From Microcaldota archaeon (GTDB lineage: Archaea > Micrarchaeota > Micrarchaeia > Micrarchaeales > CABMGC01): a stretch of 36,139 nt of DNA. Each line of letters opens with the position of its first letter. Within the stretch, counting starts at the first letter, position 1. The notes beneath the pieces are model-generated. The model did no database searches, had not been told where the DNA came from, and saw only the letters and a list, made by a program, of their open reading frames with translations. Location of the stretch: NCBI GenBank assembly GCA_027314605.1, contig DAHVAM010000005.1, forward strand, positions 261 to 36,399, in the 5' to 3' direction. The translations under genes and the position numbers were made by a program. Below, piece by piece: positions 1 through 36,139 of the stretch.

Positions 1-1062
1 GGGCACCCCAACCTGGTTTATCGACAGCTGCGCATCGGCGCATATGACGGTCCTGGCCGAGAAGTTGACCCTCTTTCCCGAGAGGTTGTACCTGAATCTT
101 CCTTCCTTGCCCTTGAGCCTCTGCGCGAGCGTCTTGAGCGCCCTTCCGCTCCTGTGCCTTGCAGGCGGAATTCCTGATGTCTCATTGTTGAAGTATGCTG
201 TTACGTGGTATTGCAAGAGTTCCCAGAGGTCGTCTATTATGATTTGCGGAGCCCCTGCGTTGATGTTCTGCTCGAGCCTCTGGTTGATCCTCATTATGTC
301 TACGAGCTTGTGCGTCAGGTCGTCCTCTGACCTCTCTCCGGATTCAAGCGTGATCGACGGCCTTACGTTGACAGGGGGAACCAGCAGCGATGTGAGTATG
401 AGCCACTCCGGCCTTGATCTCTGCGGGTCTATGTTCAGCAGCTTGAGGTCGGTGTCGCTCACCTTCGCGAGCATGTTCTTTATCTCGTCGGACTTGAGCC
501 TTCTGTCGCCGACAGTGAAGTACGTGGGCTGCGAGAACTTGAGCTTTGGCTGCTCCTCGTTGCAGTATGGGCATCTCTTTGTCCTCTTTACCTTCTTCTG
601 CTTCTGGTTCTTTGCCTGCTTGGCCACCTGGGCCTGCGCCTCCTCGGCCATGGTTTCCTGCTCTACTGCAACGGCGCCTTCCACAGCCGCAGCGTCTGAG
701 GCCTCCGTCTCTGCCTTCTTCAGCTCGGCGATCTGCTTCTCGTCAAGAAGGATCCTGTGGCAGTTCATGCACGTTGCCTGCAATATCATGTATATTATTT
801 TTGAGAATTCCGAGTGTATGACCGGCTTTACAAGTTCTATGTGGCCGAAATGCCCGGGGCAGGTCTTTGCCCTCGCGCCGCAGGTCTTGCAGATGAGCCC
901 GGGATCTATGACCCCGAGTCTTTGGTCGAGAAGGCCTCCGTCTATAGGGTAGCCGTCCTCGTTGTATGTGTCAGGCACTGTGAGCTTCGCGACGCTCATC
1001 TTCTTGACTTCGTTCGGCGAGACGATTCCGAATCTTATATAATCGATTGCTTCGGCTTGCAT
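1..1062 (-). CDS. rpoA1: RNA polymerase subunit A' (Rpo1N), N-terminal part, cut by window edge
   Basis: This frame is absent from the ORF track because it runs off the left edge; I translated it by hand from the ATG at 1062 and it stays open for 354 codons. It is the largest catalytic subunit (clamp side) of the archaeal RNA polymerase. The N-terminal zinc site is visible as C58, C61, C68 and H71 in CKTCGARAKTCPGHFGH, followed by CMNC and CPYC pairs, and near the edge the conserved FSARTVI stretch. A Gln/Ala/Lys-rich insert of about 45 residues lies between the CMNC and CPYC pairs. The gene starts 4 bases after the rpoB1 stop, so it is translated from the same operon. The catalytic NADFDGD loop lies beyond the window. 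Confidence 0.96.
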   Translation of the reverse strand, partial: MQAEAIDYIRFGIVSPNEVKKMSVAKLTVPDTYNEDGYPIDGGLLDQRLGVIDPGLICKTCGARAKTCPGHFGHIELVKPVIHSEFSKIIYMILQATCMNCHRILLDEKQIAELKKAETEASDAAAVEGAVAVEQETMAEEAQAQVAKQAKNQKQKKVKRTKRCPYCNEEQPKLKFSQPTYFTVGDRRLKSDEIKNMLAKVSDTDLKLLNIDPQRSRPEWLILTSLLVPPVNVRPSITLESGERSEDDLTHKLVDIMRINQRLEQNINAGAPQIIIDDLWELLQYHVTAYFNNETSGIPPARHRSGRALKTLAQRLKGKEGRFRYNLSGKRVNFSARTVICADAQLSINQVGVP

Positions 1063-1066
1063 AGTA

Positions 1067-2887
1067 TCACTCCTTCATCCTTATGCCAGGCATTATGTGC
1101 ATCGACTTTATCTCGTCGAGCAGCACCTTGAATGCATAGCTTATCTCTACAGGAACCAGTTGGCTGTTTCCGTCGAGAGGGCAGACATTGAGCCTCTTTA
1201 TGTGATCATAATACCCTATCTCACCGCATTCCTTGCAGATGAGAACTGTTGTCTTGTCTGACTGGTCAAGCATTCTCTCCTTGAGGAGAAGGCTTGCGCC
1301 GTGCCCTATGAGGGCATCACGCTCCATTTCCCCGAATCTCAGGGCTCCCTGACGGGCCTTCCCTTCGGTTGGCTGGTGCGTGAGTATCTGCACCTTGCCC
1401 CTGCTCCTTACCTGTATCTTGTTGCTTACCATGTGGTAGAGCCTGTTGTAATAGACAACGCCAGTGAAGACCTTCGCCTTGAATGGCACACCGGTTATCC
1501 CGTCGTAGAGAACCTCGTCTCCGTGTTCGTTGAATCCTGTGCTCTTAAGCATCTCCCCGTATTGTGCAAGCCTCTCCTTTCCGTCTCCTGCAAAAGACGT
1601 TCCGTCAGTGTGAACGCCGTTGACTGCGCCTGCCTTTCCTGCAAGCATCTCCATGAGGTGCCCGAACGTAAGTCTTGTAGGTATTGAGTGCGGATTGAGG
1701 AGCAGGTCTGGCACTATTCCGGTCTCGGAGAACGGCATGTCCTCCTGGTTTACTATCAGTGCAAGAACTCCCTTCTGCCCGTGCCTGCTTGCGAACTTGT
1801 CTCCTTTCTCCGGTATCCTGTTGCTCCTTACCCTCACCTTCACTATTTTCGTTGCCCCTGAAGTCTCTGTGAGTATTACGCTGTCTACCTTTCCTGTCTC
1901 TCCCGTCTTGAGAGCCGTTGAATCGTCGCGCATCTTTTCTTCCAGGCCGCCGGCGCCTATGTTTTCCTCAAGGAACCTAGGAGGCGCCACCTTTCCGATC
2001 ATTACCTCCCCTTCCTTGACGCTGACCTCGGGCTCTATTATGCCGTCGTCGCTGAGCTTCGAATAGGCATGCTCGCCCATGTAGCCGTCGGCAGTAGGTG
2101 AAGGTATCTTGAACCTGTCCTTCTGTCCTCCCGGATATCTCCTCTCTTCGTCGCTGTATGACTTGTAGAATATGCTCCTTCCCATTCCCCTGTCTACCGC
2201 CGCCTTGTTGACCACTATCGCGTCTGCCATGTTGTATCCGTAGTAAGTTGATATGGCGACTACGAAGTTCTGCCCGCTTGGGTGCGTGTCGAGGCCTGTC
2301 GAGTTGTACGACGCTGTGGTCACAACAGGTATCTGGGGATAGTAAAGCAGGAAGCCCCTTGAATCGAACCTCTGGTTGAAGTTCGTCGCGAACAGTCCTT
2401 CCGACTGCTTGATGAAGTTAGCGCTCATGGCATGCCTTGCAAGGGCGTTGTGCTCCGGGAATGGCGATGTGTTGATCGTTAGACCGAATATCGAGGTGTA
2501 GTTCGCCTCTGTGTGCGTTGTCTTCTCGTTTATGTCCTTCTCGCTGAGTGCAACGTAGGCGTTCTCTTCTTCCTCCGCGTCCAGGTATTCTATTATACCG
2601 CTTCTCTGCAGGTAATTGAAATTGATTTCCTTCTTCTTCAGTTTGCCCATGAGCTCGTCTGTCATCTTCGATTTGCCGTTCTCGACTATTATGTAAGGTC
2701 TCCTGAGCCTTCCTCTGTCCGTGTTGATGTGTATCTCCCCGTTCTTCTCGAAGTAGACTATGTTTACCTCTCCCGATATCTGCCCCTTCCTTCGGGCCTG
2801 CCTAACCTCGCTGACGAACTTGGCAGGTTCCTCGATGAACCCTATCGCCCTTCCATTCAAATGCAAATATGTCTTTTTGTCTGCCAT
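1067..2887 (-). CDS. rpoB1: RNA polymerase subunit B' (C-terminal half of beta)
   Basis: B' carries the C-terminal half of the second-largest polymerase subunit, including part of the active centre and hybrid-binding sites. Visible family marks are the EKGDKFASRHGQKG stretch, the GVPFKAKVF segment and a C-terminal zinc ribbon (CKECGEIGYYD...CPLDG). About 606 residues is normal for archaeal split B'. The ORF track starts at a GTG (2902) whose GTGA overlaps the rpoB2 stop; I prefer the ATG at 2887 (MADKK) because it matches the usual B' N-terminus, but neither has a clear Shine-Dalgarno, so the start may be 15 bases longer. It sits between rpoB2 and rpoA1 in the standard archaeal order. Confidence 0.96.
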   Translation of the reverse strand: MADKKTYLHLNGRAIGFIEEPAKFVSEVRQARRKGQISGEVNIVYFEKNGEIHINTDRGRLRRPYIIVENGKSKMTDELMGKLKKKEINFNYLQRSGIIEYLDAEEEENAYVALSEKDINEKTTHTEANYTSIFGLTINTSPFPEHNALARHAMSANFIKQSEGLFATNFNQRFDSRGFLLYYPQIPVVTTASYNSTGLDTHPSGQNFVVAISTYYGYNMADAIVVNKAAVDRGMGRSIFYKSYSDEERRYPGGQKDRFKIPSPTADGYMGEHAYSKLSDDGIIEPEVSVKEGEVMIGKVAPPRFLEENIGAGGLEEKMRDDSTALKTGETGKVDSVILTETSGATKIVKVRVRSNRIPEKGDKFASRHGQKGVLALIVNQEDMPFSETGIVPDLLLNPHSIPTRLTFGHLMEMLAGKAGAVNGVHTDGTSFAGDGKERLAQYGEMLKSTGFNEHGDEVLYDGITGVPFKAKVFTGVVYYNRLYHMVSNKIQVRSRGKVQILTHQPTEGKARQGALRFGEMERDALIGHGASLLLKERMLDQSDKTTVLICKECGEIGYYDHIKRLNVCPLDGNSQLVPVEISYAFKVLLDEIKSMHIMPGIRMKE

Positions 2888-2898
2888 AAAAACAACCT

Positions 2899-4389
2899 TC
2901 ACATAGGTTCTATCTTGCTTATGCTCCTGATGCTCTTCTCGGTGCTCTCCTCATCGGCGCCAACTGTTACCTTGGCCATGAGAGCGAGATACTTGGTGAG
3001 GCCTACCTCCTGCCCTTCAGGGCTCTCCGACGGGCAGATCTTGCCCCATTGGGTCCCGTGGACATCTCTCGCCTTGAAGTGTGGGTGCTTCTTCGCCAGT
3101 GGCGACTTCACCCTCCTCAGATGAGCGTATGTGCTGATTAGGTTCGTCCTGTCGAGAACCTGCGAGACTCCAGTCTGCCCCGCAACCCATGTCCCTGTTC
3201 CCATCGCATATGCTATCTTCTCGGTCAGCGTGTCAGGGCTGATTATAGACTGGATTGAGAGCCTTCTGCCTCTTGCCGACATTCTCTCCACCTGGTACTT
3301 TATCTCCTTCAAGAAGAACCTGAAGGCGTATGCGAAGAGCTCCTCCATGAGCTCCCCAGCGAATCTCACCCTCTTGTTTGCATAATTGTCCTTGTCATCC
3401 TGCTTTACGAGCCTGTTTGCCACCATCGTCGACTTCCTTGCCATCTCCAGAAGGTATCTTGCTTTTTCCTTCCTCGACTTTGGATCCGTGCCGATGTGCG
3501 GAAGCAGGTAGCTGTCAAGCTGCATCTCCGCCCTCCTTATCTGGTATTCCTTAGCCTGTCCCGGCGCTGCGAGTCTTCCTACCTCAAGTAGCGCGTCTGA
3601 TGGCTGCATGCCTCCGTCCTTGTTTATCTGGCTGAGCTCCAGGTTGAGAAGCATGTCGTTCTTGAATGAAAGTAGCTCAGATGCGTATTCCTTCACGTCG
3701 TCAGGCTGCATGCCGAGCGCCCTGAGGAGAAGGACGAGCTCTATGCTCTTGCTCACTGTAGGGAAGTCCACTGCGAACGTTCCGCTCTGGTTCCTTGTGA
3801 CTACACACCTTGCCCTGAATCCTGGTGTCGATGAAAAGACTCTTCCCTTTACCTCTGTGCCCTTCTTCTCCCTTGTAGTTATTATCCTGTTTGAAGCGAC
3901 GTCCTCAAGCCCGATAAGCACCCTTTCGACTCCCTTGATTATGAAATATCCCCCTGGGTCGTCCGGGTCTTCGCCGTTCTCTATCAGCTGGGTCCTTGTC
4001 ATCGTCTTGGTCGCGCAGAGGTTGCTCTTTACCATTATTGGAAGGTCGCCCACGTAAACTTCACCGTATGATGCTGTCTTTTCAATCCCCCTGATTACAG
4101 GAACCACTTCCATGAAGATTGGCGCGGAATAAGTGAGGTTCCTGAGCCTTGCCTCGTTAGGAAGTATGTTCCTCCTTGAGCTGTCAGCCTCGATCACCGA
4201 AGGGCTTCCGATCCTGACTGCCCCAAGCCTCAGGGCAAATCCTTCGACGCTTGGTTCTATCAGCGTCTGGCCGCCCATCGCCTTTGGTATTCCAGTGTCA
4301 AGGAACCTGTTGTAACTGTCTATCTGATGCTGCACGAGCGCCGCTGCGTTCAAGTACGATTCTAACAATGCGTTGCCATCCAATGCCAT
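2899..4389 (-). CDS. rpoB2: RNA polymerase subunit B'' (N-terminal half of beta)
   Basis: B'' is the N-terminal half of the second-largest RNA polymerase subunit, including the lobe and protrusion domains. Recognisable segments are GYFIIKGVERVLIG near residue 150, SIQSIISPDTLTEKIAYAMGTGTW near residue 380, and the C-terminal GKICPSESPEGQEVGL signature that precedes the natural split point. At 496 residues it has the expected length for a two-piece archaeal beta. The downstream rpoB1 frame begins at or just after this stop, and rpoH lies about 20 bases upstream, so the four polymerase genes form one transcription unit. Nothing in the sequence suggests a fused B subunit. Confidence 0.96.
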   Translation of the reverse strand: MALDGNALLESYLNAAALVQHQIDSYNRFLDTGIPKAMGGQTLIEPSVEGFALRLGAVRIGSPSVIEADSSRRNILPNEARLRNLTYSAPIFMEVVPVIRGIEKTASYGEVYVGDLPIMVKSNLCATKTMTRTQLIENGEDPDDPGGYFIIKGVERVLIGLEDVASNRIITTREKKGTEVKGRVFSSTPGFRARCVVTRNQSGTFAVDFPTVSKSIELVLLLRALGMQPDDVKEYASELLSFKNDMLLNLELSQINKDGGMQPSDALLEVGRLAAPGQAKEYQIRRAEMQLDSYLLPHIGTDPKSRKEKARYLLEMARKSTMVANRLVKQDDKDNYANKRVRFAGELMEELFAYAFRFFLKEIKYQVERMSARGRRLSIQSIISPDTLTEKIAYAMGTGTWVAGQTGVSQVLDRTNLISTYAHLRRVKSPLAKKHPHFKARDVHGTQWGKICPSESPEGQEVGLTKYLALMAKVTVGADEESTEKSIRSISKIEPM

Positions 4390-4408
4390 GCCATATACCT
4401 CTTGATTC

Positions 4409-4639
4409 TTACGCTTCGACTACGAACCTGAAGTATTCGTACTCGTGGCCGTTATCCTGTCTGTGTATCCTTAAGACCTGCCCAGGCTTCGCTCCGATCT
4501 TTACAATTTGCGGATCGTCAGCGAATACCTTTGGTAGGTTCTCCTTTTTCAAGCCGAGCTTGCTCAAAACGCTTCCTGTTTCCTTCTCCGATAGTGCTTC
4601 ATGCACAGGGACAAATTCGTGATCGCGTTTTTCAGCCAA
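4409..4639 (-). CDS. rpoH: RNA polymerase subunit H (Rpo5)
   Basis: This 76-residue protein is the archaeal homologue of the eukaryotic Rpb5 C-terminal domain, a jaw component of the polymerase. The family pattern HEFVPVHEALSEKE followed by KENLPKV, a DP pair and the closing YEYFRFVV is clear. It starts with TTG: the displayed methionine is a TTG at 4639, preceded five bases upstream by GGTG, a typical archaeal Shine-Dalgarno; the ATG at 4650 is out of frame. It heads the polymerase operon, and a minus-strand TATA box at 4713-4722 places transcription start near 4692, giving a leader of about 50 bases. Confidence 0.93.
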   Translation of the reverse strand: MAEKRDHEFVPVHEALSEKETGSVLSKLGLKKENLPKVFADDPQIVKIGAKPGQVLRIHRQDNGHEYEYFRFVVEA

Positions 4640-4712
4640 GGATACACCATATATTTAGGATAAAGTTAACGCTAACCCTGCCGGTCTGCGTAGATACTAT
4701 TAGCATACATAA

Positions 4713-4722
4713 TATTTATATA
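4713..4722 (-). promoter_or_regulatory. TATA box of the rpoH-rpoB-rpoA operon
   Basis: On the minus strand the sequence reads CCTATATAAAT with A-rich bases upstream that could act as BRE. Its centre lies about 75 bases from the rpoH TTG, consistent with a start site near 4692 and a 50-base leader. Read on the plus strand the same bases (TTTATATAGG) could also drive a transcript beginning near 4743 into the uncharacterised spacer. Confidence 0.6.
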
Positions 4723-4732
4723 GGTTTTTATC

Positions 4733-4967
4733 TAAAATTGGGAGCTAGACTGGAAGGGAGAACCAGGGCTTTGCCGGCTAAATGGGATTATCCCAACAAA
4801 CTTATTAGGGTGCCTGAGGCGGCTATTCGGTGATTTTCCGATAGATATCCTTTATGTTGGCGTAAGCAAGCCTGGCCAGGCGGCAAAGACTCCTCTCTGT
4901 GAAGAATCCCTGAAATGCACTTGAGGATCTCTCCTTCTGATTCTCTTCTCCGTTTTATCCCCTGCCG
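4733..4967 (+). other. Unassigned intergenic stretch, possible structured RNA
   Basis: This is most of the 379-base spacer between rpoH and trpS and holds no convincing reading frame. It contains several short hairpins: GGGATTATCCC near 4784, a longer stem CTATTCGG...CCGATAG near 4833, and the perfect palindrome GCCTGGCCAGGC near 4870. A plus-strand TATA-like element ends about 20 bases before it. I tested by eye for tRNA, SRP RNA, RNase P and C/D-box patterns and found none that holds. It may be a lineage-specific non-coding RNA or only a leader/spacer; I cannot decide from sequence alone. Confidence 0.3.
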
Positions 4968-4982
4968 TTGGCATTAGGCCCC

Positions 4983-4990
4983 TATATAAA
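4983..4990 (+). promoter_or_regulatory. TATA box of trpS
   Basis: TATATAAA sits 32 bases upstream of the ATG at 5019. Transcription would start near 5012, so the 51 bases of upstream in-frame coding predicted by the ORF track lie inside the promoter and are not translated. Confidence 0.65.
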
Positions 4991-5018
4991 GTTAATTGGC
5001 AAATTATCAGTGAGTATC

Positions 5019-6149
5019 ATGCCTGAGGATTTTAACGTCACAGCCTATGAAGTCGAAGGAAAGGTAGACTACAATAGGCTTGAGGAACGGTTCGGCATCA
5101 AGCCAATCACCGAAGAGATGGAGGAGAGGATAAGGAAGCTTGCGGGGGAATCGCATTACTTGATAAGAAGGAAGATATATTTCGCGCAGCGGGAGCTGAA
5201 CTGGCTGCTTGACGAGTATGAGAAAGGCAACAAGTTCTATGTCTATACAGGCATAGCGCCTTCGGGAAGCATGACTGTTGCCCACCTTCTTCAATTCATA
5301 ATGGCGCAGTGGCTGCAGGAAAAATTCGATGCCGATGTCTACATCCAGATACCTGACGAAGAGAAGTTCCTGACGAAGAATGACCCTAAGCTCACTCTCG
5401 AGTATGTTAATGGGCTGGCGCATGAGGATGCTCTGGATATCGTCGCATTGGGTTTCAAGCCGAAGAAGACGAAGATTTATTTCGACACCGAGCATGCGAA
5501 CCAGATCTACAAGCATGCCGTGAGGGTTGCTAAGAGGATTACATTCTCGACCCTGAAGGATGCCTTTGGTTTTTCCAATGAGACAAACATAGGGGCAATA
5601 TTCTACACCAGCACGCAGGCTGTCGGCACATTCATCAAGTCCGCAGAGGAAGGAAGGAAAATTCCCTGCCTGGTTCCTTTGGGAGTGGACCAGGACGTGC
5701 ATTTCAGGGTGGCAAGGGACGTCGTGGAAAAACTTGGCTATTACAAGCCTGCGATAATACACAGCAAGTTCATCCCTAGCCTGAAAGGAGGCCCGAAGAT
5801 GTCGTCAAGCGACCCCAATGGCGCGATCTATCTCAGTGATAAGCCAGAGGACGTCGTAAAGAAGGTGAACCGCGCGATAACCGGACAGCAGTCAACCGCT
5901 GAGCTGCAGAAAAAGTATGGTGGAAACCCGGAAAAATGTTCGGTCTGCCAGTATTACAAATATCTTTTTGAGACTGACGACAAGAAGCTGGAGAAGATAT
6001 TCGAGGCGGAAAGGGATGGCAGCATGCTTGCGGGGGAGCACAAGGCCGCGCTCGCAGGGAAGATCAACGAATTCCTTGAGAAGCATAGGAAGGAGAAGGC
6101 AAGATTGAAGAACAAGATTGATGACTTTATTTTGCAGCCACAGGCGTGA
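5019..6149 (+). CDS. trpS: Tryptophanyl-tRNA synthetase
   Basis: This class I synthetase charges tRNA-Trp with tryptophan. The protein (376 residues) has the archaeal/eukaryotic TrpRS layout: FYVYTGIAPSGSMTVAHL at residues 73-90 holds the HIGH-equivalent (here VAHL), IQIPDEEKFL follows at 109-118, and KMSSS at 260-264 is the KMSKS loop. The ORF track begins at 4968, but a TATA box at 4983-4990 and a GTGA ahead of ATG 5019 make that ATG the start. Its last 23 bases overlap the convergent KaiC-like gene. TyrRS is the close alternative, but the eukaryote-like block order and the F(S/F)NETNIGAIFYTSTQ segment favour TrpRS. Confidence 0.93.
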   Translation: MPEDFNVTAYEVEGKVDYNRLEERFGIKPITEEMEERIRKLAGESHYLIRRKIYFAQRELNWLLDEYEKGNKFYVYTGIAPSGSMTVAHLLQFIMAQWLQEKFDADVYIQIPDEEKFLTKNDPKLTLEYVNGLAHEDALDIVALGFKPKKTKIYFDTEHANQIYKHAVRVAKRITFSTLKDAFGFSNETNIGAIFYTSTQAVGTFIKSAEEGRKIPCLVPLGVDQDVHFRVARDVVEKLGYYKPAIIHSKFIPSLKGGPKMSSSDPNGAIYLSDKPEDVVKKVNRAITGQQSTAELQKKYGGNPEKCSVCQYYKYLFETDDKKLEKIFEAERDGSMLAGEHKAALAGKINEFLEKHRKEKARLKNKIDDFILQPQA

Positions 6150-6849
6150 TCACTATGCCCGAGGGCGTGATTTCGAGTTCGCACAGGGTGCTCTTGAATT
6201 TTGAATAGCGCAGCTTGACCACATTGAGTAGGAACCTTAGTTCCCCTCCCTCTGTGCTCCGGGCAAGTTTGATTACGCCGTCAAACATCGATTCCTCGAA
6301 GAGGCCTGGCGCTTTCTCGGTGCCGTGCTTGGCAGTTTCGAATGTTATTATGGTCGTCACGTTCTGGTTCCTTATGCTCTCTATGATGTAGTTCATGCCA
6401 CGCGTGAATGACCTGTCGTCAGGATATAGGGACCTCAGCAGGCTGAATGAGTCTATGACAAGGAACTTTGAATTGTTCTGCTCAGCGGTCCTTATTATCT
6501 CCGCGACTATGGCTTGTATGTTCTCTGGGCTCTTGATGGCGTATTGCAGCTTTTTCTCCTCTATGTGTAGCATATTCTTGTCTATAAGATCCTGGATGTC
6601 GGTGAATCTCGCGAATGTTTCCTCGGCGAACGCGATCAGGGATTTCTTCTTCTCCTCTATTGTCAGGTAGGTTGTGGGAATCCCTGCCTTTGCGCTCTTG
6701 TACGCCATCTCAAACGCGAGAAGCGTCTTGCCGGATCCCACGTCCCCAAGCAAGAGTATCTGGTCTCTCGTAGGGATGCCGCCGAAGAGCAGGTCATCCA
6801 AGCCTTCCACGCCAGTACTGACTTTTGCAACAGTAGGGTTTTCCTGCAT
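6127..6849 (-). CDS. KaiC/RadA-like single-domain ATPase
   Basis: This is a soluble P-loop ATPase of the KaiC-like (RecA superfamily) group. From the ATG at 6849 it has 240 residues: the typical N-terminal STGVEGLDDLLFGGIP, Walker A GDVGSGKT at 35-42, an EE pair near residue 65, and Walker B FLVIDSF ending near residue 135. It has only one KaiC domain and no obvious HTH or output domain, so its partner is unknown. An alternative TTG start at 6864 would suit leaderless initiation from the minus-strand TATA box near 6882-6893. The 3' end overlaps trpS. Archaeal KaiC-like proteins are associated with signalling and motility, but nothing here identifies a target. Confidence 0.85.
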   Translation of the reverse strand: MQENPTVAKVSTGVEGLDDLLFGGIPTRDQILLLGDVGSGKTLLAFEMAYKSAKAGIPTTYLTIEEKKKSLIAFAEETFARFTDIQDLIDKNMLHIEEKKLQYAIKSPENIQAIVAEIIRTAEQNNSKFLVIDSFSLLRSLYPDDRSFTRGMNYIIESIRNQNVTTIITFETAKHGTEKAPGLFEESMFDGVIKLARSTEGGELRFLLNVVKLRYSKFKSTLCELEITPSGIVITPVAAK

Positions 6850-6927
6850 TGAATCTGCCCCCAACAGTCGAATGAATTATTGATTTATTTAAATCTATGG
6901 TTTTCCTTCAGCCCGGAAGTATCCAAT

Positions 6928-6940
6928 AATTCTTAGAATT
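6928..6940. promoter_or_regulatory. Palindrome upstream of heat-shock operon (candidate operator)
   Basis: AATTCT-T-AGAATT is a perfect 13-base inverted repeat located about 30 bases upstream of the TATA box of the regulator-grpE-dnaK-dnaJ operon. A second, looser pair (TTCAAC...GTTGGAA) follows directly. The position suits an operator or activator site for the winged-helix protein encoded first in the operon. That link is inference. Confidence 0.45.
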
Positions 6941-6969
6941 TTCAACGTTTTGTTGGAAGAAAACAAAGA

Positions 6970-6981
6970 TTTATATATTTA
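6970..6981 (+). promoter_or_regulatory. TATA box of the heat-shock operon
   Basis: TTTATATATTTA is centred 26 bases upstream of the ATG at 7001. That spacing means transcription should begin at or next to the start codon, so the regulator would be translated from a leaderless mRNA. Confidence 0.7.
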
Positions 6982-7000
6982 TTAAGCCAAACCCTTATTC

Positions 7001-7438
7001 ATGTCAAACACTTCGAAGCTGGTCATCAAGACGCTGAACAGGCCGTCCAGGGGCGGAGAGGAGGAGTTGATAGAATGGTTCTGCGACGTTTTTGATCTCG
7101 CAGGCAAGAACAACGACCTCGAACCGGGACTGCTGAAGGAGATAGCGGGAAGCAGCATCGAGGGGAGTGGCGTGACGAGCATGGAGCTGAAGCAGAGGCT
7201 GGACACGCCGAGAAGCACTGTCATATACCATCTGAACAGGTTCATTTATTCGGGACTTGTCATAAGGAAGGGCAGGAAATACTACCTGAGGTCTAATGAC
7301 ATGACAAGCACAATGGAGGAACTGCAGTCGGAGATGCTCAGGGAGTTCAGCAGACTGATCGAGTTCGCGCATAGACTCGATAACATGATGGAGGAGGAGA
7401 TCAATGCCAGAGAACAAAAAAGAAGAAAAAGCAAGTGA
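7001..7438 (+). CDS. Winged-helix transcriptional regulator heading the grpE-dnaK-dnaJ operon
   Basis: The protein (145 residues) has a DNA-binding winged-helix domain roughly at residues 40-98, with a recognition-helix-like MELKQRLDTPRSTVIYHLNR and a wing GLVIRKGRKYYLR, followed by a helical, probably dimerising, C-terminus. It is first in the operon and its end overlaps grpE by 35 bases, so it is made together with the chaperones. By position it is the likely heat-shock repressor or sensor, possibly acting at the palindrome at 6928-6940. I do not recognise it as HrcA or Phr. The regulatory role rests on context; the HTH fold rests on sequence. Confidence 0.82.
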   Translation: MSNTSKLVIKTLNRPSRGGEEELIEWFCDVFDLAGKNNDLEPGLLKEIAGSSIEGSGVTSMELKQRLDTPRSTVIYHLNRFIYSGLVIRKGRKYYLRSNDMTSTMEELQSEMLREFSRLIEFAHRLDNMMEEEINAREQKRRKSK

Positions 7439-7925
7439 CAAGGAGCGGAAGGAGGACGCTGAAGAAGTCACTCCCGAAGACGAAGGCAGGGAACAGAAGG
7501 AACGATTGATGAGATTGGCTGCGGAGTTCGATAATTACAAGAAGAGGGTGGCAAAGGAGATTGAAGGCTCGCGGGAGGTCGGGAAGGCGTCGCTTGCCAG
7601 CAAGCTCCTGCCAGTCCTTGACGAGTTCCAGTTGGCGATGGAAAACATCGACATGAAGACCGAACAGGGCAAAGGGATGGCGATAGTGCTCTCCAATTTC
7701 ATAGACATACTCAAGAAGGACGGTTTGAGAGAGATAGAGAATGATGGAACCTATGACCCCTACAAGCACGAGGTCCTCATGACAAAGGACAGCGAGGAGA
7801 AGGAGGGGAAGATCATCGCTGTAGTAAGAAAGGGATATACATGGAAGGACATTATGCTGAGACCTGCTTCCGTCATAGTCTCCGGCGGAAAGGAGGGCAC
7901 TGAGGAGACAGGGACAAAAGAGTGA
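7404..7925 (+). CDS. grpE: GrpE nucleotide exchange factor
   Basis: GrpE releases ADP from DnaK and so drives the chaperone cycle. The 173-residue protein shows a charged, disordered N-terminus (about 30 residues), a long coiled-coil segment including [16 protein letters not shown], the [14 protein letters not shown] helix and the C-terminal beta domain with PYKHEVLM and [18 protein letters not shown]. The start ATG lies inside the upstream regulator gene and is preceded by GGAGGAGATCA, a good ribosome-binding site, so the 35-base overlap is real. It stops four bases before dnaK. Confidence 0.95.
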
Positions 7926-7929
7926 TAGA

Positions 7930-9762
7930 ATGGCAAAAATAATAGGAGTGGATTTAGGAACTAGCAACAGTGCAGCGTCAGTACTTGAAGGAGGAAGGCC
8001 TGTGCTCATACCGAGCGCTGAGGGAACGTCGCTGTACGGAAAATCATTCCCAAGCTATGTCGCATTTACAAAGGACGGGCAGCGGCTGGTCGGGGAGCCT
8101 GCGAAGAGGCAGGCGGTGGCGAACCCCACCGGGACAGTCAATGCGTTCAAGAGAAAGATGGGCACTGACTTGAAGTACACGATACTCGGCAAGCAGTACA
8201 GCGCGCAGGAGCTCTCGGCCATGGTGCTCCAGAAGATAAAGAAGGACGCAGAGGCGTTCCTTGGGGAAGAGGTGAAGAAGGCTGTGATAACGGTGCCTGC
8301 TTACTTCAATGACAACCAGAGGCAGGCGACGAAGGACGCCGGGGAGATCGCGGGGCTCGAGGTTGTGAGGCTGGTAAACGAGCCTACAGCTGCGGCTCTC
8401 GCATACGGGATTGACAAGCTGACAAAGGAGATGAGAATACTCGTATACGACCTTGGAGGAGGAACCCTGGACGTCACCATCATGGAGTTTGGCAACGGGG
8501 TCTTCGAGGTGAAATCCACCAACGGAGACACTCAGCTGGGCGGTACGGACATGGACAATGCGATAGTCGACTTCCTTGTCGCAGAGGTCAAGAGAAGCCA
8601 GGGCGTAGACATCACAAAGGACAGGCAGGCGCTGCAGAGGATAAGGGAAGCAGGGGAGAAGGCGAAGATTGAGCTTTCCACCACGCTGACCACCGAGATA
8701 AACCTCCCTTTCCTTGCCAGCAAGAACGGGTCGCCGATAAACTTCGCGTACCAGTTCACAAGGGCCAAGCTCGAGGAGATAGTTGTGCCGATAGTGGAGA
8801 GGACCACAAGGCCGGTGATACAGGCGCTCAAGGACGCTAAGCTTGAGCCCAATCAGATCGACAAGATAATCCTCGTCGGAGGGCCTACAAGGATGCCGAT
8901 AGTGCAGAGATATGTTGAGCAGCTCCTGGGCAAGAAGATAGAGAGAGGAGTAGACCCCATGGAGGCTGTGGCTTTCGGCGCAGCGATACAGGCAGGAGTG
9001 CTGACCGGAGAGGTTAAGGACATAGTGCTGTTGGACGTGACGCCGCTCTCGTTGGGAATAGAGACCCTCGGAGGCATCATGACCAGACTCATCGACAAGA
9101 ACACAACCATACCGATAAGGAAGACGCAGGTGTTCTCGACAGCTGCTGACAGCCAGCCTGCAGTCGACATACATATACTCCAGGGAGAGAGGAGCCTGGC
9201 GAAGGACAACATAGAGCTGGGCAGGTTCAACCTTATGGGAATAGCGCCGGCGCCTAAGGGAGTTCCCCAGATAGAGGTTACGTTCGACATAGACGCAAAC
9301 GGGATACTGCATGTCACGGCGAAGGACAAGGCGACGGGGAAGGAGCAGAGCATGCAGGTAGTTGCGCCCCACAAGATGGACAGGGAAGAGATAGAGAAGA
9401 AGATGAAGGAGGCTGAGCAGTACGCCGAGGAAGACAGAAAGATAAGGGAGTACATAGAGCTCAAGAACGACTCCGAGTCCATGATATACAACTCGGAGAA
9501 GTTCCTCAAGGAGAGCGGAGGCAAGGTCTCTGACGCGGCGAAGAAGGATCTGGAGGACGCGGTGGAGAAGATGAAGGAAGCTATAAAGAGCGAGAAGGAG
9601 GAAGAATTAAGGAGCAAGTTTGAGAACCTGAAAGACAAGCTTCAGGCAGCAGGAGGCGAGCTCTACAAGGACCATCAGGAGCAGGAGATGCCTGGCCCTG
9701 ATGCGGGAAATGATCAGAAGCCCCCCGAGGGAGACGCCTCTGATGCGAACTTCAGGGGTTGA
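7930..9762 (+). CDS. dnaK: Hsp70 chaperone DnaK
   Basis: DnaK is the ATP-dependent Hsp70 chaperone. The 610 residues show the whole family order: phosphate-1 loop [13 protein letters not shown] at the N-terminus, [11 protein letters not shown], the [12 protein letters not shown] phosphate-2 loop, LVGGPTRMP, the linker [17 protein letters not shown], the substrate-binding beta domain and a helical lid rich in Lys/Glu. The C-terminal tail is acidic and does not end in EEVD, as expected for a non-eukaryotic Hsp70. Archaeal DnaK systems are generally regarded as acquired from bacteria; base composition here does not stand out from neighbours by eye. Confidence 0.98.
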
Positions 9763-9784
9763 ACGAAACCAGGTAGTGTAGCGA

Positions 9785-10501
9785 ATGGCTAGAGATTACT
9801 ATGAGATATTGGGCGTCGGGAAGGGCGCTTCCCAGGATGAGATAAAGCGAGCCTATAGGGCGTTGGCGCTCAAGCTCCACCCCGACCGCAACAAGGAGAA
9901 GGACGCGGGCGAGAGATTCAGAGAGGTCAACGAGGCCTACGCCGTCCTGAGCAGCCCGGAGAAGAGAAAGCAGTACGACATGTACGGCGCAGACGGTTTC
10001 CAGCAAAGATTCTCCGAGGAGGATATTTTCCGGGGATTCAATACGGAGGATATGTTCAAGGACATCTTCGGCGGCGCGGGGTTTAGCTTTGGCGGATTCG
10101 GGTCTTTCGGTAACATGTTTGGGCAGGAGGAGCAGCAGCAGACAGGTGTAAACCTCTATCTCTCGTTTGATGACCTTGAGAGAGGGGTTGACAAGGAGTT
10201 CACCGTGCAACATTACAAGGTTTGCCAGAATTGCAGGGGCGCCGGCGGCGAACCGGGATCAAAGCAGATAAGATGCGCCGCATGCAATGGCACCGGAAGA
10301 AGGCATGTCCAGCAGAACACGCCTTTTGGGAGGATCCAGATGATGACCACCTGCGAGGGATGCGGAGGGAGGGGGAAGACATTTGAACGGATCTGCCATG
10401 TCTGCAAAGGCGCCGGAAGGACAGTCGCAGCAGACAAATACAGGATAAGGGCGGAGCGGGCAGGCAAGGAAGGCGAGGGCCCGAAGAAAAAGTTCTGGTA
10501 A
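9785..10501 (+). CDS. dnaJ: DnaJ co-chaperone lacking the C-terminal domains
   Basis: DnaJ delivers substrates to DnaK and triggers its ATPase. This 238-residue protein has a J domain (residues 1-70, HPD at 32-34), a Gly/Phe-rich linker (about 75-120) and a cysteine-rich domain with four complete CxxCxGxG motifs ([32 protein letters not shown]). Typical type I DnaJ is about 370 residues: here the first beta domain is only partly present before the zinc fingers, and the C-terminal beta domain and dimerisation segment are absent. After the last zinc motif only about 30 basic residues follow. The stop is followed within 25 bases by a convergent gene and I see no frameshifted continuation. Confidence 0.93.
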
Positions 10502-10522
10502 GTCCAGTTGCGCGTCTGCCGC

Positions 10523-11335
10523 CTAGCCGCGTAGCCTTTGCAGCTCTGCGATTATCCTTGACTTGCCGCCCTTCATCAGATCCTCTGCTACTTCAGTGAG
10601 GAGATCGGCAACCTTGGTCTCTACTGCGGCTTTTATTGAGCGTACTGGATCTGAGTCGTTTGCCAGGAAGAGCATAAGGGCAAGGCCCGCACCTATCTTG
10701 TGCTTTGTTGCGGCATGCCTGGGATCTTCCCACTGGCTCCTGTCTACATGCGACTCCGCCTTTGCCAGAGCGGCGCGGAGTAGCTCTCCAGGCTTTGCGC
10801 CGGCGCTGCCGAACGCGGATCCGAATTGGAGCGCATCCCTTTCGCTCTGCCTCTTGAACTCCTTGGCGATCCATTCGGCGGCAGTAAGGGAATCTGGCTT
10901 CTTTGTACCTTCCTGCAATCCGTCTATCACGGCCCGCCTTGCCTGCGTTTTAGGCAACCGCATGGCCAGTATCGCTGACTCTCCGATTATCGAGAACGCC
11001 TCCTCGACGATCATATCTGTGCCTGTCAGCAGCCTGCCTATGGTTGAGAGCCTCGCTACATGCACCAGCTCGTGGGCTGCCTGCGGCTTCTCCAGGCGCT
11101 CGCCAGGGTTCAGGAGAATCTTTACGCTGTTGTTGGACAGAACGATCTCCCCGAAGTTTCCCTTCCGCGGGTTGGGGTTTATCGCCAATACAGGTAGGGC
11201 CACGCGCGCTCCGGTTATGTCTGAGAGCTCCCTGCTCGTCTCCTCGTAGATCTTTACCGCATGGACGAGGAATTTGGCTTCCGTCCTTTCCTTCTGCCTG
11301 GCTTCCCCATGCTGCTCTTTCCACACGAATGTCAT
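10523..11335 (-). CDS. Unknown protein with an HELVH metalloprotease-like motif
   Basis: I do not recognise this 270-residue protein. Its N-terminal part contains AAHELVHVARLS, in which H88-E89-x-x-H92 fits the HExxH zinc site of gluzincin-type metallopeptidases; a Glu pair about 20 residues on (111-112) is a possible third ligand. The rest is helical and Ala-rich. There is no signal peptide or membrane segment, so a cytoplasmic enzyme is likely. It is convergent with dnaJ and sits downstream of glyA on the same strand, separated by about 95 bases. Protease activity is inference from a short motif only; an isolated HExxH can occur by chance. Confidence 0.6.
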   Translation of the reverse strand: MTFVWKEQHGEARQKERTEAKFLVHAVKIYEETSRELSDITGARVALPVLAINPNPRKGNFGEIVLSNNSVKILLNPGERLEKPQAAHELVHVARLSTIGRLLTGTDMIVEEAFSIIGESAILAMRLPKTQARRAVIDGLQEGTKKPDSLTAAEWIAKEFKRQSERDALQFGSAFGSAGAKPGELLRAALAKAESHVDRSQWEDPRHAATKHKIGAGLALMLFLANDSDPVRSIKAAVETKVADLLTEVAEDLMKGGKSRIIAELQRLRG

Positions 11336-11429
11336 AATCTGATAGCAGCGGTTCAGGTATTTAGCTTTAGTTTTTTCCAGCAGGACCCATTGTCAGGCGG
11401 GGCCCCATAGGCATCAGGCCTGTCAACGA

Positions 11430-12776
11430 CTACAGAACCATCTCCGGATAGAGGGGGAACTGCTTGCACATCTGCCTGACCTTCGTCCTTAATTCTGCAA
11501 GCTTCTTGTTCTGCCTTATCTCCTCCCTGAATCTTTTGAGATACTCTGTCCTTTCGTCTTTGTCTTTGGGCAGGCTGTAGGGCTTGATCTCATTGAATGC
11601 CTCGGCGATTATGCCGCCGATGGCCTTCATCTCTGGCTCCTTCATGCCCCTCGTGGTCAACGCAGGGGTGCCCATCCTCACGCCGCTGGGATAGAATGGC
11701 GAGGACGGCTCTCCAGGTATCGTGTTCTTGTTTGCCGTAACTCCCGCAGCTTCCAGGACATCCTGGCCGAAGACGCCGGCGCCTGGGCCGAAGGTAGTCA
11801 AGTCTGCCAGAAGCAGGTGGTTGTCAGTCCCATTCGAGACAAGCTTCACGCCGTTGGCCATCAGCCCTTCTGCCAATGCCTTTGCATTCCTGACTATCTG
11901 GTGGCCGTACTCCCTGAATTCAGGCTTTGCGGCCTCCTTGAGCGCTACGGCTATCGCAGCTGTCTGATGGTTATGCGGCCCTCCCTGAAAGCCAGGGATT
12001 ATCGCCTTGTCTATTTTCTGCGCGAGATCCGGATCTTTGTCGAGGCCTTTCTGCGTCACCATTATTAGCCCTCCGCGCGGCCCTCTGAGGGTCTTGTGCG
12101 TCGTGGTGGTGACTATGTGCGCATACTTTACAGGGCTTTCGTGCGCTCCGGCGAGGACTAGGCCGGCGACGTGCGCTATGTCTGCGGCAAGGTATGCGCC
12201 CACCTCGTCTGCAATGGCAGCAAACTCCTTGAATGGGAGCTGGCGAGGATAGGCTGTTGCGCCGATCCAGATAAGCTTTGGTTTGTTCTCATTCGCAAGC
12301 TTTCTTGCCTCGTCTATGTCTATGTAGCCGTCAGGTTTTACGTGGTACGGCACGCTCTTGAAGAACCTTGAGGTTATGCTGAGCTTCCAGCCGTGGGTCA
12401 GGTGGCCTCCATCATATAGGTAAAGGCCCATTATCGGATCGTTGTTTTCACACGTGGCGAGGTAGACGGCGAGGTTCGCAGGGGAGCCCGAATAGGCCTG
12501 CACGTTTGCATGCGGAACGCCGAAGAGGCTCTTTGCCCGTTCTATGGCCAATGACTCCACCTTGTCTATGTACTCGTTTCCCCCGTAGTATCTGCGCCCC
12601 GGATAGCCTTCGGAGTATTTGTTTGTAAGTATGCTTCCCGATGCCTGCATCACAGCCATGCTCGTAAAGTTCTCTGAAGGTATCATCTCCAGCCCTTCCT
12701 GCTGCCTGAGCAGCTCCTCCTTAATGTATCCGTAAACCTCAGGATCGTTCTTCTCTATCTCGGCAAGCACTCCCAT
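11430..12776 (-). CDS. glyA: Serine hydroxymethyltransferase
   Basis: GlyA interconverts serine and glycine while loading a one-carbon unit on a pterin carrier (tetrahydrofolate or tetrahydromethanopterin). The 448-residue PLP enzyme shows SENFTS near the N-terminus, YSEGYPGRRYYGG, DIAHVAGL, the PLP lysine in TTTTHKTLRGPRGG near residue 230, and a C-terminal GVRMGTPALTTRGM. I set the start at ATG 12776 rather than the track's GTG 12782, because GGAGGTG ends five bases before that ATG. It diverges from the ATP-grasp gene across a short promoter region. Confidence 0.96.
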   Translation of the reverse strand: MGVLAEIEKNDPEVYGYIKEELLRQQEGLEMIPSENFTSMAVMQASGSILTNKYSEGYPGRRYYGGNEYIDKVESLAIERAKSLFGVPHANVQAYSGSPANLAVYLATCENNDPIMGLYLYDGGHLTHGWKLSITSRFFKSVPYHVKPDGYIDIDEARKLANENKPKLIWIGATAYPRQLPFKEFAAIADEVGAYLAADIAHVAGLVLAGAHESPVKYAHIVTTTTHKTLRGPRGGLIMVTQKGLDKDPDLAQKIDKAIIPGFQGGPHNHQTAAIAVALKEAAKPEFREYGHQIVRNAKALAEGLMANGVKLVSNGTDNHLLLADLTTFGPGAGVFGQDVLEAAGVTANKNTIPGEPSSPFYPSGVRMGTPALTTRGMKEPEMKAIGGIIAEAFNEIKPYSLPKDKDERTEYLKRFREEIRQNKKLAELRTKVRQMCKQFPLYPEMVL

Positions 12777-12800
12777 TCCCACACCTCCGAAATGATTTTA

Positions 12801-12810
12801 ACTTATAAGT
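12801..12810. promoter_or_regulatory. Palindromic TATA element between glyA and the ATP-grasp gene
   Basis: ACTTATAAGT is a perfect 10-base palindrome in the middle of the divergent spacer. It lies about 25-30 bases from the proposed start of each gene (ATG 12776 leftwards, GTG 12834 rightwards), so it can serve as TATA box in both directions. The plus-strand continuation TATAATAATTT may help the rightward promoter. Confidence 0.5.
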
Positions 12811-12833
12811 ATAATAATTTAAGCGGAGGTTCA

Positions 12834-13757
12834 GTGCGAATAGGCATAACAAGCGTCAGCAACGTTCTTGAGGAGTGGAATTCGAAGGACGTGGCAGACC
12901 TCAGGAAGGCGATATCGTCGTCGGGCAACACGCCCAAGATGATATATGCGGACTCGATGGACGTCAGGTTAGGGAAAGGAAGGGCGGAGACGTACCAGTC
13001 GAGCGACAGGGCGTCAGGCGCCAAGAATGGAAGGGAGTTGATCAGTGTTGACGCTGTGCTTCTCAGGCACCTGGGGACGATAAGGGACTACGAGCAGTTC
13101 ACGTATAGGCTCTTCGCAATCAAGTCGTTCGAGGAGAGGGGAACTTATGTCATGAATCCGGTGATGAACTGGCTGTTTGCAACCGATAAATTCGGGGCAT
13201 TGCTGAAACTTGCAAGGAGCGGGCTCCCCATTCCCGAGACGGTTGTTACGGAACACATGTTTGTCGCCTATTCTGCTGTCAGAAAGTTCGGAAGCGCCGT
13301 CATAAAGCCGCTGAGGAGCGCGATGGGTTTCGGCGTCTTCAAGGTAGACGATCCAGATGTCGCGATGCACGCCTTCAGCACGATGACCAATCTCAACAAG
13401 CCCATGTACGTGCAGGAGTATCTGGAGAAAAAGGGAAACGGGGATTACAGGGTTGTTGTTGTTGGCGGAGAAGTGGTGGGCGCCGAATTCAGGAGGGGGA
13501 CGACGTGGAAGAGCAACATAGCGCAGGGGGCGATTCCGAAACTTGCGAAGGCTGACGAAGAGCTTGAAGACATCTCGTTGAAGACATGCGAGGTGCTTGG
13601 ATTGGACTACGCAGGGATAGACGTTGCAGATACAAAGGACGGATACAGGATACTGGAGACCAATCCCACACTCTCCTGGCAGGGCTTCAAGAAGGCGACA
13701 GGAATCAATCCCGCAAAGCACATAGTCAGGGAGATCATAAGGAAGGCGAAGAATTAG
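12834..13757 (+). CDS. RimK-type ATP-grasp ligase
   Basis: This 307-residue protein belongs to the ATP-grasp ligases that add amino acids, often glutamate, to a carboxylate. Visible marks are the N-terminal RIGITSV strand, FATDKFGALLKLARSGLPIPETV, KPLRSAMGFGV (ATP-binding lysine loop), YVQEYLEKKGNGDYRVVVVGGEVVGAEFRRG and the metal site LETNPTLSWQG. In archaea the family includes MptN (tetrahydromethanopterin glutamate ligase), CofF (F420) and LysX; the substrate cannot be told here. I take GTG 12834 as start because GGAGGT lies just before it and the track's ATG 12792 is inside the TATA region. Its pairing with glyA, a pterin-dependent enzyme, fits an MptN-like role but does not prove it. Confidence 0.8.
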   Translation: MRIGITSVSNVLEEWNSKDVADLRKAISSSGNTPKMIYADSMDVRLGKGRAETYQSSDRASGAKNGRELISVDAVLLRHLGTIRDYEQFTYRLFAIKSFEERGTYVMNPVMNWLFATDKFGALLKLARSGLPIPETVVTEHMFVAYSAVRKFGSAVIKPLRSAMGFGVFKVDDPDVAMHAFSTMTNLNKPMYVQEYLEKKGNGDYRVVVVGGEVVGAEFRRGTTWKSNIAQGAIPKLAKADEELEDISLKTCEVLGLDYAGIDVADTKDGYRILETNPTLSWQGFKKATGINPAKHIVREIIRKAKN

Positions 13758-14704
13758 GATGCGAACCTGCTCCTTCCCACTTTCCTCAGCGTGAAGAGCA
13801 TCGCGATTATCGAGAGCAGGGATGCCGTTGCGAATATCGCGGCGTTGAGAATCTCGAAAGGCTTTGAAATCAGGGAGAATATTGCAAGCGCGATGCTGAT
13901 GAAGGCGAAGAGCGGTGGTATCGCTGGCAGCCCAACCTTGTATCTCCTGAGCAGCAATATTGTGACTACCAGCCCCACGCCGGCGCCGGCGATTATCATT
14001 ATGCTCATGAAGGCGCTGGCATAGATTGCGTAGGCGCCGACAGCAAGCGTCATGGGCAGGATTATGTCCCCATTGCCAAGCATCACGCTCGACACGACGG
14101 GCACGCTGCCTCTCTTCACCATTGCCTTTATTTCCGGATTCTTGATCTTTGATATCTCTACCTCCTTCATTCTTTGTTTTTTGTTGCCAGGCACAAGTTC
14201 CATGTCTGACGACCCTATCATGAAGGCGAGGTTCCTGTTAGAAGCCTCCTTTGCGAGCGGTATCATGAACTTGAGGACGAAGACGGCGAGGTAGTCATAG
14301 ATCGCAAATGCCGCGATCAGCAGGTAAAGTATTAGGAATCCGAAGCTCACCCCTATGCTTATGCCTATGAAGACCCCCGCGCCTATGCTTGTGATCATCG
14401 TTATCAGGTTGCGCATGGCCGGGTTGTTGTACCTGCCCTTTATGGCTAGCAGGAAGATTGCGAGCAGCAGCGAAAGTACGGAGAGCGGTATCAGGCTGAT
14501 TGTTGGGAGAATGTCATTTATCAATATCGAGAAGAGGAAGAACGAGCCGAAGATGACAACGTACCCTTCCAGCAGCCTGAAGAACAGGTCGCCGTGGTAG
14601 TAGCGCAGTATGAGCATCACCATCAGGATTACTATGATGATGTCGACAGCGAGCCAGAAGACGAATGACACAGGGTTGCTGCTCTGGGCGTTTGCGCTTG
14701 CCAT
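13754..14704 (-). CDS. Presenilin-like intramembrane aspartyl protease (A22 family); N-terminus extends upstream
   Basis: This membrane protein matches the archaeal presenilin homologues. Within the track's 316 residues I see about eight hydrophobic helices, the catalytic AIYDYLAVF (YD at 136-137) and the second aspartate motif LGNGDIILP at 210-213, where GNGD replaces the usual GLGD, plus a P-x-L-like P217. It would cleave membrane-embedded peptides. The frame remains open upstream to a TAG at 14831-14833 and encodes one more clear helix (RQILFIVSLFLIAQFAGLLL) preceded by arginines, exactly where the family has its first helix. No ATG, GTG or TTG is in frame there, so the real start is non-canonical (CTG 14818 is the best candidate) or altered. 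It overlaps the ATP-grasp stop by four bases. Confidence 0.85.
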   Translation of the reverse strand: MASANAQSSNPVSFVFWLAVDIIIVILMVMLILRYYHGDLFFRLLEGYVVIFGSFFLFSILINDILPTISLIPLSVLSLLLAIFLLAIKGRYNNPAMRNLITMITSIGAGVFIGISIGVSFGFLILYLLIAAFAIYDYLAVFVLKFMIPLAKEASNRNLAFMIGSSDMELVPGNKKQRMKEVEISKIKNPEIKAMVKRGSVPVVSSVMLGNGDIILPMTLAVGAYAIYASAFMSIMIIAGAGVGLVVTILLLRRYKVGLPAIPPLFAFISIALAIFSLISKPFEILNAAIFATASLLSIIAMLFTLRKVGRSRFAS

Positions 14705-14894
14705 GTATGCGTAAGAAGGAGAGTATGAGGGGATTGCTAGCAGGAGGCCGGCGAACTGAGCTATAAGAAACAGCGAGACTATGAAGAGTATCTGCCTTGA
14801 GCCTATTCGTCTTTCCAGCCTAACACCAATCTACAGGAATAATTTATTTCTAATGCTTGGTTGTATTTATAGGGATATGTGTTTGTTGAGTATT

Positions 14895-15158
14895 ATGGAA
14901 ATCAAGCATGAGAGCCTGAGATTTTACCTAATCACTCCGGGAGGGGAGGCCGAGTTGCTCTACAGAATAGAGGGGAACGTCATGAGCATCTACCATACCT
15001 TCGTCCCTGACACCGAGAGAGGCAAGGGAACCGCTGAGAAATTGGCTGTTGCGGCCTTTGATTTCGCAAAGGAGAAGAGGCTGAAAGTGAGACCCGACTG
15101 CCCCTACATCGTACACTTCCTTCAGAAACATCCTGAACTGGGGGAATACGCCATTTAG
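14895..15158 (+). CDS. Small GNAT-like N-acetyltransferase
   Basis: The 87-residue protein resembles the minimal GNAT-fold group often annotated as predicted acetyltransferase (COG2388 type). The acetyl-CoA loop region is seen as VPDTERGKGTAEKLAVAAFDFAKEKRLKVRPDCPYIVHFLQKHPE, with the RGKG turn in place of the longer Q/RxxGxG/A. I use ATG 14895 (MEIKHES) rather than the track's 14781: a TATA element at 14863-14871 would start transcription at the ATG, giving a leaderless mRNA. It diverges from the presenilin-like gene. Substrate unknown; the family's cellular role is poorly defined. Confidence 0.75.
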   Translation: MEIKHESLRFYLITPGGEAELLYRIEGNVMSIYHTFVPDTERGKGTAEKLAVAAFDFAKEKRLKVRPDCPYIVHFLQKHPELGEYAI

Positions 15159-15347
15159 TCAGTCGTTGTCTGAACCCGTCAATATCTCTATTATCTGGCC
15201 CTGGCCGAGACCCGAGGGGAACTTGTCCAGTTTGATGACTATGAATGGATCCTGGATTCCTGTTATCACTCCAGGCCAGACCCTCTCGTTTGCGTCTACG
15301 TATTGCACCTTCTTGCCTACCAGGCCGTTTATGTCTGTAGGCTCCAT
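15159..15347 (-). CDS. Small conserved-looking protein of unknown function
   Basis: The 62-residue protein is beta-rich (GLVGKKVQYVDANERVWPGVITGI, FIVIKLDKFPSGLGQGQIIEIL), which suggests a small barrel similar in size to PRC or SH3 folds; I cannot assign it. Its stop abuts the end of the convergent GNAT gene. The frame stays open for at least 25 codons upstream of ATG 15347 with protein-like sequence (SDFIINAIVTSLDEENLLATP), and a TATA-like TTAAATACC lies near 15432-15442, but no ATG, GTG or TTG is in frame there. Either the stretch is an mRNA leader or translation starts at an unusual codon. Confidence 0.6.
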   Translation of the reverse strand: MEPTDINGLVGKKVQYVDANERVWPGVITGIQDPFIVIKLDKFPSGLGQGQIIEILTGSDND

Positions 15348-15438
15348 TGGCGTTGCCAGAAGGTTCTCCTCATCGAGAGATGTGACTATGGCGTTTATGA
15401 TAAAATCACTTCGTTTACCATTTGCACAGGATAGGTAT

Positions 15439-15452
15439 TTAACAGTTGTTAA
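15439..15452. promoter_or_regulatory. 14-base palindrome between divergent small genes
   Basis: TTAACA-GT-TGTTAA is a perfect inverted repeat in the spacer between the minus-strand 62-residue gene and the plus-strand membrane protein gene. It overlaps the probable minus-strand TATA element (TTAAATACC), a position expected for a repressor site. Confidence 0.35.
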
Positions 15453-15497
15453 GGCACGGAGGTTAGATTAATAGACGTGAAGAATCATTAGTTTAGC

Positions 15498-15860
15498 ATG
15501 AAGGATTCTGTGCGTGCCAGGATGCGCTGGAAGGCCGGGCAGGCTGTTCCGGATTTTTTCAAGGAGATCGTGAGAAGGCCTGGCCTCCTGCTCGTGGAGG
15601 CGCTTTCAGGATCCGTGGCTTTGTCTTCAGGAACGCTTGCTGTGCTATCATTTCAGGACTCCATGGACAGCGCCTTTCATGACACTGAGCTCCTAGCCAT
15701 ATCTGCAGGCTCGGCTGCAGTGTCCCCGATCTTTGGCGTGCTGACAGTCGCGGCAAGGCGTCTCTGGCCCAGGAACGGAGTGAGGGTGAATGAACTTTTA
15801 AGGGACTCCAAGGAAAAAACGAACGCAGACTCGTACCTGAGAAGCAGATTAAGGCGATGA
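15498..15860 (+). CDS. Unknown small protein with two hydrophobic segments
   Basis: I do not recognise this 120-residue protein. It has a basic N-terminus (KDSVRARMRWKAG), two hydrophobic stretches at about residues 30-52 and 66-87 that could be membrane helices, and a basic, Arg-rich tail (SYLRSRLRR). This suggests a small inner-membrane protein with both ends in the cytoplasm. Upstream lies an AT-rich promoter-like region shared with the divergent 62-residue gene. Its stop is four bases before the 3' end of the convergent tRNA-Gly. Codon use resembles that of its neighbours. Confidence 0.6.
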   Translation: MKDSVRARMRWKAGQAVPDFFKEIVRRPGLLLVEALSGSVALSSGTLAVLSFQDSMDSAFHDTELLAISAGSAAVSPIFGVLTVAARRLWPRNGVRVNELLRDSKEKTNADSYLRSRLRR

Positions 15861-15863
15861 ATT

Positions 15864-15936
15864 TGCGCCAACCGGGATTTGAACCCGGGCCACGAGCTTG
15901 GGAAGCTCGGATCCTACCAGGCTAGACAATTGGCGC
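15864..15936 (-). tRNA. tRNA-Gly (anticodon CCC)
   Basis: The minus strand folds as a complete cloverleaf: acceptor GCGCCAA/TTGGCGC, D-arm with AGCCTGGTAGG, anticodon stem CGAGC/GCTCG closing the loop TTCCCAA (anticodon CCC), and T-arm CCGGGTTCAAATCCCGG. The discriminator base is A and no CCA is encoded, as is usual in archaea. No intron is present. It begins eight bases after the stop of the upstream unknown gene, with no TATA box between them, so it may be released from the hisS transcript. Confidence 0.96.
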
Positions 15937-15944
15937 TTCAGTGA

Positions 15945-16445
15945 CTAGGGCTTCTTTTCTTCCCCTATTATCTTTTTGCCCAGTTCCTCTCTTGACTTCA
16001 TGTCCTCCATTACCTTGGCATAGTCCTCCTTGCTGAGCACCCTGCTGAGTATGTATTGGGAGTAGTTGATGGAGATGTTCGCCAGGTCAAGGAGTATGGC
16101 TTGCAATTCGTTTGTCTTCAGCCTTATCTCCCTGTCGGGTTTGAGTACCTCTATGCCCGCAGGAACAAAATTGAATGAGACGTTCATCAATGAGCCTATG
16201 TCCTTGAAGAGGGCTGTGACTTCGGCGCTCGTGGAGTATGTCTTTTCCAGTTTCAACGGTTCGTTTATGGAACCGAAGCAGTAGACTACCCCGGGAGACT
16301 TCAGGAGCCTGTTGTTTATGAGGTCTGTCATCAAAGGCTGGAGGTCTTCAGACTTCTCGCTCTCCATGTCGAAGTAAAGCTTTGCCAGTATGCCCCCTCT
16401 TCCGATTGTCTCTTCAGTGAGTTCATCTACCTGCGATTTCGTCAT
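15945..16445 (-). CDS. Unknown protein cotranscribed with hisS
   Basis: I do not recognise this 166-residue protein. It looks soluble, alpha/beta, with GGILAKLYFDMESEK near the N-terminus, VVYCFGSINEPLKL in the middle and a long helical C-terminus (NELQAILLDLANISINYSQYILS). It starts four bases after the hisS stop, so the two are translationally linked, and its stop is eight bases before tRNA-Gly. The position between a synthetase and a tRNA hints at a translation- or RNA-related role but no motif supports a specific activity. Confidence 0.7.
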   Translation of the reverse strand: MTKSQVDELTEETIGRGGILAKLYFDMESEKSEDLQPLMTDLINNRLLKSPGVVYCFGSINEPLKLEKTYSTSAEVTALFKDIGSLMNVSFNFVPAGIEVLKPDREIRLKTNELQAILLDLANISINYSQYILSRVLSKEDYAKVMEDMKSREELGKKIIGEEKKP

Positions 16446-16449
16446 TCTA

Positions 16450-17724
16450 TCAGCTTTTCAGTTTCAATATTGCCTCTTCGGCACTCAGCGTCTGCTCCTC
16501 TCCGCTTATCATGTCCCTTAGCTTGATTCTCTTTGCCTCTCTTTCTGCGTTTCCGAGTATTGCCACATACCTGATGTGCATCGAGTTTGCGTATTCAAGC
16601 TGCTTGGCAAGCGCCCTCTTGGTTAGGCCCAAGTCGACGTATATGCCTGCCTGCCTCATGGCGTTGGCCACTGACATCGCATACTCTTGGTTTTCCTCCT
16701 TTATATAAGCTACGTGCACCTTTGCGTTGGTCCTAAGTATCTCCCCCTTGTCGAGAATTTCAAACACCCTGCTTACCCCTATGGCGCTCCCGACAGCAGG
16801 CGTGCTGTTCTTCGAATACATCTCCATGAGGTTGTCGTACCTTCCCCCCGAGGCGATAGACGGAAGCCTTTTCCCTTCTTCGAAGACTACGAACTCCCAG
16901 ACCCCTCCAGTATAGTAGTCCAGGCCTCTTGCAAGCGATAGGTCTATCGTTATCTTGCCGCTGAGACCATACTTGCCGAGCAGGCCGATAATCGAGGTGA
17001 GCTTTCCTATCTCTTCGCTTGCTTCGGGGATCTTGCTCTTCAGCCTTTCTATGGTCTCCTTGTTGTCTCCCTGCATCCCTATGAACTCAAGCATTCCACC
17101 TATCTCCTCCCTGCCCGGGCCAAGGCTGCCTATCTGCTTTGCGACCTCGTCCTTTCCGATCTTGCTAAGTTTGTCCAGGATTCTTATCGCATTGGTGTAC
17201 TTGTCTTGCGGGACTCCGAGCTTGCCGAGCAGTGCATCAAGGACGAGCCTGCTGTTTATCAGTATTGTATAGTCTCTTACGCCAATGGCCTCTATCGCCT
17301 GCGCTATCGCGGCTATCGATTCGGCGTCGCTTATGGGCTCAGAGGTTCCTACAATGTCGATGTCTGCCTGTATGAACTCCCTCGCGCGCATCTTCTGCGG
17401 CTCGTCCATCCTCCATACCTTGCCTATCTGGTACCTCTTGAACGGCAGCGGTATGTCCCTGTTCATGGCTATGTATCTTGCAAGCGGGACAGTGAAGTCG
17501 TATCTCAGCCCTTCTTCCTTGCCTTCAAGGATATAGAGTTCCTTCTTTGCGTCGTCGCCGTAGGCCTTGCCTGTCAGCGTCTCCAGGAGCTCGATTCCGG
17601 GAGTATCGATAGGGTGAAACCCGAATCTCTTGAAAGTCTCCTCTATCGTAGATATTATCTTGTTTAGGAGTATGGCTTCCCCCGGACTGTAGTCCCTTGT
17701 GCCTCTAGGAAGACTCACGTTCAT
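16450..17724 (-). CDS. hisS: Histidyl-tRNA synthetase
   Basis: HisRS charges tRNA-His. The 424-residue class II enzyme shows motif 1 near TFKRFGFHPIDTPGIE, motif 2 as RYQIGKVWRMDEPQKMRAREFIQADIDIVG, the HisRS signature LARGLDYYTGGVWEF, motif 3 (GSAIGVSRV) and a C-terminal anticodon-binding domain (KVHVAYI...ILGNAERE). I place the start at ATG 17724 (MNVSLPRGTRDYSPGE), the usual N-terminus, rather than the TTG at 17751; the minus-strand TATTTAATCC at about 17753-17762 would give a very short leader. Two genes follow in the same direction. Confidence 0.95.
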   Translation of the reverse strand: MNVSLPRGTRDYSPGEAILLNKIISTIEETFKRFGFHPIDTPGIELLETLTGKAYGDDAKKELYILEGKEEGLRYDFTVPLARYIAMNRDIPLPFKRYQIGKVWRMDEPQKMRAREFIQADIDIVGTSEPISDAESIAAIAQAIEAIGVRDYTILINSRLVLDALLGKLGVPQDKYTNAIRILDKLSKIGKDEVAKQIGSLGPGREEIGGMLEFIGMQGDNKETIERLKSKIPEASEEIGKLTSIIGLLGKYGLSGKITIDLSLARGLDYYTGGVWEFVVFEEGKRLPSIASGGRYDNLMEMYSKNSTPAVGSAIGVSRVFEILDKGEILRTNAKVHVAYIKEENQEYAMSVANAMRQAGIYVDLGLTKRALAKQLEYANSMHIRYVAILGNAEREAKRIKLRDMISGEEQTLSAEEAILKLKS

Positions 17725-17773
17725 CTGACCAGTAGTTTTATGCCCCGACAAGGATTAAATAGATACTGTAGTC

Positions 17774-18088
17774 TCAGAGGTTCTTCTGCAGCCAGGTCTT
17801 GAACGACTCCTTCGGCATGGAGCCGACAGAGGTTGCCTTTATGCTGCCCTTTTCGAAAAGAAGCACCGTGGGTATGCTCATTATGTTGTACCTGCCGGCG
17901 ATTTCTTGATTCTCGTCGGTGTTGAGCTTTGCGAATTTTACTTTGCCTTCGTATTCCTTGGAAACGTCCTCAATTATGGGTGAGAAGATTCGGCATGGTC
18001 CGCACCATGGAGCCCAGAAGTCTACGACTACAGGGACTTCCGATTTTATTACTTCGGCATCAAAATCCGCTTGCTTTAGATCAATCAT
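17774..18088 (-). CDS. trxA: Thioredoxin
   Basis: This 104-residue protein is a complete thioredoxin: VVVDFWAPWCGPCRIFSP with redox cysteines C29 and C32, the cis-proline segment SIPTVLLFEKG, and a final helix. It reduces protein disulfides. GGCGAGG precedes the ATG, and a strong TATA box (GGTATATAAAC) at 18120-18130 places the start site near 18100. It diverges from the histone gene, and the same AT-rich element appears to serve both promoters. Confidence 0.96.
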   Translation of the reverse strand: MIDLKQADFDAEVIKSEVPVVVDFWAPWCGPCRIFSPIIEDVSKEYEGKVKFAKLNTDENQEIAGRYNIMSIPTVLLFEKGSIKATSVGSMPKESFKTWLQKNL

Positions 18089-18119
18089 ATCCTCGCCTGA
18101 TTAAATTAGCGCTGTTTGT

Positions 18120-18130
18120 GTTTATATACC
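18120..18130. promoter_or_regulatory. TATA element shared by trxA and the histone operon
   Basis: On the minus strand this reads GGTATATAAAC (trxA, start near 18100); on the plus strand it reads GTTTATATACC, which would start a transcript near 18150, immediately at the C-box-like GTGATGA of the histone leader. No other TATA box is evident for either gene. Confidence 0.6.
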
Positions 18131-18152
18131 TTTCAGCTAATTATTACAATTA

Positions 18153-18201
18153 GTGATGAGCGATACTTCTGATGACGGATGATGAAGATCTTGAGTGCTG
18201 A
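18153..18201 (+). ncRNA. C/D-box-like sRNA in the histone 5' leader
   Basis: The stretch contains, in order and with archaeal spacing, GTGATGA (C, 18153-18159), nine bases, CTGA (D', 18169-18172), six bases, ATGATGA (C', 18179-18185), twelve bases (AGATCTTGAGTG) and CTGA (D, 18198-18201). Twelve bases between C' and D is the standard guide length. The predicted transcription start from the plus-strand TATA element falls at about 18150. The terminal stem is weak, and the sequence lies only five bases from the histone ATG, so the boxes could be coincidental or the leader could bind L7Ae for control of the histone mRNA rather than guide methylation. Confidence 0.45.
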
Positions 18202-18206
18202 TTTCA

Positions 18207-18416
18207 ATGGCAAGCATACCAAAAGCCTCTATCAAGAAATTTGTGAAGCGCAGGTTCAATGCGAACATAACTGACGAGGGAGCTGAGGAGATAGTCAAGA
18301 TCCTTGAAGAGAAGGCGAACGATATCTCGAAATACGCGGTGAGCAATGCCAAGAAGGACAGGCGGGAGAAGGTAACGAGATCCGATGTCATGAAGTACGT
18401 GATAAAGGAATTATGA
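18207..18416 (+). CDS. Archaeal histone
   Basis: The 69-residue protein is a single histone fold: an N-terminal ASIPKASIKKFVKRRF helix, the long central helix (DEGAEEIVKILEEKANDISKYAVSNAKKD) and RREKVTRSDVMKYVIKEL. It forms dimers that wrap and compact DNA. I use ATG 18207 (MASIPK) in place of the GTG at 18195, as that is the conserved N-terminus. Its stop overlaps the next start (ATGATG), so the following zinc-ribbon protein is translationally coupled. The leader carries the C/D-box-like sequence described separately. Confidence 0.95.
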   Translation: MASIPKASIKKFVKRRFNANITDEGAEEIVKILEEKANDISKYAVSNAKKDRREKVTRSDVMKYVIKEL

Positions 18417-18976
18417 TGGCTGGCCAGATAACAGTCTATCGAAGCCCGGATAACAGATACAGGACGACTCTTTATGAAAAGGGAGGACAGCGGTGCTTCT
18501 GCCTCTCTGAGAAGACCATGAAAGGCACGCTCCTTACGGAATTCAGCCAGAATGGGAAGATTGTTGACCAGATATACTACAAGGGAGGCGGCGCCGAAGA
18601 GGCCTTGAAGAGGCACTTGAACTGCGAGATCACAGTCGAATCGAGAAAGGAGTACGAGAGGGTGAGAATCTCTTCCCCATGCAAGAAATGCAACAATGAG
18701 GGAAAGATAGCGCGCGAGCTTGATCTTGCAAACGTAGGCTACGTGGAGAATGTCCCTGTGGTGCCGATCTTCAGGTGCCTGGGATGCGGGCAGCGCTTCT
18801 ACGGGATGAGCGAGGAGTACCTCAATGCGCTCGTATCCAGGAATACTGGGCTTTTCGAGAAGGAGGAGCTGGAGCGGATGGGGGGCGACCGTAGACAGTT
18901 CGTAAACACTCTCAATGAGTATATAATAAGAATATTCGCTTCCAAGAAGATAACCAGGCTTGTTGTCAACGAGTGA
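18413..18976 (+). CDS. Zinc-ribbon protein of unknown function
   Basis: I do not recognise this 187-residue protein as a named family. A four-cysteine zinc ribbon spans roughly residues 83-125 (CKKCNNEG ... FRCLGCGQRFYG). The N-terminal part is beta-rich and the C-terminus helical (EYLNALVSRNTGLFEKEELERMGG). It starts inside the histone stop region and ends just before the PRC-barrel start, so three or four genes here form one operon. A nucleic-acid- or chromatin-linked role is suggested by coupling with the histone gene, but this is inference. Confidence 0.7.
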   Translation: MMAGQITVYRSPDNRYRTTLYEKGGQRCFCLSEKTMKGTLLTEFSQNGKIVDQIYYKGGGAEEALKRHLNCEITVESRKEYERVRISSPCKKCNNEGKIARELDLANVGYVENVPVVPIFRCLGCGQRFYGMSEEYLNALVSRNTGLFEKEELERMGGDRRQFVNTLNEYIIRIFASKKITRLVVNE

Positions 18977-18980
18977 TATT

Positions 18981-19220
18981 GTGAACATACGCGTATCGGA
19001 ACTATATGGCAAAAGGATAATATCCAACGAAGGGAAGATGCTCGGCGAGGTTAAGGGAGTAATGCTGAATCTTGAGGAGGGAGTTGTTTCACATCTTCTT
19101 TTAACGGAACCAGAAAGGCTCCTGAAGAGCACCAACCCGAGAGTAGACATACAGAAGGGAAGCGTTGCCTTCAAGAGAGTAAAGAAGATATCCGAGACGG
19201 TTATAGTAGGAAGGGAGTGA
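18981..19220 (+). CDS. PRC-barrel domain protein
   Basis: The 79-residue protein is a lone PRC-barrel: RVSELYGKRIISNEGKMLGEVKGVMLNLEEGVVSHLLL, then a KGSVAFKRVKKISETVIV strand pair. Such small archaeal proteins are often adaptor or RNA-related beta-barrels; the family includes the domain found in RimM. I start at GTG 18981, preceded by GAGTGAT, because the track's TTG 18960 lies inside the upstream gene. Its TGA overlaps the GTG of the next gene (GTGA). A second, related PRC-barrel gene lies at 35257-35541. Confidence 0.8.
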   Translation: MNIRVSELYGKRIISNEGKMLGEVKGVMLNLEEGVVSHLLLTEPERLLKSTNPRVDIQKGSVAFKRVKKISETVIVGRE

Positions 19221-20158
19221 CGGCCGTGGCCATTCTTGGATCCGGACATTTGCTCGGATTTCCAAAACGCTACGGAAAATGTTTTCACAGCAGGTACATG
19301 GCGCAGAGCGCAATGGAGTACCTGATGACCTACGGCTGGGCCATACTAATCATCGCAGTTGTGCTGGGGGCGCTCTTCGGGCTCGGTTTCTTCAACTCTG
19401 CGAATCTCGCGCCGAAGGTATCTGCAGGCGCATGCCAGGTATACAGGCCACAGGGGCCCGGGACAACTTCCTTCATAAACCTTGAGGGGACATGCAACAA
19501 CGAGCTGCCGCAGTACGTGGCGCAGTTCAACGGCGCGAGCAGTTACATTGGCACCGGTACGGGGGGGATGCCTGTTGGCTCCGCTGCGAGATCGGTTTTC
19601 GCATGGGTATATACAAACGCTACGCCGCAGATGGAGCGGCAAATATTCGACTATGGGACAGCCACGAGCGCCAACGATATTGAGTTCGAGGATGGCTATA
19701 GTTATTTGGCCCTCAAGACCTATTCGTCGCAGTGCTTCTGCAATGGCCCGCAGATCCAGATGTCTGCAGGCGCCTGGCATTTTGTAGGTTTCACCTACGC
19801 CTCCGGCGCATCTGCCATAACAGTGTACCTTGACAGTAAGTCCTCAGTCCTGACATCTGGAACAGGGCCTTTACACACTGTTCAGGGTTATGCCGATATA
19901 GGTTCGTTTGTCTTTCCTGGCGGTTTCTGGAGCGGGAAGGTAGCTGATGTGCAGGTCTACAATACCTCGCTCACTGCGAGTGAGATAGCCGCACTATACA
20001 ACGAAGGGATAGGAGGCGTGCCTGTTCTTCCGCAGAACCTGGTCGGATGGTGGCCGCTGAACGGCAACGCCAACGACTATTCAGGCAACCTGAACAACGG
20101 CGCCGCCAGCAATGTAATATATACAGGCTCGTGGACTTCAGGATACAGCGCGCCGTAG
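19217..20158 (+). CDS. Secreted LamG-like protein with class III (pilin-type) signal peptide
   Basis: Near the N-terminus, after basic residues (FPKRYGKCFHSRY), comes AQSAMEYLMTYGWAILIIAV, a class III signal peptide processed by an archaeal prepilin peptidase and typical of pilin-like surface proteins in ARMAN-type archaea. The rest resembles a LamG/concanavalin-like beta-sandwich (QFNGASSYIGTGTG ... SVFAWVYTN ... WHFVGFTYASG ... GKVADVQVYNTSLTASEIAALYNEG), a fold used for carbohydrate or surface binding, followed by the start of a second WWPLNGNANDYSGN repeat that is cut short. GTG 19217 overlaps the previous stop; ATG 19298 is a shorter alternative that would lack the basic stretch. It is probably displayed on the cell surface or on a pilus. 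Confidence 0.82.
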   Translation: MTAVAILGSGHLLGFPKRYGKCFHSRYMAQSAMEYLMTYGWAILIIAVVLGALFGLGFFNSANLAPKVSAGACQVYRPQGPGTTSFINLEGTCNNELPQYVAQFNGASSYIGTGTGGMPVGSAARSVFAWVYTNATPQMERQIFDYGTATSANDIEFEDGYSYLALKTYSSQCFCNGPQIQMSAGAWHFVGFTYASGASAITVYLDSKSSVLTSGTGPLHTVQGYADIGSFVFPGGFWSGKVADVQVYNTSLTASEIAALYNEGIGGVPVLPQNLVGWWPLNGNANDYSGNLNNGAASNVIYTGSWTSGYSAP

Positions 20159-20166
20159 GCGATTGG

Positions 20167-20832
20167 ATGAAGACATTCATAATAAATTACAAGGCCTACA
20201 GGGAGGGGATAGACAGGGGAATAGAGATAGCGATGGCTGCAGGCCAGATATCCAAGAGATTCGACGTTGACGTGATTGCCGCTGTGCCGTTCACGCTCTG
20301 CCGTGGAGCTGCGAAGCTGGCAAAGGCGATAGCCCAGCACATGGACCCCGTAGAGCCTGGAGCCGCAACAGGCCATGTCAGCTGGTATGAGATAGCCAGT
20401 TCGGGGTGCAGGGGCACACTGATAAACCATTCGGAGGATAGGATGGAGATGGATGGCATAAGCAAGGTTGTGGAGCTCTGCAAGGCCAACGGCCTGGAGT
20501 CGTACGTGTGCGTGGAAAGCCTGGAGGTGGCTGAGGAGGCTGCAAGGCTCAATCCCACTGCAATAGCCTACGAGCCTCCTTCGTTGATAGGCGCTGCGAT
20601 GAGTGGAGGCGTATCAGTTGCTACTGCTGACGAGAGGATAGTTAGGGAGTTCGTGGAGCTTGTCCATGAATCATCGGGCTCGCTCGCGCTGATAGGCGCG
20701 GGGATAAAAGATGCAGTAGATGGAAGAAGAAGCGTGGAGCTTGGCAGTGACGGCATACTGGTCTCGTCGGCCATAATGAAGGGCGACTCCAGAAGGAAGA
20801 TCGAGGAGCTTGCGGCCTCCTTAGTCGGTTGA
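20167..20832 (+). CDS. tpiA: Triosephosphate isomerase (archaeal type)
   Basis: This enzyme interconverts dihydroxyacetone phosphate and glyceraldehyde 3-phosphate. The 221 residues are the short archaeal form: FIINYKAY with the substrate lysine near the N-terminus, AQHMDPVEPGAATGHVS, the catalytic histidine in LINHSEDRM, the catalytic glutamate in AYEPPSLIG, and the phosphate loops IGAGIKD and LGSDGILVSSAI. The start is ATG 20167, eight bases after the LamG gene; the upstream part of the track's ORF is a shadow of that gene. Its last 12 bases overlap the convergent rpoP. Confidence 0.95.
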   Translation: MKTFIINYKAYREGIDRGIEIAMAAGQISKRFDVDVIAAVPFTLCRGAAKLAKAIAQHMDPVEPGAATGHVSWYEIASSGCRGTLINHSEDRMEMDGISKVVELCKANGLESYVCVESLEVAEEAARLNPTAIAYEPPSLIGAAMSGGVSVATADERIVREFVELVHESSGSLALIGAGIKDAVDGRRSVELGSDGILVSSAIMKGDSRRKIEELAASLVG

Positions 20833-20955
20833 GACCTCCCTCGATAGGGACGATCTCTTCTTCGCTACTACTCTGTAGCCGCAGTAGGGGCACCTGACGG
20901 CATTCTTCTCAAGCGCCTTGATGTCCTTTCCGCAGTGTATGCATACGTAAGCCAT
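20821..20955 (-). CDS. rpoP: RNA polymerase subunit P (Rpo12)
   Basis: This gene is too short for the ORF track. ATG 20955 opens a 44-residue frame: YVCIHCGKDIK at the start and VRCPYCGYRVVAKKR, giving the CxxC...CxxC zinc ribbon of Rpo12/Rpb12, the subunit at the D-L/B interface of archaeal polymerase. The length and the CPYCGYR block are diagnostic. It is the last gene of the psmA-exosome-L37Ae series, 10 bases after the preceding unknown gene, a neighbourhood common in archaea, and overlaps the end of tpiA by 12 bases. Confidence 0.9.
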   Translation of the reverse strand: MAYVCIHCGKDIKALEKNAVRCPYCGYRVVAKKRSSLSREVSTD

Positions 20956-20965
20956 GTTATCAACA

Positions 20966-21331
20966 TCATTTGATTGTCATTTTTGTCTTGAGCCACTTCG
21001 TGAGCTCCATGTGAAGGTTCGACTTGCTTGTGTCTATAACCCTGATGCTCATTGTGGTCTTGTATTCTTCATCGCTGAGCGTCAGTATAGGAGTGTACTT
21101 TGGTTCCTTGGTGAAATGTATCTCCAGCCAGTGGACCTTGCCCCTGAGGTAGTCCCTGACTATCTCCTCAGTCATTGGTATCGATGAGAAGCTGAAGAGT
21201 ATTCCGTTGCACCAGTATAGAGGCATATTGCCGGAAGGAGTGATCCTTTCGCGCATGAGGTCGTCCTTAGGCACCTCTACCGCTTCGTGCACTACAAGCT
21301 CTTCAATTGGCGAGTATGTTATCCTTACCAT
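20966..21331 (-). CDS. Unknown protein in the exosome-L37Ae-RpoP operon
   Basis: I do not recognise this 121-residue protein. It is alpha/beta, with VRITYSPIEELVVHEAVEVP, a central PLYWCNGILFSFSSIP, and a basic C-terminus (HMELTKWLKTKMTIK). No catalytic motif stands out. It lies between a tiny basic gene (four-base gap) and rpoP (10-base gap), so it is cotranscribed. In other archaea this slot often holds a Pcc1/KEOPS subunit or a prefoldin gene; the sequence here does not show the Pcc1 pattern clearly, so I leave it unnamed. Confidence 0.7.
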   Translation of the reverse strand: MVRITYSPIEELVVHEAVEVPKDDLMRERITPSGNMPLYWCNGILFSFSSIPMTEEIVRDYLRGKVHWLEIHFTKEPKYTPILTLSDEEYKTTMSIRVIDTSKSNLHMELTKWLKTKMTIK

Positions 21332-21335
21332 GGGA

Positions 21336-21506
21336 TCATCCGTATCTTCTGCTTCTCTTGAATAGTGAAACCTTGCGGCTTGCCTCCCTTGCGGCGCCGA
21401 TTACGCTCCTCCTTATTTCCGCATACGTTAAGAGGTTATCTCCCATTCTGTATAGTTTCTTGCCTATGGGAGGCTTTATTTTTGGCTGCACTACTCCGTC
21501 AGGCAT
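21336..21506 (-). CDS. Tiny basic protein, not in ORF track
   Basis: A 56-codon frame from ATG 21506 encodes a strongly basic protein (KIKPPIGKKLYRMGDNLLT ... ASRKVSLFKRSRRYG). Its codons match the genome's preference for AGG/AGA arginine and it ends four bases before the next gene, as real genes here do. A TATA element overlaps the ATG, so the true start may be GTG 21491 (51 residues, leaderless). Size and charge suggest an RNA- or ribosome-associated protein; I know no named family for it. Confidence 0.55.
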   Translation of the reverse strand: MPDGVVQPKIKPPIGKKLYRMGDNLLTYAEIRRSVIGAAREASRKVSLFKRSRRYG

Positions 21507-21525
21507 TATATAACCTATATTATGC
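21503..21525. promoter_or_regulatory. Near-perfect dyad over the TATA box of the tiny basic gene
   Basis: GCATTATATAACCTATATTATGC is a 23-base imperfect palindrome (10-base arms with one mismatch pair). On the minus strand it contains TTATATAA immediately before the basic gene. A dyad of this length over a promoter is what a homodimeric repressor would need; it may also simply be two back-to-back TATA boxes. Confidence 0.4.
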
Positions 21526-21568
21526 TCTCTGTCTATTTATTGGTTTCCCTATTTAGAGCTTTGGATAA

Positions 21569-21742
21569 TTACTCGCTTCCCGTCTTTTCTGCCGCGTCGT
21601 CGCGCCTTACTACGCGCTTTGCCGCATCGACGATTCCCTGGCCGTTTATTCTGCCTTCCCTGGCTGCCGCGTGCAAAACTCTCTTCAAAAATGGGGAGAG
21701 CGTTTCTCCCGCCTTCTGCTGCCTTTCTAATCGTTCTACCAT
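21569..21742 (-). CDS. Tiny helical protein, not in ORF track
   Basis: A 57-codon frame from ATG 21742 encodes VERLERQQKAGETLSPFLKR ... GQGIVDAAKRVVRRDDAAEK, an amphipathic, mostly helical protein. The overlapping frame listed in the ORF track (21549-21767) uses CGG/CGA/CGT codons unlike the neighbours, while this one has normal codon use. A minus-strand TATA box with BRE-like GGAAAG lies at 21789-21803, about 50 bases upstream. It sits between rpl37ae and the tiny basic gene. No function can be read from the sequence. Confidence 0.55.
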   Translation of the reverse strand: MVERLERQQKAGETLSPFLKRVLHAAAREGRINGQGIVDAAKRVVRRDDAAEKTGSE

Positions 21743-21788
21743 AGTGTCGCCGTTGTATAATTGTCATTTGTCTTAGCAGTTAGGTATG

Positions 21789-21803
21789 CTTTAAATACTT
21801 TCC
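21789..21803 (-). promoter_or_regulatory. BRE plus TATA box upstream of the tiny helical gene
   Basis: On the minus strand the sequence is GGAAAGTATTTAAAG, a purine-rich BRE directly followed by a TATA box. It predicts transcription start near 21767 and a leader of about 25 bases, and implies that the distal genes (tiny genes, unknown gene, rpoP) can be transcribed independently of the exosome operon. Confidence 0.55.
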
Positions 21804-21934
21804 AGCTTGCCGGAATAGTGGAAGTCCAGAAGCTTCTGAAATGTCCGCTATTCTGCCTGGCGATCTGCCTTGCATTGAGTGCAGGGTTTGTTCTCAGCTT
21901 AGGCACCCTGTTGGCGGCGGCGCTCATTTTATCG

Positions 21935-22171
21935 TCACTCTGCCTGCCTGTTGAGGATCTTGCTTACCACGTCTCCCGCTGCGGTGTGGAAAGAGTATGC
22001 TCCTCCGGCGTATGTTGCATTGCAGTAGCTGCAGTGCCATATGCCAGTTCCCTTCCTCCTTACAGCCTCTTTGCCGCAGGTATCGCACTTGTATCGTGCC
22101 TTCTGCTGCCTGATTACCGCCTGCTCCCTCTTCCTGAGGCTTACTCCATACCTTATGCTCTTCTTTGCCAT
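21935..22171 (-). CDS. rpl37ae: Ribosomal protein L37Ae
   Basis: This 78-residue large-subunit ribosomal protein has the eL43 pattern: basic N-terminus (KKSIRYGVSLRKREQAVI), zinc ribbon CDTCGK...WHCSYCNATYAGGAY, and the short C-terminal helix. It binds 23S rRNA. It follows rrp42 by one base, a standard archaeal linkage between the exosome operon and L37Ae. About 130 bases downstream before the next promoter contain no gene I trust. Confidence 0.93.
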   Translation of the reverse strand: MAKKSIRYGVSLRKREQAVIRQQKARYKCDTCGKEAVRRKGTGIWHCSYCNATYAGGAYSFHTAAGDVVSKILNRQAE

Positions 22172-22172
22172 A

Positions 22173-22958
22173 TCAATCTCCTCTCGTTCCTTGTATTATC
22201 TTTCTCAGTTCCTTCGACTTCTCGAATGACGCTTCGACGAGCTTGTCGACCTCGCCTGGCGTGAATGCGCCTCCAAGGCCCTTCTGCATTGCCCTGACAT
22301 GCTTCTCATCGTTTGAGATTGTCATCCTTACGTCTGCGAAGTCCTCTTCGCTGCCGTCCGTGTCAAGAACAGTCGTGCCTGCGACCTTTGCGTATGTGCA
22401 CGAGGTTGCAAGGTTTCCTATTGGCAGTTTCTCAAGATTGCCTTCCCTTATCACTTTCTCGCCCTCATATTTAGGCATTCTGGAATTGTAGAGCGCTGCG
22501 ACTGCCGCTAGCGTTGCCGAGTCGAAGAGGTTGCCGTCATAATTGAGCACGTATAGGTCTATGAAGACGTTCCATGACTTGCCTTCCTCTATGAAGAGCT
22601 TCTTGACGTCAATAATGTTCGCTGCCCTTATTCCCCGGTCTACAACTCTCGCCAGTTCCACGGCTTCGGCACTTGGCGGTCCTGCATCATAGCTGTGGTG
22701 AGCCAGGGGCAGCAGCTCGGCGCCGGTCATTATTGACCCTTCATCAGGCTTGTCCCTCATCGGCTCTCCGACATCCATCTTGATGCCTACGAGAACCTTG
22801 GTGTTGCCGAGGTTTATCTCAGCTGATCCCTCTGCGTTTGGTATCTTTCCTATTTCAAGATTGATGTCCCTGAAGGACATCATTCCTCTCCCGTTCTCCC
22901 TTACTCCTTTTGTGAGCCTTTCTCTGATGTATTGCTCTGTTATTGTAGATATGTTCAT
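22173..22958 (-). CDS. rrp42: Exosome subunit Rrp42
   Basis: Rrp42 is the catalytically inactive RNase PH-fold partner that forms the hexameric ring of the archaeal exosome with Rrp41. The 261 residues include the N-terminal RERLTKGVRENGRGMMSFRDINLEIG, EINLGNTKVLVGIKMDVGEP, ELARVVDRGIRAANII and TSCTYAKVAGTTVLDTDGSEEDFADVRMTI. The catalytic aspartates of Rrp41 are not in the equivalent place. Its start overlaps the rrp41 stop by four bases, so the two ring subunits are coupled for equal production. Confidence 0.95.
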   Translation of the reverse strand: MNISTITEQYIRERLTKGVRENGRGMMSFRDINLEIGKIPNAEGSAEINLGNTKVLVGIKMDVGEPMRDKPDEGSIMTGAELLPLAHHSYDAGPPSAEAVELARVVDRGIRAANIIDVKKLFIEEGKSWNVFIDLYVLNYDGNLFDSATLAAVAALYNSRMPKYEGEKVIREGNLEKLPIGNLATSCTYAKVAGTTVLDTDGSEEDFADVRMTISNDEKHVRAMQKGLGGAFTPGEVDKLVEASFEKSKELRKIIQGTRGD

Positions 22959-23704
22959 ATGCTCGCCTTGTATTTCTCGTTAACTTTTTCGTACGGCGCC
23001 TTGAGCGCTTCCCTCTGTATCTTCGTTATGGTCTCCCCTGCCTTCTGTATCATCTCGAGTCCACGGTGCACTTCCTCCGGGGTAAGTTCGCCGTCCATCT
23101 GCAATAGGTTGATTTCCTTTGTCCTTGGGTTTATCGCGACTGGCATGTCAGCGTTCGAGTAGTTGTCCTCGATCTTGTTCATGTCTATTATCAGCGTGTC
23201 GCTTGCCTTTCCCACAGAAACTGCAAACGGCATGTCCCTCATGGGTATCCCCGAGGCCGCGAGGGCGACAGATGCGCAGGTTATTCCTGCTGCGCGCGTT
23301 CCCCCGTCGCTTTGAAGGACTTCAATAAAGATGCTGATCTCGTTCCCGGGGAAGAGGTCAGTCAATATAACGTTCTCGAATACCTCCCTGGTTACTTTTG
23401 ATATCTCTATGGCTCTCCTGTTCATTCCAGGCCTTCCGTGTTCCTCCAGAGAGGAGAAGGGCGCCATCGTGTACCTGCATTTTATTACAGCCCTGTTAGG
23501 GTCCTGCGTGTGCTTTGGAAGCGCTTCCCTAGGCCCGTAGACCGCAGCGAGTATCTTGTTGTTGCCCCATTCTATGAAGGCTGATCCTGCCGCATTCCTT
23601 ATCGGGTTGGCCGTTATCTTTATCTGCCTGAGCTGCTCTGGCGTTCTGCCGTCAAGCCTTCTTCCGTCTATTATCAATTCTGGTTTGTTTGCTGAGTTTC
23701 CCAT
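22955..23704 (-). CDS. rrp41: Exosome catalytic subunit Rrp41
   Basis: Rrp41 is the phosphorolytic 3'-5' exoribonuclease subunit of the exosome. The 249 residues show GRRLDGRTPEQLRQIKI, GSAFIEWGNNKILAAVYGPRE, the DGGTRAAGITCASVALAASGIPMRD block and DMNKIEDNYSNADMPVAI, which holds the acidic residues of the active site. RNA-contacting arginines in KCRYTMAPFSS and RPGMNRRAIEIS are also present. It lies four bases downstream of rrp4 and overlaps rrp42. Confidence 0.96.
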   Translation of the reverse strand: MGNSANKPELIIDGRRLDGRTPEQLRQIKITANPIRNAAGSAFIEWGNNKILAAVYGPREALPKHTQDPNRAVIKCRYTMAPFSSLEEHGRPGMNRRAIEISKVTREVFENVILTDLFPGNEISIFIEVLQSDGGTRAAGITCASVALAASGIPMRDMPFAVSVGKASDTLIIDMNKIEDNYSNADMPVAINPRTKEINLLQMDGELTPEEVHRGLEMIQKAGETITKIQREALKAPYEKVNEKYKASI

Positions 23705-23708
23705 GTTG

Positions 23709-24341
23709 TCATCCCTGTTGCTGTGGTTGAGGCTGGTGAGGCTGCCCTGTGCTTCCTACCATCTTCGCTATCCTTTCAGTTAGACCCGAAACGTGCGATT
23801 CCTCCTGTATCCTAATTATTGCGTCTGTTGCAAGGTCTGAGTTTCCTCCCTTTACCCAGACGAGCCCGTTCATTCCGACTGATATGCTGGCCTTTGTGCC
23901 GTCGGTTATCTGCCTTATCATAGTGTCGTTCTTTCCGAGAAGCCTTGGAACCTTTGAGGGCTTTATGGCGAGTACCTTGCCTCCGTAGAGCACTCTCGGC
24001 CTTACGAGTATTATTGTCCCTGTCTTGTCAAGCTCCTTGACCGTAGCCTCGATGATGTCTCCGTTGACCATCGAGGTCTCGGAGAACTTCGAGATTATGA
24101 GTCCCTTGTAAGGCGCGTTGAGCGTGATTACGTCAGTGTTGAGCTTGGCTTCCTCTACTATGCCCACTATCTTCTCTCCTGGCTGCGGATACCATAGCCC
24201 TTCCAGGGGTATCAGGCTTCCTGCCGCCTCGTCAAACATGCCTATTACTGTCGAGCACGTCTTTCCTTCCTCTACTATCGTGTGGTCTAATCTCAGCGGC
24301 TTGTCCGCGATTATGTCTCCTGGTAGCACTATCTTCTTCAT
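23709..24341 (-). CDS. rrp4: Exosome RNA-binding cap subunit Rrp4
   Basis: Rrp4 forms part of the cap that guides RNA into the exosome ring. The 210 residues contain an N-terminal barrel (VLPGDIIADKP), an S1 domain (PGEKIVGIVEEAKLNTDVITLNAPYKGLI), and a KH domain with the characteristic SKVPRLLGKNDTMIRQITDGT and VWVKGGNSDLATDAIIRI. The C-terminus is Gln-rich (GQPHQPQPQQQG). I choose ATG 24341 (MKKIVLPGD); the track's ATG 24362 would overlap the SBDS gene. The gene lies between SBDS and rrp41 as in many archaea. Confidence 0.95.
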   Translation of the reverse strand: MKKIVLPGDIIADKPLRLDHTIVEEGKTCSTVIGMFDEAAGSLIPLEGLWYPQPGEKIVGIVEEAKLNTDVITLNAPYKGLIISKFSETSMVNGDIIEATVKELDKTGTIILVRPRVLYGGKVLAIKPSKVPRLLGKNDTMIRQITDGTKASISVGMNGLVWVKGGNSDLATDAIIRIQEESHVSGLTERIAKMVGSTGQPHQPQPQQQG

Positions 24342-24351
24342 TCCTATCACA

Positions 24352-25032
24352 TCATGATACATTTATCTGGGCCTCTCCTTTTGTGAGCCCGTTTATCTTA
24401 TCGAAAAACTCCTGTTTCAATCCTGCAGGGAACTCGAGTGTCGCCTTTAGCGAGCCGTTGTTCTGCCATTCCTCTGACTTCAATCCATACTGCTTGAGCG
24501 CGCCGTAGCACCTGTTCGCGTACGAGGCAGGTATTTGCACTTCAACATGGGCCGTCGCGAACTTGAGCGGCAGGATCATATTTATCTTCTTGATTATCGC
24601 TTCGACCTGCTCATTTGCGTTCTTGAATGGGTCTACTACGATCTTTGCCTGCTCCAGCGCGTTTTCGATCCTTGTCGGGGTGTGCGGTGCATTCGTCCTC
24701 GGATCGATTGAATTTACTGCGATTATGTTTATTATCTGCTTTCTCTTCTCCTCCACGAGCTTGTGCCTCTGCTCCGTTGTTATAGGCACCTCGCCCTTCT
24801 TGAGGATTATGTCTGCGATCTGCAGGACGTCGGTCGTATTGAAAACTTTCTTGAGCTTTTCCTGTGTCTGCCTTTCTCCTTTGTTCGCGTTCTTGAAAAT
24901 CTCTTCAGTCTGGATGACCGATAGAGGATCTTTCCTCTTTCCTGTTATGTACTCGTAGGCCATGTCTGAGTCTACAAAAATCTCAAATTCCTCTCCGTTT
25001 ATGGAGTATTTGGCTATTACCGTCTTTGACAT
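24352..25032 (-). CDS. sdo1: SBDS family ribosome maturation protein
   Basis: SBDS/Sdo1 helps release the anti-association factor aIF6 from the large ribosomal subunit. The 226 residues follow the three-domain family plan: the N-terminal FYSH domain ([31 protein letters not shown]), the helical middle with [34 protein letters not shown], and the C-terminal ferredoxin-like domain ([27 protein letters not shown]). ATG 25032 is preferred over the track's TTG 25071, which lies inside psmA. It joins proteasome and exosome genes, the conserved archaeal RNA/protein quality-control cluster. Confidence 0.95.
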
Positions 25033-25054
25033 AAGATGTTCAGCTCTCCGGATT

Positions 25055-25750
25055 CTACAGGTATTTTGCAAGCTCGTCAGTAGATAGAAGATGGTAGCCT
25101 GAGCCGTCCTCGATGTAGCCGATGTCCATGCTATCTGGCAAAAGCTTTCCTTCCGATACTTTCTTGAGTATCTTTACTCCGAGTCCGATGGCATCTTCGA
25201 GCTTCATGTTGTCCTTGTATTCCTTGACCAGAATGTCGGTTGCTATTTTCTTGCCTGAGCCTATCGCGTCGGCCTTGTAGCCGAGAAGTGATGCTCCAGG
25301 CTCTATCTCGTAAAGCATTGGGCCATTGCCCATGCCGCCGACTAGGAGCGAGACCGCATAAGGCCTCAGACCCCCGTATTGCGTTGCCTGCATCATGTAA
25401 GCAGCAATTTCCTTTGTAAGCGATTCCACTGACTTGACATCGTCGTAGACGAGCCTGTGGTTCTGCGCCACCAGCCTTGCCCTGTCGACTATGTGAAGCC
25501 CGTCTGCGACCAGGCCGCTGTATGTCGCGCCGATGTGCGAATCCACCCTGAAGACTTTCTGTACGGTGAGAGGTATCGCAAGAGGCTCGTTGACCACCTT
25601 GTGTGCCACAAAGATTATGCAGTCATCGCCTACCATCCCTATCGATGTCGCGCCTTTCCTTACAGCTTCTTTCGCATACTCTACCTGGAAGAGACGTCCG
25701 TCAGGGTTGAACATAACCCCTCTATCATAAGCTTGTACATTCGGATACAT
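25055..25750 (-). CDS. psmA: Proteasome alpha subunit
   Basis: PsmA forms the outer rings and gate of the 20S proteasome. The 231 residues start with the gate peptide [37 protein letters not shown], in which the YDRG turn and FQVEYA are diagnostic of alpha subunits, and continue with the Ntn-hydrolase fold ([32 protein letters not shown]). No catalytic N-terminal threonine is expected or seen. It heads the SBDS-exosome operon. GGTAG precedes the ATG, and TATA-like elements lie at about 25765-25788 and 25805-25820 on the minus strand. Confidence 0.96.
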
Positions 25751-25804
25751 ACTACCACTTGTTGTTATATGTCGTATAATTAGGCAAATTCTTGCTAATT
25801 TTTC

Positions 25805-25844
25805 AGATAGTTTATATGTGTATTAAAAGCTTAAATAACTATCT
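25805..25844. repeat. Inverted repeat in the psmA/Mrp divergent spacer
   Basis: AGATAGTT at 25805-25812 and AACTATCT at 25837-25844 form perfect 8-base arms around a 24-base, A+T-rich loop. It lies in the 195-base spacer that also holds TATA-like elements in both orientations and a GC hairpin AGGCGTAGCGCCT near 25875. It may be a regulatory site for psmA or an origin-proximal element, given cdc6 about 900 bases away; no ORB consensus is recognisable. Confidence 0.35.
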
Positions 25845-25945
25845 AGAAGGGTTCGTCTAAATAATTTCGTTGCCAGGCGTAGCGCCTTTTCGAGGTCTAA
25901 CGCAAATCATTATATGCCTTCTATGGCAATTACTCTTGTGATTCC

Positions 25946-26743
25946 TTGGAAGACGATTCGGCGCCCCAAAACGACCTTCCAAAGCCTCACCCGTCAATCC
26001 TAAAGGTAATAGAGCAGAAGAAGAGAATCAAGGAGAAACTGTCAGGAATCAGGCACAAAATAGGAGTCTACAGTGCAAAGGGGGGAGTGGGCAAGACAAC
26101 AACTGCGGTGAACATAGCATACACGCTGAAATCCATGGGCTACAAGGTGGGCTTGCTTGATGCCGACGTGGACTGCCCGAATGTCACAATGTTCCTCGGC
26201 ATGAAGGATACGATTACAGGGGATTATCCATTGACGCCGATAGAGAAAGACGGCATAAAGATACTTTCTACGGCCATGTTTGTCGACGATCTTAAGAGGC
26301 CGATCATATGGAGGGGGCCAATGATCGGCAAGATGATTGCGGAGTTCTTTGAGAATACAGACTGGGGGGAGCTCGACTATCTCATAATAGATATCAGTCC
26401 CGGAACCAGCGACGCGCCGCTTTCGATAATACAGCTTCTTGACCTGGATGGCTTTGTCCTCGTGACAACTCCTCAGCGCATATCTGCAGTAAATACGATG
26501 AGGTCAGGAGGGATGGCCAGAAGGCTCAGCGCCTCCATACTAGGCGTTGTAGAGAACATGTCTGATGGCAGCGGGAATGGAGGCAGAGAGGTTGCAGAAG
26601 CACTTGGCTGTAAATTCCTCGGGTCCGTGAAGGCCGATTCCAGGTTTAATGAATTGAGCGACAAAGGCATCGTCCCGGCGGTAGAGGACGAAGATATAAA
26701 GAAGCAGTACGTAGAGATTGTAAACAGGATTGTGGGTGGGTAA
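25946..26743 (+). CDS. Mrp/NBP35-family P-loop ATPase without the CxxC iron-sulfur motif
   Basis: This 265-residue ParA-like ATPase matches the Mrp/ApbC/NBP35 group that carries or delivers Fe-S clusters. Visible are the deviant Walker A KGGVGKTT near residues 45-52, GLLDADVDCPNVTMFLG, DYLIIDISPGTSDAPLS and LVTTPQRISAVNT. In canonical members a CPxC motif follows ENMS; here the segment reads ENMSDGSGNGG, so the cluster-binding cysteines are missing. It may be a non-cluster-binding paralogue. The start is TTG 25946, preceded by GTGATT and by TATATG about 30 bases upstream. The stop overlaps the region just before cdc6, so the two are cotranscribed. Confidence 0.85.
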   Translation: MEDDSAPQNDLPKPHPSILKVIEQKKRIKEKLSGIRHKIGVYSAKGGVGKTTTAVNIAYTLKSMGYKVGLLDADVDCPNVTMFLGMKDTITGDYPLTPIEKDGIKILSTAMFVDDLKRPIIWRGPMIGKMIAEFFENTDWGELDYLIIDISPGTSDAPLSIIQLLDLDGFVLVTTPQRISAVNTMRSGGMARRLSASILGVVENMSDGSGNGGREVAEALGCKFLGSVKADSRFNELSDKGIVPAVEDEDIKKQYVEIVNRIVGG

Positions 26744-26744
26744 T

Positions 26745-27986
26745 GTGGGTAAGGGTTTCGAGGCTTTATTCAAAGAATCCGCAATCTTCGCCAACCGGGA
26801 GGTTCTCTCGCCGCATTACATACCGCAGCACCTTCTTTTTAGGGACAGGCAGATCAACGATATTGAAGACTCCTTGACTCCGTCACTGCGGGGCGAACGC
26901 GGCAGGAATGTCTTTATCTATGGAAAGACAGGCACAGGAAAGACCTCCTGCATGAAGTATGTCGTAGAGCAGATTAAGAGGCTTCCCATGGTCAAGGCCG
27001 AGATATCTTACATAAACTGCAGGGTCTACAACTCGAGATACAGGGTTTTGAGCAAGATTGCTGGGGACCATATTCCCCTCTATGCAAAACGTGGATACGG
27101 AGTCATAGACATCTACGAGAAGGTGATAAGCTGGGTCGAGGAGGAAGCGCGCATGCTGATAGTCGTTCTCGATGAAGTCGATATGATAAAGGATCTTGAC
27201 GACTTGATTTACACGCTCTCCAGGGCGAACAGCGACATGAAGGCTGGTGGCATAACGATAGTGGGCATATCCAACAGGGTATCGTTCAAGGAGGAGCTTG
27301 ACCCGAGAAGCCTGTCAACGCTTTACGAGAACGAGCTCGTCTTCCCGCCTTACAATTCCCAGGAACTTTCAGCGATAGTGAAGGAGAGAGTCGCCAATGG
27401 CTTCAGGCCGGACGTTGTCGACCCTGCCTGCGTGAATCTCGCCGCGGCGATAGCCGCGAAGGAGAGCGGAGATGCTAGGCTGGCTTTGAAGATAATAACA
27501 AAGGCCGGAGAGCTGGCAGATGAACGCGGGCTGAAATCAGTCGGCCCGAAGGAGGTAAGCGAGGCCTCGAAGTTTGCGGAGGAGGAGATTGCCTATGAGG
27601 TTATCAACACCCTCCCCGAGCACGAAAGGCTGATTGTATACGCCATAGCATTGATGACCATAAACGGCAGCAGGTACAAGAGGCTAAGCGAGGACAGCGA
27701 GTCGTTTGTCCTGAGTGGCGAGATTTACAACAGGTATACGTCCATAGCAGAATCGCTGCACAAGGAAACAAAGAGCGCAAGGCTGTACAGGAGGTACATA
27801 GCAGATCTGGACATGCAGGGCATAATACTTTCTTATGAATCCGGCAAAGGCATCCGCGGGCACACGAAGCTGATAAGGCTGGCTTATCCTCCTGGAAAGA
27901 TAAAGGACATGATAGAAAAGACGCTGTTCAGGGAGAATGAAGCCGAAGTGAAGTCGGAAGAAGTGGCAAGCAGTGATGCCGCTTAG
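26745..27986 (+). CDS. cdc6: Orc1/Cdc6 replication initiator
   Basis: This AAA+ protein binds replication origins and loads the MCM helicase. The 413 residues contain Walker A GKTGTGKT (60-67), Walker B LIVVLDEVD ending near residue 146, sensor-1 ITIVGISNRV, sensor-2-like SGDARLALKII, and a C-terminal winged-helix domain including SLHKETKSARLYRRYIADLDMQGII. I start at GTG 26745, one base after the Mrp stop; the track's TTG 26730 lies within Mrp. Archaeal origins often adjoin cdc6, but I see no repeated ORB motif in the spacers on either side. Confidence 0.95.
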   Translation: MGKGFEALFKESAIFANREVLSPHYIPQHLLFRDRQINDIEDSLTPSLRGERGRNVFIYGKTGTGKTSCMKYVVEQIKRLPMVKAEISYINCRVYNSRYRVLSKIAGDHIPLYAKRGYGVIDIYEKVISWVEEEARMLIVVLDEVDMIKDLDDLIYTLSRANSDMKAGGITIVGISNRVSFKEELDPRSLSTLYENELVFPPYNSQELSAIVKERVANGFRPDVVDPACVNLAAAIAAKESGDARLALKIITKAGELADERGLKSVGPKEVSEASKFAEEEIAYEVINTLPEHERLIVYAIALMTINGSRYKRLSEDSESFVLSGEIYNRYTSIAESLHKETKSARLYRRYIADLDMQGIILSYESGKGIRGHTKLIRLAYPPGKIKDMIEKTLFRENEAEVKSEEVASSDAA

Positions 27987-28094
27987 GCTCAGATCCTTTG
28001 CATCTCCGCGAGTCTCTTATGATGCTTTGCGGACAAGGTGCGGCCATAGTGGTATTAAACGGGGCGCGCAGAAGATTAATGAAGCAGTGATATC

Positions 28095-28901
28095 GTGGAA
28101 ACGGCAACATCTAATGTGGCGTATGAATCAGGCGGCGAGGAGATAGAGGCATATCTGGCTCACCCTATGGACAGCGGGAGGCATCCGGCCATAGTCCTTG
28201 TCCATGAGATATTCGGAGTGGACGACCACATCAGGGATGTCGCGAGGAGGCTGGCCGGCGAGGGCTACGTCGTTCTTGCGCCTGACTTGTTCTCCAGTGC
28301 CAGGTTTTCTGAAGTGCTTACCAAGGAGGCCATAGGGAAAACAATGAAGTTTATAATGTCGATGCCTTTGGAAAAGCAGAGAGACGAGGAGTATAGGGCT
28401 GCCGAGATGTCAAAACTGGGCGACGAGGACAGGGATGCGATAGCCGGAGTGTATGCGACGCTGTTTGTGAACCGCCCGACCGAGACCTTCACTGGCTATC
28501 TCTCAGGCGCGGTTGATTTCCTGAACCGGCAGCAGAACGTAAACGGAAAGATAGGCAGCGTGGGATTCTGTTTCGGGGGAAGCATGTCGTTAAACCTCGG
28601 ATGTGCGGGCAAGGTGGATGCGGTAGTGATATTTTATGGCGAGAATCCCGAACCCATAGGCAAAGTCAGGAATGTGAAGAATGCCGTCCTTGGACTGTAC
28701 GGCGGAGAGGATATGCGAATAACATCAAAAGTGCACGAGCTCGTAAAGGAGCTGTCGGAGGCGAAGAAGAATGTCGCCATAAAGATATACAAAGGCGCGC
28801 ATCACGCCTTCTTCAATGACACGAGGCCGCACATGTACAATGAAAAGGCGGCAAAGGACGCATGGCAGACGCTGCTTTCTTTTTACCGCGAAAACCTTTA
28901 G
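28095..28901 (+). CDS. Dienelactone hydrolase family protein
   Basis: This alpha/beta hydrolase (268 residues) has the DLH catalytic set: nucleophile C159 in GFCFGGS, the aspartate at about 206 in GGEDMRI, and histidine 236 or 237 in GAHHAFFND. The N-terminal LVHEIFGVDDHIRDVARRLAGEGYVVLAPDLF is also typical. It would hydrolyse ester or lactone bonds in the cytoplasm; the physiological substrate in archaea is unknown. GTG 28095 is preceded by GTGAT, and TATTAAAC lies about 35 bases upstream. It is the last host gene before the tRNA-Glu element and originally converged on that tRNA. Confidence 0.9.
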   Translation: METATSNVAYESGGEEIEAYLAHPMDSGRHPAIVLVHEIFGVDDHIRDVARRLAGEGYVVLAPDLFSSARFSEVLTKEAIGKTMKFIMSMPLEKQRDEEYRAAEMSKLGDEDRDAIAGVYATLFVNRPTETFTGYLSGAVDFLNRQQNVNGKIGSVGFCFGGSMSLNLGCAGKVDAVVIFYGENPEPIGKVRNVKNAVLGLYGGEDMRITSKVHELVKELSEAKKNVAIKIYKGAHHAFFNDTRPHMYNEKAAKDAWQTLLSFYRENL

Positions 28902-29064
28902 CGGCGCAAGCCTCCGCAGCATCAGCCATACCCAAGGCAAACCTGATTACCACAACAGGTTGCTTCTTCACCTGTCTTGTATACAGGCCGTTTCTCTGCG
29001 GCATGTACTCGGTGCTAATTGCGGCAGATATGGAGGCAAGGACAGGTGCCGCAGGCGCCCTGCA

Positions 29065-29511
29065 CTACGCAGAAGGGGATACGCGCATGATAGGCAATAA
29101 TAAAGAGCACTGGTGCTCCCGCCGGGATTTGAACCCGGGTTGCGGGGTTGAAAGCCCCGATCCAGCGCAATTTCTACAACGTGTTGCTCCCGACCCATTA
29201 CAAGAAGGACATACGCCCTTTACTATTTTTTCAACTTTTACTGTCTTTTGTCCGTTGCATTTTTGGCACGTTTTTGCACCTGTTCCGTTGCATTCTGAAC
29301 AGTCCTTTTCAAAAAGTTTTTCAAGCGGCATTCCGATTTCTCTTATTGTGTGCCAAAATTTATTAAGAACGTAAATAGCGATAGCACCGAGTATCGCTAC
29401 AATTACGCCCACTATGACTTCTGTTATCACTTCCGAACTACTGAACAATTGCATAAGGATTTGAATAGACATATGCTCTTTGTCTATTGGGAGGTTGTTA
29501 TTTTTAAGCAT
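29065..29511 (-). CDS. Membrane protein with DnaJ-like CxxCxGxG zinc motifs, reading into the att repeat
   Basis: The 148-residue frame has one membrane helix (about residues 30-50, VITEVIVGVIVAILGAIAIYVL) and then a cysteine-rich domain with CSECNGTG, CQKCNGQK, CPSCNGSG and CRNCAGSG, a DnaJ-type zinc finger without a J domain. Immediately after the last motif the frame enters the att copy, so its final 30 or so residues are encoded by the displaced tRNA fragment and flanking chromosome. In an excised circle the C-terminus would differ. ATG 29472 is an alternative start. A redox or protein-folding function at the membrane is possible; the real role is unknown. Confidence 0.65.
   Translation of the reverse strand: MLKNNNLPIDKEHMSIQILMQLFSSSEVITEVIVGVIVAILGAIAIYVLNKFWHTIREIGMPLEKLFEKDCSECNGTGAKTCQKCNGQKTVKVEKIVKGVCPSCNGSGATRCRNCAGSGLSTPQPGFKSRREHQCSLLLPIMRVSPSA
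29113..29158 (-). repeat. att repeat: displaced 3' part of tRNA-Glu
   Basis: These 46 bases are identical to 31732-31777 and correspond to the tRNA-Glu gene from the anticodon loop through the T-arm (GGGTTCAAATCCC) to the acceptor 3' strand and discriminator. Beyond 29158 the sequence departs from the tRNA, so no functional tRNA is encoded. It marks the distal integration junction. Confidence 0.92.
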
Positions 29512-29915
29512 TTACATGCCGTTTTCCTTGGGTCGCCAATCTCTATCACTTGCTTGCGCAAGCTCACGAGGTGGCTCCCTGTCGCTCCAACGAGCTTTAA
29601 GCTAGCAACCTAGCAGTTCAAGGAACCTTTACGCCGTTTTGCAGGGGGGGTCAAAACAGCTTTTTGGGAAGCCTAGCCCGCCGAGCGTCGCCGAAGGCGA
29701 CTATTAGGGCGGGCGACGGCTTACTCCACATGACTTTTAGAAAAGTATGACAAAATCGGGTTTTTACCACTGATGGGGAGTCTTTCGACGACAAACGGCC
29801 TAAAAGTTTGCCAAAAAGGGGCATTTTACTCCCTACGAATGGGTGAAATACCCCCTACGTCCTACCTTTTGGGCAGGAGATAAGTATTTATACTTATTCT
29901 ACCCAATATACTTAG
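29512..29915. other. Non-coding block of the element with nested inverted repeats
   Basis: About 400 bases without a convincing gene. It contains the palindrome GCTTGCGCAAGC (29552-29563), GCTAG-CAAC-CTAGC (29601-29614), and at 29676-29714 a nested structure: outer arms GCCCGCC/GGCGGGC enclosing the perfect hairpin GTCGCC-GAA-GGCGAC. Downstream come short CCCTACG-containing repeats near 29830-29865 and then the vapBC promoter. Such blocks can be replication origins, transfer origins or terminators of small elements; which applies is not shown. Confidence 0.5.
29880..29897. promoter_or_regulatory. Palindromic operator over the vapBC TATA box
   Basis: ATAAGTAT-TT-ATACTTAT is a perfect 18-base inverted repeat containing TATTTATA, centred about 27 bases upstream of the vapB ATG. 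Binding of the VapB ribbon-helix-helix dimer here would block TBP, the usual logic of toxin-antitoxin autoregulation. The spacing also predicts a leaderless vapB mRNA. Confidence 0.7.
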
Positions 29916-30149
29916 ATGGTTAGAATGACGAACATGACACTGGCTGTACCTGACGAGCTTATGGCTGTAATGAAGAAGCACAAGGAGATAAAGTGGAGCG
30001 AAGTGGCGCGGGAGGCACTGGCAGAGAAGGCAGATGAGTTGAAGCTTATGGATCAACTCCTCTCAAAGAGCAAGCTGACTGAGAAGGATGCGATAGAGAT
30101 AGGTAGGAAGATAAACGAAGCGGTGGCAAGAAGGCATGGATTGCTATGA
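29916..30149 (+). CDS. vapB: VapB-type antitoxin (ribbon-helix-helix)
   Basis: The 77-residue protein has an N-terminal ribbon-helix-helix pattern (NMTLAVPDELMAVMKKHKEI then KWSEVAREALAEKA) for DNA binding, and a C-terminal helical tail likely to wrap the toxin. Its stop overlaps the vapC start by ATGA, the standard antitoxin-first arrangement. The palindrome over its promoter supports autorepression. It keeps the small element stable in the host or protects against other elements; which one cannot be judged here. Confidence 0.85.
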   Translation: MVRMTNMTLAVPDELMAVMKKHKEIKWSEVAREALAEKADELKLMDQLLSKSKLTEKDAIEIGRKINEAVARRHGLL

Positions 30150-30553
30150 TGGTTGTCATAGATGCGAACGCCGTTATCTCAGCACTGCTTAAGGACGGAA
30201 AATCGCGTCAGATAATAGTAAGCGGCAAGTTTAGCTTGGTAGCTCCGGACTACCTAAGCGATGAACTTTACAGGCATAAAAAGTACATAGCGGAAAAGGC
30301 TGGAATATCTGAAGGCGCGGTGGAGCTATTAATCGTCCTGTTGTTAAGGAGAATCAGAATTGTGCCTAGCGCTGAATACAAAGGCAAGATGGCCGAAGCG
30401 GTGAAATTGATTGAAAATGATGTAAGGGATGCCCCTTATGTGGCTTGCTGTATGGCATTGAAATGTGATGGCATCTGGACTAATGATTCTGATTATGACG
30501 ACAAAAAAGGCATAAGAGTGTTCAAGACTGAATATTTGATGAAGTTGCTCTGA
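30146..30553 (+). CDS. vapC: VapC-type PIN-domain toxin
   Basis: The 135-residue PIN-domain protein shows the metal-binding acidic residues in order: D6 in VIDANAVISAL, E40 in YLSDELYRH, D95 in NDVRDAPYVACCMAL, and D114/D116 in WTNDSDY. PIN toxins cut tRNA or rRNA and are neutralised by their antitoxin. All active-site residues are present, so the toxin is probably functional. It begins in the ATGA overlap with vapB. Confidence 0.88.
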   Translation: MMVVIDANAVISALLKDGKSRQIIVSGKFSLVAPDYLSDELYRHKKYIAEKAGISEGAVELLIVLLLRRIRIVPSAEYKGKMAEAVKLIENDVRDAPYVACCMALKCDGIWTNDSDYDDKKGIRVFKTEYLMKLL

Positions 30554-30578
30554 CTGAGATAGGGAGACATTGAAAAGT

Positions 30579-30595
30579 ATCTATAAAGTATAGAT
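30579..30595. promoter_or_regulatory. Inverted repeat over the promoter of the basic protein gene
   Basis: ATCTAT-AAAGT-ATAGAT has perfect 6-base arms and includes the TATA box CTATAAAG, whose centre is 26 bases before ATG 30611. This suggests a leaderless transcript controlled by a dimeric DNA-binding protein, perhaps the gene's own product. Confidence 0.5.
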
Positions 30596-30610
30596 TTTGC
30601 GGTTGGTAAT

Positions 30611-30892
30611 ATGGGAGATAGGTACAACAAGAAGAAAGCTTTTGAAAGAATAAAGCAAATGGCGAAGAAGCGAGATAGGAAGCATGGCAGGCTTAGCCAG
30701 AAGGAGATAGTTAAGGAAGTTATGGCGGTTAGACATGGAAAGGCATCCAAGTTGGCTACAGCATTGGAGAACCTAATCAAGATAGATAATGAACAAGTCA
30801 CTAGTGCTACATGGGGGAAGCACGGCAGAAGATGGGATAAGGCAAAGGAGGAGGCAGTTAAGGCACTTCGAGCATATAAGGGAACTCATTGA
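30611..30892 (+). CDS. Small basic protein of the element
   Basis: I do not recognise this 93-residue protein. It is rich in Lys and Arg (YNKKKAFERIKQMAKKRDRKHGR) and mostly helical, with a possible HTH-like stretch LSQKEIVKEVMAVRHGKASKLATALENL. These traits suit a DNA-binding accessory factor such as an excisionase or copy-control regulator. Its TATA box lies inside a palindrome. The last seven bases overlap the convergent integrase pseudogene's stop. Confidence 0.6.
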   Translation: MGDRYNKKKAFERIKQMAKKRDRKHGRLSQKEIVKEVMAVRHGKASKLATALENLIKIDNEQVTSATWGKHGRRWDKAKEEAVKALRAYKGTH

Positions 30893-31675
30893 AGAGATTT
30901 CTTAATCCGTTCTGCTTGTTCTATTGAGAAGGTCTTGTCTATCTCCTTGTAAAGCTCCTGCTTGGCAGTGCTCATGTAGGTCAGCGTTACCGCTGTTGCC
31001 CTGTGGCGCGCAAACTTGGCTGTAAGGAGGATATTGCCGTTTGTCTGCCTAGAGAAGCTGGTTATGGCATAGTGGCGCAGGCTATGCGTTGTAAGCCTAT
31101 CCAGGCTTCTAGGAGTCCTGTCGTAGTTGGTTTCATCGCTACTGTGCCATAGACCTTGTCCAGCCCTGCTCGCTGGACGTAGAACCTGAACCTGTTTCTA
31201 ACGTAGTTCTTGCTTAGGTATTGCTCATTCCTTTCGCTGTAATAGCCCTCTTCTTTGAAGAAGAGATAGCCCACAGATGACTCGATTTGCTTGTTGTTTG
31301 GCTTGATATATTCAAGCGTTTGCCTGAATAGAGGTATAGGTATTATGAGTATGTCTAATGTGTTTGACTTCTCGCTCTTTATAGTAAGTTCTCTTGTTTG
31401 AAAATCTATATCTTTTATGTTAAGTTTTACCGCTTCTCCTACTCTTAGACCAAGCTGCGCTTGATAGGAAAAGAGCAGTCGAAGTTTTGGGTTGTCTATT
31501 ACCCTAAAGAACGTCTGCACCTCCTGTTCGGTAAAGCCTTTGTTGAGGCTACCGTATTTAGGAGTTGATTCTTTGCGAACTTCTTTAGGAATTGTTTATG
31601 GACAATCTTCTTTATCAGTTTAATCTGATGATGAGTAAGCGTTGGTAGAACCAAATAAAGGCTGTTGATAAGCCT
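30886..31675 (-). pseudogene. Tyrosine recombinase (integrase) broken by frameshifts
   Basis: Three reading frames must be joined to rebuild one integrase. From 31675 downward one frame gives LINSLYLVLPTLTHHQIKL and KKIVHKQFLKKFAKNQ; near 31565 the frame changes to KYGSLNKGFTEQEVQTFFRV ... QAQLGLRVGEAVKLNIKDID (first catalytic Arg); near 31146 it changes again to SLDRLTTHSLRHYAITSF and ARHRATAVTLTYMSTAKQEL, which hold the HxxR box, the next His and the nucleophile Tyr, ending at the TGA at 30886. All catalytic positions survive, so decay is recent or the shifts are assembly errors. The gene lies right beside the tRNA-Glu att site. Confidence 0.82.
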
Positions 31676-31732
31676 TTAGTATTCGGTTTGCTTTTCGGAT
31701 TTGAACCCACGACTATCGTCGTGAATTTTGAG

Positions 31733-31807
31733 TGCTCCCGCCGGGATTTGAACCCGGGTTGCGGGGTTGAAAGCCCCACGTCCTTGGCCGAGCTAGACGA
31801 CAGGAGC
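31733..31807 (-). tRNA. tRNA-Glu (anticodon TTC)
   Basis: A complete cloverleaf on the minus strand: acceptor GCTCCTG/CGGGAGC, D-arm with GTCTAGCTCGGCC, anticodon stem TGGGG/CCCCG around loop CTTTCAA (anticodon TTC), and T-arm CCCGGGTTCAAATCCCGG; discriminator A, no CCA. The 3' 45 bases are shared with the att copy at 29114-29158, so the integrated element restored the gene's 3' part. A TATA element at 31833-31843 lies about 30 bases upstream of the tRNA 5' end. Confidence 0.96.
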
Positions 31808-31832
31808 AGCGCTATAGATACGCTGGTTGTGG

Positions 31833-31843
31833 TATAAATATAT
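31833..31843. promoter_or_regulatory. TATA element shared by tRNA-Glu and tmk
   Basis: TATAAATATAT is near-symmetric and is the only TATA-like sequence in the 67-base spacer. It lies about 30 bases from the tRNA 5' end on one side and about 37 bases from the tmk TTG on the other, so it can set start sites for both genes. Confidence 0.55.
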
Positions 31844-31874
31844 GTTTACTTATTAATTGTTGTAGGGTGCGTGG

Positions 31875-32492
31875 TTGAAGGGAGTGCTTATCTGCCTTGA
31901 GGGGATCGACGGCGCGGGAAAGAACACCCAGGCCGAGATGCTCGCCAAAAGGCTTGGCAGTGACATGACTATTCGCAAGTACAGTTATCCGGATTACAAG
32001 TCAAGGTACGGGAAGATCATAAGGGAGTATCTTGACAAGAAGATCGAGATGGAGATGGACGAGTTCTTCTTCCTGCAGGTGCTTGACAAGCAGAAAGACA
32101 GGCCTTCCATAGAGAAGCAGTTGATGGAAGGAGAGGTATTGATAATGGACAGGTACGTATACTCGCATATCGCCTATGAAAGCGCGGGTGGTTTTGATTA
32201 CGAGGCTGCGAAGGAAATCGTGGAGTTCTCAAAGATGCCTAACCCCGACATAGTGATCTATCTTGATGTCGCGGCAGATGTTTCGATGGAAAGGAAGCAT
32301 AAGCAGCACTCCGGGAAACTTGACAGGCTTGAGGCTATGTCGTCATATCTTAACAAAGTAAGGGAGGTTTATGATAGACTTTACCATGAGAGATACGGCA
32401 CTGGGAATTGGATAAAGATAGACGCCTCCAAAAATCCTGCAGAAATACACGAAGAGATATATATGGAGGTCTGCAAGTTATTGGGAGTATAA
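31875..32492 (+). CDS. tmk: Thymidylate kinase
   Basis: Tmk phosphorylates dTMP to dTDP. The 205-residue protein has the P-loop GIDGAGKN at 10-17 (Asn replacing the more common Ser/Thr after Lys), the DR(Y/H) motif in IMDRYVYSHIAY, and a short lid region near KHKQHSGKLDRLE. The start is TTG 31875, following GGTGCGTGG; the GTG inside the third codon position nearby is out of frame. It begins a dTMP-related gene cluster with dCMP deaminase, the dCTP deaminase-like enzyme and ThyX. Confidence 0.92.
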   Translation: MKGVLICLEGIDGAGKNTQAEMLAKRLGSDMTIRKYSYPDYKSRYGKIIREYLDKKIEMEMDEFFFLQVLDKQKDRPSIEKQLMEGEVLIMDRYVYSHIAYESAGGFDYEAAKEIVEFSKMPNPDIVIYLDVAADVSMERKHKQHSGKLDRLEAMSSYLNKVREVYDRLYHERYGTGNWIKIDASKNPAEIHEEIYMEVCKLLGV

Positions 32493-32505
32493 AAGAGGAG
32501 ATTTT

Positions 32506-32985
32506 GTGGTTGACAATAGACCGACCATGGACGAAGTGGCAATAGAGATGACGAGATCGATAGCCAAAAGAAGCTCGTGCTCAAAGAGGCAGGTCGGCGC
32601 AGTCATAACAAAGGGCGGCAGGATAATAAGCAGCGGCTATGCCGGCGCGCCTCCCGGAATGCCGCACTGCATCGATGATGGAGTCGGATGCCTCTTGGAT
32701 GCTAATGGAAAATGCATCCGCACCATACATGCGGAGCAAAATGCCATTGCTGTTGCGGCGAAGAATGGAATCTCACTTGAAGGAGGGGTTTTGTTTTGCA
32801 CGGTGCAGCCCTGTTATTCATGCGCCAAGCTCATAATTGCCGGAGGGATAAAGAAAGTCATATACACAGACGAGCCGAACCACAAGAGGGACCCTAGCCC
32901 GATAGATCTGTTCCAGAATGCAGGAATAGAGGTTGTGCATTGGGCCAATGCGAGTTACAAGCCTTTGCCGGATAAAGGCAACTAG
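32506..32985 (+). CDS. dCMP deaminase
   Basis: This zinc enzyme deaminates dCMP to dUMP, the substrate of thymidylate synthase. The 159 residues hold the zinc site H75-A-E77 in HAEQN and C103/C106 in TVQPCYSCAK, plus the AGAPPGMPHC insert with a second metal-binding Cys/His region typical of ComEB/deoxycytidylate deaminases. GTG 32506 is preceded by GAGGAG. It follows tmk by 13 bases and its stop overlaps the convergent dCTP deaminase-like gene by four bases. Confidence 0.93.
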   Translation: MVDNRPTMDEVAIEMTRSIAKRSSCSKRQVGAVITKGGRIISSGYAGAPPGMPHCIDDGVGCLLDANGKCIRTIHAEQNAIAVAAKNGISLEGGVLFCTVQPCYSCAKLIIAGGIKKVIYTDEPNHKRDPSPIDLFQNAGIEVVHWANASYKPLPDKGN

Positions 32986-33557
32986 ACCTGTTTCTCCATT
33001 CCTCCCGTAGAGACCCTGCCCCCTTTCCATTGTCCTTCATAGGCTCGCTGGATGTCTCCAATGACCTGCAGGAAGACTATGTTTGCAAACCTTGCGCCAA
33101 GCTCTAGCCTGAACGGCCTGTTCCCCAGGTTTGAGAGTGCGAATGTCAATTCCCCGGTGTATCCTGGATCGGTCTTTGTCGCCATGAGATATATCCCGCA
33201 CCTCTGCAGTGTGCTGCGCGGATATACGTGAAGGGAGAGGTACATCGGCTCCGAGCCCTCTTCTATCTGTATCTTTTCTGCAGGCACGTTGAACTTCTCG
33301 ATCGTTTTCACAAGGACATAGTCCCCCGGCTTCATTGTTATCTCCTTGTCGCCTTTTTCTATGTCCGCTATCTTCTCGGTGTCGGAGCTTTTCCTGTCTG
33401 TCACGCCCAGGAAGCCCTCGCCTATTATCCTGTATATCTTGCCTGCCCTGATGTCTATGCCTACCCCCTCGGGATTCTGAACCTCCCTCTGGTCAAGGTT
33501 CTCCACAAGGTTGTACCTCTTGTTCAGCTCCAGTACCTTGAGCGTCGAGATTATCAT
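32982..33557 (-). CDS. dcd: dCTP deaminase / dUTPase family enzyme
   Basis: The 191-residue protein belongs to the trimeric dUTPase superfamily. Motifs include GVGIDIRAGKIYRI (motif 1), YPRSTLQRCGIYLMATKTDPGYTGELTFALSN (motifs 2-3, with the glutamate used by dCTP deaminases in GELT), and PFRLELGARFANIVFLQV. It could be a dCTP deaminase, a bifunctional deaminase-dUTPase or a dUTPase; the PRSTLQR sequence favours the Dcd side. Either way it feeds dUMP to ThyX. Its start overlaps the thyX stop by four bases, so both are coupled. Confidence 0.85.
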   Translation of the reverse strand: MIISTLKVLELNKRYNLVENLDQREVQNPEGVGIDIRAGKIYRIIGEGFLGVTDRKSSDTEKIADIEKGDKEITMKPGDYVLVKTIEKFNVPAEKIQIEEGSEPMYLSLHVYPRSTLQRCGIYLMATKTDPGYTGELTFALSNLGNRPFRLELGARFANIVFLQVIGDIQRAYEGQWKGGRVSTGGMEKQV

Positions 33558-35179
33558 TTGCTCATCTCCGCGTTTTGGTTGCCGCGCTTGTCCAGCTCTG
33601 CCAGTTTCTGGTCTATCCTCTTCTCGCTCTCAATTCTGGGAAGAGCATACTCGTTCATGTCAACCATCATGTACTCTACAAGTGCAGGATGCTTCTCCGC
33701 TATCAGGTTCCTCATCTGCTGCGCGATTTTCCTGTAGTCTGGATGTCCCTGCTTTATAGACCTTAGTTCTGTGAGATGGTGTGCCTCCCTGAGGTTCATC
33801 TTCATGTACCATCTCATCCTGAAGCCGCGTGGCACCACGTACTGCGCCTCGGAAGGGAAGTCCTTGGATATCTCGCCGTATGCCTGCTTTGCCTTCTTCA
33901 TCACTTCGTTGTAATCGCTTTCCAGCCCTATTTCGGCAAGCTCCGGAGGCGTGTCGAAGCCCAGGTTTGCCGTGAGCTGCTGTCTTTCCTGGCTGAGCTG
34001 CCTGTGCCTGTGGAGATCCCTGTATATCGCGTAGTTCGCGCACAGCTCGAATGTGTAGTAGATGTTTTCCAGCGCCCTGCCTGGCTTGTCCCTCCTGTTC
34101 CTCCTCTTCGAGAGGTAGTCCTTGACCAGCTTCTTCTTTCCCTCAAGGGCCATGTTCGCGACCTTTGATGAAATCTCCAGAGCTGTCATGTTTGAGTACG
34201 GGAAGAGCATCATCGTGAGTACCTTTGCCTCGCCGTCCTTGTCATAGTCTATGAGTCGTATGTACGGAGTCTCTTCGGCCACCTCCTTGTGGAACTGCCC
34301 AGAATACTGCCCCATCGTTTCCTTTGTTCCGGTTATGTATTCAGAGGCCTGAGACCTCTTCACGAACGCAGGTATGACCTTTGCGAGCTCCTCGTGCATC
34401 TCCTTTGCGAGCTGCCTGCCTTCCTCCAGATTGCTCGAGTAGATTTTTGTAAGCAGATATTCAAAGGCCCTGCCGTTTCCGTAGAGCCCTACGTTTGTCA
34501 GCCTGCCGCCTGGGAGCAGGTTCTTCAGTATGTCGCATGCCTTTGCCCTTGTGGCGCTCTCATATGCCCTGTCTGTCGCCTCAGGGTCTTTTGGCGTGAC
34601 CTTCTTGACATGCTCCTGCACTATGGGCAGCCATTTCGCATAAGAGGAGAATATCAGGTCCATTGTCTCTTCATAGAGCCTGGCGTGCTTCGATGCCATT
34701 ATCTTTGGGTCCCTGTACCAGAGATATCTGCCGTTGACCTGTTTGTCGAACAGTATGTATCGTGCGGATTTTTCAAGCGGAGAGATGCCGATTCTGGAGT
34801 CTGTGAGCAGGTCCCCGGCAATGCTTGAGATGTTCTCGCATGCTATGTGGACCCCGGCAAGCTCCGCTACAGAATCGTCGCCGTACCCTACGAGTATCCT
34901 CTGGTAGAAGTCCTCGGCGCGGTTTATTGCGAGTATCTGGTCTTCGTGATTTGTGGCATTGCCCATCGCAGCGGCCACATCCTTGTTCGGGATGAATTCG
35001 TCGAGCAGGAGCCTTCTTGCGCCCTTGTCGGATCTGCTGTATCTGGAGAAAAGCGTCCCTTTGATTACTTCGGGGAGGTTGGTAAGGACAAAGACGTTCC
35101 TCTCTACGCTTGAGAAATAGGGCTTGATTGTCTCTTTTTCCCTGTCAGTAAGATTCTCCTTGAAGTACTCCTCCTCCAC
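33554..35179 (-). CDS. thyX: FAD-dependent thymidylate synthase ThyX, tandem-domain form
   Basis: ThyX methylates dUMP to dTMP using methylene-tetrahydropterin and FAD. At 541 residues this is about twice the usual ThyX. The C-terminal half carries the functional signature DLHRHRQLSQERQQLTAN (RHRxxSxxExxxxx type) near residues 393-410 and YVVPRGFRMRWYMKMNLREAHHL. The N-terminal half has related but degenerate blocks (YGDDSVAELAGVHIACEN, EKSARYILFDK, LLPGGRLTNVGLYGNGRAFEYLL), consistent with an inactive duplicate that may shape the dimer. GTG 35179 is preceded by GGTG, and a TATA box lies at about 35210-35222 on the minus strand. Confidence 0.88.
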   Translation of the reverse strand: MEEEYFKENLTDREKETIKPYFSSVERNVFVLTNLPEVIKGTLFSRYSRSDKGARRLLLDEFIPNKDVAAAMGNATNHEDQILAINRAEDFYQRILVGYGDDSVAELAGVHIACENISSIAGDLLTDSRIGISPLEKSARYILFDKQVNGRYLWYRDPKIMASKHARLYEETMDLIFSSYAKWLPIVQEHVKKVTPKDPEATDRAYESATRAKACDILKNLLPGGRLTNVGLYGNGRAFEYLLTKIYSSNLEEGRQLAKEMHEELAKVIPAFVKRSQASEYITGTKETMGQYSGQFHKEVAEETPYIRLIDYDKDGEAKVLTMMLFPYSNMTALEISSKVANMALEGKKKLVKDYLSKRRNRRDKPGRALENIYYTFELCANYAIYRDLHRHRQLSQERQQLTANLGFDTPPELAEIGLESDYNEVMKKAKQAYGEISKDFPSEAQYVVPRGFRMRWYMKMNLREAHHLTELRSIKQGHPDYRKIAQQMRNLIAEKHPALVEYMMVDMNEYALPRIESEKRIDQKLAELDKRGNQNAEMSK

Positions 35180-35256
35180 AGTAACACCACACCATAACGG
35201 TTTGGCGTTAAGTGATATAAAGCTAACTGCAGATCTAGGACACTATGTTACTATCT

Positions 35257-35541
35257 TTATCTCGAGAGGTCGTTGATTTCCTCTCTTGATGCGGACTCTT
35301 CCTTCGTTCCGGAGGGAGTTGAAACAAGCACTACGTCTCCAATGTTTTTCACGCTCTTGTAGAGTATGCTCTTCCTCTTGAGAAGCCCTGACGCATCTCC
35401 TCCCTTCACGCTCTTCCATGGAGTCATCAGCAATCTGCTTATCTCTCCCTTCTCGAGGTCGATTACTACGTCCTGCACGTCGCCAAGGTACTGCCCTGAA
35501 TCGCTATATACATCCATCCTGTATATTTCGGATATCTTCAT
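35257..35541 (-). CDS. PRC-barrel domain protein
   Basis: The 94-residue protein has one PRC-barrel (RMDVYSDSGQYLGDVQDVVIDLEKGEISRLLM) and a polar tail (GTKEESASREEINDLSR). It resembles the PRC-barrel protein at 18981-19220 in layout, including a ...KSVKNIGDVVLV strand. ATG 35541 is preceded by GGTGA, a strong ribosome-binding site, and TTTAAAATAC lies upstream; the track's extra 81 codons to 35784 run through the divergent promoter and are not real. Binding partner unknown. Confidence 0.8.
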   Translation of the reverse strand: MKISEIYRMDVYSDSGQYLGDVQDVVIDLEKGEISRLLMTPWKSVKGGDASGLLKRKSILYKSVKNIGDVVLVSTPSGTKEESASREEINDLSR

Positions 35542-35700
35542 TTTTTCACCAGTTCGCCGGAAGTATATGGCACCGAGTATTTTAAAAAGTTTTCCGTCGA
35601 AGCGTGTTTTGTGGACAATCGGAACTTCCAGTAAAAACCTAAAGTAGACCGATTCCTTTATTAAGTTTTGACTCCGGATAATATGCGGGAGGGGAATGAG

Positions 35701-35877
35701 ATGGAGGAAATTGGGAGAAGGAGGTACATAACGTGTGCCTACTGCGAGTCGAAGTTCGAGGAAACGGAGAGCTGGCTGGAGCATATACCGTGCCCTGAGG
35801 CGGGAAAGGCGGAAGGCGAGGGCCAGAGGGACATCTTCTCGGTGCAGGCCGCTGTTCCAAAATCGACGCGCAGGTAG
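35701..35877 (+). CDS. Small single zinc-finger protein
   Basis: The 58-residue protein contains CAYCESKFEETESWLEHIPC, a C-x2-C...H-x3-C finger resembling a C2H2-type module, and a short polar tail. GGGAGGGG lies seven bases before ATG 35701; ATG 35683 upstream is in frame but lacks a binding site. TTTATTAAG about 25 bases further upstream may be the TATA box. It diverges from the PRC-barrel gene. A nucleic-acid-binding role is possible; no specific family recognised. Confidence 0.6.
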   Translation: MEEIGRRRYITCAYCESKFEETESWLEHIPCPEAGKAEGEGQRDIFSVQAAVPKSTRR

Positions 35878-35909
35878 AGATGCAGGCTGGCGACAGCGGC
35901 ATCAACAGT

Positions 35910-36139
35910 TTATTTTTCTTTTTCTATTCCAATCATATAATTCAAAAGGGACATTCTTACCGCAATGCCTCCGTGCGCCTGCTCAAAGTAAGCGGAGTTC
36001 GGAAGCTTGTCAAGTTCTGTCGGAATCTCTTCTATCCGGGGAAGGGGGTGCATGAGAATAAAGCCGTGGCGCGCGCGTTCTGCCTGATCCATCAATTGCC
36101 TACCCATACGGTAGTTGGAATACATTCCTTTCATGGATT
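35910..36139 (-). CDS. pyrB: Aspartate carbamoyltransferase, C-terminal part, cut by window edge
   Basis: The frame is open to the right edge and shows the C-terminal end of the catalytic subunit of aspartate carbamoyltransferase, the enzyme that commits carbamoyl phosphate to pyrimidine synthesis. The diagnostic segment is ILMHPLPRIEEIPTELDKLPNSAYFEQAHGGIAVRMSLL, where the HPLPR loop contacts carbamoyl phosphate and aspartate. The usual FYGV before the last helix is HGGI here. The track's ATG 36134 is an internal methionine. It lies near other pyrimidine nucleotide genes. Confidence 0.9.
   Translation of the reverse strand, partial: SMKGMYSNYRMGRQLMDQAERARHGFILMHPLPRIEEIPTELDKLPNSAYFEQAHGGIAVRMSLLNYMIGIEKEK

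Follow-up and report, generated by a model that had tools for sequence, protein, structure and literature searches.

A presenilin-like protease gene on the minus strand of the window, the whole 36,139-nucleotide stretch of DNA analysed here, very probably begins at a CUG codon (14818-14816) that is placed by a GGUG Shine-Dalgarno element and read by the ordinary initiator tRNA, a non-canonical start that would have evolved and then been kept. Comparison with related genomes indicates that archaea seem to keep such 'forbidden' start codons in certain genes, the clearest second case in the same order being RNase HII (rnhB). The features of the protease gene to which the argument refers are the following.

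13754..14818, minus strand: presenilin/SPP-type intramembrane aspartyl protease, 354 codons from CTG to stop, assigned by PF06550, structural model and orthologues
13913..13930, minus strand: LPAIPP, counterpart of the presenilin PAL motif; L, P, A, P and P nearly invariant
14066..14077, minus strand: GNGD motif with the second catalytic aspartate, D251; G, G and D invariant, x variable
14294..14299, minus strand: YD motif with the first catalytic aspartate, D175, invariant in 90 homologues
14702..14704, minus strand: ATG, the first in-frame canonical start, between helices 1 and 2 (ORF check)
14726..14800, minus strand: first transmembrane helix (residues 7-31), lost if the start is ATG 14704
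14816..14818, minus strand: CTG, putative start codon, aligned with the TTG or ATG of five congeners and, across the clade, with CTG/ATA/TTG/ATG
14824..14827, minus strand: GGTG Shine-Dalgarno sequence, conserved, with a 5-nt spacer to CTG; anti-Shine-Dalgarno ATCACCTC in the genome's own 16S 3' end
14831..14833, minus strand: in-frame TAG upstream of the start (ORF check)
14864..14871, minus strand: TATA-like TATAAATA, which would place transcription start near 14842 and leave GGTG within a leader of about 24 nt

The minus-strand frame is free of stops between the TAG at 14831-14833 and the stop at 13754-13756, as a preliminary description of this DNA had reported, and the family proposed there is borne out: by profile, motifs and modelled fold the product is a member of the presenilin/SPP GxGD family, with predicted intramembrane proteolytic activity. 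It matches PF06550 (SPP/presenilin, Pfam) with E=2.2e-14 and 54.1 bits against a gathering score of 23.9 (54 bits with the extra N-terminal residues, 47 without them), and scores 49.2 bits, under the curated cut-off of 125, with the archaeal PSH equivalog NF041679 of NCBIfam. Y174 and D175, together with G248, G250 and D251 of GxGD, are invariant in 90 homologues and lie on neighbouring helices; LPAIPP is conserved, with I replacing L of the PAL motif. Built by AlphaFold2 from a 20-sequence alignment (mean pLDDT 79.7), the structural model has a core of nine helices, the sixth bearing YD and the seventh GxGD, plus one extra C-terminal helix, and Foldseek matches it to presenilin-1, SPPL2a and archaeal PSH structures with target-normalised TM of about 0.6-0.7. 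The protease thus has its fold, YD, GxGD and a PAL-type motif in common with archaeal PSH (PDB 4HYG, 4Y6K) and human presenilin-1 and SPPL2a, and differs from them in its predicted extra C-terminal helix, GNGD, CTG start and score under the PSH cut-off of NF041679. GNGD, which had been singled out as a notable variant, was rejected as an oddity: x of GxGD varies freely among relatives (T, A, N, E, G or S).

Orthologues of the protease occur in 91 of 98 genomes. A scan of genome contigs with the single protease protein gave no matches; an alignment-based scan did find relatives, those that are named being nearly all metagenome assemblies of Candidatus Micrarchaeota. The window's own draft genome, likewise of Candidatus Micrarchaeota, comprises 758 kb. 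A second, divergent clade of presenilin-like paralogues (L043, L044, L046, L060, L061, L063-L066) has GEGD instead of GNGD/GTGD in several members.

The GGTG five nucleotides upstream of the CTG pairs with the 3' end of the genome's own 16S rRNA, which reads ATAGATCACCTC and contains the anti-Shine-Dalgarno ATCACCTC. When orthologue starts of this genome and of a related one (G042) were counted, with overlap filtering against shadow ORFs, GGTG with a spacer of five nucleotides was the commonest Shine-Dalgarno arrangement among 672 starts. Most members of the protease family have GGTG 5-7 nt before the start, not as an extended AGGAGGTG; no leader hairpin was found when one was looked for (z = 0.9 to 1.6). 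The preliminary description had envisaged a leaderless CUG start, the same codon reached by another route, on the strength of a minus-strand TATA-like AAATAAAT that would place transcription start near 14820. That box is indeed located at 14842-14849, but it is a weaker candidate than TATAAATA, 22 nt further upstream, which predicts a start near 14842 and hence a leader of about 24 nt. The GGTG is conserved, and in most relatives with upstream sequence examined another gene ends immediately before the protease (in G042 the mcm replicative helicase, L193:429-2489; similar C-termini stand upstream in other relatives), so that no promoter would lie there and the transcripts would be leadered. Leaderless initiation is accordingly very unlikely. 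In the window, the position of mcm is taken by a divergent GNAT gene (plus strand, likely ATG 14898).

The first in-frame ATG, GTG or TTG is the ATG at 14702-14704, 38 codons downstream of the CTG, and helix 1 lies upstream of it, just as had been described; the expected truncation also follows, in that any caller restricted to these three codons loses the helix. Residues 7-31 are helical in the AlphaFold2 model (block mean pLDDT about 90), and the segment is present in 90/90 aligned protease homologues, with R8 in 88, F17 in 90, G24 in 87 and Q9 in nearly all. In comparison with five congeners, residues 2-38 have pN/pS of 0.13-0.38, against 0.30-0.39 for the body of the protein, indicating purifying selection. 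Since helix 1 is conserved, modelled and under purifying selection, translation must begin upstream of it. A protein that starts at ATG 14704 and is devoid of helix 1, although this ATG is the sole canonical codon near the N-terminus, is therefore highly improbable: it leaves unexplained both the universal presence and the constrained evolution of the helix, whose removal would break the nine-helix core, and the TTG/ATG that congeners carry at the position of the CTG.

Four of the congeners have a TTG start, and the fifth ATG, aligned exactly with CTG 14816-14818, and the main clade has CTG, TTG, ATG or ATA there; on these alignments the earlier choice of CTG as the likely start is well placed. 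The main clade contributes 57 distinct orthologues, in which the codon at this position is CTG in 21, TTG in 18, ATG in nine, ATA in four and others in five. All 39 leucine codons at the position are CTG or TTG, though NTG makes up 35% of the leucine codons in these genes (product of frequencies 2e-18, relatedness ignored), and 20 of the 57 have no NTG between the upstream stop and residue 7. A stop directly precedes the TTG in two congeners (L003, L004), and no start further upstream is therefore available there; a stop likewise stands directly before CTG or ATA in seven relatives (L036, L038, L210, L088, L012, L014, L015). In three members (L024, L034, L090) the CTG/TTG that follows the Shine-Dalgarno sequence is two bases out of the coding frame, possibly through an indel, and GCG or GTA occupies the expected place.

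Another near-cognate codon, such as the ATT at 14830 directly after the TAG, is as improbable a start as ATG 14704. In its favour, the open frame begins with it, and bacteria are known to initiate at AUU; on the other side, the two congeners just mentioned have a stop immediately before TTG, the spacing from the Shine-Dalgarno sequence suits CTG, and no similarity to homologues persists past a stop upstream of CTG. No greater probability attaches to an error of sequencing or assembly that conceals a TTG like that of four of the five congeners, or to the missed base suggested in the preliminary description as a way of creating a start codon. A single T-to-C error would give CTG from TTG, and the window's CTG is documented by one assembly of its species; yet more than 20 other species, from separate assemblies, also have CTG or ATA there, and the wider pattern would stand without the window's genome. 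Parsimony places 17 codon changes on the tree at the start position, seven of them switches between canonical and non-canonical codons; because the switches recur, the CTG is neither a single inherited oddity nor the error of a single assembly.

The preferred reading, initiation at CTG behind GGTG, also agrees with how the two elements vary together. GGTG accompanies 23 of 25 CTG/ATA starts and 13 of 18 TTG starts of the protease, and none of the nine ATG starts (CTG/ATA versus ATG, Fisher p = 1e-6, uncorrected for relatedness); with relatedness removed the association is not significant, only four to five independent pairs being left, almost all of them in the same direction. Initiation at the GTG that GGTG itself contains, which is out of frame and in most members lies 8 nt upstream, with a subsequent frameshift, has a negligible probability, given that the spacer between GGTG and the start varies in sequence and in length (5-7 nt) without a common slippery site and that GGTG at the same distance precedes ATG, TTG and GTG starts genome-wide (27, 19 and seven cases), where no frameshift is needed. 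For the protease, the position of the start, its conservation, its Shine-Dalgarno sequence and the absence of alternative starts are established by sequence comparison.

A short list of genes with homology extending beyond any NTG, drawn from 336 orthologue pairs between the window's genome and G042, contained rnhB. Among 58 distinct rnhB genes of one order (families f1 and f2), the start position is ATA in 19, ATC in 15, ATT in 14, GTT in one, ATG in seven and others in two, that is, ATH in 48 of 58. Every isoleucine codon is ATH, and therefore this tally alone proves no start; the 31 of 58 genes in which NTG is absent all the way from the in-frame upstream stop to the catalytic Asp do so. 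GGTG stands 3-8 nt upstream in 43 of the 48 ATH genes. Outside f1 and f2, ATG stands within two codons of the homologous position in 14 of 16 genomes, and ATA occurs in one (f11, L352). The rnhB of the window's genome (L106:11320; G000:C16:11320-12021, plus strand) and those of relatives (L250-L279, L310-L350) have ATC/ATA/ATT after GGTG-N5; in G028 (L263) a GTT at the start after GGTG-N5 recalls the GTC/GTT of Streptomyces sigR.

The same short list supplied two control genes, trm1 and pepQ; each was followed in 30 relatives and starts at NTG in nearly all of them. Several individual genes nevertheless present near-cognate codons. The trm1 of the window's genome (G000:C19:2857-3945, minus strand, L371) has ATA directly after an in-frame TGA, where nearly all relatives have ATG/GTG/TTG; a gene for a cysteine-motif membrane protein (G000:C13:11385-12146, plus strand, L431) has ATA directly after TGA with GGGGTG upstream, its congeners' N-termini being too divergent for comparison. 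An AbrB-like gene, named by eye (L280, L281, L283, L290, L292, L297, L300, L301, G042), varies at the start position, where several relatives have ATA/ATC/ACG and others ATG. On contig C11 of G042 (plus strand), two genes apparently lack an NTG start: pepQ near 494.8 kb, with ATA behind GGTG-N5, and near 270.1 kb a Nop5-like gene, with CTG or ATT. In the window itself, a tyrosine-recombinase-like ORF (31062-31595, minus strand) has no NTG in its first 25 codons past the upstream stop and is possibly truncated or has an odd start.

A scan of the window's genome and G042 revealed no genome-wide enrichment of CTG/ATA/ATC after GGTG with a five-nucleotide spacer, and near-cognate use is therefore specific to genes: as far as these comparisons reach, some genes conserve it and others show it sporadically, with no general loosening. 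Genome-wide relaxed start recognition was rejected on this ground and on the NTG starts of pepQ and trm1, and loss of aIF1 was rejected as a cause, aIF1 being present in 93 of 98 genomes. Self-control of aIF1 of the infC type was not found, its gene starting at ATG in the window's genome, G022 and G042. A tRNA scan of G042 found one CAT tRNA.

These observations suggest a mechanism in which the GGUG, five nucleotides upstream, would place a weak CUG or AUH codon in the P site, where the ordinary initiator tRNA would read CUG and presumably insert methionine, yielding the full presenilin-like protease with helix 1. Within one Micrarchaeota clade the start position switches among UUG, CUG, AUA and AUG, GGUG going with the weak codons, and the order also retains AUA, AUC or AUU at the start of rnhB, behind the same GGUG-N5 element. 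Low, possibly regulated synthesis is a likely consequence, and start-codon fidelity factors such as aIF1 may modulate initiation. It is quite possible, though we lean slightly against it, that the order keeps rnhB (AUA/AUC/AUU) and the protease (CUG/AUA) under translational attenuation by near-cognate starts and GGUG, with fidelity (aIF1 and others) as the regulator, as the first archaeal counterpart of infC, sigR and ccpN.

Gene finders limited to ATG/GTG/TTG cut helix 1 from the protease and also remove the catalytic DEAGRG motif of RNase HII in those genes whose next NTG falls beyond the motif. If confirmed, these starts would extend conserved near-cognate initiation to archaea and would provide natural, phylogenetically replicated sites at which to study how archaeal initiation factors judge start codons. 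Whether weak start codons act as a brake on particular archaeal genes thereby becomes a directly testable question.

A literature search that left most subscription papers outside its range found no report of conserved near-cognate starts in archaea, Micrarchaeota included. A review of archaeal initiation names only AUG, GUG and UUG as starts (PMC7531240), and a review of archaeal recoding describes non-canonical events as demonstrated only at elongation and termination (PMC8211752). Archaeal aIF1 destabilizes non-AUG complexes in vitro (PMC6237735), and switches from AUG to CUG or AUU are otherwise seen at the 1e-5 level (PMC5622118). The reading proposed here has Shine-Dalgarno-led initiation and proof-reading by aIF1 in common with archaeal initiation as known, and differs from it in CUG and AUH as conserved start codons.

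The closest parallels are bacterial. Staphylococcus aureus infC (AUA), cvfC1 (AUU) and ccpN (AUA) have conserved non-canonical starts with extended Shine-Dalgarno sequences, whose output in poor medium is about 10% of that from AUG (PMC13009471), and Streptomyces has GTC/GTT starts in sigR and ATT/ATC in infC, the GTC of sigR being repressed by IF3 (PMC5472188). As in genes of this type, near-cognate starts occur here in several species without an alternative NTG (20/57 protease and 31/58 rnhB genes), behind a GGTG that stands 5-7 nt upstream in most members, without the extended AGGAGGTG. Like the archaeal genes, those of S. aureus keep AUA/AUU across species, combine a strong Shine-Dalgarno sequence with a fitting spacer and are missed by annotation; they differ in being bacterial, IF3-related and experimentally demonstrated, whereas the archaeal genes have only GGUG as Shine-Dalgarno core, are known from sequence comparison and have CUG as the main protease variant. 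The Streptomyces genes likewise share a conserved near-cognate start whose codons interchange among species, a strong ribosome-binding site and misannotation, but they are actinobacterial and their repression by IF3 has been demonstrated, whereas archaea have aIF1 instead.

Follow-up and report, generated by a model that had tools for sequence, protein, structure and literature searches.

The window, a 36,139-nt stretch of DNA from a Microcaldota archaeon (Micrarchaeota in the GTDB lineage), carries an archaeal histone gene whose ATG lies, by direct reading, 5 nt past the last box of a compact RNA-like element (Table 1). This gene is the sole strong histone match in the source genome, and the element ahead of it is, as read from its sequence, a box C/D sRNA whose four boxes all match the consensus. 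The initial annotation had proposed C, D', C' and D boxes in that order, and direct reading bears this out for every one of them. Its 12-base C'-D guide holds as a 12-nt spacer, but the effective guide is shorter, spanning the 10 nt at 18187-18196, and the first base of the spacer is unconstrained. Farther along the window, and judged by eye, the N-terminus of an ORF at 19217-20158 (QSAMEYLMTYGWAILIIAVVLGALFGLGFF) looks pilin-like, and the same ORF may contain a laminin-G/concanavalin-type region.

Table 1. Features of the histone locus (positions within the window).
Feature	Position	Strand	Remarks
TATA element TTTATATA	18121-18128	+	33 nt upstream of the C-box TGATGA
C box GTGATGA	18153-18159	+	consensus RTGATGA; TGATGA in 89/89 aligned leaders
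C-D' guide GCGATACTT	18160-18168	+	9 nt, variable beyond the genus
D' box CTGA	18169-18172	+	CTGA in 77/89 and CCGA in 10/89 leaders
C' box ATGATGA	18179-18185	+	TGANG(A) in 89/89 leaders; relaxed in second family
C'-D spacer AGATCTTGAGTG	18186-18197	+	direct sequence reading
C'-D guide GATCTTGAGT (nt -11 to -2)	18187-18196	+	complement of tRNA-Leu(CAA) nt 31-40
D box CTGA	18198-18201	+	found alongside the guide in all leaders counted
Archaeal histone gene, 69 aa	18207-18416	+	Pfam PF00808, E 2e-7

Archaeal box C/D sRNAs are expected to have RUGAUGA C and C' boxes and CUGA D and D' boxes in order within 50-70 nt, an architecture shown by the window element and by those of 89 relatives. Of its two guides, the C'-D guide alone has the expected ~10-nt complementarity to a stable RNA with the target nucleotide at -5. 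A permissive Rfam scan of the element returns C/D-box families on the + strand as its top matches, including sR5 (E 8e-6, 30.7 bits vs a gathering score of 40) and snoPyro_CD (E 1e-3, 25.7 bits vs a gathering score of 45), and no curated Rfam C/D family exceeds its gathering score at the histone-leader element. Because Thermococcus and Nitrosopumilus sRNAs with the same guide likewise fall under the Rfam cut-offs, the sub-threshold score is a limit of the library and not a defining trait. As the initial annotation had noted, there is no long terminal stem: over the order as a whole, 138 of the 348 possible pairs form, vs 144.5 in shuffles, and thus no excess pairing is seen. In a second family of these leaders, a candidate stem between the D' and C' boxes has GC/GC pairs that are nearly invariant and so offer no covariation to score. 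The C-D' guide has no convincing tRNA or rRNA target, its best 16S match being 7/8 pairs plus one G-U, and its sequence is kept within a genus only and is variable otherwise. Several genera of the second family (L255-L270, L189, L194, L196 and L197) have a common C-D' guide, AATGCACTACG, that may have a conserved target of its own there.

The C'-D guide can be matched to a single tRNA. Numbered upstream from the D box, nt -2 to -11 (GATCTTGAGT) form 10/10 Watson-Crick pairs with nt 31-40 of tRNA-Leu(CAA), as read from the source genome's own gene, and G18193, which is guide nt -5, lies opposite C34. C/D RNPs methylate the nucleotide paired to the fifth guide position ahead of box D, and methylation is high with duplexes of 8-10 bp (PMC7089733). 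From the 10/10 pairing and the -5 rule, therefore, the wobble base C34 is the predicted methylation site. In Pyrococcus and Sulfolobus, too, C/D guides have been predicted for C34 of tRNA-Leu(CAA) (PMC7994747, PMC7668247). No other sequence scanned equals the 10/10 pairing, among the 30 tRNA loci and 16S of the source genome and the 23S of relatives. Within rRNA, the C'-D guide has no comparable match in 16S or in relatives' 23S, strands being only partly sampled; relatives' sequences were used for the 23S scan, the source assembly is without a 23S, and the strand of two of them (L209, L211) is unsettled by motifs. The initial annotation had asked for rRNA and tRNA complements and had predicted a target, CACTCAAGATCT. 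The core of this prediction, ACTCAAGATC, is right and corresponds to nt 31-40 of tRNA-Leu(CAA), but in the genome the exact 12-mer is found nowhere except on the strand complementary to the sRNA. The same 10 nt, apart from U34, are present in tRNA-Leu(UAA). The element is well supported as a predicted guide for methylation of C34 in tRNA-Leu(CAA).

Among 60 relatives searched for the target gene, 59 have the string CTCAAGATC with a T-arm motif after it, and the CTCAAGATC loci that were read are tRNA-Leu genes, including the source genome's own (G000:C33:22733). ARAGORN, however, detects tRNA-Leu(CAA) in only 1/29 loci, its sole call (L052) being a gene without an intron. The tRNA-Leu(CAA) genes of the order (L041-L069) have, with the exception of L052, a short T-loop intron of roughly 10-20 nt, and it is because of this intron that ARAGORN misses them. 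In the source genome, the gene lies around 1501-1536 of L061 (G000:C33:22699-22799).

Sequence conservation was assessed across the order (Ca. Micrarchaeota) in a sample of 164 genomes. Among the first 30 relatives, the element is immediately upstream of a histone in 30/30, so the boxes are conserved ahead of relatives' histones, a check that the initial annotation had called for. A strict 20-base pattern is present in 91/164 genomes, each time ahead of a histone, with two further copies that both lie at contig ends. Since the reversed control pattern is found in 0/164 genomes, the element is not a chance occurrence. The histone leaders of genomes that lack the strict pattern were then retrieved, and most of these deviate in the C' box only. 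Altogether, the element lies 1-62 nt upstream of the histone gene in 147/157 genomes with a histone match, and the exact 10-mer is kept in 144. In 89 aligned leaders, the D' box is kept in 87, and guide positions -2 to -11 are invariant save for -5 (97%); position -1 is G in 93%, position -12 is unconstrained (0.12 bits), and conservation 3' of the D box is weak. The 89-leader set was anchored by a pattern that contains the guide, and the proper denominator for conservation is therefore 147/157. Ten of the 157 genomes are exceptions: five have weaker histone matches only (G061, G024, G015, G031, G121), in one the contig stops inside the histone (G095), the leader of one was left out of inspection (G154), and three have a good histone and no element (G082, G086, G105). 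Divergent histone paralogs of five genomes lack such a leader.

The few guides that deviate, and the genomes that have none, can be set beside the target. All three deviating guides differ at -5 only, the base that specifies methylation. Two of them belong to genus g7 (G011 and G035; L008 and L023), where U at -5 pairs with neither Leu tRNA and the element is kept; the third (L254 in G110) has A at -5 and would match tRNA-Leu(UAA). As for the tRNA, tRNA-Leu(CAA) was found in 59/59 guide-bearing genomes examined. In the three genomes with a good histone and no guide, tRNA-Leu(UAA) was found and tRNA-Leu(CAA) was not detected, these genomes being incomplete; the same is true of G015, which has no guide and no strong histone match. 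This co-absence of guide and tRNA gives a Fisher P of ~3e-5 for the three good-histone genomes, of which G082 and G086 share a genus, and because the genomes of the order are incomplete the absences are soft. There are also exceptions, as G024 and G031 keep tRNA-Leu(CAA) with no guide detected. Regarding the histones of such genomes, G082 lacks a normal histone start, and the histone of G086 has a short, plain leader downstream of a TATA-like element, from which it follows that the sRNA is not required for the existence of a histone gene.

The position of the promoter bears on how the sRNA and the histone gene are expressed. TATA-like matches number 47 among the 89 leaders, and 41 of them start 33-28 nt upstream of the C-box TGATGA. 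Archaeal transcription start sites lie ~25 nt from the centre of the TATA element, and this spacing therefore places the predicted transcript start at the 5' end of the sRNA. The initial annotation had predicted a start at the C box, and the TATA is indeed placed, order-wide, for a start just upstream of it. The distance from the D box to the histone is 1-62 nt, which in most genomes leaves no space for another promoter. Because the TATA sits at start distance from the C box and in most genomes no second promoter can be accommodated, the sRNA and the histone mRNA very probably share one transcript. At three loci (L030, L171 and L207), no in-frame start was seen other than those within the C' box or guide, so that the guide doubles as the histone N-terminus (MMILSAE..., MMILSTE...).

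The same guide is found well beyond this order. A scan of GTDB genomes for the C' box, guide and D box returned at least 118 stretches. Among the matches listed, all are archaeal but for one contig that bears a Proteobacteria label and an sRNA of thaumarchaeal appearance. Guide sRNAs without a nearby histone occur, among these matches, in Thermococcus, Nitrosopumilus, Thermoplasmata, Heimdallarchaeota and other Micrarchaeota, and no histone match is present at any of the listed loci from other phyla. For instance, the sRNA of L129 lies 5 nt upstream of a gene that by eye is exonuclease III-like. Many thaumarchaeal members have a terminal stem, whereas none is shown in the histone-leader order. 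One contig labelled Marsarchaeota (L152) does show the histone arrangement, and its label or its binning is probably wrong; a further locus outside the order (L153) was considered as histone-linked on account of a histone-like N-terminus and was rejected, as its ORF is by eye not a histone. Thermoplasmata sRNAs with the Leu(CAA) guide (L086, L091, L097, L115 and others) share a conserved second guide, ACGAACCCTTT, which is similar in sequence to what would complement a tRNA T arm. With the guide so widespread among archaea, its capture as a histone leader is therefore a feature of the Micrarchaeota order studied.

Taken as a whole, the locus suggests the following model, to which we assign a probability of roughly 0.9: the histone leader is a C/D sRNA made from a shared TATA promoter that would guide 2'-O-methylation of C34 in tRNA-Leu(CAA). 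A single TATA promoter would drive the histone gene from a start just upstream of the C box, making the sRNA the initial ~50 nt of the histone transcript. Bound by L7Ae, Nop5 and fibrillarin, the sRNA would base-pair over 10 nt with tRNA-Leu(CAA), at the anticodon loop and 3' anticodon stem, and direct 2'-O-methylation of the wobble base. It may be processed out of the histone mRNA, shielded while the rest is degraded, or made instead of the mRNA, and the histone promoter would be its fixed host promoter. A more speculative extension of this model, which we consider less likely than not, is a leader with two fates. Here each transcript would become either a tRNA-Leu(CAA) guide or a histone mRNA, the supply of C/D RNP would set histone output, and wobble modification, and with it UUG decoding, would be coupled to the supply of a chromatin protein; this coupling would be what keeps the linkage order-wide.

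Other readings of the locus must be weighed against the guide model. The element may be a regulatory leader, in which bound L7Ae or the whole C/D RNP represses or consumes the histone mRNA and histone output would follow L7Ae/RNP or tRNA-Leu status. Such histone regulation through the sRNA leader is possible, if short of an even chance, and is compatible with guide function. It would fit an element that is tied to one histone order-wide and absent from that histone's paralogs, that adjoins other genes elsewhere, and that genus g7 retains despite a mismatching -5 base. It also has precedents, since L7Ae represses its own mRNA via a k-turn in the leader (PMC5539422) and C/D sRNAs that overlap the 5' ends of genes reduce downstream expression (PMC7994747). 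However, regulation by the boxes alone needs no 10 guide bases, yet these are the most conserved part of the element, and the element is gone with the histone retained where tRNA-Leu(CAA) is not detected. Because the guide bases are kept, and not the boxes alone, regulation by L7Ae is not needed to account for the conservation. Alternatively, the leader could act as a T-box-like sensor that binds tRNA-Leu rather than guiding its methylation. The conserved bases are an exact complement of the anticodon arm, as a sensor would have, but all four boxes are conserved, and with the spacing of a guide RNA, the same boxes and guide occur away from histones across archaea, and the tRNA would have to be opened for its anticodon stem to pair, which together make a sensor very improbable. 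Least credible is a chance motif, or conservation owed to encoding the histone N-terminus: the guide is also translated in L030, L171 and L207, but the coding explanation was rejected as the distance to the histone start codon varies with all frames represented, the same 10-mer and boxes occur in other phyla without any histone, and the reversed control found nothing.

The sRNA guide itself belongs to a known class; the novelty lies in its being fixed as a histone leader across an order. In the open-access literature, we found no paper that pairs Micrarchaeota with box sRNAs and no report of an archaeal histone-leader C/D sRNA. The locus provides a predicted methylation site, C34, for an order of Micrarchaeota. 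It also offers a defined system in which to study the sharing of a transcript between sRNA and mRNA, as well as a possible link between tRNA wobble methylation and histone supply.

Among known systems, the closest are the predicted Leu(CAA) C34 guides of Pyrococcus and Sulfolobus (PMC7994747, PMC7668247), which have the same boxes and the same target nucleotide, C34. Archaeal C/D sRNAs for position 34 combine one tRNA guide with one targetless guide, as does the histone-leader sRNA. Unlike them, the present sRNA is a histone leader with a shared promoter, no terminal stem and an order-wide placement. Archaeal C/D sRNA genes are described as variable in genomic context and quick to change their guides (PMC7994747). 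According to the portion of that paper that relays Tripp 2017, C/D sRNA genes that overlap the 5' ends of ORFs make up ~7% of genes in six species. As described in that portion, and as here, the sRNA and the downstream gene have a common transcript, with a start codon that may lie inside the sRNA or directly after it; those overlaps are, on the same account, rare and variable in context, whereas the present one is fixed on one gene in almost every species of an order. The autoregulatory leader of L7Ae (PMC5539422, PMC6298567) is likewise an archaeal mRNA leader with a k-turn-forming element, but there a single k-turn without a guide masks the l7ae Shine-Dalgarno sequence. Ahead of the histone gene, in contrast, lies a complete two-motif guide RNA, and any regulation through it is putative.

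In eukaryotes, snoRNA host genes carry intronic C/D RNAs within the transcripts of particular protein genes. The archaeal arrangement resembles them in that a C/D RNA is conserved inside the transcript of one protein gene, and with one guide and one host gene kept together across a 164-genome order, it can be seen as their counterpart. Unlike in eukaryotic hosts, the RNA lies in an exonic leader and not in an intron, and the sRNA and the mRNA may therefore compete for one transcript.
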